Shown here in pieces: positions 1 through 64,000 of a DNA stretch of 64,000 bases. Each line of letters begins with the position of its first letter. The first letter of the stretch is position 1. A model generated the notes under the pieces. The model ran no database searches. It was not told where the DNA came from and was given only the letters and a program-made list of their open reading frames with translations. The DNA comes from Pseudomonas kermanshahensis (lineage in GTDB: Bacteria; Pseudomonadota; Gammaproteobacteria; Pseudomonadales; Pseudomonadaceae): contig NZ_JABWRY020000001.1 in the NCBI RefSeq assembly GCF_014269205.2, positions 4,574,001 to 4,638,000 on the forward strand, given 5' to 3'. The translations under genes and the position numbers were made by a program.

Positions 1-1317
1 CTACTACTGGCCTGCCTGGCGGTGTTGGCGCTCGATCACGAGCTCGACAGCCGCGCGCGCAAGGACCTCGCGCGCAAGATGTTGCAGGTGGAACATAACC
101 TGCGTGTCGACCTGCGCAGCGAGGACCTGGGCAGCCGCGCCCACCCCCTGCTCGACCTGGTCATGGGGCACGACAACCTTAGCCTCAGCGTGCTCGCGCT
201 CGAGGGCCGCCACCCGCACCTGCTCAGCCTGGGCCCAGCCCTGGAGTCGAGCGTGGGCGCGCTGGCGACCGGCGCCCGGCTGACGTTTCACGTATGGCGC
301 GACAGCCGCGGTAACCAAATGCTCACTGCGACACGCCAGATGCGCTTGCGCGACGAGACACCAGTACGGGTGATGATGACGCTCGACCGCGCCGACGACA
401 ACGCCCTGCTCCAGGCCTACCTGCACTCGACCCTGATCGCCCTGCCCTTGCTGTTGATACTGATCGGCATCTGCGCCTGGAAACTGGTGCAACGCAGCCT
501 GAAACCCTTGCGCCATTTTCGCCGGGTGGCCGGCCAGGTTTCGGCCCAGGACCTCAGCCACCGCCTGCCCGACAGAGGTCTGCCACAAGAGCTGGGCGAG
601 CTGGCCAGGGCCATCAACGTGATGCTCGACCGGCTCGACCTAGGCGTGCAACAGTTGTCGCAGTTTTCCGACGACCTTGCCCATGAGCTACGCACGCCGC
701 TAAGCAACCTGATGGGCAAGGCCCAAGTCACCCTCAGCCGCGAGCGCGACAACGCCAACTACCGGGAAGTGCTGGAGGACAGCATCGAAGAGCTGACCCG
801 GCTCAACCGCATCATCAACGACATGCTGTTTCTCGCCCAGGTTAGCCAGCCTCAGGCGCAGGTGGCGCTCAAGCCCCTGGCGCTGGCCGATGAGGCTGCA
901 CAGGTGGTGGAGCTGTTTGCCATCAGCGCGGAGCTCAAGGACATTGAGCTTCACCTTCAAGGCTGGGGTACGGCCTTGGGTGATCGGCTGATGTTCCAGC
1001 GTGCGTTGTCGAACCTGTTGAGCAATGCCATTCGGCATGCGCCGGTAGGCACGCGCATCGACCTCGGTATCGAGCGCCACGCAAGCGATGTCAGGGTCTG
1101 GGTGGAAAATGAGGGCGTAGGGATTGGCGCAGAGCATCAGCCGCAGTTGTTCGAGCGTTTCTATCGCGTGGGCGCTGGGCGCTCTCGGCTTGAGGGGGGC
1201 ACCGGGTTGGGGCTGGCGATCGTGAAGTCGATCATGCAGTTGCATGGTGGAAAAGTCGAAGTAAGCAGCCGACCTGAAGGCCCGACATGCTTTACTTTGA
1301 TATTCAAATGCCCCTGA
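1..1317 (+). CDS. Heavy-metal-type sensor histidine kinase (5' end missing)
   Basis: Inner-membrane sensor kinase of the CusS/CopS/IrlS class, which phosphorylates an OmpR-type regulator in response to metal ions such as copper. The reading frame is open to the first base of the window, so the N-terminus (cytoplasmic tail and most of the first membrane segment) and the partner regulator lie to the left. Visible parts in order: a short periplasmic sensor region, a second membrane segment (about nt 415-480), a HAMP linker beginning KPLRHFRR, the phospho-acceptor box DLAHELRTPLSN, the N box NLLSNAIRHAP, and the G boxes ENEGVGI and GGTGLGLAI. Its stop lies only 4 nt from the convergent stop of rdrB. 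The metal cannot be told from sequence alone. Confidence 0.9.
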   Translation, partial: LLLACLAVLALDHELDSRARKDLARKMLQVEHNLRVDLRSEDLGSRAHPLLDLVMGHDNLSLSVLALEGRHPHLLSLGPALESSVGALATGARLTFHVWRDSRGNQMLTATRQMRLRDETPVRVMMTLDRADDNALLQAYLHSTLIALPLLLILIGICAWKLVQRSLKPLRHFRRVAGQVSAQDLSHRLPDRGLPQELGELARAINVMLDRLDLGVQQLSQFSDDLAHELRTPLSNLMGKAQVTLSRERDNANYREVLEDSIEELTRLNRIINDMLFLAQVSQPQAQVALKPLALADEAAQVVELFAISAELKDIELHLQGWGTALGDRLMFQRALSNLLSNAIRHAPVGTRIDLGIERHASDVRVWVENEGVGIGAEHQPQLFERFYRVGAGRSRLEGGTGLGLAIVKSIMQLHGGKVEVSSRPEGPTCFTLIFKCP

Positions 1318-1321
1318 GATA

Positions 1322-4078
1322 TCAGATTGAGGTAAACACCTGGTGGTGGTTTCGATGGAACTGATCGACACCAAATTGACGCAAGCGTTCAAGCCAATCC
1401 TCGGCAACTGTGCGTGAATAGCCCAAATCAATAGCAGCCTCGCGCATAAGCTCGAACTCAGTGCGAAGCGTAGTAGGCATGACTCCTGGGTCATCGGTAT
1501 TTATCAGCACGCGCATCGGTCCTCTGCGCAGCCCATAACGATTGAACTCGCCACCTGCGTGTAGCTCTCTATCATCGGGAGGACTCCAACGAAAGATCGG
1601 ATGCTCACCGTGGTGCTCAAGACGAGCAATGTATACGTTTGAGGTAGGGTTGGTTTCGATAATTAGGCCTTTACGGTCATAGTTGTCCAATAAATAGTCT
1701 TGAATGGCATGCATGAACTCTAGTTCTTCCAGAGTATCTATGTCACGCAACGGCATATCCTCCCCCCCGTCATGACACTCATGCAATCGGGGACCTTTAC
1801 CATCGCCCGCCACCTCGACAATTACCGTGCGCGGCGGCTTGGTCCGCCCCGCTCTAATCAGCATATGGCGTAGTAAATACAAGCCCACGGCCGATGCAAC
1901 ATTTTGGCCGCCAATCAGCGAATTTTTCCCTCGGGCCAAGTAGTCATAATCTGGCACCGCGATGGTCAGCTTGTGCTCAGGTGCCGCGAGAGGATGATTC
2001 TGCTCGAACTGGAAGTGGCAGTTTTGCCGTAGTTGCCAGGCTTGGAACAATAGACCAGGGCTAGGCCCTAACCGAGCACCTGCCAATAAGGCTACCTCCC
2101 CATCATCTGTTAATGGTGCCAGCAACTCCATGTCTTCAAGGTCGTTACACCAGCCAACCACTCTCGCAAAGCGAGCAATGCGGCGTTCCAATCTACTGAT
2201 GATACGGCTGGCCAACTCTACTCTACCGCCTAGTTCACAGGCGTAGTGCCACATCCACACGAGGTTATCTAAATGCTCATCAACCGTTAGAATCATATCG
2301 CCCTGGCGGATGCACCAGTCGCGCGGAGGGATTCCCAGAGCTAGCGCATGCCCCAATCGATCGCCGCTGCGCATCTGGCAAAAACGCACGGTTTCATCGA
2401 CATGGCGCAAGCCGGACAACGGGTGGGCATAATCCTCTCCAGCGTGGATACTCAGGTGAAAGCCCGGCGTGGCCATGTTACCCTCGCGATGGGCATGGAC
2501 ATGAGTGCGTATCCAGCGCAGCACAGGTGAGAACCATTCAATACGCAGGGCATTTTCATCACCCGCGACATCTAAGCCACGCAGCCAACGGCTGGGCTGG
2601 AAATGGAAATTGGGGTTATTCACGCCGCCTAAGAATGCCGAGTGATCGGTATGGTTTTCAGAATCGAGTGCACTTAATAAATCTTCGGCAATCTTCCAGC
2701 ATTTTTTTGCGTCGTGCTCGGGGGTCAATCGACGCCCTTGCTTATTTTTCCTTCTTCCAGCAGAACTACGTGAGAAATGCATGCAAAAGTGCCAACGCTC
2801 ATTGCTTTGAAGGTACTTTTCGTGCGCTGGCCCCATCTGGCGATAATCAGGAAATCCAAAGGCTCCCGTCTCGTCCGGTAGAGGAGACCCTTGAGCCGCT
2901 CCTATCGCAATGGCCATTTCCGAGAAACGCTCAGGCTTGATCATACTCGACGAAACTTTGAACTCCACTAGATCGCCAGGAGCAGAAAGCATTCGAGCGA
3001 TGTTCTCGGCGTTCCCACTATTTTTGGCGGTCGTAGCTAATGAAGCATGCGCATAGTCGTCGGCAAACCTAGTTAGCCCTTGGCCATCCATGATCAGCTG
3101 TTTACGAAGACTCATCAGTTCACTGAACAGGTAGAATATGGCCACACGGACAGTAAGCGGAGTTTCTTCATGGCGGTAGCTATACCATAGCCAGATGACC
3201 AACCAAGCCCAGCCTTCCGCATAACGTGGCGAGCCCGAGGGTTGAGGCCTCAACGCGTTGGCTACCTCTTTGAGCAACCATGGACCATCGATAGCCTGAT
3301 CGGAGCCTCTACTGTACTGAAAGTAGTGCCAATACAAATTCAAGGGCATTGGTGGTTCAAACGGTTCATCGCCACTGGCTATTTTCAATTTCTTGATAAT
3401 ACCCTTGTCGCGAGGTATATGCTGTCCCTGATCCCGCTCGATCAGTTGCGCTAAGATACGGCGCAAGCGTCTCAAGGTGTCCCGGTCGGAGCTTGATTCG
3501 CTGTCCACCGCGAACAGGCTGCTTATAAGTACAACACTATCAAACGCGATACCGCCTAGGTGCACATGACCCTCGGCGAACGGCTTATTGCTGATGCTGG
3601 CTGGAGCTTGGAACAGCCGCTGGCCATTAACGATACGGCGAAAGTCAGACGGCTTAAGATGCTCATATCTGGATAGCCAGCCAGCCATATGCCAGCCTGT
3701 GAGCAAGAGGGGATCCAGATCGGCCGCCAATCTTGCGTAGGCTTGAACTTGATCGTCGCGATAATGCAAATAGTCGCCGTTGCGCACCATCAACTTATCG
3801 AACAGCGCGTCCAACATCGGCAGTTTGGGCGACTCGAACATATCCTGCGGCACCAAGCCGCCGAAAGCGTGGTCTAGATCGGTGCGTCGGAAACGTCGCG
3901 AGTGATTAATGTCCAGTGACTTGGCCAGTCCCTCAAGACGCTGCGCGTGCCAATTATTGAAATCATCAGCGGGAGCGAACTTCACTTTCCCCCTAAGGAA
4001 ATCCAGTAACAGATCAATTTGAATGGGACTGGTGAACATCTCACTTGTGGCGAGCTCGAGGAGAGAGCGTTTAATCAT
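1322..4078 (-). CDS. rdrB: RADAR anti-phage protein RdrB, adenosine deaminase-fold subunit
   Basis: 918-residue protein with the adenosine deaminase active site spread over a very long chain. Seen: HVHLGG at 171-176 (zinc ligands H171, H173), HAGED at 545-549 (ligand H545, catalytic E548), RLGHAL at 574-579 (H577), PTSN at 811-814, and NTDDPG at 860-865 (ligand D862, D863). Ordinary adenosine deaminases are about 350 residues; this size, the ~170-residue N-terminal extension and the adjoining ATPase identify RdrB. Published RADAR work describes RdrB as a large oligomeric shell deaminating adenosine in RNA or adenine nucleotides after phage infection. The ATG overlaps the rdrA stop as ATGA, implying translational coupling. 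Every catalytic residue is intact, so it should be active. No third RADAR gene (SLATT or other membrane protein) is present. Confidence 0.93.
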   Translation of the reverse strand: MIKRSLLELATSEMFTSPIQIDLLLDFLRGKVKFAPADDFNNWHAQRLEGLAKSLDINHSRRFRRTDLDHAFGGLVPQDMFESPKLPMLDALFDKLMVRNGDYLHYRDDQVQAYARLAADLDPLLLTGWHMAGWLSRYEHLKPSDFRRIVNGQRLFQAPASISNKPFAEGHVHLGGIAFDSVVLISSLFAVDSESSSDRDTLRRLRRILAQLIERDQGQHIPRDKGIIKKLKIASGDEPFEPPMPLNLYWHYFQYSRGSDQAIDGPWLLKEVANALRPQPSGSPRYAEGWAWLVIWLWYSYRHEETPLTVRVAIFYLFSELMSLRKQLIMDGQGLTRFADDYAHASLATTAKNSGNAENIARMLSAPGDLVEFKVSSSMIKPERFSEMAIAIGAAQGSPLPDETGAFGFPDYRQMGPAHEKYLQSNERWHFCMHFSRSSAGRRKNKQGRRLTPEHDAKKCWKIAEDLLSALDSENHTDHSAFLGGVNNPNFHFQPSRWLRGLDVAGDENALRIEWFSPVLRWIRTHVHAHREGNMATPGFHLSIHAGEDYAHPLSGLRHVDETVRFCQMRSGDRLGHALALGIPPRDWCIRQGDMILTVDEHLDNLVWMWHYACELGGRVELASRIISRLERRIARFARVVGWCNDLEDMELLAPLTDDGEVALLAGARLGPSPGLLFQAWQLRQNCHFQFEQNHPLAAPEHKLTIAVPDYDYLARGKNSLIGGQNVASAVGLYLLRHMLIRAGRTKPPRTVIVEVAGDGKGPRLHECHDGGEDMPLRDIDTLEELEFMHAIQDYLLDNYDRKGLIIETNPTSNVYIARLEHHGEHPIFRWSPPDDRELHAGGEFNRYGLRRGPMRVLINTDDPGVMPTTLRTEFELMREAAIDLGYSRTVAEDWLERLRQFGVDQFHRNHHQVFTSI

Positions 4079-6738
4079 GACCTATACTTCTTGGTTTTCT
4101 TGAGCCTTTCAATAGCGGATGACACTTGCATTTCATAAACCGCAGGCACTTTAGGGAAACGTTCGCGAAACTCCTCACTGAAAAACTCTAGCTCATCATA
4201 GGTATCGAACTTTTCACGCAACCCTTGCTCTATGTTTTTTATATTAATACGATTACTTTCAATACCCAACTGTTGAGAAATCCAGTCTGAGACTTGCTGC
4301 CCGCTAGGTAATTCAGCCTTCCCCTCAGCTAACACTTCACTCGCTACAACAGCTAGCAATCCACGCAGTGGGTGATCACCTAAGAAATACGTAACAGCTT
4401 TCGTGACTTTACCGAAGCAAGCTACCGCTTTTGCTGAAGCAGACTCATTACTTAAAAAATCGCCCTCCTTGACGCCAAAAGTCGAGTTCGCCCTAGGATA
4501 AAACGGCAAAATATTTTGTGTATAAGTTTGCGTACTTTCAAAAAACTTAGGCGCACCGATATTTACCGTTGCAACGAGTGGTGGCAAACCAAACAATCGA
4601 CCTTTTTCGAAGCTGCCAAAAGCCGCCCACAAACTATTAAAAGCACTTTGCGAAATCTCGACCACATCAATCAAACCAAGTGAGTTTTTAGATGACGGAT
4701 TGAAAAAACCAGCTTGATTCAAAGTTTTATTGAACACGTTATATACAAGCCAAGGCGACAACCTAAACGTCTCTAAACCATGTCGCTTACGCCATTCTTT
4801 TATTTGCGACGAAAGTTCTTCAATCTCCACCTCATAATCACCGAGATTGAAAAGACCATCAAAAGATTCGAGATAGTCCTCTTCGCCCGAGACTTCAATA
4901 CGCACCTTAGTTGCAGCAACTGCTGCCGTAGAGTAAAAAGGGGCACGTGACAATAACCCAACAATCTCGTCAACTTCAACTTCTCGCAAAAGACTTGAAA
5001 TTACTAGCTCTATTATTCGCCCCACGCCCACCATGCGGCCACGAAGTGAGCTTGAATAGTAATTCCTATGCAGCATCAACGCTAGCACCAGGCCCTGTCG
5101 CGGACTACTTCCTCGCGCAGACCAACCAATACGCCCTAAACTCCCACCTACTTCCGGCACAGGATATGGCAAAATCGATTTACTCGGCAGACGTTTTATC
5201 CAATCTTCCGGGAGTTTCCCATTAAGCACTCGGTGCCAAGTTTCAAGATCAGCTTGGTTTTTAAATGAATTGTATTCTGCGGCCTCATGCATTCTCGGCT
5301 GAAACAGAGGGGTTTCAAAAACACTCTCCATACCCCCCAGCCTTTCAGCCCAGTCCTTTTTTGCGGTCAGAACCAAATACGCAGGCCCGCCATATGAATC
5401 ATAATAAAAGTGCCTCTGCAGTGCAGAGCACCATGCACTTTCATCTATACCAGGCATCAAGTTTAAAGTCGAATTACTATCCCCTTCTATACGCTCAAAC
5501 GCATTTAAGAACACTCTATAAGCTGGAAGATATTCTCGCTTATGATGAGTACGAATTTCAGCATAGCTCGCCGCAAACTGCTCAATCACATCGCGTGGTA
5601 TATTTGGCATCTGGTAGAAATGTGCTAGATCCCCACTCTCACGATAATCATAAAACCGTTCAGGCAGGGACGAAATCAACTCACGACAGCGATATACTAG
5701 CTGCGTCAGCGCTCGAATCGAGCCTAACGGAACTACTAACTTGCTATTTTCCAAACCATTAACCGGCCCGGATAAAAAAACGTTAATCCATTCACTAAAT
5801 GCTCTCAACTGAAGCTGCTGCCCCGAGCGCCCTCTATCCAACAGAAAAACTAATGGATCAGCAAGATAACTTGATACATCAGGCATTCTCAGACGATATT
5901 GGAGTGGCAAAACTTTACGTTGATATTCAGTTGCCAAATCGTAAGCATGCTCATAGGCATCGGCGCGACGATAATTGGAATCTTGCAAAATACGCCCATG
6001 GAAGTCTCGCCAGGTCAACTCATCATACAGACGACCATCTCCACTAATTACTGGCAGCACCTTGGGTGTTGTCAAATACCTTCGAACAATTTCAAGATTT
6101 TCAAACGCTTTACTCAACGAGGTATCAACATCATCAATAGTCAGCACTAGAAGATCTTTATCTATGATCTTAAGCGCAAGCTCGAAGAAATTGTGCACCT
6201 CTTCTACCAACTGCTGATTCCCCATGAAGGCTCGCAGTTTATCTAAGCCCTTTGTGTCATCCTGGGATTGCATTTTTTCGAGCGAGTGCCCTAGCCTTTG
6301 TAATTGAAGCGCGAGTTCTTTGCGATGTCTCTCACTCCCTTCTTGTGCAGCCTGAATATGTTTATCTGAAAGCACAGCAGCAACAATGACATTCAAGAAA
6401 AGATCATTATGATCTTCAAGCAAAGTGGGATCCACAGGCTTAAGTATGTGAACCCTGGCAATCCAATCCGCTTTACTAGACGCAAGATATGTTGGCAAGT
6501 TAACAAGTATTGAACTTTTTCCAGTCCCCCGCTTCCCATCGAGCAGTATGGCACTGTGAAGTCGGCATTGATCAAGTTTAAGATTTTGGGCACTAGCAAG
6601 TTTAGATCTATTTTGCGCTTCGCCGATGAACGTCAATAAATCTTCATAAACTTCCCGGGCAAGTAGGTTCTGTGCGTCGGCCTGGTAGGCACTTTCAGCT
6701 TGGTCAATTGGGATAAAACGGCGGCTTAGGTCGCCCAT
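4075..6738 (-). CDS. rdrA: RADAR anti-phage protein RdrA, P-loop ATPase
   Basis: 887-residue ATPase partner of RdrB. The Walker A motif GKRGTGKSS is at residues 68-76 and a Walker B motif LLVLTIDDVD at about 196-205, followed by a KVLPVISGD strand (226-234) that could carry sensor 1. The remaining ~650 residues have no motif I can name, as expected for the family. RdrA is known to form a ring that docks on the RdrB shell and is required for defence. The start is set by an AAAGGAAG ribosome site 7 nt before the ATG. Base composition is clearly richer in A/T than in flanking pdxJ or the kinase gene, which suggests horizontal acquisition. It lies 57 nt downstream of pdxJ on the same strand, so it may be read from pdxJ transcripts. 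Confidence 0.92.
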   Translation of the reverse strand: MGDLSRRFIPIDQAESAYQADAQNLLAREVYEDLLTFIGEAQNRSKLASAQNLKLDQCRLHSAILLDGKRGTGKSSILVNLPTYLASSKADWIARVHILKPVDPTLLEDHNDLFLNVIVAAVLSDKHIQAAQEGSERHRKELALQLQRLGHSLEKMQSQDDTKGLDKLRAFMGNQQLVEEVHNFFELALKIIDKDLLVLTIDDVDTSLSKAFENLEIVRRYLTTPKVLPVISGDGRLYDELTWRDFHGRILQDSNYRRADAYEHAYDLATEYQRKVLPLQYRLRMPDVSSYLADPLVFLLDRGRSGQQLQLRAFSEWINVFLSGPVNGLENSKLVVPLGSIRALTQLVYRCRELISSLPERFYDYRESGDLAHFYQMPNIPRDVIEQFAASYAEIRTHHKREYLPAYRVFLNAFERIEGDSNSTLNLMPGIDESAWCSALQRHFYYDSYGGPAYLVLTAKKDWAERLGGMESVFETPLFQPRMHEAAEYNSFKNQADLETWHRVLNGKLPEDWIKRLPSKSILPYPVPEVGGSLGRIGWSARGSSPRQGLVLALMLHRNYYSSSLRGRMVGVGRIIELVISSLLREVEVDEIVGLLSRAPFYSTAAVAATKVRIEVSGEEDYLESFDGLFNLGDYEVEIEELSSQIKEWRKRHGLETFRLSPWLVYNVFNKTLNQAGFFNPSSKNSLGLIDVVEISQSAFNSLWAAFGSFEKGRLFGLPPLVATVNIGAPKFFESTQTYTQNILPFYPRANSTFGVKEGDFLSNESASAKAVACFGKVTKAVTYFLGDHPLRGLLAVVASEVLAEGKAELPSGQQVSDWISQQLGIESNRINIKNIEQGLREKFDTYDELEFFSEEFRERFPKVPAVYEMQVSSAIERLKKTKKYRS

Positions 6739-6751
6739 TTCAATACTTCCT

Positions 6752-6784
6752 TTTAAAAATACCCTGAAGCTGACGACTTTCAGC
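6752..6784 (-). terminator. Weak hairpin between pdxJ and rdrA
   Basis: On the minus strand a 5-bp stem GCTGA/TCAGC with a 6-nt loop (6769-6784) is followed by a short T-run near 6752-6759. It could weakly end pdxJ transcription, but the stem is short and read-through into rdrA is plausible. No convincing -35/-10 pair for rdrA is visible in the 57-nt gap. Confidence 0.3.
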
Positions 6785-6795
6785 CTACGTTTCGA

Positions 6796-7536
6796 TCAGC
6801 GCGAAGCCGCCACGATCAACGCCTTCATCTCCGCCACCGCAGCCTTGAAGCCGACGAACAGCGCATGGGCCACCAACGCGTGGCCGATGTTCAGCTCATT
6901 GATGCCCTTGATCGCCGCGACTGCCTCGACGTTGTGGTAATGCAGGCCATGGCCGGCATTGACGATCAGCCCTTGGCCCACCCCGAACGCGACACCGTCC
7001 GCGATGCGCTTGAGCTCTTCAGCGACTTCAGTCGGCGTCTGTGCATCGGCGTAACGGCCGGTGTGCAGCTCGATGGCCGGCGCGCCTACGCGGCGCGAGG
7101 CTTCGATCTGCCGCTCGTCGGCGTCGATGAACAGCGACACTTCGGCACCGGTGCGGGCCAGGCGCTCGACTGCTGCCTTGATCCGTGCCTCTTGCCCCGC
7201 TACGTCCAGGCCGCCTTCGGTGGTCAGTTCCTGACGGGTCTCGGGCACCAGGCAGATGTGCGCCGGGCGGATCTTCTCGGCGAAGGCCATCATCTCTTCG
7301 GTGACGCCCATTTCGAAGTTCATGCGGGTCTGCAGCACATCCTTGAGCACCACCACATCGCGCTCCTGAATGTGCCGGCGGTCTTCGCGCAGGTGCACGG
7401 TGATGCCGTCGGCACCCGCTTCTTCGGCGTCCAGGGCAGCCTTGACCGGATCAGGGTAACGCGTGCCCCGGGCCTGGCGCAGCGTCGCCACGTGGTCGAT
7501 ATTTACGCCGAGAAGCATGCGGTTGCTGTGAGTCAC
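6796..7536 (-). CDS. pdxJ: Pyridoxine 5'-phosphate synthase PdxJ
   Basis: Condenses 1-deoxy-D-xylulose 5-phosphate with 3-amino-2-oxopropyl phosphate to pyridoxine 5'-phosphate, the last ring-forming step of the DXP-dependent vitamin B6 pathway, in the cytoplasm. 246 residues, the normal length. The TIM-barrel family signatures [15 protein letters not shown] near the N-terminus, the [11 protein letters not shown] segment and the GHGLHYHN segment are present. The start is a GTG at 7536, preceded by a CAGGAGAG ribosome site 6 nt upstream; an ATG six codons further in is possible but less well placed. It ends the era-recO-pdxJ gene string. Confidence 0.98.
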
Positions 7537-7579
7537 GAAAGGCTCTCCTGAAGATTGAGCCCCACAGCATACGACGTGA

Positions 7580-8263
7580 TCAACGCTTGCGAAACAGTTC
7601 CCGGCTGACCAGGGGTTTGGCGCCCAGGTGAACGGCCAGTGCCTGACGCATCAACCGCTTGGCTGCGAGCAGCGCCCCCGGGGCTTCCCAGTCGGCTTGC
7701 GCCAGGGCCAACAGCTCGCCCCCCAGGAACAACCCGGGCTGCAGCAACTCGACCCGCTCAAGCCCGGCATCCACGCGCAAGCGGTAGCGGCCATCGGCGG
7801 CGATCGGCAAGTCGTTCACGTCATGCTGCAACGAAAACGCATAACCGAGCTCGTCCAGCAGGCGCCATTCGAAAGAACGCAACAACGGCTCCAGGGGGCG
7901 CCCGGCGGCCAGCGCCTGCAATGTCAGGGTGTAGTGCTCGAACAGCGCAGGGTGAGGGGCTTCGGCGGGCAGCAAACGCATGAGCAGCTCGTTGAGGTAC
8001 AACCCGCTGAACAGCGCATCGCCGTGCAACCAGGCGGCGATACCGAGCGTCTCCAGGCGGCCAACATTCTTCAGCTCGCCGCGCCCGCGCAGCTCCACTT
8101 CCAGCGGCACGAACGGCCGCACCAGGCTGCCACCTTTGCCCCGCGCACGGCGCAACACGGCCCGCACACGGCCTTGCGGCGTGAGGAAGTCCACCAGTGC
8201 GCTGGTTTCCTTGTAGGCACGACTGTGCAGCACATAGGCCGGCTGGCCGACAGGTTGTTCCAT
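7580..8263 (-). CDS. recO: DNA repair protein RecO
   Basis: RecF-pathway mediator that helps load RecA onto SSB-coated single-stranded DNA and anneals complementary strands. 227 residues with an N-terminal OB fold ([18 protein letters not shown]) and a C-terminal helical domain. I chose the ATG at 8263 (MEQPVGQ). The frame stays open up to 8317, but the upstream part runs towards a REP sequence and gives a non-conserved peptide, so it is not used. The ribosome site is weak. Gene order era-recO-pdxJ is typical of gamma-proteobacteria. Confidence 0.95.
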
Positions 8264-8305
8264 GGCAATCACTTGTCCCAAGGCCAATCGGGCCGCTATG
8301 CGGCC

Positions 8306-8380
8306 CATCGCCGGCAAGCCGGCTCCTACAGGGCTCGGTAGCGCTGCGGTTGTGTGGGAGCCGGCTTGCCGGCGATGGGC
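8306..8380. repeat. REP pair (inverted) between recO and era
   Basis: Two copies of the P. putida REP core in opposite orientation: 8306-8331 and 8353-8379, each about 26 nt and built on the ATCGCCGGCAAGCCGGCTCC palindrome. They can fold into one long stem in the recO/era transcript. Confidence 0.9.
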
Positions 8381-8412
8381 TGCAAGGCAGCCCCAAGCCC
8401 ATACAGCAGGGG

Positions 8413-9321
8413 TTACAGGTCGCCGTAGCCCAGCGAGCGCAGGGCGCGCTCATCGTCGGACCAACCGCCTTTGACCTTGACCCAGAGGTTGAGCATGACC
8501 TTGGCGTCGAACAGCACTTCCATGTCCTTGCGCGCGTCGGAGCCAATGCGTTTGATACGCTCGCCCTTGTCACCGATGATGATCTTCTTCTGGCCATCGC
8601 GTTCGACCAGGATCAGCGCATGGATGTGCAACACGTGCCCTTGCTGCTTGAACTCTTCGATCTCTACGGTGATCTGGTACGGCAGCTCCGCACCCAACTG
8701 GCGCATGATCTTCTCGCGCACCAGTTCAGCGGCCAGGAAACGGCTGCTGCGGTCGGTGATCTGGTCTTCCGGGAAGAAGTGCTCGTTCTCCGGCAGGTGC
8801 TTGGCGATCAGGCCTTCCAGCGCTTCGAGGTTATGCCCCTGTTGCGCGGAGATCGGTACCACTTCCGCGTTCGGCAGTTGCTCCTGCAGCCATTGCAGGT
8901 GTGGAATCAAATCGGCTTTTTCTTCCAGGCGGTCGGTCTTGTTGACCGCCAGGATGACCGGGCCGCTGACGTACTGGACGCGCTCGAGCACCAACTGGTC
9001 CTCGTCGGTCCAGCGGGTACGGTCAACCACGAAGATCACCACGTCGACGTCTTTCAGGGCGGCCGAAGCGTTACGGTTCATGTAACGGTTCAGGGCCTTG
9101 TCGTTGGCCTTGTGCATACCCGGCGTGTCGACGTAGATCGCCTGCACATCACCCTCGGTCTTGATGCCGAGCATGTTGTGGCGGGTGGTCTGCGGCTTGC
9201 GCGAGGTGATCGCCAGCTTCTGCCCGAGGATGTGGTTGAGCAAGGTCGACTTGCCCACGTTGGGGCGGCCGACAATGGCCACGTAGCCGCAGCGAGTCGG
9301 GTTGTTATCAGTCATTGCCAT
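8413..9321 (-). CDS. era: GTPase Era
   Basis: Essential GTPase that binds the 3' end of 16S rRNA and assists 30S subunit maturation. 302 residues: N-terminal GTPase domain with G1 GRPNVGKST (about 18-26), G3 DTPGMH (about 65-70) and G4 NKTD, then a C-terminal KH RNA-binding domain containing the [13 protein letters not shown] loop. The start ATG at 9321 overlaps the end of rnc by 14 nt; a second ATG two codons later is an alternative. The rnc-era coupling is conserved across proteobacteria. Confidence 0.98.
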
Positions 9322-9997
9322 TCTCCACGCCCAGGGCGATCAATGCAGCCGCAGCGGCGACTTGCTCAGCGATACGCCGGCTCACACCCTGACCACGGCT
9401 CTTGTTGTTCAGCAGCACCACTTCGCATTCGACGAAGAAGGTACGGCAGTGCGGTTCGCCCTGGATATCCACCACCTCGTAGCGCGGCAGCTCACAGCTG
9501 CGCGACTGCAAGAACTCTTGCAGGCGGGTCTTGGGGTCCTTGTTGGTATCGACCAGGGTCAGGCTTTCGAATTCATCGGCCAGCCAGGCCAGGATACGCT
9601 CCCGGGCGGTCTGCATGTCCGCGTCCAGGTAGATGGCGCCAATCAGCGCCTCCAGGGCATCGGCCAGGATCGATTCGCGGCGGAAACCGCCGCTTTTCAG
9701 CTCCCCCGAACCCAGGCGCAGGTACTCGCCCAGATCAAAGCCTCGCGCCAGGCGGGCCAGGGTCTCACCCTTGACCAGGCGCGCACGCAAGCGCGACAAC
9801 TGGCCTTCACGGGCCTGCGGGAAGCGCTCGAACAGCGCCTCGCCGGCCACGAAGTTGAGAATGGCGTCGCCCAGAAACTCCAGGCGTTCGTTATTGCGCC
9901 CGGCGTAGCTGCGATGGGTCAGGGCCAGAAGCATCTGGTCCTGGTTCTTGAAGGTGTAACCGAGCTTTCGCTCCAGTGCGGCGAGGGAAGCACTCAT
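9308..9997 (-). CDS. rnc: Ribonuclease III
   Basis: Double-strand-specific endoribonuclease that processes rRNA precursors and some mRNAs. 229 residues: the RNase III signature [12 protein letters not shown] near residue 36-47 holds the acidic catalytic residues, a second acidic site follows ([13 protein letters not shown]), and a double-stranded RNA-binding domain forms the C-terminus ([11 protein letters not shown] onward). The ATG at 9997 has only a weak ribosome site, and the upstream frame ends in ATGA overlapping this start, suggesting coupling to a lost or reduced upstream reading frame. Confidence 0.98.
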
Positions 9998-10124
9998 GCG
10001 GCCACCCGTTCGTTGTTCAACGCGTTGTTCAAATCAACATCCTGAAAGACTGTTTGGCTGTGGTCCGCCGCTGTACGCGGCGAAACTCTCGATCCCTGAG
10101 AACACAGCCTATGTCAGAAATGCA

Positions 10125-10153
10125 TTCGGCGCTGTCTGCTGGACAGCGCCGAA
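10125..10153 (-). terminator. Strong hairpin between lepB and rnc
   Basis: Perfect 12-bp stem TTCGGCGCTGTC / GACAGCGCCGAA around a 5-nt loop, directly after the lepB stop codon on the minus strand. Only a modest T-rich stretch follows, so it may terminate partly, stabilise the lepB 3' end, or be an RNase III substrate. Confidence 0.6.
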
Positions 10154-10158
10154 GGGTA

Positions 10159-11013
10159 TCAATGGATCAGGCCGACCCGCGACAGGTTGGGCATATGGCT
10201 GAGCTTGGGCTCTGGCCAGCTCATCCAGACCGCGAAGGCCTTGCCGACAATGTTCCGGTCCGGAACCATGCCGTGCAGTTCCTTGGGAATGTTCGGGTCA
10301 TCCCAGTAACGGCTATCGTTGGAGTTGTCGCGGTTGTCGCCCATCATGAAGTAATGGCCAGCCGGTACGGTCCATTGCTGGTCCGGCGGCATGCGGTAAC
10401 GGCTCATTTCCTTGCGGATCAGGTGTTCGGCCTCGCCCAGCTTCTCTTTGTACAGCTCGGCGCTGCCCAAGGTGCCCGGTTCGGTGCCCACCAGTTGTTC
10501 GGCAATGGGTTGGCCATTGACGTACAGCCGCTTGTCGTTGGTGTAGCGGATCTGGTCGCCCGGCAGGCCAACGACACGCTTGATGTAGTTGACGTTCGGG
10601 TCGCTCGGATAGCGGAACACCATCACATCGCCGCGTTGCGGGTCACCCACCTCGATGACCTTCTTGTCGATCACCGGCAGGCGAATGCCATACGAGAACT
10701 TGTTCACCAGGATGAAGTCGCCCACTTCCAGGGTCGGCTTCATCGACCCCGAAGGGATCTGGAACGGCTCGACCAAAAACGAGCGCAGTACCAGCACGAT
10801 GAACAGCACCGGGAAGAACGACTTGCCGTATTCGACCAGCAGCGGCTCCTTGTTCAGGCGCTCGACCACCGCCATCTCGGGCGGATTGACGCGCCCCTGA
10901 TAGTTGGCGATTGCCGCTCGCCGGCGCGGGGCCAGGAACAGCAGGTCGATCAAGCCCAACAGGCCGCAGACAGCTACGGCGATGACTAGCAACAGCGGGA
11001 AATTTAGCGACAT
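10159..11013 (-). CDS. lepB: Signal peptidase I (leader peptidase)
   Basis: Inner-membrane Ser/Lys endopeptidase that removes signal peptides from exported proteins on the periplasmic side. 284 residues with two N-terminal membrane segments (about 4-27 and 64-81). The catalytic serine is S90 in PSGSMKPTL and the general-base lysine is K145 in YIKRVVGLPGD; the GDNRDNSNDSR box lies near the C-terminus. It starts 5 nt after the lepA stop, so the two are one transcription unit. Confidence 0.98.
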   Translation of the reverse strand: MSLNFPLLLVIAVAVCGLLGLIDLLFLAPRRRAAIANYQGRVNPPEMAVVERLNKEPLLVEYGKSFFPVLFIVLVLRSFLVEPFQIPSGSMKPTLEVGDFILVNKFSYGIRLPVIDKKVIEVGDPQRGDVMVFRYPSDPNVNYIKRVVGLPGDQIRYTNDKRLYVNGQPIAEQLVGTEPGTLGSAELYKEKLGEAEHLIRKEMSRYRMPPDQQWTVPAGHYFMMGDNRDNSNDSRYWDDPNIPKELHGMVPDRNIVGKAFAVWMSWPEPKLSHMPNLSRVGLIH

Positions 11014-11018
11014 AGGAC

Positions 11019-12818
11019 CTAGCTATCCAACCTGAGCACAGCAAGGAAGGCCTCTTGTGGAATCTCCACGTTGCCCACTTGCTTCATGCGTTTCTTACCG
11101 GCCTTCTGCTTCTCCAGCAGTTTTTTCTTACGGCTGACGTCACCACCGTAGCACTTGGCCAGTACGTTCTTTCTGAGCGCCTTGACGGTTGTCCGCGCGA
11201 TGATCTGGCCGCCGATGGCTGCCTGGATCGCCACATCGAACATCTGCCGAGGGATCAGTTCCTTCATCTTCTCGGTCAACGCACGGCCTTTATAGGCCGC
11301 GTTGTCGCGGTGCACGATCAACGCCAGGGCATCGACCTTGTCGCCGTTGATCAGTACATCCAGTTTGACCAGGTTGGCCGACTGGTAGCGATCGAAATGA
11401 TAGTCCAGCGACGCGTAACCGCGACTGGTCGACTTGAGGCGGTCGAAGAAGTCCAGTACCACCTCGTTCATCGGCATGTCGTAACGCACCTGAACCTGGC
11501 TGCCGAGGAACTGCATGTCGCGCTGAACGCCACGTTTCTCGATGCACAGGGTGATGACGTTACCCAGGTGCTCCTGCGGCACCAGGATGGTCGCGGTGAC
11601 GATCGGCTCGCGGAAGTCGGTGACGGACGAAACATCCGGCAGCTTCGACGGGTTGTCGACGATGATGGTTTCGCCGGTTTTCAGTTCGAGCTCGTAGATC
11701 ACGCTAGGCGCAGTGGTGATCAAGTCCAGGTCGTACTCACGCTCCAGGCGCTCCTGGATGATCTCCATGTGCAGCATGCCCAAGAAGCCGCAACGGAAAC
11801 CGAACCCCAGAGCGTCGGAGCTTTCCGGCATGTACTGGAGCGAGGAGTCGTTGAGCGTCAGCTTCTGCAGCGCGTCGCGGAAGTCCTCGAAATCGTCCGA
11901 GCTGACCGGGAACAGGCCGGCGTAGACCTGTGGCTGGATCTTCTTGAAGCCCGCCAGCACTTCGACTTCCGGGGTCGAGGACAGGGTCAGGGTGTCACCG
12001 ACCGGTGCACCGTGAATGTCTTTGATGCTGGCAATGATGAAGCCCACTTCACCGGCCTTGAGGTCGGCGGTCTGGGTGTGTTTCGGGGTGAAGACGCCGA
12101 CGCTGTCGACCAGGTGCACCTTGCCGGTGGACTTGACCAGGATCTTGTCGCCTTTCTTGACGCGACCCTGGCGCACGCGCACCAGCGAGACAACGCCCAG
12201 GTAGTTGTCGAACCAGGAGTCGATGATCAGCGCCTGCAGCGGCGCGTCGATCTCGCCTTCCGGCGCGGGGATGGTGTGCACCAGGCGCTCGAGCACCTCG
12301 TCGACACCCATGCCGCTCTTGGCACTGCACGCCACGGCGTCGGTAGCGTCGATGCCGATGATCTTCTCGATCTCGTCCTTGACGCGGTCCGGGTCAGCCT
12401 GGGGCAGGTCCATCTTGTTCAACACCGGCATGACCTCGAGGCCTTGCTCGATGGCGGTGTAGCAGTTGGCCACGGACTGGGCTTCGACGCCTTGACCGGC
12501 GTCCACCACCAACAGTGCGCCTTCACAGGCGGCCAGCGAGCGCGAGACTTCATAGGTGAAGTCGACGTGGCCGGGGGTGTCGATGAAGTTCAGCTGGTAG
12601 GTCTTGCCGTCTTGCGCCTTGTAATGAAGCGTGACGCTGTGGGCCTTGATGGTGATCCCGCGTTCGCGCTCCAGGTCCATGGAGTCGAGGACCTGGGCTT
12701 CCATTTCGCGCGCAGACAGGCCACCGCACATCTGGATGAAACGGTCGGCCAGCGTCGACTTGCCATGGTCGATGTGGGCGATGATGGAGAAATTGCGGAT
12801 ATGACTCAAATCACTCAC
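11019..12818 (-). CDS. lepA: Translation elongation factor 4 (LepA)
   Basis: Ribosome-associated GTPase (EF4) that back-translocates or remodels stalled ribosomes and affects initiation. 599 residues, the family's usual length. G1 AHIDHGKST at about 14-22, G3 DTPGHVDF, G4 NKMD, then EF-G-like domains and the C-terminal domain unique to LepA. The start is a GTG at 12818 giving [11 protein letters not shown], the conserved N-terminus; the ribosome site is weak. Pairing with lepB is conserved. Confidence 0.98.
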
Positions 12819-12988
12819 GGGTCAACACTCGAAAAGGCTGCGAGCCGGGACGCCCGCCGAAAAATAGCCGGGAATTGTACCTCAAGCAGCAGGGATATGG
12901 GAGATTCCTGATCGGCTGTCTGTGCCGACAGTGTCGCTGGCAAGCCGCTTCGTAACGCCGCAGTGCCGTACCTGAAAGCTCCACCCCA

Positions 12989-13017
12989 CCTGTGGGAGCC
13001 GGCTTGCCGGCGATCGG
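12989..13017. repeat. Single REP sequence between mucD and lepA
   Basis: One REP unit with core GGGAGCCGGCTTGCCGGCGAT. The facing partner is absent or too degraded to see. The rest of the 272-nt gap holds only the mucD terminator. Confidence 0.8.
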
Positions 13018-13045
13018 ACCAGCCCATTTCTCCGTAGATTCCACG

Positions 13046-13070
13046 AAAAAGGGCAGCCAACGCTGCCCCT
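13046..13070 (-). terminator. Rho-independent terminator after mucD
   Basis: Stem GGGCAGC/GCTGCCC with a 4-nt loop, followed on the minus strand by a run of five T's. It closes the algU-mucA-mucB-mucD string and separates it from lepA. Confidence 0.85.
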
Positions 13071-13090
13071 TTTCCTACCTGAAGACCCGC

Positions 13091-14530
13091 TTATTCAGCC
13101 AGCTTGAAGGTGATAAAGCTCGCACGCCCCTGGCGCAGCACGCGCATGGACACCGAGCGGTTTTTCGGCAGGTCCTTGGCGATCTCGGTGAATTCCTTCG
13201 CCGAGCCAATGGCCTGGTTATTCAGGTGGCTGATGACATCACCTGGGCGCAGGCCGATCAATGCGGCCGGGCCATCCTGGACTTCCTTGATGACCACGCC
13301 ACCCTTGAGTTCGAGGGCTTTCTTCTGCTCGGCGCTGAGGTCAGCGACCGAAACGCCCAGACGGTTGCTGCTGCGCTCGGCACTGCCATCTGCACCGGTC
13401 CCGGTGCCAATGTCAGCGTCATCGTCCGGCAGCGCACCGACGCTCACGTCCAGGTTCTGGCGCTTGCCGTTGCGGATGATCTCGAGCTTGGCCTTGTCGC
13501 CGTCCTTGAGGCTGCCGACCAGGTGCGGCAAGTCGGCCGACATGACGATCGGCTGGCCGTTCATGCTCAGGATCACGTCACCCACCTGCAGGCCACCTTT
13601 GGCGGCTGGGCCATCTTCCAGCACCTGGGCCACCAGGGCACCGGCCGGTTTGTCCAGGCCAAAGGACTCAGCCAGGTCCTTGTTGACCTCCTGAATCACC
13701 ACGCCCAGCCAGCCACGGCTGACCTTGCCGTCTTTTTTCAGCTGGTTGGATACATCGATCGCCACATCGATCGGGATGGCGAACGACAGGCCCATGAAGC
13801 CGCCCGAGCGGGTGAAGATCTGCGAGTTGATACCCACGACCTCGCCCTGCATGTTGAACAGCGGGCCGCCGGAGTTGCCCGGGTTGATGGCAACGTCAGT
13901 CTGGATGAACGGCACGTAGGTGTCGTTAGGCAGGGTACGGCCCTTGGCACTGACGATACCTTTGGTCACCGAATGGTCGAAGCCGAACGGCGAACCGATG
14001 GCCAGCACCCACTCACCCACTTTGAGCTTCTCGGAGTCGCCCAGCTTGACGGTCGGCAGGTTCTTGCCTTCGACCTTGAGCAGCGCGACGTCGGTGCGCG
14101 GGTCGGTGCCGACCAGCTTGGCTTGCAGCTCGCTGCGGTCCGACAGGCGAACGATGATCTCGTCGGCGTCGGCCACCACATGGTTGTTGGTCAGTACGTA
14201 GCCATCGCTGGAAATGATGAAACCCGAACCCAGCGACTGGGCTTCACGCTGACGATCACCGCGCGGCGAGCGGGGCTGTTGCGGCATGTTGCGCTCGAAG
14301 AATTCGCGGAACATCGGCGGCAGGCCTTCGAGGTCCGGCATCTGCCCAGCGGCGATGCGGCGGTCCGGCAGCTTCTGCTTGGTACTGATGTTGACCACGG
14401 CCGGCGAGGCTTGCTCGACCAGCGTGGTGAAGTCCGGCAGGGCTTCCTCGGCCTGGGCGGTGAGCACCTGGCCGAGCATGAGCACGGCGGCGAACATCGA
14501 TAGGTAGGATTTCAAGCGTGGTATAGACAT
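13091..14530 (-). CDS. mucD: Periplasmic serine protease MucD (DegP/HtrA family)
   Basis: Periplasmic quality-control protease/chaperone that degrades misfolded envelope proteins and dampens AlgU activation. 479 residues: signal peptide ending near residue 27 (LTAQA), trypsin-like domain with triad H117 (NNHVVADA), D147 (DPRTDVALL) and S220 (NPGNSGGPL), then two PDZ domains. I chose the ATG at 14530 because it begins the signal peptide and has a GGGAG ribosome site; an in-frame ATG-like start 15 codons upstream has neither. A 176-nt gap separates it from mucB. Confidence 0.97.
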   Translation of the reverse strand: MSIPRLKSYLSMFAAVLMLGQVLTAQAEEALPDFTTLVEQASPAVVNISTKQKLPDRRIAAGQMPDLEGLPPMFREFFERNMPQQPRSPRGDRQREAQSLGSGFIISSDGYVLTNNHVVADADEIIVRLSDRSELQAKLVGTDPRTDVALLKVEGKNLPTVKLGDSEKLKVGEWVLAIGSPFGFDHSVTKGIVSAKGRTLPNDTYVPFIQTDVAINPGNSGGPLFNMQGEVVGINSQIFTRSGGFMGLSFAIPIDVAIDVSNQLKKDGKVSRGWLGVVIQEVNKDLAESFGLDKPAGALVAQVLEDGPAAKGGLQVGDVILSMNGQPIVMSADLPHLVGSLKDGDKAKLEIIRNGKRQNLDVSVGALPDDDADIGTGTGADGSAERSSNRLGVSVADLSAEQKKALELKGGVVIKEVQDGPAALIGLRPGDVISHLNNQAIGSAKEFTEIAKDLPKNRSVSMRVLRQGRASFITFKLAE

Positions 14531-14706
14531 ACGGCTCCCGTCACAACGAGCGTGGTTAGCGTAAGGCCCCTGCACAAGCAGGAAAGGCCAGGCTCCAAGA
14601 AGCCTGACCTATAGAAAATTTACGGAAAGATTGCAAATGACAATGCTTTAATTTCATTTCAGGAGCATGTCTCTCACGCCGGAAACCACCTGAAAAGCGC
14701 ACGCCA

Positions 14707-15672
14707 TCATTGCCGCGCCTGGGCATCCTGAGGCCGCATCGACAGCGCAATGCGCTCTGCAGTACCCAGGGGTATTTCACCTACCACAGTGACCAGAACC
14801 TTGCCCTTCGGCGTGTTCAGACGGCGCGATACCGCCACGGTTGGCCCGAGTTGCACGCGTGTATCGGTGCCTGAGTTGTCGTTGACCGGCTCGAGGAATA
14901 CCGAAACGCGCGCCAGACCATCGTCATACATCAGGCTGCTAACTGTGCTGTTGCGGGCCGGGTCGCGGCGCACCGAGCTGTTGACCAGCTCAAAACCCGG
15001 CGGCAGCCAGTCTGAGCGCCATCCGGCGACGGTTTCCTGGCCGGTGCTGGTGCCACGTTCCACCGGTTTGCAAGCGGCACTGGGGCGCAAGTCATCCGCG
15101 GTAGGCAGGTCATCGGTATCGAGGCGGGTCATCTGGAAGCGCTCAAGCAATTGCCCCTTGTCGTTGAGCATCAACGAGCGCAGCGGCAAGCCGGTGCGGC
15201 GGTCAAGGTGCAATTCGAACGCATAACGGTGCTGGTCGCGCGGTGTGAGGGTGACGATCACCGCGTCGCGCCCGGCGACACGTGACTTGCCCGCCACACC
15301 CAGATCGTACCAGCCCATCAATTTGAGGGGATCCAGCGCACGCGGCGCCGCATCGGGCGGCGTCGTAACGCCGTTGACCAAGGCACCACTGACGCATGCA
15401 ACCTTGCCATCCACGCGCACGATTTCCTGGGCAGTGCCATCGAGCTGCAGTAGCCGCTCGCTGACCTTGCCGTCCTCAACCCTGTGCCAGATATCGTGGG
15501 AAGAAAAGCTGCCGTTACGCTCGTAGACGAAAGAGCCTTGGTAGCTTTGCTTTTGCTCGGCCTGTGCCAGCTTGTTCAGCCACTCATTCGCCTCGGGCGA
15601 AGAATTGGCCGCCAACGCTGGCACCGTCATGCAGCTGCCTATCAGCAGCGACAGGAGAGGTAGCGCGCGCAT
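14707..15672 (-). CDS. mucB: Anti-sigma accessory protein MucB (RseB)
   Basis: Periplasmic protein that binds the MucA anti-sigma factor and shields it from AlgW cleavage; lipid-linked envelope damage signals release it. 321 residues with a signal peptide ending around residue 21 (PALAA), then the lipoprotein-carrier-like N-terminal domain (QSYQGSFVYER) and the smaller C-terminal domain. A strong AAGGAGG ribosome site lies just before the ATG, only 8 nt after the mucA stop, so it is co-transcribed with mucA and algU. Confidence 0.97.
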   Translation of the reverse strand: MRALPLLSLLIGSCMTVPALAANSSPEANEWLNKLAQAEQKQSYQGSFVYERNGSFSSHDIWHRVEDGKVSERLLQLDGTAQEIVRVDGKVACVSGALVNGVTTPPDAAPRALDPLKLMGWYDLGVAGKSRVAGRDAVIVTLTPRDQHRYAFELHLDRRTGLPLRSLMLNDKGQLLERFQMTRLDTDDLPTADDLRPSAACKPVERGTSTGQETVAGWRSDWLPPGFELVNSSVRRDPARNSTVSSLMYDDGLARVSVFLEPVNDNSGTDTRVQLGPTVAVSRRLNTPKGKVLVTVVGEIPLGTAERIALSMRPQDAQARQ

Positions 15673-15680
15673 GATCCTCC

Positions 15681-16274
15681 TTACTTAGCGGGGTTATCCA
15701 GGCTGGCGGCGCGGGCATACGGCAACGCGGTTTCGCTGCCCTTGAGCGCAGATTCCTGGGCGTGCTGGCGCAGGTAGCCTGGCAGACGCTGATCCCAGCC
15801 GGCTTGGTTCTGCAGCACACCGTTGGCCATCGGCCCGGTCGGTTGCTCACTGCTTTCACTATAGCCTGCCAATACCGCCGGGCCTTGAGTTTGTGGCACG
15901 CTCAGCCCCTGCTGCGGTTGCTGGGAAGCAAGCTCTGCACCGGTGATTTCATCTTGGTTGTACATGCGCACACCCGCCAGCACGGCAACCGTCACCGAGG
16001 CAGCGACTGCCAGGCGAGCGACGCTGCGCCATGGGCCTTTATTGACCTTGGCCGGTACCGCTTCGTCGGCCAACGCTGCCGACACCGCCGAGGCGATATC
16101 GAGGTTGGGCAGCAGCAGTTCCTTGTGCATCGCTGCGCGAGCGACCTGGTAACGCGACCAGGTGGCACGGGTTTCGGCATCGTCGACGGCACTCAGTACC
16201 CGACGTAATTCCAGTTCGTCCGCTTCGTTATCCATTACCGCGGACAGCGATTCCTGCAACGCTTCACGACTCAT
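15681..16274 (-). CDS. mucA: Anti-sigma factor MucA (RseA)
   Basis: Single-pass inner-membrane anti-sigma factor that holds AlgU inactive until regulated proteolysis. 197 residues: cytoplasmic AlgU-binding domain (REALQESLSAVMDNEADELE, RATWSRYQVAR), a membrane segment at about 84-103, and a periplasmic tail that MucB binds. The gene is intact here, with no frameshift of the kind selected in mucoid P. aeruginosa isolates. Confidence 0.97.
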   Translation of the reverse strand: MSREALQESLSAVMDNEADELELRRVLSAVDDAETRATWSRYQVARAAMHKELLLPNLDIASAVSAALADEAVPAKVNKGPWRSVARLAVAASVTVAVLAGVRMYNQDEITGAELASQQPQQGLSVPQTQGPAVLAGYSESSEQPTGPMANGVLQNQAGWDQRLPGYLRQHAQESALKGSETALPYARAASLDNPAK

Positions 16275-16305
16275 GGCGGTTCCTCTCTTGGCTGTAGCCG
16301 CTGTC

Positions 16306-16887
16306 TCAGGTTTCCTGCAACAACGGCTGCAGGGCTTTATCTATGGCCTCCCGAGCGCGGAAGATTCGAGAGCGCACGGTACCCACCGGACATTGCATGA
16401 CACTGGCAATGTCTTCGTAACTCAATCCGTCGAACTCGCGCAGGGTCAATGCCGTGCGCAGGTCTTCGGGCAGTTGCTGGATGGTGCGATGGACCGTGCC
16501 TTCGATTTCATCCCGCAACAACGAGCGCTCTGGGGACTCGAGATCCTTGAGACCATGATCGCCGTCGTAAAACTCCGCATCCTCGGAGCTCACATCACTG
16601 TCTGGTGGCCGTCTTCCACGGGACACCAGGTAGTTCTTCGCCGTGTTGATGGCGATGCGGTACAGCCAGGTATAAAACGCACTGTCTCCGCGAAAATTGC
16701 CAAGCGCACGGTAGGCCTTGATAAAGGCTTCCTGTGCCACATCCTGGGCCTCGTGGGTATCGTGAACGAACCGCACGATCAACCCGAGAATCTTGTGCTG
16801 ATACTTCAGCACCAACAGATCGAAAGCTCGCCTGTCACCGCGCTGCACGCGCTCGACAAGCTGCTGATCCTCTTCCTGGGTTAGCAT
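16306..16887 (-). CDS. algU: RNA polymerase sigma factor AlgU (sigma-E family)
   Basis: Extracytoplasmic-function sigma factor controlling envelope stress and exopolysaccharide genes. 193 residues with sigma region 2 (FDLLVLKYQHKILGLI, AQDVAQEAFIKAYRAL) and region 4 (LREFDGLSYEDIASVMQCPVGTVRSRIFRAREA). The start at 16887 (MLTQEED) has a GAGGAGTG ribosome site; a 14-codon upstream extension in frame lacks support. It leads the algU-mucA-mucB-mucD operon and is probably autoregulated, since an AlgU-type promoter lies upstream. Confidence 0.98.
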   Translation of the reverse strand: MLTQEEDQQLVERVQRGDRRAFDLLVLKYQHKILGLIVRFVHDTHEAQDVAQEAFIKAYRALGNFRGDSAFYTWLYRIAINTAKNYLVSRGRRPPDSDVSSEDAEFYDGDHGLKDLESPERSLLRDEIEGTVHRTIQQLPEDLRTALTLREFDGLSYEDIASVMQCPVGTVRSRIFRAREAIDKALQPLLQET

Positions 16888-16946
16888 GAACACTCCTCGG
16901 TAGACTCGAAGGAGCGTTGCAACAGCCATCGTTCAGGCTTGCAAAC

Positions 16947-16973
16947 ATAGACTCGGGCTTTGCGCAAAAGTTC
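16947..16973 (-). promoter_or_regulatory. AlgU-dependent promoter of algU
   Basis: On the minus strand, GAACTT (16968-16973) is followed after 16 nt by TCTAT (16947-16951), matching the sigma-E/AlgU consensus GAACTT-N16/17-TCNNA. It lies 60 nt upstream of the algU start, as expected for autoregulation. Confidence 0.75.
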
Positions 16974-17320
16974 TCCCCTCCAAGCAAGTTTCCTGCAGCC
17001 CTTGGTCGGCTCGCACGGAAGACGCGGCGCGGTCACGGCCGGCAACGTCAATAATCAGGTTTCGAATACGCAGGTGTCAGCCCGAATAGAGCTGCCGCCG
17101 TGCGTCGCCGCGACATTTGTGGCGTGCGGGCAGCCTTCATAGGATTTCCGTAGCTGTCGGAAAGTTCCCACAAGGTCGCTGCTTCCTGGCAAGTGGCATG
17201 GAAATTGGCCACCCGGGGCTGCTATAAAGGCAACCCGGCCTGGTTTAACGATAGTTTCACAATGCCATCGGCGCGTGACTATTGTGCCGTGCCCCTTCCG
17301 TAGATTACTAGTGTCCCGAC
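16974..17320. other. Intergenic region between algU and nadB
   Basis: Divergent gap. Apart from the AlgU promoter on its left side I see no gene. A TATAAA hexamer near 17223 could be the -10 of a nadB promoter but no good -35 partner is apparent, and nadB lacks a clear ribosome site. Confidence 0.5.
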
Positions 17321-18925
17321 ATGAGCCAACAATTCCAACATGATGTCCTGGTGATCGGCAGCGGCGCCGCCGGTCTCAGCCTGGCACTGAACCTCCCCAG
17401 CCACCTGCGTATCGCCGTGCTCAGCAAAGGCGACCTGGCCAATGGCTCGACCTATTGGGCCCAGGGCGGTGTGGCCGCTGTGCTGGACGACACCGACACC
17501 GTACAGTCGCATGTCGAGGACACCCTCAATGCCGGCGGCGGCCTGTGCCATGAAGATGCCGTGCGTTTCACCGTCGAGCACAGCCGCGAAGCCATCCAGT
17601 GGTTGATCGAGCAAGGCGTGCCCTTTACCCGGGATGAGCATCACGGCGTCGACGATGGGGGCTTCGAGTTCCACCTGACCCGCGAAGGTGGCCACAGCCA
17701 CCGGCGCATCATCCACGCCGCCGATGCCACAGGCGCCGCGATCTTCACCACCTTGCTGGCCCAGGCCCGCCTACGCCCGAACATCCAGCTGCTGGAGCAG
17801 CGCGTGGCAGTCGACCTGATCACCGAGCGCCGCCTGGGCCTGCCCGGCGAGCGCTGCCTGGGTGCCTATGTGCTAAACCGCAATACGGGCGAAGTAGACA
17901 CCTACGGGGCGCGCTTCACCGTGCTCGCCACCGGAGGCGCAGCCAAGGTCTACCTGTATACCAGTAACCCGGACGGTGCCTGCGGCGACGGCATCGCCAT
18001 GGCCTGGCGCGCGGGCTGCCGGGTGGCCAACCTTGAGTTCAACCAGTTTCACCCGACCTGCCTGTACCACCCCCAAGCCAAGAGTTTCCTGATCACCGAG
18101 GCACTGCGCGGTGAAGGCGCCCTGTTGCGCCTGCCCAACGGCGAGCGCTTCATGCCGCGCTTCGACCCCCGCGAGGAACTGGCCCCACGCGACATCGTGG
18201 CCCGCGCCATCGACCACGAGATGAAACGCCTGGGCGTGGACTGCGTGTACCTGGACATCACCCACAAGCCGGCCGATTTCATCAAGGGCCACTTCCCCAC
18301 CGTTTACGAACGCTGCCTGGCCTTCGGCATCGACATCACCCGCCAGCCGATCCCGGTAGTACCCGCAGCCCACTACACCTGCGGCGGCGTGGTGGTGGAC
18401 GACCGCGGGCATACCGATGTGCCTGGGCTGTATGCCATCGGTGAGACCAGCTTTACCGGCCTGCATGGCGCCAACCGCATGGCCAGCAACTCGCTGCTCG
18501 AATGTTTCGTCTATGGCCGCGCCGCTGCCGCCGACATCCAGGCGCACCTGGAACAGGTCGACATGCCCAAAGCCCTGCCCGGCTGGGATGCCAGCCAGGT
18601 AACGGACTCGGACGAGGATGTGATCATCGCGCACAACTGGGACGAGCTGCGGCGCTTCATGTGGGACTATGTCGGCATCGTGCGCACCAGCAAGCGCCTG
18701 CAGCGCGCCGAACACCGCATCCGCCTGCTGCTCGACGAAATCGACGAGTTCTACAGCAACTACAAGGTCAGCCGCGACCTGATCGAGCTGCGCAACCTGG
18801 CGCAAGTGGCGGAGCTGATGATTCGTTCGGCGATGCAGCGCAAGGAAAGCCGCGGGTTGCATTACACGCTGGATTATCCGGGGATGCTGGACGAGGCTAA
18901 AGACACCATCCTCAGCCCGGTCTGA
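17321..18925 (+). CDS. nadB: L-aspartate oxidase NadB
   Basis: FAD enzyme that oxidises L-aspartate to iminoaspartate, the first step of NAD biosynthesis; NadA then makes quinolinate. 534 residues. The dinucleotide-binding motif [13 protein letters not shown] starts near residue 10, the flavoprotein active-site region contains [12 protein letters not shown] and [13 protein letters not shown], and the [12 protein letters not shown] box binds FAD. Its place divergent from algU is conserved in Pseudomonas. Start choice rests on the conserved [14 protein letters not shown]-terminus. Confidence 0.98.
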
Positions 18926-18957
18926 AAGCTGCAGCGGTCTGGTCTGAAAGTTGCAGC

Positions 18958-19195
18958 GCCTGTGAGATCGAGCGCCGCCCGCGCGGCGCTTCGCAGCACA
19001 AGGCTGCTCCCACATCTGTTTCGGGCCAGTAAAGCCTGTGAGGGAGGCGCGCGACCGCCTTGTTTGTTCGACTCGATATCGTGTCAGGCGCCAAGGGGCC
19101 GCGCGCCAATGCCTCAGGAATAATTGGCCCGAAACAGATGTGGGAGCAGCCTTGTGCTGCGAAGCGCCGCGCGGGCGGCGCTCGATCTCACAGGC
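18958..19195. mobile_element. Long palindromic element with 71-bp arms, copy A
   Basis: Left arm 18958-19028 and right arm 19125-19195 are perfect inverted repeats of 71 bp, flanking a 96-bp centre. The arms contain REP-like stems (CGCCGCCCGCGCGGCGC and GCAGCACAAGGCTGC). A second copy is at 45301-45519, with recognisably similar centre sequence. No coding capacity. It looks like a non-autonomous palindromic element or a composite of REP units. Confidence 0.85.
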
Positions 19196-19221
19196 ACTGA
19201 ACCTGCCACGGTGAAAACCTT

Positions 19222-19686
19222 TCAGCCCTGAATCGCTCCCACCTCAGCCCACCTGCGCCGGCTGAACTTCAGCCTTACCCGCAACCGCCGATGCTCATCA
19301 GCCCCGAGGGCATCCCAGGGAACGCACTGCCCCTCCCCCAGCCAACGCCCTTCCCGCACAAACCGCAACACCACCATCCCCGGCAACGCAACGCTGTCCC
19401 GGCACAAACGCACCGGCTGCCAACCCTGGGCGCAGGTGAACACCCGCCAACCAAGCAGGTCTCGGCGCAGCCCGGTAACCGCATGCGGATGCGTGAGCAA
19501 AATCCGTCGGGGGATGGCCCAGCAGGCGTGGGCGACAGACGCGGCAGTGGCCGCCAGGGACAGCCACCAGGGCAACGCGCTCACCCATACGGCGAACAGC
19601 GCCAGCACCTGGCAACTCAAGTATGCCGTCAGCAGCAGGCGCGAGCCTTGCCAACGGCTTTCGAAAAACTCACTTGGGCTGGACAC
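19222..19686 (-). CDS. cptA: YgfX/CptA-family membrane protein
   Basis: 154-residue protein with two predicted membrane segments in its first 60 residues ([37 protein letters not shown]) followed by a cytoplasmic basic C-terminal half. The E. coli homologue YgfX was reported as a membrane toxin acting on FtsZ/MreB, but its partner SdhE is now better known as a flavinylation factor. The start is a GTG overlapping the end of sdhE by 17 nt, so the pair is translationally coupled. Function here is by family only. Confidence 0.85.
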
Positions 19687-19924
19687 GGTCCAGGATGATG
19701 CGGACCATGCGCTGCAGCTCCGGGTCTTCAGACTCGGTACGCTCCATGAACCAGCCGAACATGTCCTGATCTTCGCAGCTCAACAGGCGTACATAGAGTT
19801 CGCGGTCGGCTTCGTTGAGGGTGGCGTAGACTTCTTGGGTGAAAGGCACCAACAGTACGTCCAGTTCCAGCATGCCGCGGCGGCTGTGCCAGAAAAGCCG
19901 GTTGAGTTCAGTTTGTTCGACCAT
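19670..19924 (-). CDS. sdhE: FAD assembly factor SdhE
   Basis: Small cytoplasmic factor promoting covalent FAD attachment to succinate dehydrogenase subunit SdhA. 84 residues (family about 88). The conserved RGMLELD motif near the N-terminus is the flavinylation signature. I chose the ATG at 19924 because it has a GAGGAGG ribosome site and gives the standard length; the frame continues upstream but without support. Overlaps cptA downstream. Confidence 0.95.
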
Positions 19925-20057
19925 GGGGCCCTCCTCGAATGGCCCGCCAGTATACAGCCAGGCGAGCGAAGCGGCACAGGGCGTTGGTCTAGTCACCTAC
20001 CTATTTTGTTACTGGCGTTCTATGATGGCCGCCAGTCTTTAGCCACCGCGATGACCC

Positions 20058-20999
20058 ATGGCCGATTCCGCTTTCTTCAGCCCCCTGTCCCACGAGGGCA
20101 TCCTCGCCGTCCGCGGCTCCGACGCAGGCAAGTTCCTGCAGGGCCAGCTGACCTGCAACATCAACTACCTCAGTCAGGAACATGCCAGCCTCGGTGCCCG
20201 CTGCATGGTCAAAGGGCGCATGCAGTCGAGTTTCCGTATCGTGCCCGAAGGCAACGGTTACCTGCTGGCCATGGCCAGTGAGCTGCTCGATGCCCAATTG
20301 GCCGACCTCAAGAAGTACGCCGTGTTCTCCAAGGCCACCTTAAGCGACGAGAGCGCCGCCTGGGCGCGCTTTGGCCTGCAGGGTGGCGAGGCGGCTCTGC
20401 AAGCCTTGGGCTTGACGCCGCCGGTCGAAGCGGGCGCCACCGTGCGCCATGAGGGCCTGATCGCCATCGCCGTGTCCGCAGGCCGCGTCGAGCTGTGGGT
20501 ACCTGCCGAGCAGGCCGCCCACGTAGGCGCGGCACTCGCCGCCAGCCTGCCTGAGGGCAGCCTCAACGACTGGCTGTTGGGCCAGATCCGCGCAGGTATT
20601 GGCCAAGTCATGGGCCCTACCCGCGAGCTGTTCATCCCGCAGATGATCAACCTGCAGGCCGTGGACGGCGTCAGCTTCAAGAAGGGCTGCTACACCGGCC
20701 AGGAAATCGTTGCCCGCATGCAGTACCTGGGCAAGCTAAAGCGCCGTCAGTATCGCCTGGCGCTCGATCAGCAGGACATCCCCGCGCCAGGTGCCGAGAT
20801 CTTCTCACCCACCCATGGCTCGTCGGTCGGTGAAGTGGTGATGGCGGCCAATACGGGTACCGGTTGCGAGTTGCTCGCGGTAATCAGCGCCGATGCGGTG
20901 GCCGACGACAACCTGCACCTGGGCAGCCTGGAAGGGCCACGCCTGCACGTGCTGAGCCTGCCCTACGAACTGGACCGCGACCGGGAAATCCAGCGCTGA
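20058..20999 (+). CDS. ygfZ: Folate-binding Fe-S cluster repair protein YgfZ
   Basis: Tetrahydrofolate-binding protein of the GcvT fold that supports activity of several iron-sulfur enzymes such as MiaB. 313 residues with the invariant signature KGCYTGQE at 209-216 including C211. Lies divergent from sdhE, another maturation factor, an arrangement common in Pseudomonas. Confidence 0.95.
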   Translation: MADSAFFSPLSHEGILAVRGSDAGKFLQGQLTCNINYLSQEHASLGARCMVKGRMQSSFRIVPEGNGYLLAMASELLDAQLADLKKYAVFSKATLSDESAAWARFGLQGGEAALQALGLTPPVEAGATVRHEGLIAIAVSAGRVELWVPAEQAAHVGAALAASLPEGSLNDWLLGQIRAGIGQVMGPTRELFIPQMINLQAVDGVSFKKGCYTGQEIVARMQYLGKLKRRQYRLALDQQDIPAPGAEIFSPTHGSSVGEVVMAANTGTGCELLAVISADAVADDNLHLGSLEGPRLHVLSLPYELDRDREIQR

Positions 21000-21054
21000 C
21001 CAGCCTGCCCCGTCCGCGTGACGGGGCCGCACCACCACTGCGGTAGAGAAGTCC

Positions 21055-21861
21055 ATGAACAAGCTGGCCGAGATGGTTCAAGCACAGTTGCTCGATGCCA
21101 TCGAAAAGGATGACCTGGTCCTGCCGACCCTGCCCGAGGTTGCCTTGAGCATCCGCGAGGCCGCCGAGGATAGCGAGATCAGCGTGTCGGCCCTGAGCAA
21201 GGTGATCGGTCGCGACGCGGCCCTCTCGGCGCGCCTGATCAAAGTCGTCAACAGCCCACTGTTGCGCGCTGCGGTCGAGGTCACCGACCTGCATACCGCA
21301 ATCACTCGCCTGGGCATCAACTACAGCTGCAACCTGGCCATCGGCCTGGTGATCGAACAGATCTTTCATGCTCGCTCGCCGGCTGTTGAGCAAAAGCTGC
21401 GCGATATCTGGGTCAACAGCCTGGAAGTGGCAGGCATCAGCTACGAAATCTGCCGCCGCTTCACCCACCTCAAACCCGACCAGGCGACCCTCGGTGGGCT
21501 GGTCAACCAGATCGGTGCCCTGCCGGTGCTGATTTACGCCGAAGAACACAACGAGCTGCTGTCCGACCCGGTCTGCCTGCACTACGTGATCGAGCAGATA
21601 CAGCCCGTGCTGGGTGACAAGATCCTCAAGGCGTGGGAGTTTCCCGAGCAATTGGTCAACCTGCCGAGCCAGGTTCAGGACCTCGACCGGCAGACCGACA
21701 AGGTCGACTATATCGACGTCGTGCAGATCGCCCGCTGCATCAGCCAACGTGGGCGTAGCCGGCCACTGGCCGCGTTGCCGGCGTACCGACACCTGGGGCT
21801 GCCGTTCGGCACCGAACTGGAAGTCGAAGAGCTGCTCGAGGCGCGGAGCCTGTTGCGCTAG
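21055..21861 (+). CDS. HDOD domain signalling protein
   Basis: 268-residue soluble protein made almost wholly of an HDOD domain (LPTLPEVALSIREAAEDSEIS, then IGRDAALSARLIKVVNSPL), a degenerate HD-superfamily fold lacking the metal-binding HD pair. HDOD proteins take part in bacterial signalling, sometimes with cyclic di-GMP or chemotaxis partners, without clear enzymatic activity. It starts 55 nt after ygfZ on the same strand. No partner domain is attached. Confidence 0.85.
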   Translation: MNKLAEMVQAQLLDAIEKDDLVLPTLPEVALSIREAAEDSEISVSALSKVIGRDAALSARLIKVVNSPLLRAAVEVTDLHTAITRLGINYSCNLAIGLVIEQIFHARSPAVEQKLRDIWVNSLEVAGISYEICRRFTHLKPDQATLGGLVNQIGALPVLIYAEEHNELLSDPVCLHYVIEQIQPVLGDKILKAWEFPEQLVNLPSQVQDLDRQTDKVDYIDVVQIARCISQRGRSRPLAALPAYRHLGLPFGTELEVEELLEARSLLR

Positions 21862-21903
21862 GCCGCCGAAAGCCCGCTACACCTACCCTCCTGCGCGATT
21901 CAG

Positions 21904-21997
21904 GTAGGAGCAGCCTTGTGCTGCGAAGAGGCCGGTAACAGCACAGCAAATCTTCGCTGCAGTCACTGGCCCTTTCGCAGCACAAGGCTGCTCCTAC
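21904..21997. repeat. REP pair after the HDOD gene
   Basis: Perfect 24-nt inverted repeat 21904-21927 / 21974-21997 built on GTAGGAGCAGCCTTGTGCTG. It lies between convergent genes (HDOD gene and tctE) and may act as a transcript end. Confidence 0.9.
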
Positions 21998-22027
21998 GGT
22001 GCCGACGGGCCAATAGACAGTAAAACC

Positions 22028-23407
22028 CTAGTCAGCGATGAAGCTCACCCGCACCCGCAAGCCGCCCTTCTCGCCATCGTGCAGGCTGATCTGCGCCAGG
22101 TGCGCGCGGCAGATCTCGCCGACAATCGCCAACCCCAGCCCACTGCCTTGGGCACTGCGGCGGTAGAAGCGCTCGAACACCCGTTCGCGCTCATCCTCGG
22201 GAATACCCGGGCCGTCATCCTCGACCTCCAGCACCGCCGGCGCCAGCACCCGCAGGATCACGTTGCCACCGGCCGGGGTATGCGCCAAGGCGTTATCCAC
22301 CAGGTTGCTCAGCAGTTCGTTGAGCAAGGTCGGCTCACCCTTGAGCCACACGGGCGCCTCGGCCTCCAGGGCCAATGCCACGCCACGGTTATGCGCCAAG
22401 GGCGCCATGGCCATGCCCAGTTCGCGGGCCAACTGGCTGAGGTCCAGGCGCTGCGCGCCACCTTCGGCGATTGCCCGGGCGCCATTCTCGACCCGTGCCA
22501 ATGACAACAGCTGGTTGGCCAGGTGGGTCAAGCGGTCCGTGCCTTGGGCAGCTGATTCCAACGTCTGCCGCCACTCCTGCGGCTCGGATGAACGCAAGCC
22601 CAACTCGACCCGCGCCTTGAGCGCCGCCAAGGGCGTGCGCAACTCGTGGGCGGCGTCTGCGATGAACTGGGCTTGGCGCTCGAACTGCCCGCGCAAGCGC
22701 TCGGTAAAGTGGTTCAAGGCCCGCACCAGTGGGCCCAGTTCGCGCTGCACCTGCACCACCGGCAAAGCCCGCAGGTCATCGGGTTGGCGCTCTTCCACGG
22801 CGGTGCGCAGGCGCTCCAGCGGGCGTAGCGCGGCACTGACCGCAAACCACACCATCACCAAGGCGCCCAGTGCCAGCATCCCAAGGCGCAGCAGGGTATC
22901 GGCCATCAGCCCGCGCGCCATGCGCACCCGCGCTTCTTCGGTCTCGGCCACGCGAATTTCCGCCATGCCGTTCATGTTCGGCTCGCTGACCGGCTTGAGC
23001 AGGCTGACCACGCGCACGTCCTGGCCGAGGTACGTCGCATTGTAGAACCGCGCCAGCGCCGGGTAGTCGTCGGTGCGCGGCGTGCCAGGCGGCGGCGCTG
23101 GCAGGTTCTCGTAGCCCGAGATCAAGCGCTGCTTGATGTCCAGCACCTGGTAGTAGATACGCCCGGCACTGTCGTAGGCGAAGGTATCCAGCGCCACATA
23201 GGGCACGTCCGCGCTCAACGAGCCGTCGCGTTGCGACAAGCCCGCGGCGATGGTCCGTGCCGAGGCCAGCAAGGTCCGGTCGTAGGCCGTGTCGGCGGCT
23301 TCGCGGCCGTTCCAGTAGGCGCTCAGGCCGCTGGCCAGCATCAGCACCACCAGCAACAGTGCCAGGTTGCCCAACAGCCGCCCGCGCAAGCTACCGTTGT
23401 CACGCAT
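22028..23407 (-). CDS. tctE: Sensor histidine kinase TctE
   Basis: Inner-membrane kinase sensing tricarboxylates such as citrate and controlling the tct transport genes through TctD. 459 residues: membrane segment at about 10-30, periplasmic sensor, second membrane segment near 150-175, HAMP, phospho-acceptor ADAAHELRTPLAALK, N box LLSNLVDNALAHTP and G boxes DDGPGIPEDE and GSGLGLAI. The ATG at 23407 overlaps the tctD stop by 8 nt; an in-frame extension upstream is antisense-like and lies inside tctD, so it was not used. Confidence 0.93.
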   Translation of the reverse strand: MRDNGSLRGRLLGNLALLLVVLMLASGLSAYWNGREAADTAYDRTLLASARTIAAGLSQRDGSLSADVPYVALDTFAYDSAGRIYYQVLDIKQRLISGYENLPAPPPGTPRTDDYPALARFYNATYLGQDVRVVSLLKPVSEPNMNGMAEIRVAETEEARVRMARGLMADTLLRLGMLALGALVMVWFAVSAALRPLERLRTAVEERQPDDLRALPVVQVQRELGPLVRALNHFTERLRGQFERQAQFIADAAHELRTPLAALKARVELGLRSSEPQEWRQTLESAAQGTDRLTHLANQLLSLARVENGARAIAEGGAQRLDLSQLARELGMAMAPLAHNRGVALALEAEAPVWLKGEPTLLNELLSNLVDNALAHTPAGGNVILRVLAPAVLEVEDDGPGIPEDERERVFERFYRRSAQGSGLGLAIVGEICRAHLAQISLHDGEKGGLRVRVSFIAD

Positions 23408-24071
23408 CGCGATGCTCGAGCAGATACCCCAGGCCACGGAAGGTGACAATCGCCACCGGGTGGCCGTCGAGCTTTTTGCGCAGGCGGTGGATGTAGATTT
23501 CGATGGCGTCGGGGCTGGCTTCTTCGTCCAGGCCAAACACCTGGGCGGCCAGTTGCTCCTTGCTCATCACCCGGCCTGGGCGGGCGATCAGCGCTTCAAG
23601 CACGCTCTGTTCACGCGAGGTCAGGGTCAGGTTGTCCTCGCCCAGGCTGAAGCGCCGGGTATCCAGGTCGTACACCAACGGCCCGCAACGCTGCTGGCGT
23701 TCGCCACCCAGCACGCTGCGGCGCAGCAAGGCCTTGACCCGGGCTTCCAGCTCAGTCAGTTCGAACGGCTTGGCCAGGTAATCGTCAGCCCCCAGGTTCA
23801 GCCCGTGGACCCGGTCCTTGACGTCACTGCGCGCGGTCAGCATCAGCACCGGCAGGGTCTTGCCGCGGCCACGCAAACGCGCCAGCACTTCGAAGCCATC
23901 CATGCGCGGCAAGCCGACATCGAGCACGGCAACGGCATATTCCTCACTGGCCAGGGCCAGGTCGGCAGCCACGCCGTCATGCAGTACATCCACGGTCAGG
24001 CCGTGACTTTTCAAGGCCTGGGCCACGCTTTCGGCCAGTTGCAGGTGGTCTTCGACCAGCAGCACACGCAT
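23400..24071 (-). CDS. tctD: Response regulator TctD
   Basis: OmpR-type regulator, 223 residues: receiver domain with phospho-accepting D51 (VLDVGLPRMDG) and conserved K in AKPFE, then a winged-helix DNA-binding domain (LTSREQSVLEALI, IEIYIHRLRKKLDG, TFRGLGYLLE). In P. aeruginosa TctD represses opdH and the tct genes. Here it is divergent from the opdH-like gene, and three AACCTTTC half-sites lie in the shared 200-nt gap. Confidence 0.95.
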   Translation of the reverse strand: MRVLLVEDHLQLAESVAQALKSHGLTVDVLHDGVAADLALASEEYAVAVLDVGLPRMDGFEVLARLRGRGKTLPVLMLTARSDVKDRVHGLNLGADDYLAKPFELTELEARVKALLRRSVLGGERQQRCGPLVYDLDTRRFSLGEDNLTLTSREQSVLEALIARPGRVMSKEQLAAQVFGLDEEASPDAIEIYIHRLRKKLDGHPVAIVTFRGLGYLLEHRDA

Positions 24072-24147
24072 CGGATTCTCCCTGCTCGGGTGGGGCGGTG
24101 GCGCGGAGTGTACCGCTGTCGACCGGCCTGTGAAGCCCCTTCTGACA

Positions 24148-24179
24148 AACCTTTCACGCTGAAAGGTTAGCGAAAGGTT
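24148..24179. promoter_or_regulatory. Candidate TctD operator between tctD and opdH
   Basis: Inverted repeat AACCTTTC-N5-GAAAGGTT (24148-24168) followed by a direct copy GAAAGGTT (24172-24179), giving three half-sites spaced about one helical turn apart. Such spacing is typical of OmpR-family sites. It lies about 95 nt before the opdH start and 75 nt before tctD. Confidence 0.6.
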
Positions 24180-24271
24180 CGTTACCTAGCATCGCACCAC
24201 GGTCGCCCCACGCGCCGAAAAAAGCACCAGCAAGGTGCAACGAATAAGAACAATAAACGGAGTCATCGACG

Positions 24272-25561
24272 ATGCTGTCATCGCAGCCGCAGGCATTCGT
24301 GCCTACCCGTTCCTTTGCCGCACGCCCTTCTGCCATCGCCAGCGCCCTTGCGCTCGCCGGTGTCGCGCCCATGAGCCAGGCCGCCTTCTTCGAAGACAGC
24401 ACGGCGACCTTCGAAACCCGCAACATGTACTTCAACCGCGACTTTCGCGACGGCACCAGCGCGCAGCAATCCAAGCGCGACGAATGGGCCCAGGGTTTCA
24501 TGCTCAACTTCGAGTCTGGCTACACCGACGGCACCGTGGGCTTTGGCCTGGATGCGCTGGGCATGCTGGGCATCAAGCTCGACTCCAGCCCCGACCGCAC
24601 CGACACCGGCCTGCTGCCGACCCATGACGACGGCAAGGCCGCCGACGAGTACGCCAAGCTCGGCCTGACCGGCAAGGTCAAAGTGTCCAAGACCGAATTG
24701 AAGATCGGCACGCTGATCCCCGAGCTGCCGACCCTGCAGCCCAACGACGGGCGCATCCTGCCGCAAACCTTCGAAGGCGGCCTGCTCACCTCGAAAGAAA
24801 TCAGCCACCTGACCTTCACCGGCGGGCGCCTGGAAAAGGCCAAGGACCGCAACGATACCAACTGGGAAGACCTGGCCCTCAACAACAAGAACGGCCGCTT
24901 CGGTGGCACCTTCACCGCCGACAACCTCGACCTCGCGGGCCTGGACTACCAGTTCACCGATCGCATCACCGGCAGCTACCACTTCGCCCAACTCGACGAC
25001 ATCTACCGCCAGCACTTCCTCGGCATGGTCGCCACCCAGCCGTGGGGGCCGGGCACCTTGGGCGCTGACCTGCGCCTTGCCGTGAGTGACGATGCCGGCG
25101 CCGCCAAGGCCGGCAACATCGACAACACCACCGTCAACGGCATGCTCAGCTACGCCCTGGGCGGGCACAAGGTCAGTGCCGCCTACCAGCACCTGTCCGG
25201 CGACAGCGCCTTCCCCTACATCGATGGCGCCGACCCGTACCTGGTCAACTTCGTGCAGATCAACGACTTCGCCGGTGCCGACGAGCACTCCTGGCAGATG
25301 CGCTACGACTACAACTTCGCGGCCCTGGGCATCCCCGGCCTGACCTTCATGACCCGTTACATCAGCGGCGACAACGTCAGCCGCGCCGATGGCAGCGAGG
25401 GCAAGGAGTGGGAACGCAACACCGAGTTCAAGTACGTGGTACAAAGCGGCCCGTTGAAAAACGTCGCCGTGCGCTTGCGCAACGCCACCTTCCGCTCGAA
25501 TTTTGCCCGCGACGCCGACGAAGTGCGGCTGCTGGTGAGCTACAGCGTGGCCCTGTGGTAA
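24272..25561 (+). CDS. opdH: OprD-family outer membrane porin, OpdH-like (tricarboxylates)
   Basis: Outer-membrane channel of the OprD family; OpdH of P. aeruginosa admits cis-aconitate, citrate and related tricarboxylates. 429 residues: signal peptide ending near residue 37 (PMSQAAF), then a beta-barrel with alternating Asp/Gly-rich turns and a C-terminal aromatic residue (VALW). The GGAG ribosome site is 9 nt before the ATG. Context (tctED divergent, tctCBA downstream) supports tricarboxylate specificity, which sequence alone would not. Confidence 0.9.
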   Translation: MLSSQPQAFVPTRSFAARPSAIASALALAGVAPMSQAAFFEDSTATFETRNMYFNRDFRDGTSAQQSKRDEWAQGFMLNFESGYTDGTVGFGLDALGMLGIKLDSSPDRTDTGLLPTHDDGKAADEYAKLGLTGKVKVSKTELKIGTLIPELPTLQPNDGRILPQTFEGGLLTSKEISHLTFTGGRLEKAKDRNDTNWEDLALNNKNGRFGGTFTADNLDLAGLDYQFTDRITGSYHFAQLDDIYRQHFLGMVATQPWGPGTLGADLRLAVSDDAGAAKAGNIDNTTVNGMLSYALGGHKVSAAYQHLSGDSAFPYIDGADPYLVNFVQINDFAGADEHSWQMRYDYNFAALGIPGLTFMTRYISGDNVSRADGSEGKEWERNTEFKYVVQSGPLKNVAVRLRNATFRSNFARDADEVRLLVSYSVALW

Positions 25562-25593
25562 CCCAATAACAACAACGCTCACGGAGATTGACG

Positions 25594-26574
25594 ATGACCT
25601 TTTCACTGCGCCGCCTCGTCCTCGCTACCGGCTGCCTGCTGCTGGCCGGCAACGCCCTCGCTGCCGAACCGAAACGCCCCGAATGCATCGCCCCTGCCTC
25701 GCCCGGCGGTGGCTTCGACCTGACCTGCAAACTGGTGCAGAGCGCCTTGGTGCAGGAGAAGATCCTCAGCAAGCCCATGCGTGTCACCTACATGCCCGGC
25801 GGCGTCGGCGCGGTGGCCTACAACGCCGTGGTGGCCCAGCGCCCAGCGGATGCCGGCACCCTGGTGGCGTGGTCCAGCGGCTCGCTGCTGAACCTGGCCC
25901 AAGGCAAGTTCGGCCGCTTCGACGAGAACGCGGTCAAGTGGTTGGCAGCCGTCGGCACCAGCTACGGGGCCATCGCCGTGAAGAGCGATTCGCCCTACAA
26001 AACCCTGGACGACCTGGTTGCTGCCCTGAAGAAAGACCCGAGCAAGGTCGTGATCGGCTCCGGTGGCACGGTCGGCAGCCAAGACTGGATGCAAACCGCG
26101 CTGATCGCCAAGGCTGCCGGCATCAACCCGCGTGACCTGCGTTACGTGGCCCTGGAAGGCGGCGGTGAAATTGCCACTGCATTGCTGGGTGGGCACATCC
26201 AGGTCGGCTCCACCGACATCTCCGACTCCATGCCCCACATCCAGAGCGGCAACATGCGCATCCTCGCGGTGTTCTCCGAAAACCGCCTGGACGAGCCAGA
26301 GATGAAAGACATCCCTACCGCCAAGGAGCAGGGCTACGACATCGTCTGGCCGGTGGTACGCGGCTTCTACCTGGGGCCGAAGGTGAGCGACGAGGACTAC
26401 GCCTGGTGGAAGGCCTCGTTCGACAAGATGCTGGCCTCGGAAGACTTCGCCAAGCTGCGTGACCAGCGCGAGCTGTTCCCGTTCGCCATGACCGGCGAAG
26501 AGCTGGACGGCTATGTGAAGAAGCAGGTGGCTGACTACAAGGCACTGGCCAGGGAATTCGGCCTGATTCAGTAA
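25594..26574 (+). CDS. tctC: Tricarboxylate-binding periplasmic protein TctC
   Basis: Solute-binding component of the tripartite tricarboxylate transporter. 326 residues with a signal peptide (LVLATGCLLLAGNALA) and the Bug/TctC fold marked by APASPGGGFD near the mature N-terminus and the GSGGTVGSQD loop. The ATG at 25594 has an ACGGAG ribosome site; a TTG two codons upstream is less likely. A REP pair lies between it and tctB, which may allow it to be made in excess over the membrane subunits. Confidence 0.96.
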   Translation: MTFSLRRLVLATGCLLLAGNALAAEPKRPECIAPASPGGGFDLTCKLVQSALVQEKILSKPMRVTYMPGGVGAVAYNAVVAQRPADAGTLVAWSSGSLLNLAQGKFGRFDENAVKWLAAVGTSYGAIAVKSDSPYKTLDDLVAALKKDPSKVVIGSGGTVGSQDWMQTALIAKAAGINPRDLRYVALEGGGEIATALLGGHIQVGSTDISDSMPHIQSGNMRILAVFSENRLDEPEMKDIPTAKEQGYDIVWPVVRGFYLGPKVSDEDYAWWKASFDKMLASEDFAKLRDQRELFPFAMTGEELDGYVKKQVADYKALAREFGLIQ

Positions 26575-26598
26575 CTCGCCGACTACCTGAACAGATCC

Positions 26599-26687
26599 CT
26601 GTGGGAGCGGGCTTGCCCCGCGAAGCTGGCACCTCGGTGCATGGCACCGGCTTTGCCGGTGTTCGCGGGGCAAGCCCGCTCCCACAG
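26599..26687. repeat. REP pair inside the tct operon
   Basis: Perfect 26-nt inverted repeat 26599-26624 / 26662-26687 (core GGGAGCGGGCTTGCCCCGC) located between tctC and tctB. Folded in mRNA it could protect the tctC message or reduce downstream expression. Confidence 0.9.
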
Positions 26688-26713
26688 AGTCCGCGTCCAA
26701 CGAGGATTCCCCG

Positions 26714-27172
26714 ATGATCCTGCAACGCCTCTTCGCCCTGGTCCTGCTGGCGGTGTGCGCCGCCCTGGCCGTGATGGCCTGGCCGTACCAGGCTGCGTTT
26801 TCCTACGAACCGGTTGGCCCACGGGCCTATCCGCTGCTGATGCTCGGCCTGATGGGCCTGGGCCTGCTTTACCTGGCCATCCGCCCAACGCCCATCGTGC
26901 GCAAGGATGACGAGCCAGAACTGGACCGCGAAACCCTGATCAAGATCGCCGCCTGCGTCGGCCTGCTGATCGTCTTCGCTGCCACCTTCGAACCGCTGGG
27001 CTTCATCCTCAGCGCCATCCTGGTCGGCCTGCCCATGGCTCGGCTGTACGGCGGCCGCTGGCTGCACAGCGCCATCGTCGTGGTCGGCATGAGCCTGTTC
27101 CTCTACTGGCTGTTCGACCGCGTGATGGACGTGCCCCTGCCCCTTGGCCTGCTGAGCGTACTGGAGAACTGA
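26714..27172 (+). CDS. tctB: Tricarboxylate transporter small membrane subunit TctB
   Basis: 152-residue membrane protein with four predicted membrane segments (about 5-22, 40-57, 76-105 and 115-133), the accessory subunit of the TctABC secondary transporter. The conserved GPRAYP motif follows the first segment. A GAGG ribosome site precedes the ATG. Its stop is 3 nt before the tctA start. Confidence 0.95.
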   Translation: MILQRLFALVLLAVCAALAVMAWPYQAAFSYEPVGPRAYPLLMLGLMGLGLLYLAIRPTPIVRKDDEPELDRETLIKIAACVGLLIVFAATFEPLGFILSAILVGLPMARLYGGRWLHSAIVVVGMSLFLYWLFDRVMDVPLPLGLLSVLEN

Positions 27173-27175
27173 CAC

Positions 27176-28690
27176 ATGGATACCTTGAGCTACCTGGGCC
27201 AGGGCTTCGGCGTCGCCCTGAGCCCGTACAACCTGGTCACCGCCCTCAGTGGCACCCTGATCGGCACCGTGGTCGGCTTGTTGCCGGGCCTGGGCCCGAT
27301 CAACGGCGTGGCCTTGCTGATCCCCATCGCCTTTGCCCTGGGCCTGCCGCCTGAGTCGGCGCTGATTCTGCTGGCTGCGGTGTACCTGGGCTGCGAATAC
27401 GGCGGGCGCATCAGTTCGATCCTGCTGAACATCCCGGGCGAAGCTTCGACCGTGATGACCACCCTCGACGGCTACCCGATGGCCCGCCAGGGCCTGGCAG
27501 GCGTTGCCTTGTCGCTGTCTGCCTGGAGTTCGTTCATCGGCGCCTTCATCGCCACCTGCGGCATGGTGCTGTTCGCCCCGCTGCTGGCGAAGTGGGCGAT
27601 CGCCTTCGGCCCGGCGGAATACTTCGTGCTGATGGTGTTCGCCATAGTCGCCTTGGGCGGCATGGCCGGCGACAAACCGTTGAAGACCTTCATCGCTGCG
27701 CTGATCGGCCTGTTCCTGTCGGCGGTCGGCATCGACGCCAACAGCGGCGTCTACCGCTTCACCGGTGACAGCGTGCACCTGGCCGACGGCATCCAGTTCG
27801 TGGTGCTGGTGCTGGGGCTGTTCTCGATCAGCGAAATCCTCCTGCTGCTGGAAAAGACCCACCATGGCCACCAGGCGGTCAAGGCCACTGGGCGCATGCT
27901 GTTCAACGTCAAGGAAGCGGCTTCGGTGTTCGCAGTGAACATCCGCTGCGGCCTGCTCGGCTTCATCATGGGCGTGCTGCCAGGTGCCGGTGCGACCCTG
28001 GCCAGTGCCGTGGCCTACATGACCGAGAAGCGTATCGCTGGCGAAAGCGGCAAGTTCGGCAAGGGTGATGCCCGTGGCCTGGCCGCGCCAGAAACCGCTA
28101 TCGGCGCCTCCTGCTGCGGCGCCTTGGTCCCCATGCTGACCCTCGGCGTGCCAGGTTCGGGCACCACCGCGGTGATGATCGGCGCACTGACCCTGTACAA
28201 CATCACCCCCGGCCCGCTGTTGTTCGAACAGCAGCCAGACATCGTCTGGGGCCTGATCGCCTCGTTGTTCATCGCCAACATCATGCTGGTAATCCTCAAC
28301 ATCCCGATGATCCGCATCTTCACCCGCATCCTCGCCGTGCCGAACTGGGCGCTGGTGCCGGTGATCGCGATCATCACCGGGATCGGCGTGTATGCCGTGC
28401 ACGCCACCACCTTCGACCTGTTCCTGATGGTCGGCATCGGCATCATGGGCTACATCCTGCGCAAGCTGGACTTCCCGCTGTCGCCGATCCTGCTCGGCTT
28501 CATCCTCGGCGGACTGATGGAGCAAAACCTGCGCCGTGCGCTGTCGATCTCCAACGGTGAGCTGGGCATCCTCTGGTCGAGCCCGATCAGCATGGGCGTG
28601 TGGGTACTGGTGGTGTGCATGCTGTGCCTGCCGCTGCTGCGTATCTGGCGCAAGCGCAGCCTGCAGCGCCGGGCCATGGCTGATGCCTGA
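27176..28690 (+). CDS. tctA: Tricarboxylate transporter large membrane subunit TctA
   Basis: 504-residue protein with about 11 membrane segments, the transport channel of the TctABC system. Family signatures GLLPGLGPINGVALL and GVLPGAGATLASA mark the two repeat halves, and CCGALVPMLTLGVPGSG is the conserved central motif. Tight spacing to tctB and an 8-nt overlap with the next gene show operon structure. Confidence 0.96.
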   Translation: MDTLSYLGQGFGVALSPYNLVTALSGTLIGTVVGLLPGLGPINGVALLIPIAFALGLPPESALILLAAVYLGCEYGGRISSILLNIPGEASTVMTTLDGYPMARQGLAGVALSLSAWSSFIGAFIATCGMVLFAPLLAKWAIAFGPAEYFVLMVFAIVALGGMAGDKPLKTFIAALIGLFLSAVGIDANSGVYRFTGDSVHLADGIQFVVLVLGLFSISEILLLLEKTHHGHQAVKATGRMLFNVKEAASVFAVNIRCGLLGFIMGVLPGAGATLASAVAYMTEKRIAGESGKFGKGDARGLAAPETAIGASCCGALVPMLTLGVPGSGTTAVMIGALTLYNITPGPLLFEQQPDIVWGLIASLFIANIMLVILNIPMIRIFTRILAVPNWALVPVIAIITGIGVYAVHATTFDLFLMVGIGIMGYILRKLDFPLSPILLGFILGGLMEQNLRRALSISNGELGILWSSPISMGVWVLVVCMLCLPLLRIWRKRSLQRRAMADA

Positions 28691-29714
28691 TCGGTCCTTG
28701 CCCCTGTATTGGGCGACCGGGCTGGTCGGCCTTGCTGGCGGGTATCTCGCCAGCAAGGTCGGCTGGCCTTTGCCCTGGATGGTCGGCGCGTTGTTGGCGA
28801 TCATCCTGGTGCGCTGCCTGACCCCCTGGCAGCTGTCGGAAATCCCCAATGGGCGCAAATGCGGGCAATGCATCATCGGCCTGGGCATCGGCCTGCACTT
28901 CACCCCCGCCGTGATCGAACAGGTGGGCAGCCATTTTCTGCTGATCTTCTTTGGCGCGCTGTTCACTACCCTGTCCAGCGTGATCAGCGTGTGGTTGCTG
29001 CGACGTACCGGCGAAGACCGCGCAACCGCCTTCTTCGCCAGCATGCCGGGCGGTTCGGGTGAGATGGTCAACCTGGGCGCGCGCAATGGCGCGGTGCTCA
29101 GCCAGGTGGCGGCAGCGCAAAGCCTGCGTGTGTTGGCAGTGGTGCTGTGCGTGCCGGCGCTGTTCAAGTTCTTGATGGGTAACGGCGTACCGCTCAATCA
29201 TGCCGGCAGTGTGAGCTGGGGCTGGCTAGCGTTGATCGCCCCGCTGGGTATAGCCGCGGGCTTTATCTGGCAGCGGCTGCGCCAGCCCAACCCCTGGCTG
29301 TTCGGGCCGCTGCTGGTGGCGGCGACGGTTAGCCTGGCGGGCAACCTGCAGATCGGCCTGCCTGATGGCGCCAGTCAAATCGGCCAGTGGCTGATTGGCA
29401 GCGGCCTGGCCTGCCACTTCAACCGCGCGTTTTTCCGCCGCGCACCTTCGTTTTTGGGCCGTACGTTGCTGGCCACGGCGCTGTGCATGTTGATTGCCGG
29501 CAGCGCAGCGTGGGCGCTGAGCGTGATGACGGCGCTAGACCTGCGTTCGCTGACCCTGGGGATGATGCCCGGCGGGATTGCGGAGATGAGCCTGACGGCG
29601 GAGACCCTGCAGCTGTCGGTGCCGTTGGTGACGGCCTTGCAGGTAATGCGCTTATTGCTCGTGTTGTTTTTGGCAGAGCCGCTGTTCCGGCGCTGGAATG
29701 CAGGAAAAGCCTGA
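28683..29714 (+). CDS. AbrB-family membrane protein in the tct operon
   Basis: 343-residue membrane protein of the AbrB family (PF05145), not the AbrB transcription factor. Two repeats of a four- to five-helix unit: the N-terminal one contains GWPLPWMVGALLA and MPGGSGEMV, the C-terminal one PNPWLFGPLLVAA and MMPGGIAEMS. The ATG at 28683 overlaps the tctA stop by 8 nt, so translation is coupled. AbrB-type genes often sit beside TctA-like transporters; a role in organic-acid transport is inferred, not shown. Confidence 0.85.
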   Translation: MPDRSLPLYWATGLVGLAGGYLASKVGWPLPWMVGALLAIILVRCLTPWQLSEIPNGRKCGQCIIGLGIGLHFTPAVIEQVGSHFLLIFFGALFTTLSSVISVWLLRRTGEDRATAFFASMPGGSGEMVNLGARNGAVLSQVAAAQSLRVLAVVLCVPALFKFLMGNGVPLNHAGSVSWGWLALIAPLGIAAGFIWQRLRQPNPWLFGPLLVAATVSLAGNLQIGLPDGASQIGQWLIGSGLACHFNRAFFRRAPSFLGRTLLATALCMLIAGSAAWALSVMTALDLRSLTLGMMPGGIAEMSLTAETLQLSVPLVTALQVMRLLLVLFLAEPLFRRWNAGKA

Positions 29715-29743
29715 AACACCGCGTCGCCTGCTTCGCGGTGTTT
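29714..29743. terminator. Bidirectional terminator between the AbrB-type gene and ung
   Basis: Perfect 10-bp stem AAACACCGCG/CGCGGTGTTT with a 10-nt loop between two convergent genes, with A/T runs on both sides of the stem. Confidence 0.85.
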
Positions 29744-29750
29744 CATGCCA

Positions 29751-30443
29751 TCAAAGCGGCGGCAAGGCCCAGTTGATCGGTGCCAACCCACGCTGTTCGA
29801 GGAAGCTGTTGGCCCGGCTGAAGTGCCCGCAACCGAGGAAGCCTCGATACGCCGACAAGGGCGACGGATGCACCGACTTCAGCACCAGGTGCTTGGTGCC
29901 ATCGATCAGCTTTTGCTTGCCCTGGGCATGCGCGCCCCACAGCAGAAACACCACGTTCGGGCACTGCTCGCTGACCACCTGGATGACCCGGTCGGTAAAG
30001 AACTCCCAGCCCTTCTTGGCATGTGAAGCCGCATTGGCGCGTTCCACGGTCATGGTCGTGTTGAGCAGCAGCACGCCTTGCTCGGCCCAGCTCTGCAGGT
30101 AGCCGTGGCTGGCGATCGGAATGTTCAGGTCGCGCTGCAGCTCTTTGTAGATATTGACCAGCGACGGCGGCGTGGCGATGCCCGGCTGCACCGAGAAGCA
30201 CAGGCCATGGGCCTGGCCTGGGCCGTGATACGGGTCCTGGCCGAGGATCACCACCTTGACCTGCTGCAACGGCGTCGAGTTAAGGGCATTGAAGATCAGC
30301 GGGCCTGGGGGGTAGATCTCTTTGCCGGCCGCGTGCTCCTGGCGCAGGAATTCGCGCAGCTGATGCATGTAGGGCTGGTCGAATTCGTCGCGCAATGCGG
30401 CTTTCCAGCTGGGTTCGAGTTTGATGCGATCGTCGTCAGTCAT
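29751..30443 (-). CDS. ung: Uracil-DNA glycosylase
   Basis: Removes uracil from DNA as the first step of base excision repair. 230 residues, family 1: the water-activating loop [13 protein letters not shown], the LLNTTMTVE uracil-recognition segment and the leucine loop [11 protein letters not shown] are all intact. I chose the ATG at 30443 (MTDDDRIK); the frame runs on upstream for hundreds of codons, opposite the hydratase gene, and that part is not coding. Confidence 0.98.
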
Positions 30444-30569
30444 GGGGCCATCCGTAAACAATGGCGCGACACTAGGTAAGCCTCCTCCGCTTGTCAAACG
30501 ATCCGACCGACGACCGGCATGATCGCGCAGGCAGGCCATACTTGTGCGATGACCTGCGAGAGGTAGTCC

Positions 30570-31676
30570 ATGTCTATTCATTGCGAGGTACTCACCGGTG
30601 CCGATGGCGCCTGTATCGGCATCGCCACCCTGGATGCACCCAAGGCGCTCAATGCGCTGAACCTGAGAATGATCGAAGTGCTCGGCGAGCAGTTGCACGC
30701 CTGGGCCCGCGACCCTGGTGTGGTCTGCGTGCTGCTGCGAGGCAATGGCGCCAAGGCGTTCTGTGCCGGGGGCGACGTCAGGGCGCTGGCCCAGGCTTGC
30801 CGCGATCACCCGGGCAGCGTGCCGCCGCTGGCCGCCACCTTCTTCGCGGCCGAGTATCGCCTCGATTACCTGCTGCACACCTACCCCAAGCCGCTGCTGT
30901 GCTGGGGGCACGGGCATGTGCTGGGTGGCGGCATGGGGCTGCTGCAAGGCGCCAATGTGCGCATCGTCACGCCCAGCAGCCGGCTGGCGATGCCAGAGAT
31001 CAGCATCGGCCTCTACCCCGACGTCGGGGCCAGCTGGTTCCTCGCCCGCCTGCCGGGCAAGTTGGGGCTGTTCCTGGGGCTGACCGGTGCCCCGATCAAT
31101 GCCCGCGATGCCCTCGACCTGGGGCTCGCCGATCGTTGCTTCGGCGAGCACCAGCAGGAGGAGCTGATCGAAGAGTTGTTGCAGCTGAACTGGCAGGAGC
31201 AGACCGAGTTGCAGCTCAACAGCCTGCTCAAGGCTGAGCAGCATCGCGCCTGCGAGGAGCTACCCGAGGCACAATGGCTGCCCCGGCGCCAAGTGATCGA
31301 TGAGCTGCTTGATGTCGCCGACCCCGCCGGCGCGTGGCATGCGCTGCAAGGCCTGAAATATCACAACGACCCTCTGCTGGCCGAAGCGGGTGGACGCCTG
31401 CATGAGGGCTGCCCGTTGACCGCGCACTTGGTGTGGGAACAGATCCGCCGGGCCCGGCACCTGTCATTGGCGCAGGTATTCCAGATGGAGTACGGCATGA
31501 GCCTGAATTGCTGCCGTCATCCGGAATTCAGCGAAGGGGTGCGCGCGCGCCTGCTGGACAAAGACAATCAGCCGCGCTGGCACTGGCCGGATGTGGCGCA
31601 GGTACCAGCGGCGGTGGTCGAGGCGCATTTTACCAAGGTCTGGGAGGGGCGCCATCCACTGGCGGATTTGGATTGA
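30570..31676 (+). CDS. Enoyl-CoA hydratase/isomerase family protein, HIBCH-like
   Basis: 368-residue crotonase-fold protein. Length and motifs fit the 3-hydroxyisobutyryl-CoA hydrolase branch (valine breakdown): [16 protein letters not shown] oxyanion-hole region, [10 protein letters not shown], and the diagnostic [18 protein letters not shown]; ordinary enoyl-CoA hydratases are near 260 residues and lack the ~100-residue C-terminal extension. No other valine-degradation gene is nearby, so the true substrate is uncertain. A GAGAGGT ribosome site precedes the ATG. Confidence 0.85.
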
Positions 31677-31703
31677 TTATCTGCAACCGGGCCGCTGCGC
31701 ACC

Positions 31704-31791
31704 CCAATCGCCGGCAAGCCGGCTCCCACAGGTGCGGCGCTAGCCTTGGAGGCTATACAGTACGGGTGGGAGTCGGCTTGCCGGCGATTGG
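31704..31791. repeat. REP pair after the HIBCH-like gene
   Basis: 26-nt inverted repeat 31704-31729 / 31766-31791 with one mismatch, REP core ATCGCCGGCAAGCCGGCTCC, between two convergent genes. Confidence 0.9.
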
Positions 31792-31813
31792 GCCGCACAG
31801 CGGCCCCAATTCA

Positions 31814-32254
31814 TCACCGCTGCCAGTTGCGGCCCTGCCCCCGGCCGCCATCTGGCCTGCGGTCACGGTCCCCTCGCCCATTGGAATGCCAACGATCATT
31901 CTGATACCGCTGGCTGCCATCACGATAGTCATGGCGATCACGGTCACGCCCATAGTCATAGCGCTGGCGATTGCCGTAGTCATACCGCGGGTTGCCATGC
32001 CACTGGTTCATGCCTGGCTGCGGGTGGGGCCTGTACTGCGGCACCGGCGCCGGGCGGTAATAACGTGGAGCAGGCTGGTAGTAGTAACGCGGCTGCGGCG
32101 TTACATAGTAGCGGTCGTATCGGTAATACCCCGGCGACACATAACGGTCGGTGGCGTAGTAATCCGATCGGTAGTAGCCCCCGCCGCCGTAGTAAGGGGC
32201 GCAGGCAGACGTCATCAGACCCAACAGGGCGATCAACAGTATTCGATAGGACAT
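31814..32254 (-). CDS. Small Tyr/Arg-rich secreted protein, probable lipoprotein
   Basis: 146 residues. N-terminal signal with a lipobox-like end (LMTSAC, cysteine 18), then a low-complexity body dominated by Tyr, Arg, Pro, Asp and Gly with runs such as RYDYGNRQRYDYGRDRD. No globular domain is recognised. The ATG at 32254 has an AGGAGG ribosome site 6 nt upstream, which fixes the start; an upstream in-frame Met lacks one. Likely anchored in the envelope; no function assigned. Confidence 0.75.
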   Translation of the reverse strand: MSYRILLIALLGLMTSACAPYYGGGGYYRSDYYATDRYVSPGYYRYDRYYVTPQPRYYYQPAPRYYRPAPVPQYRPHPQPGMNQWHGNPRYDYGNRQRYDYGRDRDRHDYRDGSQRYQNDRWHSNGRGDRDRRPDGGRGQGRNWQR

Positions 32255-32466
32255 GGCGGCCTCCTGGACCGCTGGAGTGCCCGAACAGCGGCGCTGGCGA
32301 GCGTCGATGCAAAACGCGTTCATCGACACCGAATAAGACCGCCATACCGAGGTGCAGTGCCATTTTTGCAATAATTTGAAACAGGTGCGATAACCCTGAA
32401 AAACTTGCAGTCATTTACCGGTCATCTCACTAGAATGACCGCCTTGGCACACATCACGGGAAGATC

Positions 32467-33957
32467 ATGCCTGCACGTTCCGCTCTGTTTTCGCAGCGTT
32501 CGCTGATCGTCACCCTGCTGATGCTGCTGGCCAGCGGCTTTCTCGCCACTTCCCTGCTCAGCTACTTCGCCTCACGCAGTGCCATTCGCGATGGCATCGT
32601 GAATACCGAATTGCCACTGACCTCCGACACGGTCTATTCGGAAATCCAGAAAGACCTGATCCGCCCTGTGCTGATCGCCTCGATGATGGCCCAGGACACC
32701 TTCTTGCGGGACTGGGTACTGTCCGGTGAGCAGGACACCCAGCGCATCACCCGCTACCTGGGCGAGATCATGGGCAAGCAGGACATCTTCACCTCATTCT
32801 TCGTCTCCGACCGCAGCCTTACCTACTACCAGGCCAAGGGCGTACTCAAGCAGATCACGCCCGGCAGCTGGCGCGATGCCTGGTACTTTCGCCTGCGCGA
32901 CCTCAAGGCGCCCTATGAGATCAACGTCGACCTGGACATGGCCAACCAGGACAGCCTGACAGTGTTCATCAACTACCAGGTGCTGGACTACCAACACCGC
33001 TTCATCGGCGCGGCCGGGGTGGGCTTGAGTGTGTCGTCGGTGGTCAAGCTGATCGACGAGTACCAGCGCCGCTACCAGCGCTCGGTGCTGTTCACCGATG
33101 CCAAGGGCAAGGTCCTGCTGACCGGCTCCGAAGGTGGCCCCCACGGCTTGCGCGTCGGCCAGCCGCTGAGCGACAACCCCGAGCTGAGCGACCTGCTGGC
33201 ACAGCAACCGGTACCTGGCGAAGGCAGCCACGAATACCGCGACAGCGACAACCACAGCCACTTTCTCAATGTGCGGCACCTGCCCGAGCTGGACTGGTAC
33301 CTGCTGGTGGACAAGCGCGAAACCGGTACCCTGGACCGCATCCGCCACTCGCTGTACCTGAACCTGGCAATCTGCGCGATGATCACCCTGGTGGTGCTGT
33401 TACTGGTGCATGCGATGGTCAAGCGCCACCAGGCCAGCACCGAGGCACTGGCCACCCTCGACAGCCTCACCGGCCTGCCCAACCGGCGCAGCTTCGACCT
33501 CCTGGCCGCCCAGGCCCTGCATGAGGCCCAGCGCGACAGCGGCCCGCTGGTGGCCTTGTTGATCGACCTTGACCACTTCAAGGTGCTCAACGACACCCAT
33601 GGCCACCTGGCCGGCGACGAAGTGCTGCGCCAGTTCGCCAATGTGCTGCAGGGCAGCCTGCGCCAGTCGGATATACTCTGCCGCTGGGGCGGTGAGGAAT
33701 TCATCGTGCTGCTGCGAGAGGCAGAAGGCCGGCAAGCGGTGGAAGTGGCGGAAAAAATCCGCCGCCGCACCGAACAGCTGACCTTCAGCTACGACGACCG
33801 ACCGTTGCGCCTGACCACCAGCATCGGCCTGAGCAGCCTGCAACCGGGCGATACCTTGCATGCCCTGCTGACCCGCGCCGACCGTGCGCTCTATCGTGCC
33901 AAGCAGGCCGGCCGCAACCGCGTCTGCAGCGAAGTTTCCGGACCCGACCATGAATGA
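32467..33957 (+). CDS. Membrane diguanylate cyclase (GGDEF)
   Basis: 496 residues: membrane segment (12-33), periplasmic Cache-like sensor (about 45-290), second membrane segment (298-316), GGDEF domain. The active-site motif is GGEEF at 408-412, a functional variant, and a product-inhibition I-site RQSD lies at 399-402, five residues before it. It should make cyclic di-GMP in response to a periplasmic ligand and be feedback-inhibited. No EAL domain is attached. Its end overlaps the next small gene by 8 nt. Confidence 0.95.
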   Translation: MPARSALFSQRSLIVTLLMLLASGFLATSLLSYFASRSAIRDGIVNTELPLTSDTVYSEIQKDLIRPVLIASMMAQDTFLRDWVLSGEQDTQRITRYLGEIMGKQDIFTSFFVSDRSLTYYQAKGVLKQITPGSWRDAWYFRLRDLKAPYEINVDLDMANQDSLTVFINYQVLDYQHRFIGAAGVGLSVSSVVKLIDEYQRRYQRSVLFTDAKGKVLLTGSEGGPHGLRVGQPLSDNPELSDLLAQQPVPGEGSHEYRDSDNHSHFLNVRHLPELDWYLLVDKRETGTLDRIRHSLYLNLAICAMITLVVLLLVHAMVKRHQASTEALATLDSLTGLPNRRSFDLLAAQALHEAQRDSGPLVALLIDLDHFKVLNDTHGHLAGDEVLRQFANVLQGSLRQSDILCRWGGEEFIVLLREAEGRQAVEVAEKIRRRTEQLTFSYDDRPLRLTTSIGLSSLQPGDTLHALLTRADRALYRAKQAGRNRVCSEVSGPDHE

Positions 33958-34171
33958 CAGCCAGCACTGCCCCGCCTGCGGCGCCCTCAACCAGTGCAGC
34001 CTGGCCGACCCCCGCAGCGCCACGCAGGCCTGTTGGTGCTACAGCGTGACCATCGACCCCGCCGTGCTCCAGGCCCTGCCCGCCGAGTTGCGTGACAAGG
34101 CCTGCCTGTGCCCGCGCTGCGCAGCGGTCGAAGCGCAACTGCAGGCAGCGCCGCCCGGCACAAAGCGCTAG
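33950..34171 (+). CDS. Cysteine-rich CWC family protein
   Basis: 73-residue protein with eight cysteines, including a CPAC pair, CWC in the middle and a CPRC pair near the end, the layout of the cysteine-rich CWC family; probably a small zinc-binding protein. The ATG overlaps the stop of the cyclase gene by 8 nt, so it is translationally coupled to it. Function unknown. Confidence 0.85.
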   Translation: MNDSQHCPACGALNQCSLADPRSATQACWCYSVTIDPAVLQALPAELRDKACLCPRCAAVEAQLQAAPPGTKR

Positions 34172-34204
34172 ACTGCGCGGCTTTTAACTTCAGCCCCCTT
34201 CGCC

Positions 34205-34897
34205 ATGCGCCTCGACCGTTTTCTTGCCAACTTGCCCTGCTACAACCGACAGCACGTTCGTCTGCTGCTGGTGCAGCGCCGCGTGCGGGTCGATGGCCAA
34301 GTGGCGGTCGACCCGTTGACGGACGTGCGTGAGTTCAGCCGCGTCGAAGTGGATGAGCAACTGCTGCAGGCCGGGCGGCCGGCGCGCTACCTGATGCTCA
34401 ACAAGCCGACCGGGTGCGTCAGCGCCACCCAGGACCCACAACACCCCACGGTCCTCGAGTTGCTGCCCGCCGAACTGCGCGACGACCTGCACATCGCCGG
34501 GCGCCTGGACTTCAACACCACCGGCCTGCTGATCCTGACCAACGACGGCCAATGGTCGCGTCGCCTGACCCAACCAACGACCAAACTGCCCAAGCATTAC
34601 CTGGTCGAGACCGAGGACGAGATTGGCGAGCATTATGCTGCCAAGTTCCACGAAGGCCTGTATTTCGCCTTCGAAAACCTTACCACCCTGCCCGCCCAAC
34701 TCGACATTCTGGGCCCCCGCCAGGCTCGGTTGGCAATCGTCGAGGGGCGGTACCACCAGGTCAAACGCATGTTTGGCCATTTCGACAACAAGGTGGTGGG
34801 GCTGCACCGCGAAAGCATGGGCGCGATTCGCCTGGATCCGGCGTTGGCACCGGGGGCATTCAGGGCGTTGACGACCGAGGAAATCGCCTCGGTCTAG
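34205..34897 (+). CDS. rsuA: RsuA-family rRNA pseudouridine synthase
   Basis: 230 residues: N-terminal S4 RNA-binding domain (MRLDRFLANLPCYNRQHVRLLL) and a pseudouridine synthase domain with catalytic D102 in AGRLDFNTTGLL, plus the EGRYHQVKRMFGHF segment typical of the RsuA/RluB/E/F group. Most likely modifies U516 of 16S rRNA, as RsuA does; the exact site is inferred by family. It starts 33 nt after the CWC gene. Confidence 0.9.
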   Translation: MRLDRFLANLPCYNRQHVRLLLVQRRVRVDGQVAVDPLTDVREFSRVEVDEQLLQAGRPARYLMLNKPTGCVSATQDPQHPTVLELLPAELRDDLHIAGRLDFNTTGLLILTNDGQWSRRLTQPTTKLPKHYLVETEDEIGEHYAAKFHEGLYFAFENLTTLPAQLDILGPRQARLAIVEGRYHQVKRMFGHFDNKVVGLHRESMGAIRLDPALAPGAFRALTTEEIASV

Positions 34898-34907
34898 GGT
34901 ATTTGCA

Positions 34908-35051
34908 CTGGCCTCTTCGCGGGCAAGCCCGCTCCCACAGGTACTGCACAAGCTTCCAAAGCTGTGGAGTCCTGTGGGAGCCACAGGTACTGCACAGGCT
35001 TCCAGCGCTGTGGAGATCTTGTGGGAGCGGGCTTGCCCGCGAAGAGGCCAG
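34908..35051. repeat. REP pair with internal tandem duplication
   Basis: Perfect 32-nt inverted arms 34908-34939 / 35020-35051 (core GCGGGCAAGCCCGC). Between them a ~45-nt unit beginning CACAGGTACTGCACA occurs twice in tandem (about 34936-34980 and 34982-35027) with few differences, so the spacer seems to have grown by duplication. Confidence 0.85.
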
Positions 35052-35393
35052 AAAAGGCAACACTGGCAGTGTCACACGACCGCCCGGCGGCCCAAGTCAC
35101 ATTTTTCCCCAAACGGCACTTGCAGGATCCCCAGCCCACTGCTTGAATCCAAATCGTCAGTCTGCATGTGACTCATTAGTCACGCCCGCAGTCGAAGACA
35201 CCTTTTTGCCGGCCACCCAACGCCTAGATGCCTTGGGGCACGGCAAATTGCCCGCCAAAAACAATACCGTCGACATGTGTGCCAAGGATCGACACAGGGC
35301 CCGCGGTTACTCTTCAAGGCAAATGCCTACCTGTCATAAAGAACGTGCACCCTAGGTGACGCGAATACCCTTTTTGCGCCAGGAGTCGATGAC
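35052..35393. other. Upstream region of phaG
   Basis: 342 nt without a gene. It contains a perfect inverted repeat GTGACT-N4-AGTCAC at 35168-35183 that could be an operator, and the AGGAG ribosome site for phaG at its end. I found no sigma-54 promoter with correct spacing. Confidence 0.4.
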
Positions 35394-36278
35394 ATGAGGC
35401 CAGAAATCGCTGTACTTGATATCCAAGGTCAGTATCGGGTTTACACGGAGTTCCATCGCGCGGATGAAGCCGAGAAGACGATCATTTTGATCAACGGTTC
35501 GCTGGCCACCACGGCCTCGTTCGCCCAGACAGTGCGGAACCTGCACCCACAATTCAACGTCGTGCTGTTCGACCAGCCGTACGCCGGCAAATCCAAACCG
35601 CACAACCGCCAGGAACGGCTGATCACCAAGGAGACCGAGGCGCATATCCTCCTTGAGCTGATCGAGCACTTCCAGGCCGATCACGTGATGTCGTTTTCGT
35701 GGGGCGGTGCGAGCACGCTGCTGGCGCTGGCGCACCAGCCGCGGCGAGTGAAGAAGGCCGTGGTCAGCTCGTTCTCGCCGGTGATCAACGAGCCGATGCG
35801 CGACTACCTCGACCGTGGCTGCCAGTACCTGGCCGCCTGTGATCGCTACCAGGTCGGCAATCTGGTCAACGACACCATCGGCAAGCACCTGCCGTCGCTG
35901 TTCAAGCGCTTCAACTATCGCCACGTGAGCAGCCTGGACAGCCACGAGTACGCGCAGATGCACTTCCACATCAACGAAGTGCTGCAACATGACTTGGAAC
36001 GGGCATTGAGTGGTGCGCGCAACATCGATATCCCGGTGCTGTTCATCAACGGCGACCGCGATGAGTACACCACGGCTGAAGATGCACGCGAGTTTGGTCG
36101 CCATGTGGGCAAGAGCCACTTCAGCGTGATTCGCGATGCTGGGCACTTCCTCGACATGGAGACCAAGGCGGCCTGCGAAGACACCCGCAGTGCGCTGCTC
36201 GGCTTCCTCAAGCCGACCGTGCGTGAGCCACGTCAACGCTACCAGCACGTACAGGGGCAGCATGCACTGGCCATCTGA
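35394..36278 (+). CDS. phaG: PhaG, (R)-3-hydroxyacyl-ACP thioesterase/transacylase
   Basis: Links fatty-acid synthesis to medium-chain polyhydroxyalkanoate by releasing (R)-3-hydroxydecanoyl groups from ACP (first described as a CoA transferase). 294 residues, alpha/beta-hydrolase fold: nucleophile S102 in FSWGGAS, acid D223 in NGDRDEY, H251 in GHFLDME, and the HxxxxD motif HVSSLD at 177-182 cited for acyl transfer. The RhlA branch is similar, but overall sequence and genome context fit PhaG of P. putida. AGGAG ribosome site 8 nt before the ATG. Confidence 0.93.
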   Translation: MRPEIAVLDIQGQYRVYTEFHRADEAEKTIILINGSLATTASFAQTVRNLHPQFNVVLFDQPYAGKSKPHNRQERLITKETEAHILLELIEHFQADHVMSFSWGGASTLLALAHQPRRVKKAVVSSFSPVINEPMRDYLDRGCQYLAACDRYQVGNLVNDTIGKHLPSLFKRFNYRHVSSLDSHEYAQMHFHINEVLQHDLERALSGARNIDIPVLFINGDRDEYTTAEDAREFGRHVGKSHFSVIRDAGHFLDMETKAACEDTRSALLGFLKPTVREPRQRYQHVQGQHALAI

Positions 36279-36402
36279 GCGCCTCGGCGTCCTGTAGCCC
36301 ATTACCCGCAGGCTATGGGTCGCCGACAAGCTTTTTTATAGCCCTTTTTATAACTTGGGCTTCTAATTCAATGAGGGTTCTGGTAAAAAGTCGAACGCAG
36401 AC

Positions 36403-36476
36403 GCGGGTATAGTTTAGTGGCAAAACGAAAGCTTCCCAAGCTTTAGTTGAGGGTTCGATTCCCTCTACCCGCTCCA
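36403..36476 (+). tRNA. glyT: tRNA-Gly (anticodon CCC)
   Basis: 74-nt cloverleaf with acceptor stem GCGGGTA/TACCCGC, anticodon stem AAAGC/GCTTT around loop TTCCCAA (anticodon CCC at 36435-36437), T loop GGTTCGATTCC and encoded CCA. Reads GGG codons. No integrase or attachment-site duplication was seen next to it. The symbol is a guess from the isoacceptor. Confidence 0.97.
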
Positions 36477-36518
36477 CCTCGCATTCCCGCATGGCGTTCC
36501 AGTAACGTCATCGCTGTC

Positions 36519-36543
36519 AAAAGGAGCCTCGGCTCCTTTTTTC
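36519..36543 (+). terminator. Terminator after tRNA-Gly
   Basis: Stem AAAAGGAGC/GCTCCTTTT with CTCG tetraloop and following T's, 43 nt beyond the tRNA. Confidence 0.9.
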
Positions 36544-36703
36544 GTTTCTGCCTATTCGTTTTCATGCCCCTTTTGTTGATCTGGCCCATGGCCACTTCCC
36601 AGCCGTTGCGCTTGAATGCGCGGCCGGCGAATCCGCTTGCAAGCGAAACGGCTTGAAGCGCATATGCTTGAGGGATTCGTGAAACATTTCGAAAGGACCG
36701 CGC

Positions 36704-38404
36704 ATGTTTCTGTCCCGCTGGCTACCTGGCCTCGCCAACCTGTTGCACTACCGCCGTGAGTGGTTTCATGCCGACCTGCAGGCTGGGCTTTCGGTGGCGG
36801 CTATCCAGATCCCCATCGCCATCGCTTACGCACAAATCGTCGGCCTGCCGCCGCAATATGGCCTGTATGCCTGCGTGCTGCCGATGATGGTGTATGCGCT
36901 GATCGGCAGCTCGCGTCAGCTGATGGTCGGCCCGGATGCCGCCACCTGCGCGATGATCGCCGGGGCCGTGGCACCGTTGGCGCTGGGCGACCCGCAGCGT
37001 ATTGCCGAGCTGTCGGTAATTGTCACCGTGCTGGTGGGCGTGATGCTGATCGGGGCGGGCCTGGCCAGGGCCGGGTTCATCGCCAGCTTCTTCTCACGGC
37101 CGATCCTGATCGGCTACCTCAATGGCATTGGCCTGAGCCTGATCGCCGGGCAGTTGTCCAAGGTGGTCGGGTTCAAGATCGAGGGCGATGGGTTCATCCT
37201 GAGCCTGGTCAACTTCCTCCAGCGCCTGGGCGAGATTCATGGGGTGACCCTGGCCATCGGCCTGTCCGCGCTGGCGCTGCTGATCTGGCTACCGCGGCGC
37301 TACCCACGGCTACCGGCGGCGCTGGTGGCGGTGGCGCTGTTCACGGTTGTGGTAGGCCTGTTCGGCCTGGACCGCTTCGGTGTCGCCATCCTCGGCCCGG
37401 TACCGGCCGGCATGCCGCAACTGGCTTGGCCACAGAGCAACCTGGCAGAAATGAAAAGCCTGCTGCGCGACGCCCTGGGTATTGCCACCGTCAGTTTCTG
37501 CAGCGCCATGCTCACAGCGCGCAGTTTTGCCGCACGCCATGGCTACGCCATCAACGCCAACCATGAATTCGTGGCACTCGGGGTGAGCAACCTGGCGGCC
37601 GGGATGTCCCAAGGCTTTGCCATCAGTGGCGCCGACTCGCGTACCGCAGTCAACGACATGGTCGGCGGCAAGAGCCAACTGGTCGGCATCATCGCTGCGC
37701 TGGTGATCGCCCTGATCCTGCTGTTCTTCACCGCCCCTATGGCTTGGATCCCCCAGGCGGCGCTGGGGGCCGTGTTGCTGATGGCGGGCTGGGGGCTGAT
37801 CGACATCAAGTCGTTGAAGAGCATCCGGCGCCTGAGCCGCTTCGAGTTCTGGCTCTGCCTGCTGACCACGGTCGGCGTGCTGGGCCTGGGCGTGCTGCCG
37901 GGTATCGTGTTTGCCGTGACCCTGGCGATCCTGCGCCTGCTGTACAGCATCTACCAGCCCACCGACGCAGTGCTGGGCTGGCTGCCGGGCACCGAGGGCC
38001 AAGTCGACATCCGCAAATTCAAGGACGCCCGCACCGTACCGGGGTTGGTGGTGTACCGCTTCGACGACGCGATCCTGTTCTTCAACGCCGACTACTTCAA
38101 GATGCGCCTGCTGGAAGCCGTGCAGAGCCAGGCCCAGCCCAAGGTCGTGCTGTTCGATGCCGAAGCGGTGACCAGCATCGACGTCAGCGGCATTGCCGCG
38201 CTGCGCGAAGTCCGCGACACCCTGGCTGCCCAAGGCATCTTCTTCGCCATCGCCCGCGCCCGCGGCACCTTCCTGCGCATGCTGGTGCGCTCAGGGATGG
38301 CACGGGAGATGGAAGACAAACTGCTGTTCGGCTCGGTACGCGCCGGGATCCGCGCGTATCGGGTATGGCGGAACAGGAGTCGCCACGTGTCAACGCCGGA
38401 GTAA
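36704..38404 (+). CDS. SulP family anion transporter with STAS domain
   Basis: 566 residues: an N-terminal domain of 10-14 membrane segments with the SulP signature (LSVAAIQIPIAIAYAQIVGLPPQYGLYA is split here by position 30-57) and a C-terminal STAS domain (VVLFDAEAVTSIDVSGI). SulP proteins carry sulfate, bicarbonate or dicarboxylates; the substrate is not deducible here, and no carbonic anhydrase gene is adjacent. AAAGGA ribosome site upstream of the ATG. Confidence 0.93.
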   Translation: MFLSRWLPGLANLLHYRREWFHADLQAGLSVAAIQIPIAIAYAQIVGLPPQYGLYACVLPMMVYALIGSSRQLMVGPDAATCAMIAGAVAPLALGDPQRIAELSVIVTVLVGVMLIGAGLARAGFIASFFSRPILIGYLNGIGLSLIAGQLSKVVGFKIEGDGFILSLVNFLQRLGEIHGVTLAIGLSALALLIWLPRRYPRLPAALVAVALFTVVVGLFGLDRFGVAILGPVPAGMPQLAWPQSNLAEMKSLLRDALGIATVSFCSAMLTARSFAARHGYAINANHEFVALGVSNLAAGMSQGFAISGADSRTAVNDMVGGKSQLVGIIAALVIALILLFFTAPMAWIPQAALGAVLLMAGWGLIDIKSLKSIRRLSRFEFWLCLLTTVGVLGLGVLPGIVFAVTLAILRLLYSIYQPTDAVLGWLPGTEGQVDIRKFKDARTVPGLVVYRFDDAILFFNADYFKMRLLEAVQSQAQPKVVLFDAEAVTSIDVSGIAALREVRDTLAAQGIFFAIARARGTFLRMLVRSGMAREMEDKLLFGSVRAGIRAYRVWRNRSRHVSTPE

Positions 38405-38449
38405 AACGCGTCAACGTGCTTACGCTGAATCCAGGCCAATCACCCTCTA

Positions 38450-38545
38450 CTGTAGGAGCAGCCTTGTGCTGCGAAGAGGCCAGTGACAACACATACCCTT
38501 CGCTGTTAGCGCTGGCCTCTTCGCAGCACAAGGCTGCTCCTACAG
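38450..38545. repeat. REP pair between the SulP gene and the esterase gene
   Basis: Perfect 34-nt inverted repeat 38450-38483 / 38512-38545 (core AGCAGCCTTGTGCTGC) between convergent genes. Confidence 0.9.
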
Positions 38546-38558
38546 GGGATGCAGGGCA

Positions 38559-40157
38559 TCAACGGTATTCAGCGCACGCCTGGGAACTGGCCTCACCCGG
38601 CCTGCCGATCAGGCTCACCAGGCCACACGGCAGTGACCCGCGCCATTGCAGGTAATCATGCCCCGCGGGGTACTCCACCGCTTCCACCGCATAGCCCTTG
38701 GCACGCAACACATCGCGCAGGTGGCGGTTGGTATCCAGAATCGTCGGGCCTTCGAACAGCCCCGATTGCAGGTAAAAACGCAGCGGCTTGGGGGTTGCCT
38801 TGACGTACTCACGGGTCAGCCAGCCTGGCTCTTCCCCGTCCTTGGCCCACCAGTACGACCCCGACAGGCTCAGCACATTGCCGAACAGCTCAGGGTGCAT
38901 CAGGCCCAGGTAGGACGCGGCCAGCCCCCCGTAGCTGGAGCCGGCGATGACCGTACGGGCCGCGGGTGCACTCAAGCCGTGTTGTCGCGCCCAGGGCATC
39001 AGGTCTTCAGCCATGAAGCGGGCGAACCGTGGGTTGGGTGGCAGCTCCTGCTGGCGGCTGAGGTCGCTGGGGTTGGCGATGATGATGGCTGCCGTGGGCG
39101 GGATCAGGCCATCGGCGATCAGGTTGTCGAGAAGGGTCGGCGTAGGCACTTGGCGGGTATAGGCGTGGGCATCGAACAGCACCAGCAAGGCCTGGCCTGC
39201 AGCACCCGGGCGCCAGCCAGCCGGTCGGTACAGGTAGACATCGCGCGTGTTGCCCAGCTCGTCGCTGGCCAGGCGCTTGCGTTCGAGCGTGCCACGGGCG
39301 ATACCCGGCCGCTCGGCTACCCAGGGTTGCGGCGGCGCATCCGGTAATTCCAGGCGTGAACGCGACAGCCAGGCATCACCGCTGCTGTCGGCGAAGGTGG
39401 CAGGGTTGAGCGGGTCGCGGCGCGTGGTGGCAAGAATCACCCGGCGGTCATCCGACGGTGGCACATCAGGCGCCATTTGGTAGCTGAGCCGGGTGCTGGC
39501 CGGGACCTCGAAACTGGCGTACCAGACATCGCTGGTGCCAAGCCGTTGCAGCGCTTCGTGACGGCCCGAAGGCGCGCCGAACATCCGCACATTGTGCTGG
39601 GCGCCGCGCCACAGAAACGTCACCAGGCGCTGCTGCGGCTGGCCCGGTAGCCGCTCGACCAGTGGCGTGCCCTGGGCCTTTCGCGCGTTCCAGAACGCCT
39701 CGGTATCACCGCCCTGGGCAAGCTGCCCGGCCAACTCGGCCAGGGCCGGGCTGGCCAGCCGTGGTGGGCTTTGCTGCTGCTCGGCACGCGCCAGTACCTG
39801 CTCCAGGCGCAGGCTGAAAGGGGCGCCCGGGCGCCCGTCCAGTGGCTCTGCACGCAAGCCGTATGCCCCCGGGCTGTCGGCGACAAAGATGAACGCGCGC
39901 GGCTGGTCCTGGCCGTCGATCAACAGGCGCAAGGGCCTGCCCTGCGGGTCCAGCAGGCGCAGGCTGACGTCGCCGTCGACCCGGCCGCGCACCAGGTCGC
40001 CCGCCTTGAGCCCAACGTGCCAGACCGTGCTGCCTGCGGACATGGCCTGGCCGTTGACAGCCTGACCGGGCTGCAGCGTGGCTTCGCTTGCAGCCTGCGC
40101 CACGGCGCTGGTCAACGCCAGCAGCAAGGCGCAACGGATGAGAGAGATGCGGTTCAT
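38559..40157 (-). CDS. Enterochelin esterase-like siderophore hydrolase (secreted)
   Basis: 532 residues with an N-terminal signal peptide (CALLLALTSAVAQA), a beta-sandwich half resembling the Fes N-terminal domain, and a C-terminal esterase domain with nucleophile S408 in AGSSYGG and H in AGHDYLQW. Fes cleaves ferric enterobactin to free iron; here the signal peptide points to the periplasm. It begins 7 nt after the TonB receptor stop, with a GAGGTG ribosome site, so it is the last gene of the iron-signalling operon. The start is the ATG at 40157 rather than a GTG two codons earlier. Confidence 0.9.
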   Translation of the reverse strand: MNRISLIRCALLLALTSAVAQAASEATLQPGQAVNGQAMSAGSTVWHVGLKAGDLVRGRVDGDVSLRLLDPQGRPLRLLIDGQDQPRAFIFVADSPGAYGLRAEPLDGRPGAPFSLRLEQVLARAEQQQSPPRLASPALAELAGQLAQGGDTEAFWNARKAQGTPLVERLPGQPQQRLVTFLWRGAQHNVRMFGAPSGRHEALQRLGTSDVWYASFEVPASTRLSYQMAPDVPPSDDRRVILATTRRDPLNPATFADSSGDAWLSRSRLELPDAPPQPWVAERPGIARGTLERKRLASDELGNTRDVYLYRPAGWRPGAAGQALLVLFDAHAYTRQVPTPTLLDNLIADGLIPPTAAIIIANPSDLSRQQELPPNPRFARFMAEDLMPWARQHGLSAPAARTVIAGSSYGGLAASYLGLMHPELFGNVLSLSGSYWWAKDGEEPGWLTREYVKATPKPLRFYLQSGLFEGPTILDTNRHLRDVLRAKGYAVEAVEYPAGHDYLQWRGSLPCGLVSLIGRPGEASSQACAEYR

Positions 40158-40164
40158 GCGCACC

Positions 40165-42546
40165 TCAGAAGTCGACGCTGGCGGACAGCTTCAAGGTGCG
40201 CGGTTCGCTGACGGTGGCATACCCCGGGTTGAACACCCCCGCCCAGTAGGCACGATTCTCGACGTTCTCCAGGCTGGCGCGCAGGGTCACGTCCTTGCTC
40301 AGCACGCGGGTGGCGTAGCGAGCGCCCAGGTCGTAGCGCGTCCATTGTGGGATTTTCAGCGTGTTCTCGTCGTCCAGGTACTGCGAGCTGCTGTGAATGC
40401 CCAGTGCCGTCAGGGTCAGGCCATCGACCCAGGGCAGGTCCCACTCGGCGCCGAGGTTGGCCGACCAGGCCGGTACACCGCGGGCGGTGTTGCCATCCAG
40501 GGTACCGTTGGCCGTCTTGCTCAGTTCGGCGCGGGTGTAGGTCACCCCGCCCAGCAGGCGTACGCCAGGGGCGGCTTCACCGAACATGTTCCATTCCACG
40601 CCACGGTTGCGCTGCTCGCCATCATCGGTGTACCAGAAGGTGTCGCCGCGGGTGTTCTTGACCATGCTGGGTTTCTCGATCTGGAACACTGCCAGGGTAT
40701 GGCTGAACGTGCCCAGGTCCCACTTCACGCCCGCTTCCATCTGCTTGGCCACGTACGGCGCAAATTGCTCGTCCTTGTTCAGGGCCCCCACCTCGGTCAC
40801 CGTGCCACCTTGGGTCAGGCCTTCGATGTAGTTGGCGTACAGCGACACCGGCGCATCCCAAGGCTTGACCACGATGCCAAAGGCCGGGGTCAGTTTGCGT
40901 TCGTCATAGGCCGTTGGTTTGCTCATCTTCTGCCGAACCCGCTGGGCACGCGCACCCAGGGTCAGCAACACACGCTCGTCGAAGAAACCGAGGGTGTCGG
41001 CCAGGGCGAAGCTGGACAAGGTATTGTCGCCGGTCTTGTCGTTCGAGCCGTGATCACCGGCAATCACCCCTTTGACCGGGCGATAGAGGTTGGTGTCGTA
41101 GGTGGCGCCGGTGACCGTGGGCGCTCGGCCGATGTCCTGGTGCAGCAGCGACGTCGTCAACACCAGCTGGTGGGTGACCGGCCCCGTCATGAAGTTTCCA
41201 CGCAGGCCGGCCTCGCTGGCCAGGCTGTGGGTGTAGCCGGCCTGGTTGTATGTCTGCCCCTTGGCGCTGCCATCGGCCGCCTGTACTCGGATGCGGGTGC
41301 CGTTCAGGAAGCCGTCGTAGTACGTGCGCGCCCCACCCACACTGGCAAATGCCGTCCAGTCGTCGTTGAGCTGGTACTCGCCACGCAGCACCACTGCCTT
41401 GCTGACTTGTTTGGCATAGATGCCTTCCAGCACGTTGGTATCGGGCTTGGGCGCCTTGGTCACGTATCCCAGCTCGCTGAAGCCCGCCATCATCGGGCTG
41501 CCGTTGTCGAGTTTCTCATGGGTCTCGTAGGCATCCAATTCGAGCTTGAAGTCGTCACCTCGGTAATCCAGCGCCAGGGCGGCCAGCGTGCGGTCCTTCG
41601 ACTGTTCGTCGACGCCCATGTCGCCACTGCCATACACCCCATTGAAGCGGACACCCAAGCGCCCATCCGCAAAGCGTCGGGCCACGTCGATGTGCTGGGC
41701 AAAGTAGCCGTCGGAAACGTAGCTTGTGGTCAGCCGGGTCAGTGGAGCATCGCCGGCACGCTTGGGTACCAGGTTGACATTGCCGCCCACCCCGCCATTG
41801 GGCGCCATGCCGCTGAGCAATGCGCTTGGGCCTTTAAGCACTTCGACCCGTTCGAGGAATTCGGTCGGCACATGGCCATCCGGCGCCAGGCCGTACAAGC
41901 CATTTACCGCCAGCTCCGAGGATTCCAGGCCGTAGCCACGGATCATGAAGTTCTCGTAGGCATGGCCTTCGCCGGTGCTGAAGCGGATCGACGGGTCATT
42001 GCGCAGCACGGCGCCAACCGTGCCGCTCTGCTGGTCGGCGATGGTCTTGGCGGTGTAGGCGGTGATGTTGAACGGCGTGTCCATGATGTCGCGATTGCCC
42101 AGCATGCCAAGCCGTGCACCGCGCGCCACCTGGCCGCCGCTGTAGGCCTCGGGCAGTTCACTGTTGAAACCGGCGGCGTTGACGTTGGTGGCGCCGAGGG
42201 TCAAGGCGCCGTCCTCGGCGGTGCTGCGCAGGGTCACCACGCCGTTGTGCTCCTCGGCCACCAGGTCGGTGCCGATCAGCAACTGCTGCAAGGCTTGCAG
42301 CACGCTGAAGCGCCCATGCAGGGCTGGCGCAGTACGGCCCGCGAGTACCCGGCTGTCAGCGGCAATGGCCACACCGGACTGGCGGGCAAGCGCGTGCACC
42401 GTGGTTTCCAGCGATTGGCTCGGAAAATCCAGGGCCAGTGGCTGGCTGTCAGCCAGGGCCATGCCCGGCGACAACAGGCTGCCCAAGGCACAGGCCAGGG
42501 CCAGGTGGCGCAGTGGCACGGATAAACGGGTGGAGGCGAACGACAT
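40165..42546 (-). CDS. TonB-dependent siderophore receptor with signalling domain
   Basis: 793-residue outer-membrane receptor. Signal peptide to about residue 32, an STN signalling domain (37-107: LDFPSQSLETTVHALARQ, LQALQQLLIG), plug domain (NPSIRFSTGEG, MIRGYGLES) and a 22-strand barrel ending in phenylalanine (SASVDF). The STN domain means it signals substrate binding to the FecR-like protein encoded upstream. The neighbouring esterase suggests a catecholate/enterobactin-type substrate; that is inference. AAGGA ribosome site before the ATG. Confidence 0.95.
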   Translation of the reverse strand: MSFASTRLSVPLRHLALACALGSLLSPGMALADSQPLALDFPSQSLETTVHALARQSGVAIAADSRVLAGRTAPALHGRFSVLQALQQLLIGTDLVAEEHNGVVTLRSTAEDGALTLGATNVNAAGFNSELPEAYSGGQVARGARLGMLGNRDIMDTPFNITAYTAKTIADQQSGTVGAVLRNDPSIRFSTGEGHAYENFMIRGYGLESSELAVNGLYGLAPDGHVPTEFLERVEVLKGPSALLSGMAPNGGVGGNVNLVPKRAGDAPLTRLTTSYVSDGYFAQHIDVARRFADGRLGVRFNGVYGSGDMGVDEQSKDRTLAALALDYRGDDFKLELDAYETHEKLDNGSPMMAGFSELGYVTKAPKPDTNVLEGIYAKQVSKAVVLRGEYQLNDDWTAFASVGGARTYYDGFLNGTRIRVQAADGSAKGQTYNQAGYTHSLASEAGLRGNFMTGPVTHQLVLTTSLLHQDIGRAPTVTGATYDTNLYRPVKGVIAGDHGSNDKTGDNTLSSFALADTLGFFDERVLLTLGARAQRVRQKMSKPTAYDERKLTPAFGIVVKPWDAPVSLYANYIEGLTQGGTVTEVGALNKDEQFAPYVAKQMEAGVKWDLGTFSHTLAVFQIEKPSMVKNTRGDTFWYTDDGEQRNRGVEWNMFGEAAPGVRLLGGVTYTRAELSKTANGTLDGNTARGVPAWSANLGAEWDLPWVDGLTLTALGIHSSSQYLDDENTLKIPQWTRYDLGARYATRVLSKDVTLRASLENVENRAYWAGVFNPGYATVSEPRTLKLSASVDF

Positions 42547-42618
42547 GAAGGGTCCTTGCTCTTGGAGGGGTTCACCGTTGATGACGCCGCTCCAGTGGCT
42601 TACCCCTCAAAACTTTTT

Positions 42619-43581
42619 TCAGCGCGCCAACAGTTCCACCCTGCCCTGCCGTTCGCTCAGGCGCACCGGCAGAATGCGTGGCAACGCATCCAGCAGTTTC
42701 TGCGGCTGGTCGATGGGGAAGCTGCCGGTCAGCTTCAGTTCGGCGACTTCCGGCGCCAGCAGCACGGGCCGCGGCAGATAGGCATTGAGCTCGCCGATCA
42801 CTTCACGCAGCGACTGGTCGGTGTAAGACCACCAACCGCGTTGCCAATGGTCGACGTCCGGGCCGAGCTGCCCCTGCGCATGCAGGTTGCTCAGGCGCCC
42901 CTGACCATCAATGCAGACGCGTTCGCCAGCGCCAAGGGTGCGCTCGCCACCGTGCAGGTCACGCACCTGAACCCGGCCGCGGGCCACCGCCACGAACACC
43001 CGGTCACCCCGGTCGCTGACCGTGAAGGCGGTGCCCAGCACCTGCACACTGCCCACACGGGTGCTGATATGGAAGGGCCTCCAGTGCTCATGGGCGACGT
43101 CGAAGAAGACATTGCCGTGCAGCAGCATCACCTGGCGCTGGCCATGGTCGAAGCGGATACGCAGGTTGCTCTCGGCCGCCACCAGCAGTTGGCTGCCATC
43201 GGGCAAGGCCAGGCTGCGGGGCTGTTCGCCGTGCGCGGTCTGCAGGTCTTGCTGGAATGCGCCGGTGCGCTGCCACATCCAGCCCAGCCAGCCACCTGCC
43301 GCCAGCAGTACCGCCAACGCGCCGCCCTGGCGCAGCAGGCGCCGACGGCTCGGGTCATGCGGCTGCGGCTGAAGGGCACCGCGCAATTGCGGCGCCAGGC
43401 GATGCACCAGTTGCCAGCGCTGCTCGGCCTCAAGCCAGGCGCGCTCATGTTCGTCGCTCTTACGCCGCCAGCGCAGCGCCTGGCCGCTGGCTTCGCGCAC
43501 ACGCGTGGGGTCGTCGCCATGCATCGCCGCGAGGTAGACCAAGGCCTGTTGCACCTTGCGTGCGGCAACCGGGTCAGCCAT
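42619..43581 (-). CDS. FecR-type anti-sigma/sigma regulator
   Basis: 320-residue inner-membrane transducer: cytoplasmic N-terminal domain with the FecR_N pattern (LVYLAAMHG, RWRRKSDEHERAWLEAE), one membrane segment (about 84-103) and a periplasmic FecR domain (GSQLLVAAESNLRIRF, GTAFTVSDRGDRVFV) plus STN-like C-terminal part. An SRRRLL twin-arginine-like motif at 78-83 precedes the membrane segment, as in some Pseudomonas FecR proteins that use Tat for insertion. Overlaps the sigma gene by 8 nt. Confidence 0.95.
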   Translation of the reverse strand: MADPVAARKVQQALVYLAAMHGDDPTRVREASGQALRWRRKSDEHERAWLEAEQRWQLVHRLAPQLRGALQPQPHDPSRRRLLRQGGALAVLLAAGGWLGWMWQRTGAFQQDLQTAHGEQPRSLALPDGSQLLVAAESNLRIRFDHGQRQVMLLHGNVFFDVAHEHWRPFHISTRVGSVQVLGTAFTVSDRGDRVFVAVARGRVQVRDLHGGERTLGAGERVCIDGQGRLSNLHAQGQLGPDVDHWQRGWWSYTDQSLREVIGELNAYLPRPVLLAPEVAELKLTGSFPIDQPQKLLDALPRILPVRLSERQGRVELLAR

Positions 43582-44113
43582 GGCGGCTGGCCAGGCGCAG
43601 TTCGGAGAGGTCGAACACCGCGCGGGCGATGTGCAATTCCACCGACTTGGCCGACAGCGTCAGCGCCTCACACACTTCGCGGTGGCTCTGGCCATACAGC
43701 CGCACCCGCACGAACACTTCACGGCGCAGGCGCGGCATGCGCTCGATCAGTGCAATCAGTTGCTGCAACTGCTCGCGCGCGATCAGGATGTCCTCGACGC
43801 TGGGGCTCAAGCCGTCGACGCGCACCAGCCAGTCCTCCAGCGCCGTCAACTCGGTGCTGCGCCGCCGGTACTGATCGATGCACAAGTTACGCGCCGCCTG
43901 GAACAACAACGCGCGCGCATTGAGTACCGGCGCATTCAGCGCGTGAGCATAGGCCTGGGCAAAGCTGGACTGAGCGATGTCAGCGGCGTCGTCGGGGTTG
44001 CGTAGGCGCCCGCTGAGGTAGCGACGCAGGTCACTGTAGTTGGCCAGCAGATCATCGACGACCGCCTGCAAGGCCGGCGCAGGGCCGCTCCAGGGTGTGG
44101 AAAAGGATGTCAT
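43574..44113 (-). CDS. FecI-type ECF sigma factor
   Basis: 179-residue iron-starvation sigma factor with region 2 (NPDDAADIAQSSFAQAYA) and region 4 (LRREVFVRVRLYGQSHREVCEALTLSAKSVELHIARAV). Released or activated by the FecR-like partner when the receptor binds its siderophore, it would transcribe the receptor and esterase genes. The ATG has no clear ribosome site. Fur control is suggested by the upstream box. Confidence 0.95.
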   Translation of the reverse strand: MTSFSTPWSGPAPALQAVVDDLLANYSDLRRYLSGRLRNPDDAADIAQSSFAQAYAHALNAPVLNARALLFQAARNLCIDQYRRRSTELTALEDWLVRVDGLSPSVEDILIAREQLQQLIALIERMPRLRREVFVRVRLYGQSHREVCEALTLSAKSVELHIARAVFDLSELRLASRHG

Positions 44114-44133
44114 TGAAGGTGAGCGTCGCTAAT

Positions 44134-44152
44134 AGGAATCCGTATCATTCTC
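44134..44152. promoter_or_regulatory. Candidate Fur box upstream of the sigma gene
   Basis: On the minus strand GAGAATGATACGGATTCCT matches about 12 of 19 positions of the Fur consensus, with an intact GAATGATA half. It lies about 20 nt before the sigma-factor start, where repression by Fur would be expected. Confidence 0.6.
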
Positions 44153-44247
44153 ACACATGACTTCTTGTCCTCGCCAGCCTCAATCACCTCGCGCTTGAAT
44201 GACATGCTACAGTCGCCCCGTTTTCCGCTCCGCCCAACGGACCCCGC

Positions 44248-45258
44248 ATGCCCGCACTTGACGCTTACCTCACCCCCTGGCCAGAACTCGACCAACGCCA
44301 CCCTTGCGACGCCCTGCTGCTGGGCAACGGCGCCAGCCGTGCACTGTGGAAGCCGTTTGGCTATTTCTCGCTGTTCGAGGAAGCGCAGCGCGCGGGCCGC
44401 AAAAAAGGCCTGGCGATCAGCGACCAAGCCTTGTTCAAGTCACTCGCCACCGAATTGTTCGAGCCCGTGCTCAGTGCCCTCAACAGCACGGTGCGGGTCA
44501 ACGCGGCCCTGGCCATCAACTCCACGGCACCGCTGAACCGCTACTACTCGATCAAGGAAGCGCTGATTCATGCCGTGCGCACGGTGCACCTGCCATGGCC
44601 TTTGATGCCAGCCGCCACGCTGGCCATGTTGAACCAGGCCTTGCGCGGCTATCGCAACGTCTACACCAGCAACTACGACCTGATCGTGCCTTGGGCCGTG
44701 CAGCACGCCCCCAAAGGTTTTGCCGAGCTGTTCGATGAGCAAGGCTTTTTCGACGTACGCCGCACCCGCAGTGAAGGCACCCGCGTGCTGCACCTGCATG
44801 GCGGCCTGCACCTGTTGAAACTGCCGGATGGCACCACCCGCCAACGCAGCGCAGAGAGCGCCGAGTTGCTCGATGGCTTTGCCGTGAACATTCCGGGTGA
44901 AGTGCCCTTGTTCATCAATGAAGACCGCAGCGACGAAAAGCTGCGCGCCATTCGTCACTCGGACTACCTCAGCTGGTGCTTGGCGCAATTGGCGCAGGAG
45001 AGCCAGGGGCTATGCCTGTTCGGGCAGCATCTGGACAGCAGTGACCAGCACCTCGTCGAGGCGGTTCGACAGGCACACCCTCGCCATTTGTCGATTGCCA
45101 TTCGGCCGTTGGGGGAGGCGTCGGTGATCAATCAGAAGCAGCACTTCATCGACCGGTTCGGGGATTTACCGGCGACTGCGCTGCACTTTTTCGATGCGAG
45201 TACGCACCCGTTGGGGTTGGCTGACTTGGCGATCGACGTGCCGGCTGCTCGGCGTTGA
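44248..45258 (+). CDS. DUF4917 protein with SIR2-like motifs
   Basis: 336-residue cytoplasmic protein, DUF4917 type. The motif order matches the SIR2-like NAD-binding fold: LLLGNGAS (23-30) for the glycine loop, TSNYD (140-144) like the T-x-N-x-D motif with catalytic Asn, HLHGGLH (182-188) with a possible catalytic His, and FGQHLDSSD (258-266) like the G-x-S-x-x-D motif near the end. SIR2-like domains in bacteria include NAD-consuming defence effectors, but this gene stands alone between an iron operon and a repeat element. Function unknown; fold assignment is by eye. Confidence 0.75.
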   Translation: MPALDAYLTPWPELDQRHPCDALLLGNGASRALWKPFGYFSLFEEAQRAGRKKGLAISDQALFKSLATELFEPVLSALNSTVRVNAALAINSTAPLNRYYSIKEALIHAVRTVHLPWPLMPAATLAMLNQALRGYRNVYTSNYDLIVPWAVQHAPKGFAELFDEQGFFDVRRTRSEGTRVLHLHGGLHLLKLPDGTTRQRSAESAELLDGFAVNIPGEVPLFINEDRSDEKLRAIRHSDYLSWCLAQLAQESQGLCLFGQHLDSSDQHLVEAVRQAHPRHLSIAIRPLGEASVINQKQHFIDRFGDLPATALHFFDASTHPLGLADLAIDVPAARR

Positions 45259-45300
45259 GTTAGGTATCTGTTCGCCACAACATTTTTGGCGCCTTTGAGG

Positions 45301-45519
45301 CCGAGCGCCGCCCGCGCGGCGCTTCGCAGCACAAGGCTGCTCCTACATCTGTTTCGGGCCAGTCACGCCTGTGAAGGCGGCGCGCGAACGCCTTCTTGGT
45401 CCGACTCGATATTGAGGCGGGCACGAAGGGGCCGCGCGACCATGCCACAGGAATAATTGGCCCGAAACAGATTGTAGGAGCAGCCTTGTGCTGCGAAGCG
45501 CCGCGCGGGCGGCGCTCGG
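45301..45519. mobile_element. Long palindromic element, copy B
   Basis: Second copy of the element at 18958-19195. Left arm 45301-45361 and right arm 45458-45519 are inverted repeats of about 61 bp differing by one inserted base; the ~96-bp centre matches copy A in length and in blocks such as GACTCGATAT and GGAATAATTGGCCCG. Arm ends are slightly shorter than in copy A. Non-coding. Confidence 0.85.
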
Positions 45520-45567
45520 TCTTACAGCCGCTGCAGTACTCACGGCATGCGCACAAAAGCCCACCCC

Positions 45568-46788
45568 TCAACCCTCAATCAACCCATCCCCCCGCAACAA
45601 CGTCTCCAGGCAATGCTCCTGCACCCCATAAAACCCCTTGAGTTGCGCAATCTTCTCCAGCAGCGCCGCGTTATCCACCGGCTGTTTGCGCTTCACCGCG
45701 AGAATCATCTTGTTCTTGTTGGTGTGTTCCAACGAAATGAACTCGAACACCTTGGTTTCATAGCCACAGGCTTCCAGGTACAGCGCTCGCAGGCTGTCAG
45801 TGAGCATCTCGGCCTGCTGCCCCAGGTGCAACCCATACTGCAGCATCGGCTGTAGCAAGCCTGGGCTGTGCAGTTGCGGGCGGATCTGTTTGTGGCAGCA
45901 CGGCGAGCACATGATGATCGCGGCGTTGCAGCGGATGCCGGTGTGGATGGCGTAGTCGGTGGCGATGTCGCAGGCGTGCAGGGCGATCATCACCTCGATG
46001 GCTTCGGGCACCACGCTGCGTACATCGCCGCACTGGAATTCAAGGCCTGGGTGGTCCAGGCGCGAGGCCGCGGCGTTGCACAGGTCGACCATCTCCTGGC
46101 GCAGCTCCACGCCGGTCACCTGGGCATCGCGGCCCAGCGTGTTGCGCAGGTAGTCGTGCATGGCGAAGGTCAGGTAACCCTTGCCCGAGCCAAAGTCGGC
46201 TACGCGCAGGGCCTGTTCGGCCGGCAGCGGCGCGCTGGCCAGGGCGTGCTCGAACACCTCGATGAACTTGTTGATCTGCTTCCACTTGCGCGACATCGAC
46301 GGGATCAGCGCACCTTGCGCATCGGTCACGCCCAGGTCACGCAAAAAGGGCCGCGACAGCTCCAGGTAACGCTTTTTCTCCCGGTCATGGCCACTGCTCG
46401 CAGCCGCATCACGCGGCGCCTGGGCGCCGTGGCGCTGGAGCATGGGCTTGCCTTTCTTGCTGAAGGTCAGCTGCACTTCGCCGTCCGCATCGAACAGGTG
46501 CGCATTGCGAAAGCTGTCAGGCAGCAGCTCGGCAACCAGCGCTTCGGCCTGCTCCAGTGGCAGGTTGCGGGTGATGTCACGGGTCTGGTGGCGATACACC
46601 AATGACAGGCAGGGCTGGCCCTTGACCTGCAGTGGCTTGGCGATGATCCGCTGCAGGGTCTGATCGGCACCCACATGGCGCGCCAGCACCAGTTTGACCA
46701 AGGTATTGCCGTGCAGGGCAGCGCTCAGCAGCTCAAGGAACTGGGCGCGCGCCTCTGGCGCGGTGGAAGCGGAAGGACTGGCGGACAT
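45568..46788 (-). CDS. SAM-dependent methyltransferase, class I
   Basis: 406 residues: an N-terminal ~180-residue domain of unknown fold and a C-terminal class I methyltransferase domain with the SAM-binding motif ADFGSGKGYLTFA, acidic loop GVELRQEM, and motif ALHACDIATD followed by CSPCCHK. The CCHK block and layout match a widespread methyltransferase group often labelled Methyltransf_32. Substrate unknown. Sits alone, downstream-facing the palindromic element. Confidence 0.88.
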   Translation of the reverse strand: MSASPSASTAPEARAQFLELLSAALHGNTLVKLVLARHVGADQTLQRIIAKPLQVKGQPCLSLVYRHQTRDITRNLPLEQAEALVAELLPDSFRNAHLFDADGEVQLTFSKKGKPMLQRHGAQAPRDAAASSGHDREKKRYLELSRPFLRDLGVTDAQGALIPSMSRKWKQINKFIEVFEHALASAPLPAEQALRVADFGSGKGYLTFAMHDYLRNTLGRDAQVTGVELRQEMVDLCNAAASRLDHPGLEFQCGDVRSVVPEAIEVMIALHACDIATDYAIHTGIRCNAAIIMCSPCCHKQIRPQLHSPGLLQPMLQYGLHLGQQAEMLTDSLRALYLEACGYETKVFEFISLEHTNKNKMILAVKRKQPVDNAALLEKIAQLKGFYGVQEHCLETLLRGDGLIEG

Positions 46789-46883
46789 GAAAAACGGTGC
46801 CTCGAGTTGCGGGGAGCGCGTTGCGCAATGCCACGCATTCTACAGGTGTGAGGCTGGCCCCCCAATCCATACGCCCGCTTTTG

Positions 46884-47501
46884 TCAGTCCAGAATCACCA
46901 AACGGTTGGGCAGTTCGTTGCGGGCATGGGTGCGCGGCACGTGCTCACTGAGCAACTCACCGCAGGTGTCGATGCAATCGACAAAGCCTTGCAAGGTCCG
47001 GCCCTGACGCACCTGTTCGGCAAAGCGCCCTACGATGGCCGCACGGGCACTGGCATCGAGGTATTGCTCCACCCCTTGGTCGACTAGGATTTCCACGTGC
47101 CGCTCCGCTTCGCTGACGAAAATCAGCACCCCCGTGGCACCGCGGGTGCGCTGCAGGTTCTGCTCGCGAAACTGCTGGCGGGCCAGGCTCGACGCCCGCC
47201 AGCGGCGCCAGGCACGCGGGATCAGCCAGCCGGCCAGGCGCGGGTGGCGCAGCAGCAGGCACAAGCCGATGAACAGCACGACGTTGGCCACCAGCAGGCC
47301 ACGGATACCGGGCCAGCCCAGCAGCATCTGCAGCAAGCCCGGCACGGCCAGCGCCAGCACCGCGGCCCAGAACAGTGGCAGGTAGGCGTAATCGTCGGCA
47401 CGGCGGGCCAGCACCGTTACCAGTTCGGCATCGGTACGCCGTTCGGCACGGGCAATGGCTTCGGCGATCTGACGTTGATCGTATTCGTTGAGGGGGGTCA
47501 T
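46884..47501 (-). CDS. TPM-domain membrane protein
   Basis: 205 residues: N-terminal TPM domain part (IAEAIARAERRTDAELVTVLA), a hydrophobic stretch (about 42-85) forming two membrane segments, and a C-terminal part with GVLIFVSEAERHVEILVD. TPM proteins are linked to membrane-protein quality control and photosystem assembly in plants; bacterial roles are unclear. Usually found with LemA, which is absent here. The frame stays open far upstream antisense to bglX; the ATG at 47501 (MTPLNEYDQRQ) matches the family start. Confidence 0.85.
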   Translation of the reverse strand: MTPLNEYDQRQIAEAIARAERRTDAELVTVLARRADDYAYLPLFWAAVLALAVPGLLQMLLGWPGIRGLLVANVVLFIGLCLLLRHPRLAGWLIPRAWRRWRASSLARQQFREQNLQRTRGATGVLIFVSEAERHVEILVDQGVEQYLDASARAAIVGRFAEQVRQGRTLQGFVDCIDTCGELLSEHVPRTHARNELPNRLVILD

Positions 47502-47687
47502 GCCAGCGGTCTCTCGATCGTTCTTATTGTTGTTGTCCAGGCATTCAGGGTGCCATCGGCCGCCGACATATTCAGGCATAATCCGCCGCTGGAAGAATCG
47601 CCCCCGAACTGTACAACAATAGCCGCCTGAAAACTTCGGCCGCGCGCGTATCACGGTGGATACGGCAGAGGCCCCACAACGGAATTG

Positions 47688-49979
47688 ATGATGAAACTGT
47701 CTTTGCTGGGCCTGGCCATGGGCCTTGTCAGTCAGGCGGCCCTCGCCGCCCCTACCGCTCCGCCCCTGCAGGACAAGCAGGCGTTCATCGATCACCTGAT
47801 CAGCCAGATGACCGAGGCCGAAAAAATCGGTCAGCTGCGCCTGATCAGCATCGGCCCGGAGATGACCCACGAGCAAATCCGCGAAGAAATCGCCGCAGGC
47901 CGCATCGGTGGCACCTTCAACTCGCGCACCGCGCCCGAGAACCGGCCGATGCAGGACGCCGCCATGCGCAGCCGCCTGAAGATTCCGATGTTCTTCGCCT
48001 ACGACACTATTCACGGCGAGCGCACCATTTTCCCGATCGGCCTGGGCATGGCCGCGACCTGGGACATGGACGCGATTGCCAAGGTCGGCCGCACTGCGGC
48101 CATCGAGGCCGCTGCCGACGCCCTGGACATGACCTTCGCGCCGATGGTCGACATCGCCCGCGACCCGCGCTGGGGCCGCACCAGTGAAGGCTTTGGTGAA
48201 GACACCTACCTGACCTCGCGAATCGGCCAGGTGATGGTCCGCTCGTTCCAGGGCAGCAGCCCGGCCAACCCCGACAGCATCATGGCCATCGTCAAGCACT
48301 TTGCCCTGTATGGCGCGGTGGAGGGCGGCCGCGACTACAACACGGTCGATATGAGCCTGACGAAAATGTACAACGACTACCTGCCGCCCTACCGCGCCGC
48401 GCTCGATGCCGGTGCTGGCGGGGTCATGGTGGCGTTGAACTCGATCAACGGCGTGCCGGCCACCTCCAACACCTGGTTGATGAACGACCTGCTGCGCAAG
48501 GAGTGGGGCTTCAAAGGTGTGACCATCAGTGACCACGGCGCCATCCAGGAACTGATCCGCCACGGGGTTGCCCGTGACGGCCGTGAAGCGGCCAAACTGG
48601 CGATCAAGGCCGGTATCGACATGAGCATGAACGACACCCTGTATGGCGAAGAGCTGCCAGGGCTGCTCAAGGACGGTGAAGTAACCCAGGGCGAACTGGA
48701 CCAGGCGGTGCGCGAAGTGCTTGGCGCCAAGTACGACATGGGCCTGTTCAAAGACCCGTACGTGCGGATCGGCAAAGCCGAAACCGACCTCAAGGACTAC
48801 TACGGCAACGACCGCCTGCACCGCGATGCCGCGCGTGACGTGGCCCGCCGCAGCCTGGTCCTGCTGGAAAACCGCAACCAGACCCTGCCACTGAAGAAGG
48901 CCGGTACCATCGCCTTGGTCGGCCCATTGGCCGATGCGCCCATCGACATGATGGGCAGCTGGGCGGCCGACGGCAAACCGGTGCATTCGGTGACCGTTCG
49001 CGAAGGCCTGCGCCGCGCCGTGGAAGGCAAGGCCAAGCTGGTCTACGCCAAGGGTTCCAACGTCACCGGCGACAAGGCGATGTTCGACTACCTGAACTTC
49101 CTCAACTTCGACGCCCCGGAAATCGTCAACGACCTGCGCCCTGCCGCGGTATTGATCGATGAAGCGGTCAAGGCCGCGCAGCAGTCCGACGTGGTGGTCG
49201 CGGTGGTCGGCGAGTCGCGTGGCATGTCTCACGAGTCGTCGAGCCGTACCACCCTGGAAATTCCGGCCAGCCAGCGCGAACTGATCAAGGCCCTGAAAGC
49301 CACCGGCAAGCCGCTGGTACTGGTGCTGATGAATGGCCGCCCGCTGTCGATCGCCTGGGAACGCGAGCAGGCCGACGCCCTGCTGGAAACCTGGTTCAGC
49401 GGCACCGAAGGCGGCAATGCCATCGCTGACGTGCTGTTCGGCGACTACAACCCGTCCGGCAAGCTGGCCATCACCTTCCCGCGTTCGGTCGGGCAGATTC
49501 CGATGTACTACAACCACACGCGTATTGGCCGGCCGTTCACACCCGGCAAGCCCGGCAACTACACCTCGCAGTACTTCGAAGAGCCCAACGGGCCGCTGTA
49601 TCCGTTTGGTTATGGCTTGAGCTACAGCAGCTTCGAATTGTCGGGCCTGGCCCTGTCGAGCAAGGACCTCAAGCGTGGCGCTACGCTGGAGGCCAAGGTC
49701 ACGGTGAAGAACACCGGCAAGCGTGACGGCGAGACCGTGGTGCAGCTGTATCTGCAGGATGTCTCGGCCTCCATGAGCCGCCCGGTCAAAGAGCTGAAGA
49801 ACTTCCAGAAACTGATGCTCAAGGCGGGCGAGTCGCGAACCTTGACCTTCAGCATCAGTGAGGAAGACCTGAAGTTCTACAATGGCCAACTGCAGCGGGT
49901 TGCAGAGCCTGGGGAGTTCAATGTCCAGGTAGGGCTGGATTCCGAGGCGGTGCAGCAGAAGAGTTTCGAGTTGTTGTAA
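47688..49979 (+). CDS. bglX: Periplasmic beta-glucosidase BglX (GH3)
   Basis: Hydrolyses terminal beta-linked glucose from oligosaccharides in the periplasm. 763 residues: signal peptide (MKLSLLGLAMGLVSQAALA), GH3 N-terminal barrel with catalytic nucleophile D282 in TISDHGAI and the substrate-binding KHFALYG, GH3 C-terminal domain, and a C-terminal fibronectin-III-like domain (KVTVKNTGKRDGETVVQLYL). The start is one of two tandem ATGs at 47688/47691. Note KHFALYG in place of the usual KHFAGYG; probably tolerated. Confidence 0.96.
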   Translation: MMKLSLLGLAMGLVSQAALAAPTAPPLQDKQAFIDHLISQMTEAEKIGQLRLISIGPEMTHEQIREEIAAGRIGGTFNSRTAPENRPMQDAAMRSRLKIPMFFAYDTIHGERTIFPIGLGMAATWDMDAIAKVGRTAAIEAAADALDMTFAPMVDIARDPRWGRTSEGFGEDTYLTSRIGQVMVRSFQGSSPANPDSIMAIVKHFALYGAVEGGRDYNTVDMSLTKMYNDYLPPYRAALDAGAGGVMVALNSINGVPATSNTWLMNDLLRKEWGFKGVTISDHGAIQELIRHGVARDGREAAKLAIKAGIDMSMNDTLYGEELPGLLKDGEVTQGELDQAVREVLGAKYDMGLFKDPYVRIGKAETDLKDYYGNDRLHRDAARDVARRSLVLLENRNQTLPLKKAGTIALVGPLADAPIDMMGSWAADGKPVHSVTVREGLRRAVEGKAKLVYAKGSNVTGDKAMFDYLNFLNFDAPEIVNDLRPAAVLIDEAVKAAQQSDVVVAVVGESRGMSHESSSRTTLEIPASQRELIKALKATGKPLVLVLMNGRPLSIAWEREQADALLETWFSGTEGGNAIADVLFGDYNPSGKLAITFPRSVGQIPMYYNHTRIGRPFTPGKPGNYTSQYFEEPNGPLYPFGYGLSYSSFELSGLALSSKDLKRGATLEAKVTVKNTGKRDGETVVQLYLQDVSASMSRPVKELKNFQKLMLKAGESRTLTFSISEEDLKFYNGQLQRVAEPGEFNVQVGLDSEAVQQKSFELL

Positions 49980-49998
49980 GCGGTTGAACGCCGGTACT

Positions 49999-50074
49999 GG
50001 CCCTATCGCCGGCAAGCCGGCTCCCACAGGGGCTTTGCAATACCTGTGGGAGCTGGCTTGCTAGCGATAGGGCC
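49999..50074. repeat. REP pair between bglX and dctB
   Basis: 32-nt inverted repeat 49999-50030 / 50043-50074 with two mismatches, core ATCGCCGGCAAGCCGGCTCC and a short 12-nt loop. Confidence 0.9.
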
Positions 50075-50107
50075 GGCACTGAATTCCTCATCTTTCGGAT
50101 CCGCCCC

Positions 50108-51865
50108 ATGCCGTTTTCCTTTCGCGCCCTGCGTCTGGGGCTGATCGTCCTGTTCATCCTGTTCGGCACCGCGCTCAGCGCCGGCTGGGCCATGCACCAG
50201 GCCAAGCGCCAGGCCATGGCAGACGACGCCCAGCGCGCCAGCCAGCAACTGGGCCTGTACGCCAACGCCCTGCATACCCTGATCGAACGCTACCGCGCCC
50301 TGCCCGCCGTGCTGGCACTCGACCCGGAACTGATCTCAGCCCTGCGCGGCCCGGTCAGCGAGCCGGTACAAGACGCCCTGAACCGCAAGCTCGAACGCAT
50401 CAACGGTGCAGCCAACTCGTCTACCCTCGAACTGCTCGACCGCACCGGGCTGGCCATCGCGGCCAGTAACTGGCGGCTGCCGAGTAGCTACGTGGGCTCC
50501 AATTACGGCTTTCGCCCCTATTTCAAACAGACCCGCAGCCAAGGCAGCGGCCGCTTCTACGCGGTGGGTGTGACCAGTGGCGTGCCAGGCTACTTCCTGG
50601 CCAGCGCGGTGAATGATGAGCATGGCCGCTTCCTCGGTGCCATGGTGGTCAAGCTCGAATTCCCCGAGCTGGAACGTGAATGGCGCCAAGGCAACGATAT
50701 CCTGCTGGTCAGCGATGCGCGTGGCATCACCTTCATCGCCAACCAGGACGGCTGGCGCTACCGCGAGCTGCAGCCGTTGAGCGGCGCTGACCGTGCAGAA
50801 CTGGCTGAGACCCGCCAGTACGACAAACAACCGCTGGTGCCCCTGCAGCATCAGGTACTGACCCGTTTTGCCGACAATAGCCACCTGGCCCGCGTGCAAG
50901 GCCCGGAGGGCGTCGCCGAGTACCTATGGGAACGCCTGCCGCTGCAAGGTGAAGACTGGACCTTGCACCTGTTGCGCAAACCGCAGGTCGCCGCCGACGG
51001 CCGCAACGCCGCCCTTGGCGCTGCGGCCGTGTGGCTGAGCCTGGTCTTCGCGGCGCTGTTCGTCAGCCAGCGCCTGCGCCTGGCACGCTTGCGCCAGCGC
51101 AGCCGCGAAGCACTCAAGCGCCAGGTCGAAGAACGCACCCGTGAACTGCGCACAGCGCAAGAAGGCCTGGTGCAATCAGCCAAGCTGGCCGCCCTCGGGC
51201 AGATGTCGGCGGCCATGGCCCACGAGATCAACCAGCCGCTGACCACCCAGCGCATGCAGTTGGAAACCCTGCGCCTGCTGCTCGACCATGGCCGCTACGA
51301 CGAAGCGCGCAAGGCCCTTGAACCCCTGGAACAGATGCTCACGCGCATGGCCGCGCTCACCAGCCACCTGAAGACCTTTGCCCGCAACAGCCCGGTCGGG
51401 CTGCGCGAGCGCCTGGACCTGGCCGGCGTGGTCGACCAGGCCCTGCACCTGCTGGATACCCGTATTCGCAGCGAGGGCGTCGAGGTCGCGCTGTACCTGG
51501 CACGCCCAGCCTGGGTGCGCGGGGACGCCATCCGCCTGGAGCAAGTGCTGATCAACCTGCTGCGCAATGCCCTCGACGCCATGGCCGACAAGCGCTACAA
51601 ACGCCTGGAGATCCGCATCGAGCTGGATCACGACCAATGGCGGCTGAGCGTGCTCGATTCAGGAGGCGGTATTGCCGAAGAACACCTGGCCAAGGTCTTC
51701 GACCCCTTCTTCACCACTAAACCCGTGGGCGAAGGGCTGGGCCTTGGCCTGGCCATTTCCTATGGCATCGTCCACGAAGCCGGCGGCCAACTGCAGGCCG
51801 AGAACCTGCCAGGCGGCGCCCGCCTGAGCCTTACCCTGCCCCGTGACGTGGAGCCTGTATGTTGA
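50108..51865 (+). CDS. dctB: C4-dicarboxylate/alpha-ketoglutarate sensor kinase, DctB family
   Basis: 585 residues: membrane segment (about 8-30), large periplasmic double-Cache sensor, second membrane segment (about 299-317), a coiled-coil linker ([20 protein letters not shown]), phospho-acceptor box [18 protein letters not shown] box [11 protein letters not shown] and G boxes LDSGGGI and GLGLGLAIS. DctB-type sensors detect C4/C5 dicarboxylates. In P. aeruginosa the similar pair MifS/MifR controls an alpha-ketoglutarate transporter, and the permease gene downstream here suggests the same. Overlaps dctD by 7 nt. Confidence 0.93.
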
Positions 51866-53184
51866 ATTCAGTGATCGTCGTCGATGATGAAGCCAGTATC
51901 CGCACGGCGGTCGAGCAATGGCTGAGCCTGTCCGGCTTCAGCGTGCAACTGTTCGCCCGGGCCGAGGATTGCCTGGCGCAATTGCCACAGCATTTTGCCG
52001 GCGTGATCATCAGCGATGTACGCATGCCGGGCATGGATGGCCTGCAACTGCTCGAGCGCTTGCAGGCAGAGGACCCCGACCTGCCGGTGATCCTGCTGAC
52101 TGGCCATGGCGATGTGCCGATGGCGGTGGACGCCATGCGCAAGGGGGCCTACGACTTCCTCGAAAAACCCTTCACACCGCAGCACCTGCTGGGCAGCCTG
52201 CGTCGCGCCCTGGAAAAGCGCCAGCTGGTGCTGGAAAACCGCCGGCTGCACGAGCAGGCCGACCTCAAGTCACGCCTCGAAAACACCTTGCTGGGCATGT
52301 CCCAGGGCCTGCAACAGCTGCGCCGGCAGGTGCTGGAGCTGGCCGGCCTGCCGGTCAATGTGCTGATCCGCGGCGAAACCGGCAGTGGCAAGGAGCGCGT
52401 GGCCCGCTGCCTGCACGACTTCGGCCCGCGTGCGGGCAAACCCTTCGTGGCCCTCAACTGCGCGGCAATCCCTGAATCACTGTTCGAAGCCGAGCTGTTT
52501 GGCCATGAGAGCGGCGCCTTCACCGGCGCCCAGGGCAAGCGGATCGGCAAGCTTGAGTATGCCAACGGGGGCACGGTGTTTCTTGACGAGATCGAGAGCA
52601 TGCCCCTGGCCCAGCAGGCAAAACTGCTACGGGTGATCCAGGAACAGAAGCTCGAACGCCTGGGCGCCAACCAGAGCATCAGCGTCGACTTGCGCATCAT
52701 CGCCGCGACCAAACCGGACCTGCTGGAAGAAGCCCGCGCAGGGCGCTTTCGCGAAGACCTCGCCTATCGCTTGAACGTTGCCGAGCTGCGCTTGGCCCCC
52801 TTGCGAGAGCGACGAGAGGACATTCCCTTGCTGTTCGAGCACTTTGCCCGTGCTGGCGCTGAAAAACTGGGCAGAACAGCGCCGCCGCTCAGCGGCAGCC
52901 AGTTGGCACAGCTGCTTTCCCACGACTGGCCGGGCAACGTGCGCGAGTTGGCCAACGCGGCAGAGCGGCATTCGCTGGGGCTGGGCTCGCCGAACATAGA
53001 AGTGGCACCGGCCGGGCAGTCGCTGGGCGAGCAGATGGAGGCGTTTGAAGCGCAGTGCTTGCGGGCGGCGTTGCGACAGAGCAAAGGGGAGATCAAGGGG
53101 GTGATGGAGGCTTTGCAACTGCCGCGGCGTACGCTGAACGAGAAAATGCAGCGGCACGGGTTGGTGCGCGAAGACTTCCTGTAA
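51859..53184 (+). CDS. dctD: Sigma-54 response regulator, DctD family
   Basis: 441 residues: receiver domain (VVDDEASIRTAVEQW, phospho-Asp in VIISDVRMPGMDG), AAA+ activator domain with Walker A GETGSGKERV, the sigma-54 contact loop GAFTGAQ and Walker B GGTVFLDEIESM, and a C-terminal Fis-type helix-turn-helix (GVMEALQLPRRTLNEKMQRHGL). It should activate the -24/-12 promoter found just downstream. Functionally like MifR of P. aeruginosa. Confidence 0.95.
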   Translation: MLNSVIVVDDEASIRTAVEQWLSLSGFSVQLFARAEDCLAQLPQHFAGVIISDVRMPGMDGLQLLERLQAEDPDLPVILLTGHGDVPMAVDAMRKGAYDFLEKPFTPQHLLGSLRRALEKRQLVLENRRLHEQADLKSRLENTLLGMSQGLQQLRRQVLELAGLPVNVLIRGETGSGKERVARCLHDFGPRAGKPFVALNCAAIPESLFEAELFGHESGAFTGAQGKRIGKLEYANGGTVFLDEIESMPLAQQAKLLRVIQEQKLERLGANQSISVDLRIIAATKPDLLEEARAGRFREDLAYRLNVAELRLAPLRERREDIPLLFEHFARAGAEKLGRTAPPLSGSQLAQLLSHDWPGNVRELANAAERHSLGLGSPNIEVAPAGQSLGEQMEAFEAQCLRAALRQSKGEIKGVMEALQLPRRTLNEKMQRHGLVREDFL

Positions 53185-53279
53185 TAGGCGAATTTCTGCT
53201 TACCATCCGCGCTAAATGAGCGGAAATCCGCTCATCCATGACGCCAACGCTTTACCTGCATGGGGCTGCCTTGCGGCCT

Positions 53280-53350
53280 TTCGCGGGCAAGCCCACTCCC
53301 ACCAAGCCCGCATGCGCAGTGGGCTTGGTGCAGCCGGACTTGCCTGCGAA
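53280..53350. repeat. Degenerate REP pair
   Basis: A TTTCGCGGGCAAGCCCACTCCC unit faces a decayed partner (GCCGGACTTGCCTGCGAA). It lies just upstream of the permease promoter. Confidence 0.5.
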
Positions 53351-53390
53351 CGGGGTGCAGCGCCCTCAAATGAATCACCTCGCACCCATT

Positions 53391-53406
53391 TGGCACACCT
53401 TCTGCA
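53391..53406 (+). promoter_or_regulatory. Sigma-54 promoter of the MFS permease gene
   Basis: TGGCAC-N5-CTGCA keeps the invariant GG-N10-GC spacing and differs from the -24/-12 consensus by one base in the -12 box. It ends 59 nt before the permease ATG and lies directly after the sigma-54 activator gene. Confidence 0.75.
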
Positions 53407-53465
53407 ATCACCGTGGTAAGCAGCGCTCCGGCGCGCTCCACAAAAACAACGAGAAGGTATCCCTG

Positions 53466-54785
53466 ATGGATAACGCCACCTCCCTGCCAACCGGGGCGGC
53501 CGTCGCGCCGGCCGCAGAAAAAACCACCGCCAGCCGTTTGAAGTCGATCTTCAGTGGGTCCATCGGCAACATGGTCGAATGGTACGACTGGTACGTCTAC
53601 GCCGCATTCTCGCTGTACTTCGCCAAAGCCTTCTTCCCCGCTGGCGACACCACCGCACAACTGCTCAACACCGCCGCGATCTTCGCCGTGGGCTTCCTCA
53701 TGCGCCCAATCGGTGGCTGGCTGATGGGCCTGTATGCCGACCGCAAAGGCCGCAAGGCCGCGCTGATGGCCTCGGTCCTGCTGATGTGCGGGGGCTCGCT
53801 GCTCATCGCCCTGACCCCCGGCTATGAAACCATCGGCGTCGCCGCGCCGATCCTGCTGGTCTTCGCACGCTTGCTGCAGGGCCTGTCGGTGGGCGGTGAA
53901 TACGGCACCTCGGCCACTTACCTCAGCGAGATGGCCAGCAAGGAGCGCCGTGGGTTCTTCTCCAGCTTCCAGTACGTGACCCTGATTTCTGGCCAGCTCA
54001 TCGCCCTGGCGGTGCTGATCATCCTGCAACAGACGCTCACCACCGAGCAGCTGTATGCCTGGGGCTGGCGTGTTCCCTTCGTGATCGGCGCGCTGTGCGC
54101 GGTGGTTGCGCTGTACCTGCGTCGCGGCATGGAAGAGACCGCCTCCTTCACCAAGAAGGAAAAGTCCAAAGAAAGCCTGATGCGCACCCTGATGCGTCAT
54201 CCCAAAGAGCTGATGACCGTGGTCGGCCTGACCATGGGCGGCACTCTGGCCTTCTACACCTACACCACCTACATGCAAAAGTACCTGGTCAACACCGTGG
54301 GCATGAGCATCAGCGACTCGACCACCATCTCGGCCGCCACGCTGTTCCTGTTCATGTGCCTGCAGCCGGTGATCGGCGGCCTGTCCGACAAGATCGGCCG
54401 GCGCCCGATCCTGATCGCCTTCGGTGTACTCGGCACGCTGTTCACTGTGCCGATCCTGAGCACCTTGCACACCGTGCAAACCTGGTGGGGCGCGTTCTTC
54501 CTGATCATGGCGGCGCTGATCATCGTCAGTGGCTACACCTCGATCAACGCAGTGGTCAAAGCCGAACTGTTCCCGACTGAAATCCGCGCCCTGGGCGTTG
54601 GCCTGCCATACGCCCTGACCGTGTCCATCTTCGGCGGCACCGCCGAATACGTCGCCCTGTGGTTCAAGAGCAATGGCATGGAAACCGGCTTCTACTGGTA
54701 CGTCACCGGCTGCATCGCCTGCTCGCTGCTGGTGTACGCGACCATGAAAGACACCAAGCATCATTCGCGCATCACCACCGACTGA
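53466..54785 (+). CDS. kgtP: MFS transporter, alpha-ketoglutarate permease type
   Basis: 439-residue 12-helix proton symporter of the metabolite:H+ symporter family. Signatures: GNMVEWYDWYVYAAF in helix 1, GWLMGLYADRKGRKAAL between helices 2 and 3, GLSVGGEYGTSATYL in helix 5 and GLSDKIGRRPIL between helices 8 and 9. The start at 53466 (MDNATSLP) has an AGAAGG ribosome site; the upstream in-frame stretch covers the promoter and REP and is not coding. Substrate is inferred from family and the DctB/DctD context. Confidence 0.9.
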   Translation: MDNATSLPTGAAVAPAAEKTTASRLKSIFSGSIGNMVEWYDWYVYAAFSLYFAKAFFPAGDTTAQLLNTAAIFAVGFLMRPIGGWLMGLYADRKGRKAALMASVLLMCGGSLLIALTPGYETIGVAAPILLVFARLLQGLSVGGEYGTSATYLSEMASKERRGFFSSFQYVTLISGQLIALAVLIILQQTLTTEQLYAWGWRVPFVIGALCAVVALYLRRGMEETASFTKKEKSKESLMRTLMRHPKELMTVVGLTMGGTLAFYTYTTYMQKYLVNTVGMSISDSTTISAATLFLFMCLQPVIGGLSDKIGRRPILIAFGVLGTLFTVPILSTLHTVQTWWGAFFLIMAALIIVSGYTSINAVVKAELFPTEIRALGVGLPYALTVSIFGGTAEYVALWFKSNGMETGFYWYVTGCIACSLLVYATMKDTKHHSRITTD

Positions 54786-54804
54786 TACTGATCCGGCAGA
54801 TATG

Positions 54805-54842
54805 AAAAAGGGGCGCTCCGTTGCACGGGGCGCCCCTTTTTT
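54805..54842 (+). terminator. Terminator after the MFS permease gene
   Basis: Stem AAAAAGGGGCGC/GCGCCCCTTTTT (12 bp) around a 13-nt loop, with a T-run. Confidence 0.95.
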
Positions 54843-54896
54843 ATGGCGTGAGCCGATTAACGGCCCTATTCGGCTCACCGATAAGTTGGAGCGATC

Positions 54897-56036
54897 ATGA
54901 ACAGCCCACTATGGATATGGCAGCAATCCGACTGGCCCCATTTCCAGTGGCAAAGCGACGCCCTTGCCCCATTGCTACGCAGTTGCGTCGAGATGCAAGG
55001 ACGCCTGCTGGGCAAGATCGGCTCCATCGATGCGCTGAGCGAGTGCGAGAACATCCTCGACACACTGCTGCAGAACATTGTCACGTCGTCGGCGATCGAG
55101 GGTGAACAGCTGAACGTGGGTTCGGTGCGCTCGTCCCTCGCTCGACGGCTGGGCATCCATGAGCAAGGCGCGACTACTGCGCGGAGCGAAGGGCTGGCTG
55201 AATTGATGCTGGATGCGACACGCGGGTACGACCAACCGCTGACCTTGCAGCGCCTGCTCACCTGGCATCACTGGTTGTTCCCAGCGGCGGAAGATGGCCT
55301 GAGCAAAGCAGTTCTGGTGGGCCAACTGCGTGACGAGACAACCCTGCAGGTGATCTCCGGTCGCCTCGACAAGCCCACGGTGCACTTTCAGGCTCCGCCC
55401 CGTGATGGCCTTGAAGAGCAGGTTGCAGCTTTTCTCGATTGGTTTGCCAGCAGCCGCCATGCCACTCACCTAGACCCCCTTCTACGCGCAGGTGTCGCCC
55501 ATTTCTGGTTCGTCACCTTGCACCCGTTCGACGATGGCAATGGCCGCCTGACCCGCGCCATCACCGACTTGGCGCTGGCCCAGGCCGAGCAGCAGGCAAT
55601 CCGCTTCTACGCCCTGTCTGCCAGCATCCTGGAAGACCGGGCTGGCTACTACCAGATACTGGAGAGCAGCCAGAAGGACGGCCTCGACATTACCCGGTGG
55701 CTGACCTGGTTCCTTGAAACCCTGCTGCGCAGCCTCGAGCAGGCGTTGCTGAACATCGACTGGATACTCACCAAAGCCAGGTTCTGGCATGTGCATCGGG
55801 CGGATGGCCTTTTACCCGAACAGGTCAAGGTGCTCAACCGGCTGCTCGACGGGGGCCCACGCGGCTTCGAAGAAGGTATCAATGCCGCGCAGTACCAGGC
55901 CGTTGCGAAAGTCTCCAAGGCCACTGCAACCCGCCACCTCACCGACCTGCTCGACAAGGCTTGCCTGGCCCGTCTGCCGGGCGGGGGCCGCAGTACCCGT
56001 TATCGCATCAATACTCAGGACATCTCCAGCACCTGA
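54897..56036 (+). CDS. Fic family protein (class II)
   Basis: 379 residues: N-terminal DUF4172-like region, inhibitory helix motif SSAIEG (64-69, S/T-x-x-x-E-G with E68), Fic core HPFDDGNGRLTR (209-220) with catalytic H209 intact, and a C-terminal winged-helix-like part (YQAVAKVSKATATRHLTDLLDKACL). Fic enzymes transfer AMP to target proteins; with the inhibitory helix N-terminal to the core it is class II and self-restrained. No antitoxin gene accompanies it. GGAG ribosome site. Its end overlaps the convergent COG4705 gene by 22 nt. Confidence 0.93.
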   Translation: MNSPLWIWQQSDWPHFQWQSDALAPLLRSCVEMQGRLLGKIGSIDALSECENILDTLLQNIVTSSAIEGEQLNVGSVRSSLARRLGIHEQGATTARSEGLAELMLDATRGYDQPLTLQRLLTWHHWLFPAAEDGLSKAVLVGQLRDETTLQVISGRLDKPTVHFQAPPRDGLEEQVAAFLDWFASSRHATHLDPLLRAGVAHFWFVTLHPFDDGNGRLTRAITDLALAQAEQQAIRFYALSASILEDRAGYYQILESSQKDGLDITRWLTWFLETLLRSLEQALLNIDWILTKARFWHVHRADGLLPEQVKVLNRLLDGGPRGFEEGINAAQYQAVAKVSKATATRHLTDLLDKACLARLPGGGRSTRYRINTQDISST

Positions 56037-56767
56037 CGCGGCTCGCGCCGTTGGTAATAGGTCGCCATCAGCACCAGTACCAGCAGCACACCGGCCAGCA
56101 CTGCCGATGAGCCGACCGTGCCGAAGTCCAGCCCACCCTTCTCGTGTGGCTTGGTCAGGACGTCGCCCAGGGTGGCGCCGAACGGGCGGGTCAGGACGAA
56201 CGCGACCCAGAACAGCACCACGCCCGGGATGCGTGTCCAGTAACGCGCCACAACCACCAGCGCGATGGCACTGCCCACCAGCAAGGCACCACCGGCAAAG
56301 CCGAGCCCAGAATCATCCGCCAGGTAATCGCCCAAGGCGGTGCCCAAGGTGTTCGAGAACAGAATCGCCACCCAATAGAACAACTCGCCCGCGCGGTTCT
56401 TGATACCGGTGACGTCCAAGGGGTTACCACTCAGGCGCCACACCAGGAAGGTCAGCAGCAAGATGCCGATCAGAATCGACGAGCCTGCGGCGTAGCCCAA
56501 GCCCAGCGTGCGGTCCATGAAGTCGGACATGGTGGTGCCGGCCGTACTGGTGGAAAGAATCACCAGCCAATAGAGCATCGGGTGGTAGCGCCGTGAGTAG
56601 AGCTGGCCGAGCAGGGTCAGCAGAAACACGCTGATCAACATCAGCGAGCTCAGCGCGTAGCCGATATTCAGAGTCATCGACAGCAAATCGCCCGCCGTCT
56701 CGCCCAGGGTCGTTGCGCAGATCTTCATGACCCAGAAGGCCAAGGTGATTTGCGGGAGTTTATTCAT
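56015..56767 (-). CDS. COG4705-type membrane protein with four internal repeats
   Basis: 250 residues, about eight membrane segments arranged as four helical-pair repeats, each bearing a variant of T-x-G-x-T-x-G/S-D: TTLGETAGDLL near residue 20, STAGTTMSDFM near 75, NTLGTALGDYL near 140 and RPFGATLGDVL near 195. The acidic residue in each repeat suggests ion or metal binding. No function is established for this family as far as I know. Overlaps the fic 3' end by 22 nt on the opposite strand. Confidence 0.85.
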   Translation of the reverse strand: MNKLPQITLAFWVMKICATTLGETAGDLLSMTLNIGYALSSLMLISVFLLTLLGQLYSRRYHPMLYWLVILSTSTAGTTMSDFMDRTLGLGYAAGSSILIGILLLTFLVWRLSGNPLDVTGIKNRAGELFYWVAILFSNTLGTALGDYLADDSGLGFAGGALLVGSAIALVVVARYWTRIPGVVLFWVAFVLTRPFGATLGDVLTKPHEKGGLDFGTVGSSAVLAGVLLVLVLMATYYQRREPRQVLEMS

Positions 56768-57106
56768 TGCTTGCCGCTCCGGTTTTAAGTGCGGCGATGG
56801 TGCTGAACAAAGACTGAAAAATCGGTTTATGGCGTATGAAAAAAGCGTTCATTACCGCCTGCAGGCTTATTTTCGTCCTTAACGCCGCATTAATTCGACG
56901 TCGTCATCCTGCAATGGCTGGCGAAACGCTGACCCATACCCTGCAACGTTCCCCTCAGCCCACTGGAGGGCTCATCGCTGACACGGGCATACACATCGAT
57001 ATAATCGATAACTAGACGCTATTTTTTGCGCTTTTTTATCAATTTTATCGGCGTAGGATTAAACCCATAGAAACAAACAACCTCTCGCACCCCTGGAGCA
57101 ACGACC
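56768..57106. other. AT-rich intergenic region upstream of the repeat-protein gene
   Basis: 339 nt. The right end (about 56995-57060) is AT-rich and probably holds the promoter of the repeat-protein gene; a GGAG ribosome site lies 8 nt before its ATG. A 59-codon open frame (56836-57015) starts MKKAFITACRLIFVLNAALI, signal-peptide-like, but has no ribosome site and is not called. Confidence 0.5.
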
Positions 57107-57433
57107 ATGAAAAACAAACTGATCCTCACCCTGGCCCTCTCGGTAATCGCCACTGGCGCCTTCGCCGAAGACGGCTTCGACCGCACCAGCGCCCACACCT
57201 TCGCAGCGGTACAGAGCCAATCCGCCGCGTACGCTGAAGACGGTTTCGACCGCACAGGCGGCCAACGCTTCGCTGAAGATGGCTACGACCGCACCGGCGC
57301 CCAGCGCTTCGCCGAAGACGGCTACGACCGCACTGGCGCTCAACGTTTTGCAGAAGATGGCTTCGACCGCACCGGCGGCCAGCGTTTTGCAGAAGACGGC
57401 TTCGACCGCACCAACGCCCACCGCATCAGCTAA
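57107..57433 (+). CDS. Small secreted protein of EDG(F/Y)DRT repeats
   Basis: 108 residues: signal peptide (MKNKLILTLALSVIATGAFA), then a mature chain containing six EDG(F/Y)DRT motifs at residues 21, 44, 57, 70, 83 and 96. From residue 43 the repeat is strictly 13 residues, consensus AEDGFDRTGGQRF. Rich in Asp, Arg and Gly, with no cysteine and no hydrophobic core, so probably disordered or a repeat fibre, perhaps binding cations. A good terminator follows. I do not recognise a functional family. Confidence 0.85.
   Translation: MKNKLILTLALSVIATGAFAEDGFDRTSAHTFAAVQSQSAAYAEDGFDRTGGQRFAEDGYDRTGAQRFAEDGYDRTGAQRFAEDGFDRTGGQRFAEDGFDRTNAHRIS
57233..57430 (+). repeat. 39-bp tandem coding repeats
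   Basis: Five in-frame units of 39 bp encoding the 13-residue AEDG(F/Y)DRT(G/N)(G/A)(Q/H)R(F/I) repeat. Units differ at third codon positions (GAAGAC/GAAGAT, TTCGAC/TACGAC), so the protein sequence appears conserved more than the DNA. Confidence 0.9.
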
Positions 57434-57450
57434 CCCCTGATGCGTGCAAC

Positions 57451-57480
57451 CAGCCCGGCTTCGGCCGGGCTTGATCATTT
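57451..57480 (+). terminator. Terminator after the repeat-protein gene
   Basis: Stem AGCCCGGC/GCCGGGCT with TTCG tetraloop, followed by a short T-containing stretch. Confidence 0.8.
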
Positions 57481-57550
57481 CCAGCCGGGCAAAGGCTTGG
57501 CACACTAGCGCCTCGTCCCCCAAGAGGTAGGGCCAGCAAGCCCAGCACCG

Positions 57551-58162
57551 ATGTATTACTACGAACCCGCCAAAGGCCACGGCCTGCCCCACGACCCCTT
57601 CAACGCCATCGTCGGCCCCCGCCCAATCGGCTGGATCTCGTCCCACGACCGCGAAGGCCGCCTGAACCTGGCGCCCTACAGCTTCTTCAACGCCTTCAAC
57701 TACATCCCACCGATCATCGGTTTCTGCAGCGTCGGGCGCAAAGACAGCCTGAACAACATCGAGCAGACCGGCGAGTTCGTCTGGAACCTGGCGACCCGGC
57801 CGTTGGCCGAGGCGATGAACCAGAGCTGCGCGGCGGTAGCGGCAGACGTCAATGAATTCGAACTCAGCGGTTTGACAGCAGCGCCGTCACGCGTCGTCAA
57901 AGTGCCACGGGTGGGCGAAACCCCGGTGGCGTTCGAGTGCAAGGTGAGCCAGATCGTCCAGCTGAAACGGGCAGACCAGGAGTCGGTGCCCAGCTGGCTG
58001 ATCCTCGGTGAAGTGGTGGCGGTGCACATTGCCGAGCACCTGCTGAAAAACGGTATCTACGACACCACCGCCGCCGAACCGATCCTGCGTGGCGGCGGCC
58101 CGGCGGACTATTTCGAACTGGGCAACCTGTTCAAGATGGCCAGGCCGCAAGTGGGCAACTGA
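57551..58162 (+). CDS. Flavin reductase-like FMN-binding protein
   Basis: 203 residues of the flavin-reductase-like split-barrel family (FNAIVGPRPIGWISSHD, NLAPYSFFNAFNYIPPIIGFC, GEFVWNLATRPLAEAMN). Such proteins bind FMN and use NAD(P)H to supply reduced flavin or act as oxidoreductases. No partner monooxygenase is adjacent, except perhaps the small ABM-domain gene nearby. Ribosome site unclear; the start matches the family N-terminus MYYYEPA. Confidence 0.88.
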   Translation: MYYYEPAKGHGLPHDPFNAIVGPRPIGWISSHDREGRLNLAPYSFFNAFNYIPPIIGFCSVGRKDSLNNIEQTGEFVWNLATRPLAEAMNQSCAAVAADVNEFELSGLTAAPSRVVKVPRVGETPVAFECKVSQIVQLKRADQESVPSWLILGEVVAVHIAEHLLKNGIYDTTAAEPILRGGGPADYFELGNLFKMARPQVGN

Positions 58163-58396
58163 TCACCAGATCAGCTCGCCCTCTTCAGTGACGCCCTGCA
58201 GGCGTTCCAGCTCGGCGCAGGCGGCCTCATCGGCCGCCATGGCGCCCTTGAACACCTGGCCGTCCAGTACCTTGTGAAAGCGCGGCGCCCCGCCCATGCC
58301 CAGCGCCTTCACCGCGATGGCGGCGTTGTAGCCACCACCTTCCACCGGGACCATCGCCGAAACGGCTTCGAACTGCGGGAATTCTCTACGTGCCAT
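58163..58396 (-). CDS. Small conserved hypothetical protein
   Basis: 77 residues beginning MARREFPQFEAVSAMVPVEGG and ending EEGELIW. Acidic and soluble, no recognised motif. I chose the ATG at 58396; a longer start adds 20 residues of low-complexity sequence reaching into the upstream gene. It abuts the flavin-reductase gene tail to tail with no gap. Confidence 0.65.
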   Translation of the reverse strand: MARREFPQFEAVSAMVPVEGGGYNAAIAVKALGMGGAPRFHKVLDGQVFKGAMAADEAACAELERLQGVTEEGELIW

Positions 58397-58452
58397 GCTG
58401 CGCTCTGGGTAGTTGATCGAAGGGCGACATTTTAACCTGTGCCCATCAGCAA

Positions 58453-58746
58453 TCAATCGAAGGTATGCAGGTCCAGGCTGCTGACCACTTGCGCCTGCAC
58501 CAGCTCACCGAATACCTCCAGGGTTGGCGAAGCGAAGTAGCCGCTCATCGCCTGCTGATCACGCCAACTGCCGCTGAGCAGCCAAAGGTCGGCGTCGGCC
58601 TGCGAGCGCTGGACCGTGAAGCTCAGGCACCCCGGTGTACGCAACGAGGGTTCGAGCAGATCGCGCAGGCGCGCGCCTAGCTCCGCCGAACGACCGCTGC
58701 TGGCACGGATGAACGCCAAGTGGGTGACCGGTTGTCGTAGGGTCAT
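58453..58746 (-). CDS. ABM-domain (antibiotic biosynthesis monooxygenase-like) protein
   Basis: 97-residue ferredoxin-like fold protein of the ABM superfamily: THLAFIRASSGRSAELGARLRDLL, TPGCLSFTVQRSQADADLWLLSGSWRDQQAM. These dimeric proteins degrade quinones, heme or other small molecules, or simply bind them. Substrate unknown. Divergent from the AraC regulator gene, which may control it. Confidence 0.8.
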   Translation of the reverse strand: MTLRQPVTHLAFIRASSGRSAELGARLRDLLEPSLRTPGCLSFTVQRSQADADLWLLSGSWRDQQAMSGYFASPTLEVFGELVQAQVVSSLDLHTFD

Positions 58747-58833
58747 TGCACGATCTCCTTGAGCAGGCGGACGAAAAACCAGGCTGCCAAGGTTAGAGGC
58801 AGGCCCGCGCGACGCGTTAGGCTATTACTGCCG

Positions 58834-58877
58834 GGCGATTGCCTGATCCTGCACCGCGGCAGGATCAGGCAATCGCC
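58834..58877. repeat. Perfect 19-bp inverted repeat upstream of the AraC gene
   Basis: Arms 58834-58852 and 58859-58877 (GGCGATTGCCTGATCCTGC and its exact complement) around a 6-nt loop ACCGCG. It lies in the divergent gap between the ABM gene and the AraC gene. There is no T-run, so it is not a standard terminator; it may be an operator, a leader hairpin or a REP-unrelated element. Confidence 0.85.
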
Positions 58878-58945
58878 GTGCAGCTTTCGACTAGCGCCCG
58901 CCATTGCCCAAACCTATGCTGCGTCAGTCAGTAGAGGAAGCCACC

Positions 58946-59866
58946 ATGACCACCCCCACGTCCATCGAACCGACCCTGGAAGTGCAACGCCAGGAGCTGG
59001 CCGAGCTGATCCGCCGGCATGCCGGCGACCCACCCGGCAGCGCCTCGGCCATCGACGACCTGTACCTGGTCAGCTATCGGGAGAGTGTCCGCTCGGTGCC
59101 CACCTTGGCGCAGCCGGCCTTGTGCGTCCTTGCCCATGGCAGCAAGAGCCTGTTCCTGGGTGACGAACAGTACGTCTACGACCCGCTGCACTACATGGTG
59201 GTGTCGGTGACCTTGCCACTGAGCGGCGTGAAGCTTGATGCCAGCCCGGAAAACCCAAGCCTGGGCCTGCGGCTGGACCTGGACCCGGCCGAGATCAGCC
59301 AGCTGATTGCCGAAAGCGGGCCGATGTTGGTGCCCAGCCTGCCTTCTGGCCGTGGCTTGTATGTGGAGAAGACCGATGCAGCGTTGCTGGATGCGCTGCT
59401 GCGCTTGATCCGCCTGCTGGATTCGCCGCGGGACATTGCCATGCTGGCGCCGCTGATCCGCCGCGAAATCCTTTACCGCCTGCTGCGTGGGCCGCAGGGT
59501 TATCGGCTGTATGAAATCGCCTTGGCCAACAGCCAGACCCATCGGGTATGCCAGGCCATCACCTGGCTCAACCAGAACTTCCAGCAGCCGTTGCGCATCG
59601 AGGACCTGGCCCGTGAGGTCAACCTTAGCACCTCGACCTTGCACCATCGGTTCAAGGCCGTGACGTCGATGAGCCCGCTGCAGTACCAGAAGCAATTGCG
59701 CCTGCAGGAGGCCCGGCGGCTGATGCTCAATGACGGGCTTGAGGCAGCGGTGGCGGGCTATCGTGTGGGGTATGAAAGCCCTTCGCAATTCAGCCGCGAG
59801 TACAGCCGGCTGTATGGCGCACCACCGATCCGCGATGTGGCGCGGTTGCGCGCCACAGCGGGGTAA
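58946..59866 (+). CDS. AraC-family transcriptional regulator
   Basis: 306 residues: N-terminal AraC_N-type sensing domain (LYLVSYRESVRSVPTLAQPALCV, then LGDEQYVYDPLHYMVVSV) and C-terminal double helix-turn-helix (LRIEDLAREVNLSTSTLHHRFK; AGYRVGYESPSQFSREYSRLYG). The ATG at 58946 has an AGAGGAAG ribosome site; an upstream in-frame Met is less well placed. Candidate target: the divergent ABM gene across the 19-bp inverted repeat. Confidence 0.92.
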   Translation: MTTPTSIEPTLEVQRQELAELIRRHAGDPPGSASAIDDLYLVSYRESVRSVPTLAQPALCVLAHGSKSLFLGDEQYVYDPLHYMVVSVTLPLSGVKLDASPENPSLGLRLDLDPAEISQLIAESGPMLVPSLPSGRGLYVEKTDAALLDALLRLIRLLDSPRDIAMLAPLIRREILYRLLRGPQGYRLYEIALANSQTHRVCQAITWLNQNFQQPLRIEDLAREVNLSTSTLHHRFKAVTSMSPLQYQKQLRLQEARRLMLNDGLEAAVAGYRVGYESPSQFSREYSRLYGAPPIRDVARLRATAG

Positions 59867-59885
59867 GGGTTACCGGCCGTTTCAG

Positions 59886-61523
59886 TTAACCTGCAACGGC
59901 CGCCTGCCACTGATTCTGATCAACCTGAATCAACGTCGGCCCTTTGCGCTCCACCGCACGCCCCAGTGCCGCCTGCAACTGCGCGACATCACTCACATGC
60001 TCCGCGTCAGCGCCCAACGCCCTGGCCACGCCGATGAAGTCAGGGGTATGGATATCCACCCCGACCGGCTCGATGGCGCGGTTGACCATGTACTTCTTGA
60101 TTTCTTCGTAACCCTGGTTGTTCCACAGCAGCACGATCAGCGGCACCTGCGCCTCGACTGCACTGGCCAGCTCCGGCAGGGTGAACTGCATGCCACCATC
60201 GCCAATCAGGCAAACCGACGGCGCGCGCTCGGCGATCTGCGCGGCGCTGCCCAGCCAAGCGCCCATCGCCGCCGGCAGTGCATAGCCCAAGGTGCCGTAG
60301 CCGGTCGAGGCATTGAACCAGCGGCGAGGCTCATCCATGTCCAGCGTGAGGTTGCCGGAGTACACCGGCTGGGTCGAATCCCCGACCAGAATGGCGTTGG
60401 GCAGTGTCTGGAGGATACTGGTCAGCAGGCGGGTCTGGCTCAGGGTCGGCTGGTCCCAGCCGCCCGCCAGCGATTGGCGCAGCTGCGTGACGCGTGCTGG
60501 CCCCCAGGTATTTTCACGCGCCGGCAGCGGCTGCTGTTGCAAGGCAACGCACAGTGCCTCGGCGGCCAGGTCGGCGTCAGCGACCAGCGCCAGCTCAGGC
60601 AGATAGTTGCGCACCGTCTGGTCCGGGTCGATGTCGATCCGCAGCAAGCTGCCCGGGATCTCGAAGCCGCCCTTGAAGGTCACGTCATAGTCGGTTTCGG
60701 CCAGCTCGGTACCGATGGCCAACACCACATCCGCTTCGGCCACCAGCGCACGGGTAGCCGGCAGCGACTGAGTCGAGCCGATTTGCAAAGGATGATTGGA
60801 AGCCAGCAAGCCCTTGGCGTTGATGGTCAATGCCACCGGTGCCTGAAGCTGCTCTGCCAAGCGTGCCAGCGAAGCGCCAGCGTTCAATGCACCGCCGCCG
60901 GCCAGGATCAACGGGCGCTTCGCCTGGGCTAGGCGCTCGGCCATCTGCGCCACGGCCTGCGGCGCGGCACCTGCCCGGCTGCTGCGGACCGGGCGGGCCG
61001 GCAACAGGTGATCGGCCGGCTCGACCAGTACGTCCAGCGGAATCTCGATATGCACCGGGCGCGGGCGAGCACCGTCGAACACGGCAAAGGCCCGGGCCAG
61101 TACCTCGGGCAGGTCGTCTGCGCTCATCAGGGTTTGGGAGAAGGCTGCCACACCCGACACCAGTGCAGATTGGTTGGGCAGTTCGTGCAGCTTGCCGCGG
61201 CCGCCGCCCAGCTGATCGCGCGATTGCACGCTGGAAATCACCAGCATCGGGATCGAATCGGCATAGGCCTGGCCCATGGCGGTGGTGATATTGGTCATCC
61301 CTGGGCCGGTGATGATGAAGCACACACCGGGTTTGCCGCGCGTGCGTGCGTAGCCGTCGGCCATGAAGCCGGCACCTTGCTCGTGGCGCGGGGTGATATG
61401 ACGAATGGAGGACGTTGCCAGGCCGCGATAGAGCTCAACGGTATGCACGCCTGGAATGCCGAAGACATGGTCCACACCATAGCCTTCAAGGAGTTTGACC
61501 AGTACTTCGCCGCAGGTTGCCAT
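59886..61523 (-). CDS. aruI: Thiamine-diphosphate enzyme, AruI-like decarboxylase
   Basis: 545 residues of the acetolactate synthase/pyruvate decarboxylase superfamily. The catalytic glutamate lies in PRHEQGAGFMADGYAR (near residue 49), and the ThDP-magnesium motif GDGGMQF to LWNNQGYEE is intact. Similar Pseudomonas proteins are named 5-guanidino-2-oxopentanoate decarboxylase (AruI) of the arginine transaminase route. The partner transaminase gene aruH is not in this window, so the substrate is uncertain. Divergent LysR gene probably regulates it. Confidence 0.85.
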   Translation of the reverse strand: MATCGEVLVKLLEGYGVDHVFGIPGVHTVELYRGLATSSIRHITPRHEQGAGFMADGYARTRGKPGVCFIITGPGMTNITTAMGQAYADSIPMLVISSVQSRDQLGGGRGKLHELPNQSALVSGVAAFSQTLMSADDLPEVLARAFAVFDGARPRPVHIEIPLDVLVEPADHLLPARPVRSSRAGAAPQAVAQMAERLAQAKRPLILAGGGALNAGASLARLAEQLQAPVALTINAKGLLASNHPLQIGSTQSLPATRALVAEADVVLAIGTELAETDYDVTFKGGFEIPGSLLRIDIDPDQTVRNYLPELALVADADLAAEALCVALQQQPLPARENTWGPARVTQLRQSLAGGWDQPTLSQTRLLTSILQTLPNAILVGDSTQPVYSGNLTLDMDEPRRWFNASTGYGTLGYALPAAMGAWLGSAAQIAERAPSVCLIGDGGMQFTLPELASAVEAQVPLIVLLWNNQGYEEIKKYMVNRAIEPVGVDIHTPDFIGVARALGADAEHVSDVAQLQAALGRAVERKGPTLIQVDQNQWQAAVAG

Positions 61524-61637
61524 GTGTGTTTACCTTGAGTCTTGTTGAAAACTGCGCTTATTGGACCCAAGGCAGCGCTATCGCCACAATGCAAAAAAAC
61601 ACATACTAGCCATGTCTTCAAATCATGGCTCAGTGCA

Positions 61638-62510
61638 ATGAAACGCCTTCCTCCCCTGCCCGCCTTGCACACCTTCCTGGTGACTGCCCAGCACTGCAAT
61701 TTCACCCGTGCGGGGCAGCAGTTGCACATCACCCAAGGTGCCGTGAGCCGGCAGATCGCCGCGCTTGAAGCGCACCTCGGTTACGCCCTGTTCCAGCGCC
61801 AGGCCCGTGGCCTGAGCCTGACCCGTGAAGGCCAGGACTGGCTGCCCAGGGTGCAACAGGTGTTTGCCCTGATCGAACAAGGCGTGCGGGAAGTCGGCGG
61901 GCATAGCGCCACATTGCAACTCAAGGCGCCAACCTGCGTGATGCGCTGGCTGCTGCCGCGCCTGATGGAATGGCAGGCGCTGCGCCCGGATGTGCCAGTA
62001 GAGCTGACTACCACGGTGCAGCATGGGGTGGATTTTGCCCGCGAAGGCTTTGATGCGGCGGTGGTGTATGGCAGCGCGCCGAACCAGGGCTTGCAGGTGC
62101 GCAAGCTGTTCGACGAGCAACTGACGCCAGTGTGCGCCCCTTCCCTGCTGCAAGGCCCGTTGCCGTTGGCCAATATCGACGACTTGATGCGCCACATGCT
62201 CCTGCACCCCTCGCGTGACGAGCATGACTGGCGTTTATGGCTGCAGGCGGCCGGGGCCACGTTCGATGTACAGGGGCCAAAGCAGCATTTCGAAACGCTG
62301 GACATGGCGATGGCCATGGCATCCCAGGGCACCGGAGTGGCCATCGGCGACTGGTCGCTGATCGGCGATGACCTGCGCAGCAAGCGGCTGTGCATGCCGT
62401 TTGCCCTGAAGGTGACGACCGGAAAAGGCTATTACCTGGTCAGCCAGGCCAGGCAACAGCCAGCCGGGCTGGTCGAGTTGCTGGACTGGCTGCAGGCAGT
62501 GGCTCAATAA
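61638..62510 (+). CDS. LysR-family transcriptional regulator
   Basis: 290 residues: N-terminal winged helix (PALHTFLVTAQHCNFTRAGQQLHITQGAVSRQIAALE) and a C-terminal type 2 periplasmic-binding-like effector domain, GcvA-like. Divergent from the aruI-like gene, separated by 114 nt, the usual layout for a LysR activator and its target. I chose the ATG at 61638 (MKRLPPLP). Its 3' end overlaps the next convergent gene by 7 nt. Confidence 0.93.
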   Translation: MKRLPPLPALHTFLVTAQHCNFTRAGQQLHITQGAVSRQIAALEAHLGYALFQRQARGLSLTREGQDWLPRVQQVFALIEQGVREVGGHSATLQLKAPTCVMRWLLPRLMEWQALRPDVPVELTTTVQHGVDFAREGFDAAVVYGSAPNQGLQVRKLFDEQLTPVCAPSLLQGPLPLANIDDLMRHMLLHPSRDEHDWRLWLQAAGATFDVQGPKQHFETLDMAMAMASQGTGVAIGDWSLIGDDLRSKRLCMPFALKVTTGKGYYLVSQARQQPAGLVELLDWLQAVAQ

Positions 62511-63118
62511 CCGACGGTGAACCGCGCCCGCGAATGCGCGGGTTTCTCCAGCTCATCGAGCATGGCAATCGCGTAGTCGGCAAAGGTGATCCAGCTCTTG
62601 CCATCGGCACCGATCAGCAGATGATCCTTGCCTAGCGTGTAGTGCCCGCTGCGTTCGCCTTCGACAAACTCCGCCGACGGTGACAGGAAGGTCCAGTCCA
62701 GGTTCGGCTCTTGGCGCAGTACCTCAAGAAAACGCACACCCGCGCTCGCTTCGGCCTTGTAGGCCTCGGGGAAGTCCGGGCTGTCGATCACCCGGTGCCC
62801 CGAAGGCAACAGCAGGCTACCCGCCCCGCCCACCACCAGCAGGCGCTTGACCCCGGCACGCTTGACCGGCTCGATGATGGCGTGCGCTTCGATCGTCGAG
62901 AAATGCGCAGCACTCAACACCGCGTCCACACCGGCGACAGCCGCTTGCAGCGCTGCGCTGTCCTTGGCATCGAGTGCCTTGACGGTCACCCCCTCACGTC
63001 CCTGCAGCTGCGACGGGTCGCGGGCAATGGCCACCACACTGTGGCCACGGCGCAGGGCTTCTTCCAGCAACTGGCTGCCGGCACGGCCGGTGGCGCCAAT
63101 GATTGCGATCTTGCTCAT
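62504..63118 (-). CDS. NAD(P)-binding Rossmann-fold oxidoreductase-like protein
   Basis: 204 residues, atypical short-chain dehydrogenase/NmrA-like group: dinucleotide motif IAIIGATGRAGSQLLEEAL at the N-terminus, GGAGSLLL and the FLSPSAEF segment. Related proteins act as NAD(P)H-dependent reductases or redox sensors. The ATG at 63118 has a GGAG ribosome site 8 nt upstream; a GTG three codons earlier is not preferred. Probably in one unit with the MBL-fold gene 27 nt upstream. Confidence 0.88.
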   Translation of the reverse strand: MSKIAIIGATGRAGSQLLEEALRRGHSVVAIARDPSQLQGREGVTVKALDAKDSAALQAAVAGVDAVLSAAHFSTIEAHAIIEPVKRAGVKRLLVVGGAGSLLLPSGHRVIDSPDFPEAYKAEASAGVRFLEVLRQEPNLDWTFLSPSAEFVEGERSGHYTLGKDHLLIGADGKSWITFADYAIAMLDELEKPAHSRARFTVGY

Positions 63119-63145
63119 GAGAAACACTCCATCAGTTGAACGGAA

Positions 63146-64000
63146 TTACCACTTCATCTCGCCCTTGGCGACCTTGGCGCCGAGCTCCAGCGAGCTCTCG
63201 TCGGCCAGGTCCGGGTAGCGTTTTTTCATCGCAGCCACCAACGCAGCGGCGTCTTTTGCCTTGGCGGTTTCGGCATCGAATGCCTGAATGTAGTCCGCCG
63301 TGAAGCGCACGGCCGCGAGCGAACGGCTGCTTTGGCCAAGGTAATGGCCGGGGACCACGGTGCGCGGTGCCAGCTGCTCGATCCGTTTGAGCGTGCCCAG
63401 CCAGTCGGCATGCGACGTGGCCGACTGGGTATCGGCCATCCACACATGGATGTGTTCCGATACCACCACCCCACCGACCACCGCCTTGATCGACGGAATC
63501 CAGACAAAGCTGCGATCAGGTTGCGGGCCGTCCAGGCCGACCACGTCGAGCGCCTGGCCCTCCAGGGTCAGGCGATGGCCGTCGAGCACCTCAGGCACGA
63601 CCAGGCGAGCCGGTTTATCCGCGCCCATTTGCGGGCCCCAGTAGGCCAGCTTCGCGTCCATGGTCTGGCGAATATGCGCGACGGTAGCCGCAGAGGCGAC
63701 GACCTTGGCCTGTGGGAAAGCCTGGGTCAGTGTGTCGAGGCCGAAGTAGTAGTCCGGGTCGCCATGGCTGATGTAGATGGTTGTCAGCCGCTTGCCACCG
63801 GCACGCAGGCGCTCGACCACCTGTTCGGCCTGGGCCTTGCCGAACTGGGCATCGACCAGCACGGCGTCCTTTTCGCCACTGACAATCACCGAACTGACCG
63901 GGAAAATCGCCTCGTGGCCAGGGTTGTAGACGTCCAACTGCAAAGGTTCGGCAGCCAGCGCCTGGCCGGTCAGCGCAACACAGGCCAGCATCAGGCCACG
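63146..64000 (-). CDS. Metallo-beta-lactamase-fold protein, secreted (5' end missing)
   Basis: At least 284 residues; the frame is open to the right edge, so the start is outside the window. A signal peptide end (VALTGQALA-AEP) suggests export. The fold is MBL-like, but the usual HxHxDH metal motif reads SHGDPDYYFG (63740-63769): the first His and one Asp remain, the other His are replaced. A later PGHYLGQ supplies another ligand. It may bind one metal or act on a different substrate than hydrolases of this fold. Confidence 0.85.
   Translation of the reverse strand, partial: RGLMLACVALTGQALAAEPLQLDVYNPGHEAIFPVSSVIVSGEKDAVLVDAQFGKAQAEQVVERLRAGGKRLTTIYISHGDPDYYFGLDTLTQAFPQAKVVASAATVAHIRQTMDAKLAYWGPQMGADKPARLVVPEVLDGHRLTLEGQALDVVGLDGPQPDRSFVWIPSIKAVVGGVVVSEHIHVWMADTQSATSHADWLGTLKRIEQLAPRTVVPGHYLGQSSRSLAAVRFTADYIQAFDAETAKAKDAAALVAAMKKRYPDLADESSLELGAKVAKGEMKW

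What the first reader, a model, noticed from the sequence alone, without database searches (positions are those of the whole stretch)
1322..6738. Intact RADAR anti-phage cassette (rdrA-rdrB)
The two minus-strand genes form a P-loop ATPase with Walker A GKRGTGKSS (68-76) and Walker B (196-205), and a 918-residue deaminase-fold protein holding every adenosine deaminase ligand and catalytic residue (H171, H173, H545, E548, H577, D862, D863). They overlap by ATGA. RADAR is a described defence system; the interest is a complete copy in a P. putida-group chromosome, as a minimal two-gene form without the optional third membrane gene. The residues are seen; the system's identity follows from known RdrA/RdrB architecture; activity is inferred.
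Basis: partly seen in the sequence, partly recalled or inferred. Interest (0 to 1): 0.85.

Follow-up and report, generated by a model that had tools for sequence, protein, structure and literature searches.

The report
Ordinary two-gene RADAR anti-phage cassette
This is an intact copy of RADAR, a known bacterial anti-phage system that spoils the cell's ATP during infection, sitting neatly between two ordinary chromosomal genes; it is a sound find but not a new kind of thing.

Summary
Observation and name both hold. Window 4075-6738(-) is an 887-aa RdrA and 1322-4078(-) a 918-aa RdrB, overlapping by 4 nt. Both pass the NCBIfam RADAR cut-offs and match PADLOC models; predicted folds match solved E. 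coli RdrA and RdrB best; every named residue is present. It is divergent (17% identity to solved RdrB), but RADAR is already annotated in several Pseudomonas (nearest named RdrA 78%), and two-gene forms are common. The rdrA/rdrB GC difference is general (29 of 29 other pairs).

In 48 of 52 comparable genomes the convergent kinase and pdxJ genes lie 15-190 nt apart, with a strong, often REP-like hairpin in the spacers read. Here the hairpin is gone, with only 4 and 57 nt beside the cassette. Expression by read-through from pdxJ is possible but untested.

In passing: two related RADAR loci are followed by a HAM1-SIR2 pair like KomB-KomC of the dITP-sensing Kongming system. That deserves its own look. 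Verdict: ordinary new member, low interest.

The parts
4075..6738 (-). rdrA, 887 aa; N-terminal AAA+ ATPase (Walker A 68-76, Walker B D202/D203, sensor-1-like D234), helical C-terminal part
1322..4078 (-). rdrB, 918 aa; adenosine deaminase-fold enzyme with H171, H173, H545, E548, H577, D862, D863
4075..4078 (-). 4-nt overlap of rdrA stop and rdrB start (ATGA)
   Evidence: coordinates
6739..6795 (-). 57-nt leader between pdxJ stop and rdrA start; AT-rich, weak stem-loop (-11 kcal/mol, z -1.7), no consensus promoter or terminator called
1318..1321 (.). 4 nt between the stop codons of the kinase gene (+) and rdrB (-); no terminator called
22..1317 (+). left neighbour: sensor histidine kinase, convergent with rdrB (frame runs off the window's left end)
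   Evidence: Pfam HATPase_c, HisKA, HAMP
6796..7536 (-). right neighbour: pdxJ, same strand and upstream of rdrA
   Evidence: Pfam PdxJ 1.4e-100

Best explanation
A complete, probably functional RADAR cassette. By homology, RdrA is a ring-forming AAA+ ATPase that docks on a shell of RdrB deaminases. On phage infection the assembly converts ATP and dATP to ITP and dITP, poisoning nucleotide pools and stopping phage replication. Gene content, motifs and folds are shown here. Assembly, substrate and defence are inferred from the E. coli system. The cassette takes the place of the short hairpin spacer between a sensor kinase gene and pdxJ; how it came is unknown.
Against: No activity data. Sequence similarity to any structurally characterised RADAR is low (17% for RdrB; 14-15% for RdrA against 8fnt and 8fnw). 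Catalytic loops of the RdrB model have pLDDT under 50. Pfam A_deaminase stays below its gathering score for RdrB (23.7 vs 27), and AAA_16 for RdrA (22.4 vs 32.6). No consensus promoter is called within the 57-nt leader, so expression is unproven.
Confidence: 0.93

Rival explanations
1. The cassette is RADAR but is silent or decaying here: it landed without a promoter of its own and is not expressed enough to defend.
For: No minus-strand sigma-70-like site is called in the 57-nt leader, and the weak stem-loop there could even impede read-through. GC content (44.4% and 52.7% against 62.2% for the window) suggests DNA acquired from elsewhere.
Against: Both frames are intact over about 900 codons each and keep the catalytic residues that are invariant in the 29 other RdrB and 38 other RdrA proteins aligned. 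A ribosome-binding-like AGGAAG lies before rdrA (my reading of the sequence).
Confidence: 0.15
2. RdrB of this branch acts on another substrate (for example RNA, dAMP or free adenosine) or the pair does something other than phage defence.
For: Divergence from characterised RdrB is large. RADAR was first proposed to edit RNA (described in PMC9994260, section 6). The adenosine deaminase arm of Kongming, KomA, starts from dAMP (PMC12948488, passage).
Against: Zinc ligands and catalytic residues are conserved, and E. coli RdrB with the same set makes ITP (PMC9994260: abstract, passages, discussion). Profile scores are equivalog level.
Confidence: 0.06
3. Chimeric cassette: rdrA and rdrB of different origin, because their GC contents differ by 8 points.
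For: GC 44.4% (rdrA) and 52.7% (rdrB).
Against: rdrA is lower in GC than rdrB in 29 of 29 other pairs (third-position GC in 26 of 29), and RdrA and RdrB identities track each other (r=0.91, 39 pairs).
Confidence: 0.03

Closest known systems
RADAR of Escherichia coli (PDB 8FNT/8FNV/8FNW; 8HR7-8HRC)
   Same: Two tandem genes; AAA+ RdrA with Walker A/B; RdrB with the same histidines and glutamate and the same overall fold
   Different: RdrB is 918 aa against 799 and 17% identical in structural alignment; RdrA is 887 aa against 947
RADAR proteins annotated by NCBI in Pseudomonas (P. mosselii RdrA; P. wadenswilerensis RdrA and RdrB)
   Same: Full-length, same families: 78% (P. mosselii RdrA), 57% and 58% (P. 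wadenswilerensis RdrA and RdrB) identity
   Different: Their genome positions could not be read here
NCBIfam NF041743 (RdrA) and NF041744 (RdrB); PADLOC PDLC02216 and PDLC02219
   Same: NCBIfam scores above the curated cut-offs; nearly full-length PADLOC matches
   Different: Nothing notable
CRISPR-associated adenosine deaminase Cad1 (CARF-ADA; 9C67, 8Z3K)
   Same: Deaminase fold and an ATP-to-ITP defence logic (PMC11645235, title and start of abstract in the listing only)

Membership tests
RADAR | rdrA and rdrB encoded in tandem | tested here: met
   4-nt overlap, same strand
RADAR | RdrA profile match above curated cut-off | tested here: met
   NF041743 723.9 bits vs 600
RADAR | RdrB profile match above curated cut-off | tested here: met
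   NF041744 878.5 bits vs 800
[quoted passage not shown]
   reference residues from PMC9994260 (passage)
RADAR | RdrB zinc-binding histidine tetrad and catalytic glutamate | tested here: met
   H171, H173, H545, H577, E548 present and invariant in A1
RADAR | RdrB fold (deaminase barrel with RdrB-type insertions) | tested here: met
RADAR | RdrA two-part fold (AAA+ plus helical C-terminal lobe) | tested here: met
RADAR | RdrA heptamer docking on RdrB dodecamer | not testable with these tools
   needs EM or native mass measurement
RADAR | ATP/dATP to ITP/dITP conversion on infection and phage defence | not testable with these tools
   bench experiment needed
RADAR with a third membrane gene | membrane or SLATT gene directly after rdrB | tested here: not met
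   only 4 nt between the rdrB stop and the kinase stop; the rest of the genome was not searched for such a gene
RADAR with a Kongming-type HAM1-SIR2 pair | HAM1-like and SIR2-like genes after rdrB | tested here: not met
   no match in the window; none in the own genome (no positive control in those two calls)

The most novel reading that the evidence does not exclude
The cassette replaced, not merely joined, the hairpin spacer that normally lies between the kinase and pdxJ genes. RADAR here would then be the promoter-less tail of the operon ending in pdxJ, expressed constitutively by read-through, with its rdrB end running head-on into the kinase transcript: a defence system wired into housekeeping expression, with no mobile element left beside it.
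Probability: 0.2. Interest if true: 0.35.

Novelty: new member of a known kind. Interest (0 to 1): 0.2.

Why it matters
It adds a clean, divergent RADAR, useful as a test of how far the RADAR mechanism holds in a branch whose nearest solved relatives are under 20% identical. The site offers a natural comparison: the same convergent gene pair with a short spacer in 48 of 52 genomes and with a defence cassette here. The relatives brought up a larger question: two RADAR loci carry a HAM1-SIR2 pair of the kind that reads dITP in Kongming, which would make RADAR's product a signal as well as a poison.

Tried and rejected
Mosaic origin of rdrA and rdrB from their GC difference: rejected, because the same direction of difference holds in 29 of 29 other pairs and identities co-vary.

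Mobile-element carriage: no transposase or integrase was recognised by eye among the ORFs at the cassette and no tRNA lies near it (the only one is at 36403). No repeat pair of 14 nt or more brackets it (seed 10). No phage record encodes a relative of RdrB, and 0 of 7 plasmid records with a match cover 80% of it. The carrier is unknown, not excluded.

A broad hotspot of defence systems at this site: not supported. Of 52 genomes only 4, the window's own included, have more than 190 nt at the junction. Of the three others, G364 and G308 hold IS110-family transposase frames, and the 397-nt spacer of G189 carries the REP-like core by my pattern.

A scan of genome contigs with the single RdrB found nothing; the alignment A1 found 35 loci. 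A draw of 398 genomes of the family added one RdrA locus (G603) at E up to 1e-60; its stretch L119 was used only. Which branch the Citrobacter rodentium RADAR belongs to could not be settled, as I had no sequence of it. A paper search combining RADAR, defence hotspot, Pseudomonas putida and defense systems listed 9 papers with at least 3 of the terms; none was opened, and no title names this locus. A search for RADAR with Csx27 listed one review, not opened. Searches for RADAR with Kongming or HAM1 and with ITP pyrophosphatase showed no title that joins them; open-licence papers only, 10 listed of 58 and of 37.

Full report
Observation. A script confirmed each named residue: H171, H173, H545, E548, H577, D862, D863, Walker A GKRGTGKSS at 68-76, and LLVLTIDDVD at 196-205. 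All seven RdrB residues are invariant in the 30 RdrB sequences aligned, own included. RdrA G71, G73, K74, D202 and D203 are invariant in 39, own included. Two intact frames of this length with such conservation are not chance.

Identity. PADLOC gives RdrB 2.2e-286 and RdrA 1.5e-254, both nearly full length. NCBIfam equivalog models give 878.5 bits against a cut-off of 800 and 723.9 against 600. Pfam sees only a sub-threshold A_deaminase in RdrB and a sub-threshold AAA_16 in RdrA. By sequence, the PDB hits at E under 1e-10 are RADAR entries. Counting along those alignments, H545/E548/H577 and K74, D202/D203, D234 fall on the E. coli residues that PMC9994260 names as active-site and ATPase residues (passages).

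Mechanism, inferred. In E. coli RADAR, RdrA heptamers dock on an RdrB dodecamer, and RdrB turns ATP and dATP into ITP and dITP during infection (PMC9994260; abstract, passages and sections 6, 10, 11, 14 read). The residues required for both enzymes are kept here, so I expect the same chemistry. What triggers it is unknown even for E. coli (section 14).

How common. In a sample of 398 Pseudomonas genomes, 10 (own included) match RdrB at E up to 1e-3. Three of the nine others match over most of the length; six match only parts of the second half. In a sample of 398 genomes of the family, 2 (own included) match RdrA at E up to 1e-60. The protein database holds an 85% RdrB relative (unnamed), a 78% RdrA relative from P. 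mosselii, and RADAR annotations in P. wadenswilerensis, P. urmiensis and P. asiatica. PMC9994260 reports RADAR in 270 of about 38,000 genomes (passage). So the system is rare, but this is not a first in the group.

Two genes or three. One search gave 35 loci; 34 have at least 300 nt after rdrB. A simple hydropathy scan finds a frame of 100 aa or more with a membrane segment, starting -30 to +200 nt from the rdrB stop, in 13 of 34; one of these (L046) lacks an rdrA. Three more (L027, L035, L036) show no membrane segment by that scan but match SLATT_2. In all, 8 of 15 downstream proteins scanned match a SLATT family above its cut-off (L024, L025, L027, L028 of 10; L022, L032, L035, L036 of 5). 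That leaves 18 of 34 without such a gene. The window has room for none.

Composition and co-inheritance. GC is 44.4% for rdrA and 52.7% for rdrB, against 62.2% for the window. The same order holds in 29 of 29 other pairs (the 6 of 35 loci without exactly one frame of each were dropped); third-position GC follows it in 26 of 29. It is a property of the system. RdrA and RdrB identities correlate at r=0.91 over 39 pairs: the window, those 29, five from unnamed Pseudomonas genomes, and four database pairs taken as pairs because they share a contig length.

Insertion site. Of 398 Pseudomonas genomes, 53 have the kinase at E up to 1e-160 and all 53 have pdxJ. In 52 the two are convergent on one contig; G174, with them on different contigs, was dropped. 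The distance between match ends (not stop codons) is 15-190 nt in 48, 409 in G189, 1344 in G364, 1383 in G308 and 5484 here. I read the spacer of 36 of the 51 other genomes: 27 of 36 carry a REP-like core by my pattern, and 32 of the 33 under 200 nt fold better than -0.4 kcal/mol per nt. In G364 and G308 the spacer holds IS110-family transposase frames. IS elements that insert in REPs are known (PMC1525189, title and start of abstract in the listing only). In the window the pattern is absent on both sides, no terminator is called there, and the 57-nt leader has only a weak stem-loop (-11 kcal/mol, z -1.7). The cassette thus stands in place of the spacer. How it came is unknown.

Side finding, outside the window. 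In Rahnella inusitata (L013) and Enterovibrio sp. ZSDZ35 (L017) rdrB is followed on the same strand by a Ham1-family gene and a SIR2-family gene (Pfam 120.6 and 138.9 bits for Ham1p_like, 83.6 and 90.1 for SIR2_2). NCBIfam's XTP/dITP diphosphatase model matches them below its cut-off (143.3 and 169.7 against 203). The two pairs are 49% and 62% identical. They are in 2 of 41 RADAR loci searched, some with short flanks. On a Vibrio parahaemolyticus plasmid a SIR2 gene 75% identical to that of L017 sits in the order adenosine deaminase, non-canonical purine NTP pyrophosphatase, SIR2; in Pantoea sp. Nvir the last two stand without a deaminase. That order fits Kongming, where KomA helps make dITP and KomB binds it to activate the NADase KomC (PMC12948488, passage; PMC12774641, passage; that KomB is HAM1-like and KomC SIR2-like is recalled). 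My reading is that in L013 and L017 RADAR stands where KomA would. No such pair was found in the window or the own genome (without a positive control).

Verdict. A sound annotation of a known system: a divergent, intact, two-gene RADAR. The insertion geometry is the only unusual point in the window, and it is modest.

Noticed in passing
L013:5900-7254 (Rahnella inusitata) and L017:13082-14424 (Enterovibrio sp. ZSDZ35): RADAR is followed by a HAM1-like and a SIR2-like gene, the pair that in the dITP-sensing Kongming system would be KomB-KomC. RADAR may there feed a dITP-read NADase, in place of KomA. Found in 2 of 41 loci searched.
   Followed up: partly
window 1290-1312 and 5913-5935: The last bases of the kinase gene share 20 of 23 nt with a stretch inside rdrA, same orientation. 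0 of 300 shuffles of the cassette and 0 of 143 other 91-nt segments of the window reach 20 of 23. The comparison was chosen after seeing the repeat; it may be chance or a trace of the insertion event.
   Followed up: partly
window 1300-1317: The kinase ends in FTLIFKCP, while most of the relatives read end like FTLVFPAE or FTLVFQAE: the final codons next to the cassette look altered.
   Followed up: partly
L107 (G364) 1350-2278 and L108 (G308) 1335-2276: The same kinase-pdxJ spacer carries IS110-family transposase frames in two other genomes; in G364 they lie in two separate frames.
   Followed up: partly
L022, L024 and L110 (G097): Three Pseudomonas RADAR loci of another branch share a different chromosomal site with similar-looking neighbours, and L022 and L024 have a SLATT gene after rdrB.
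   Followed up: no
L112 (G297) 8710-9801: A type IV restriction-like frame (PADLOC mREase_IV 1.7e-18) lies near this genome's RADAR pair.
   Followed up: no
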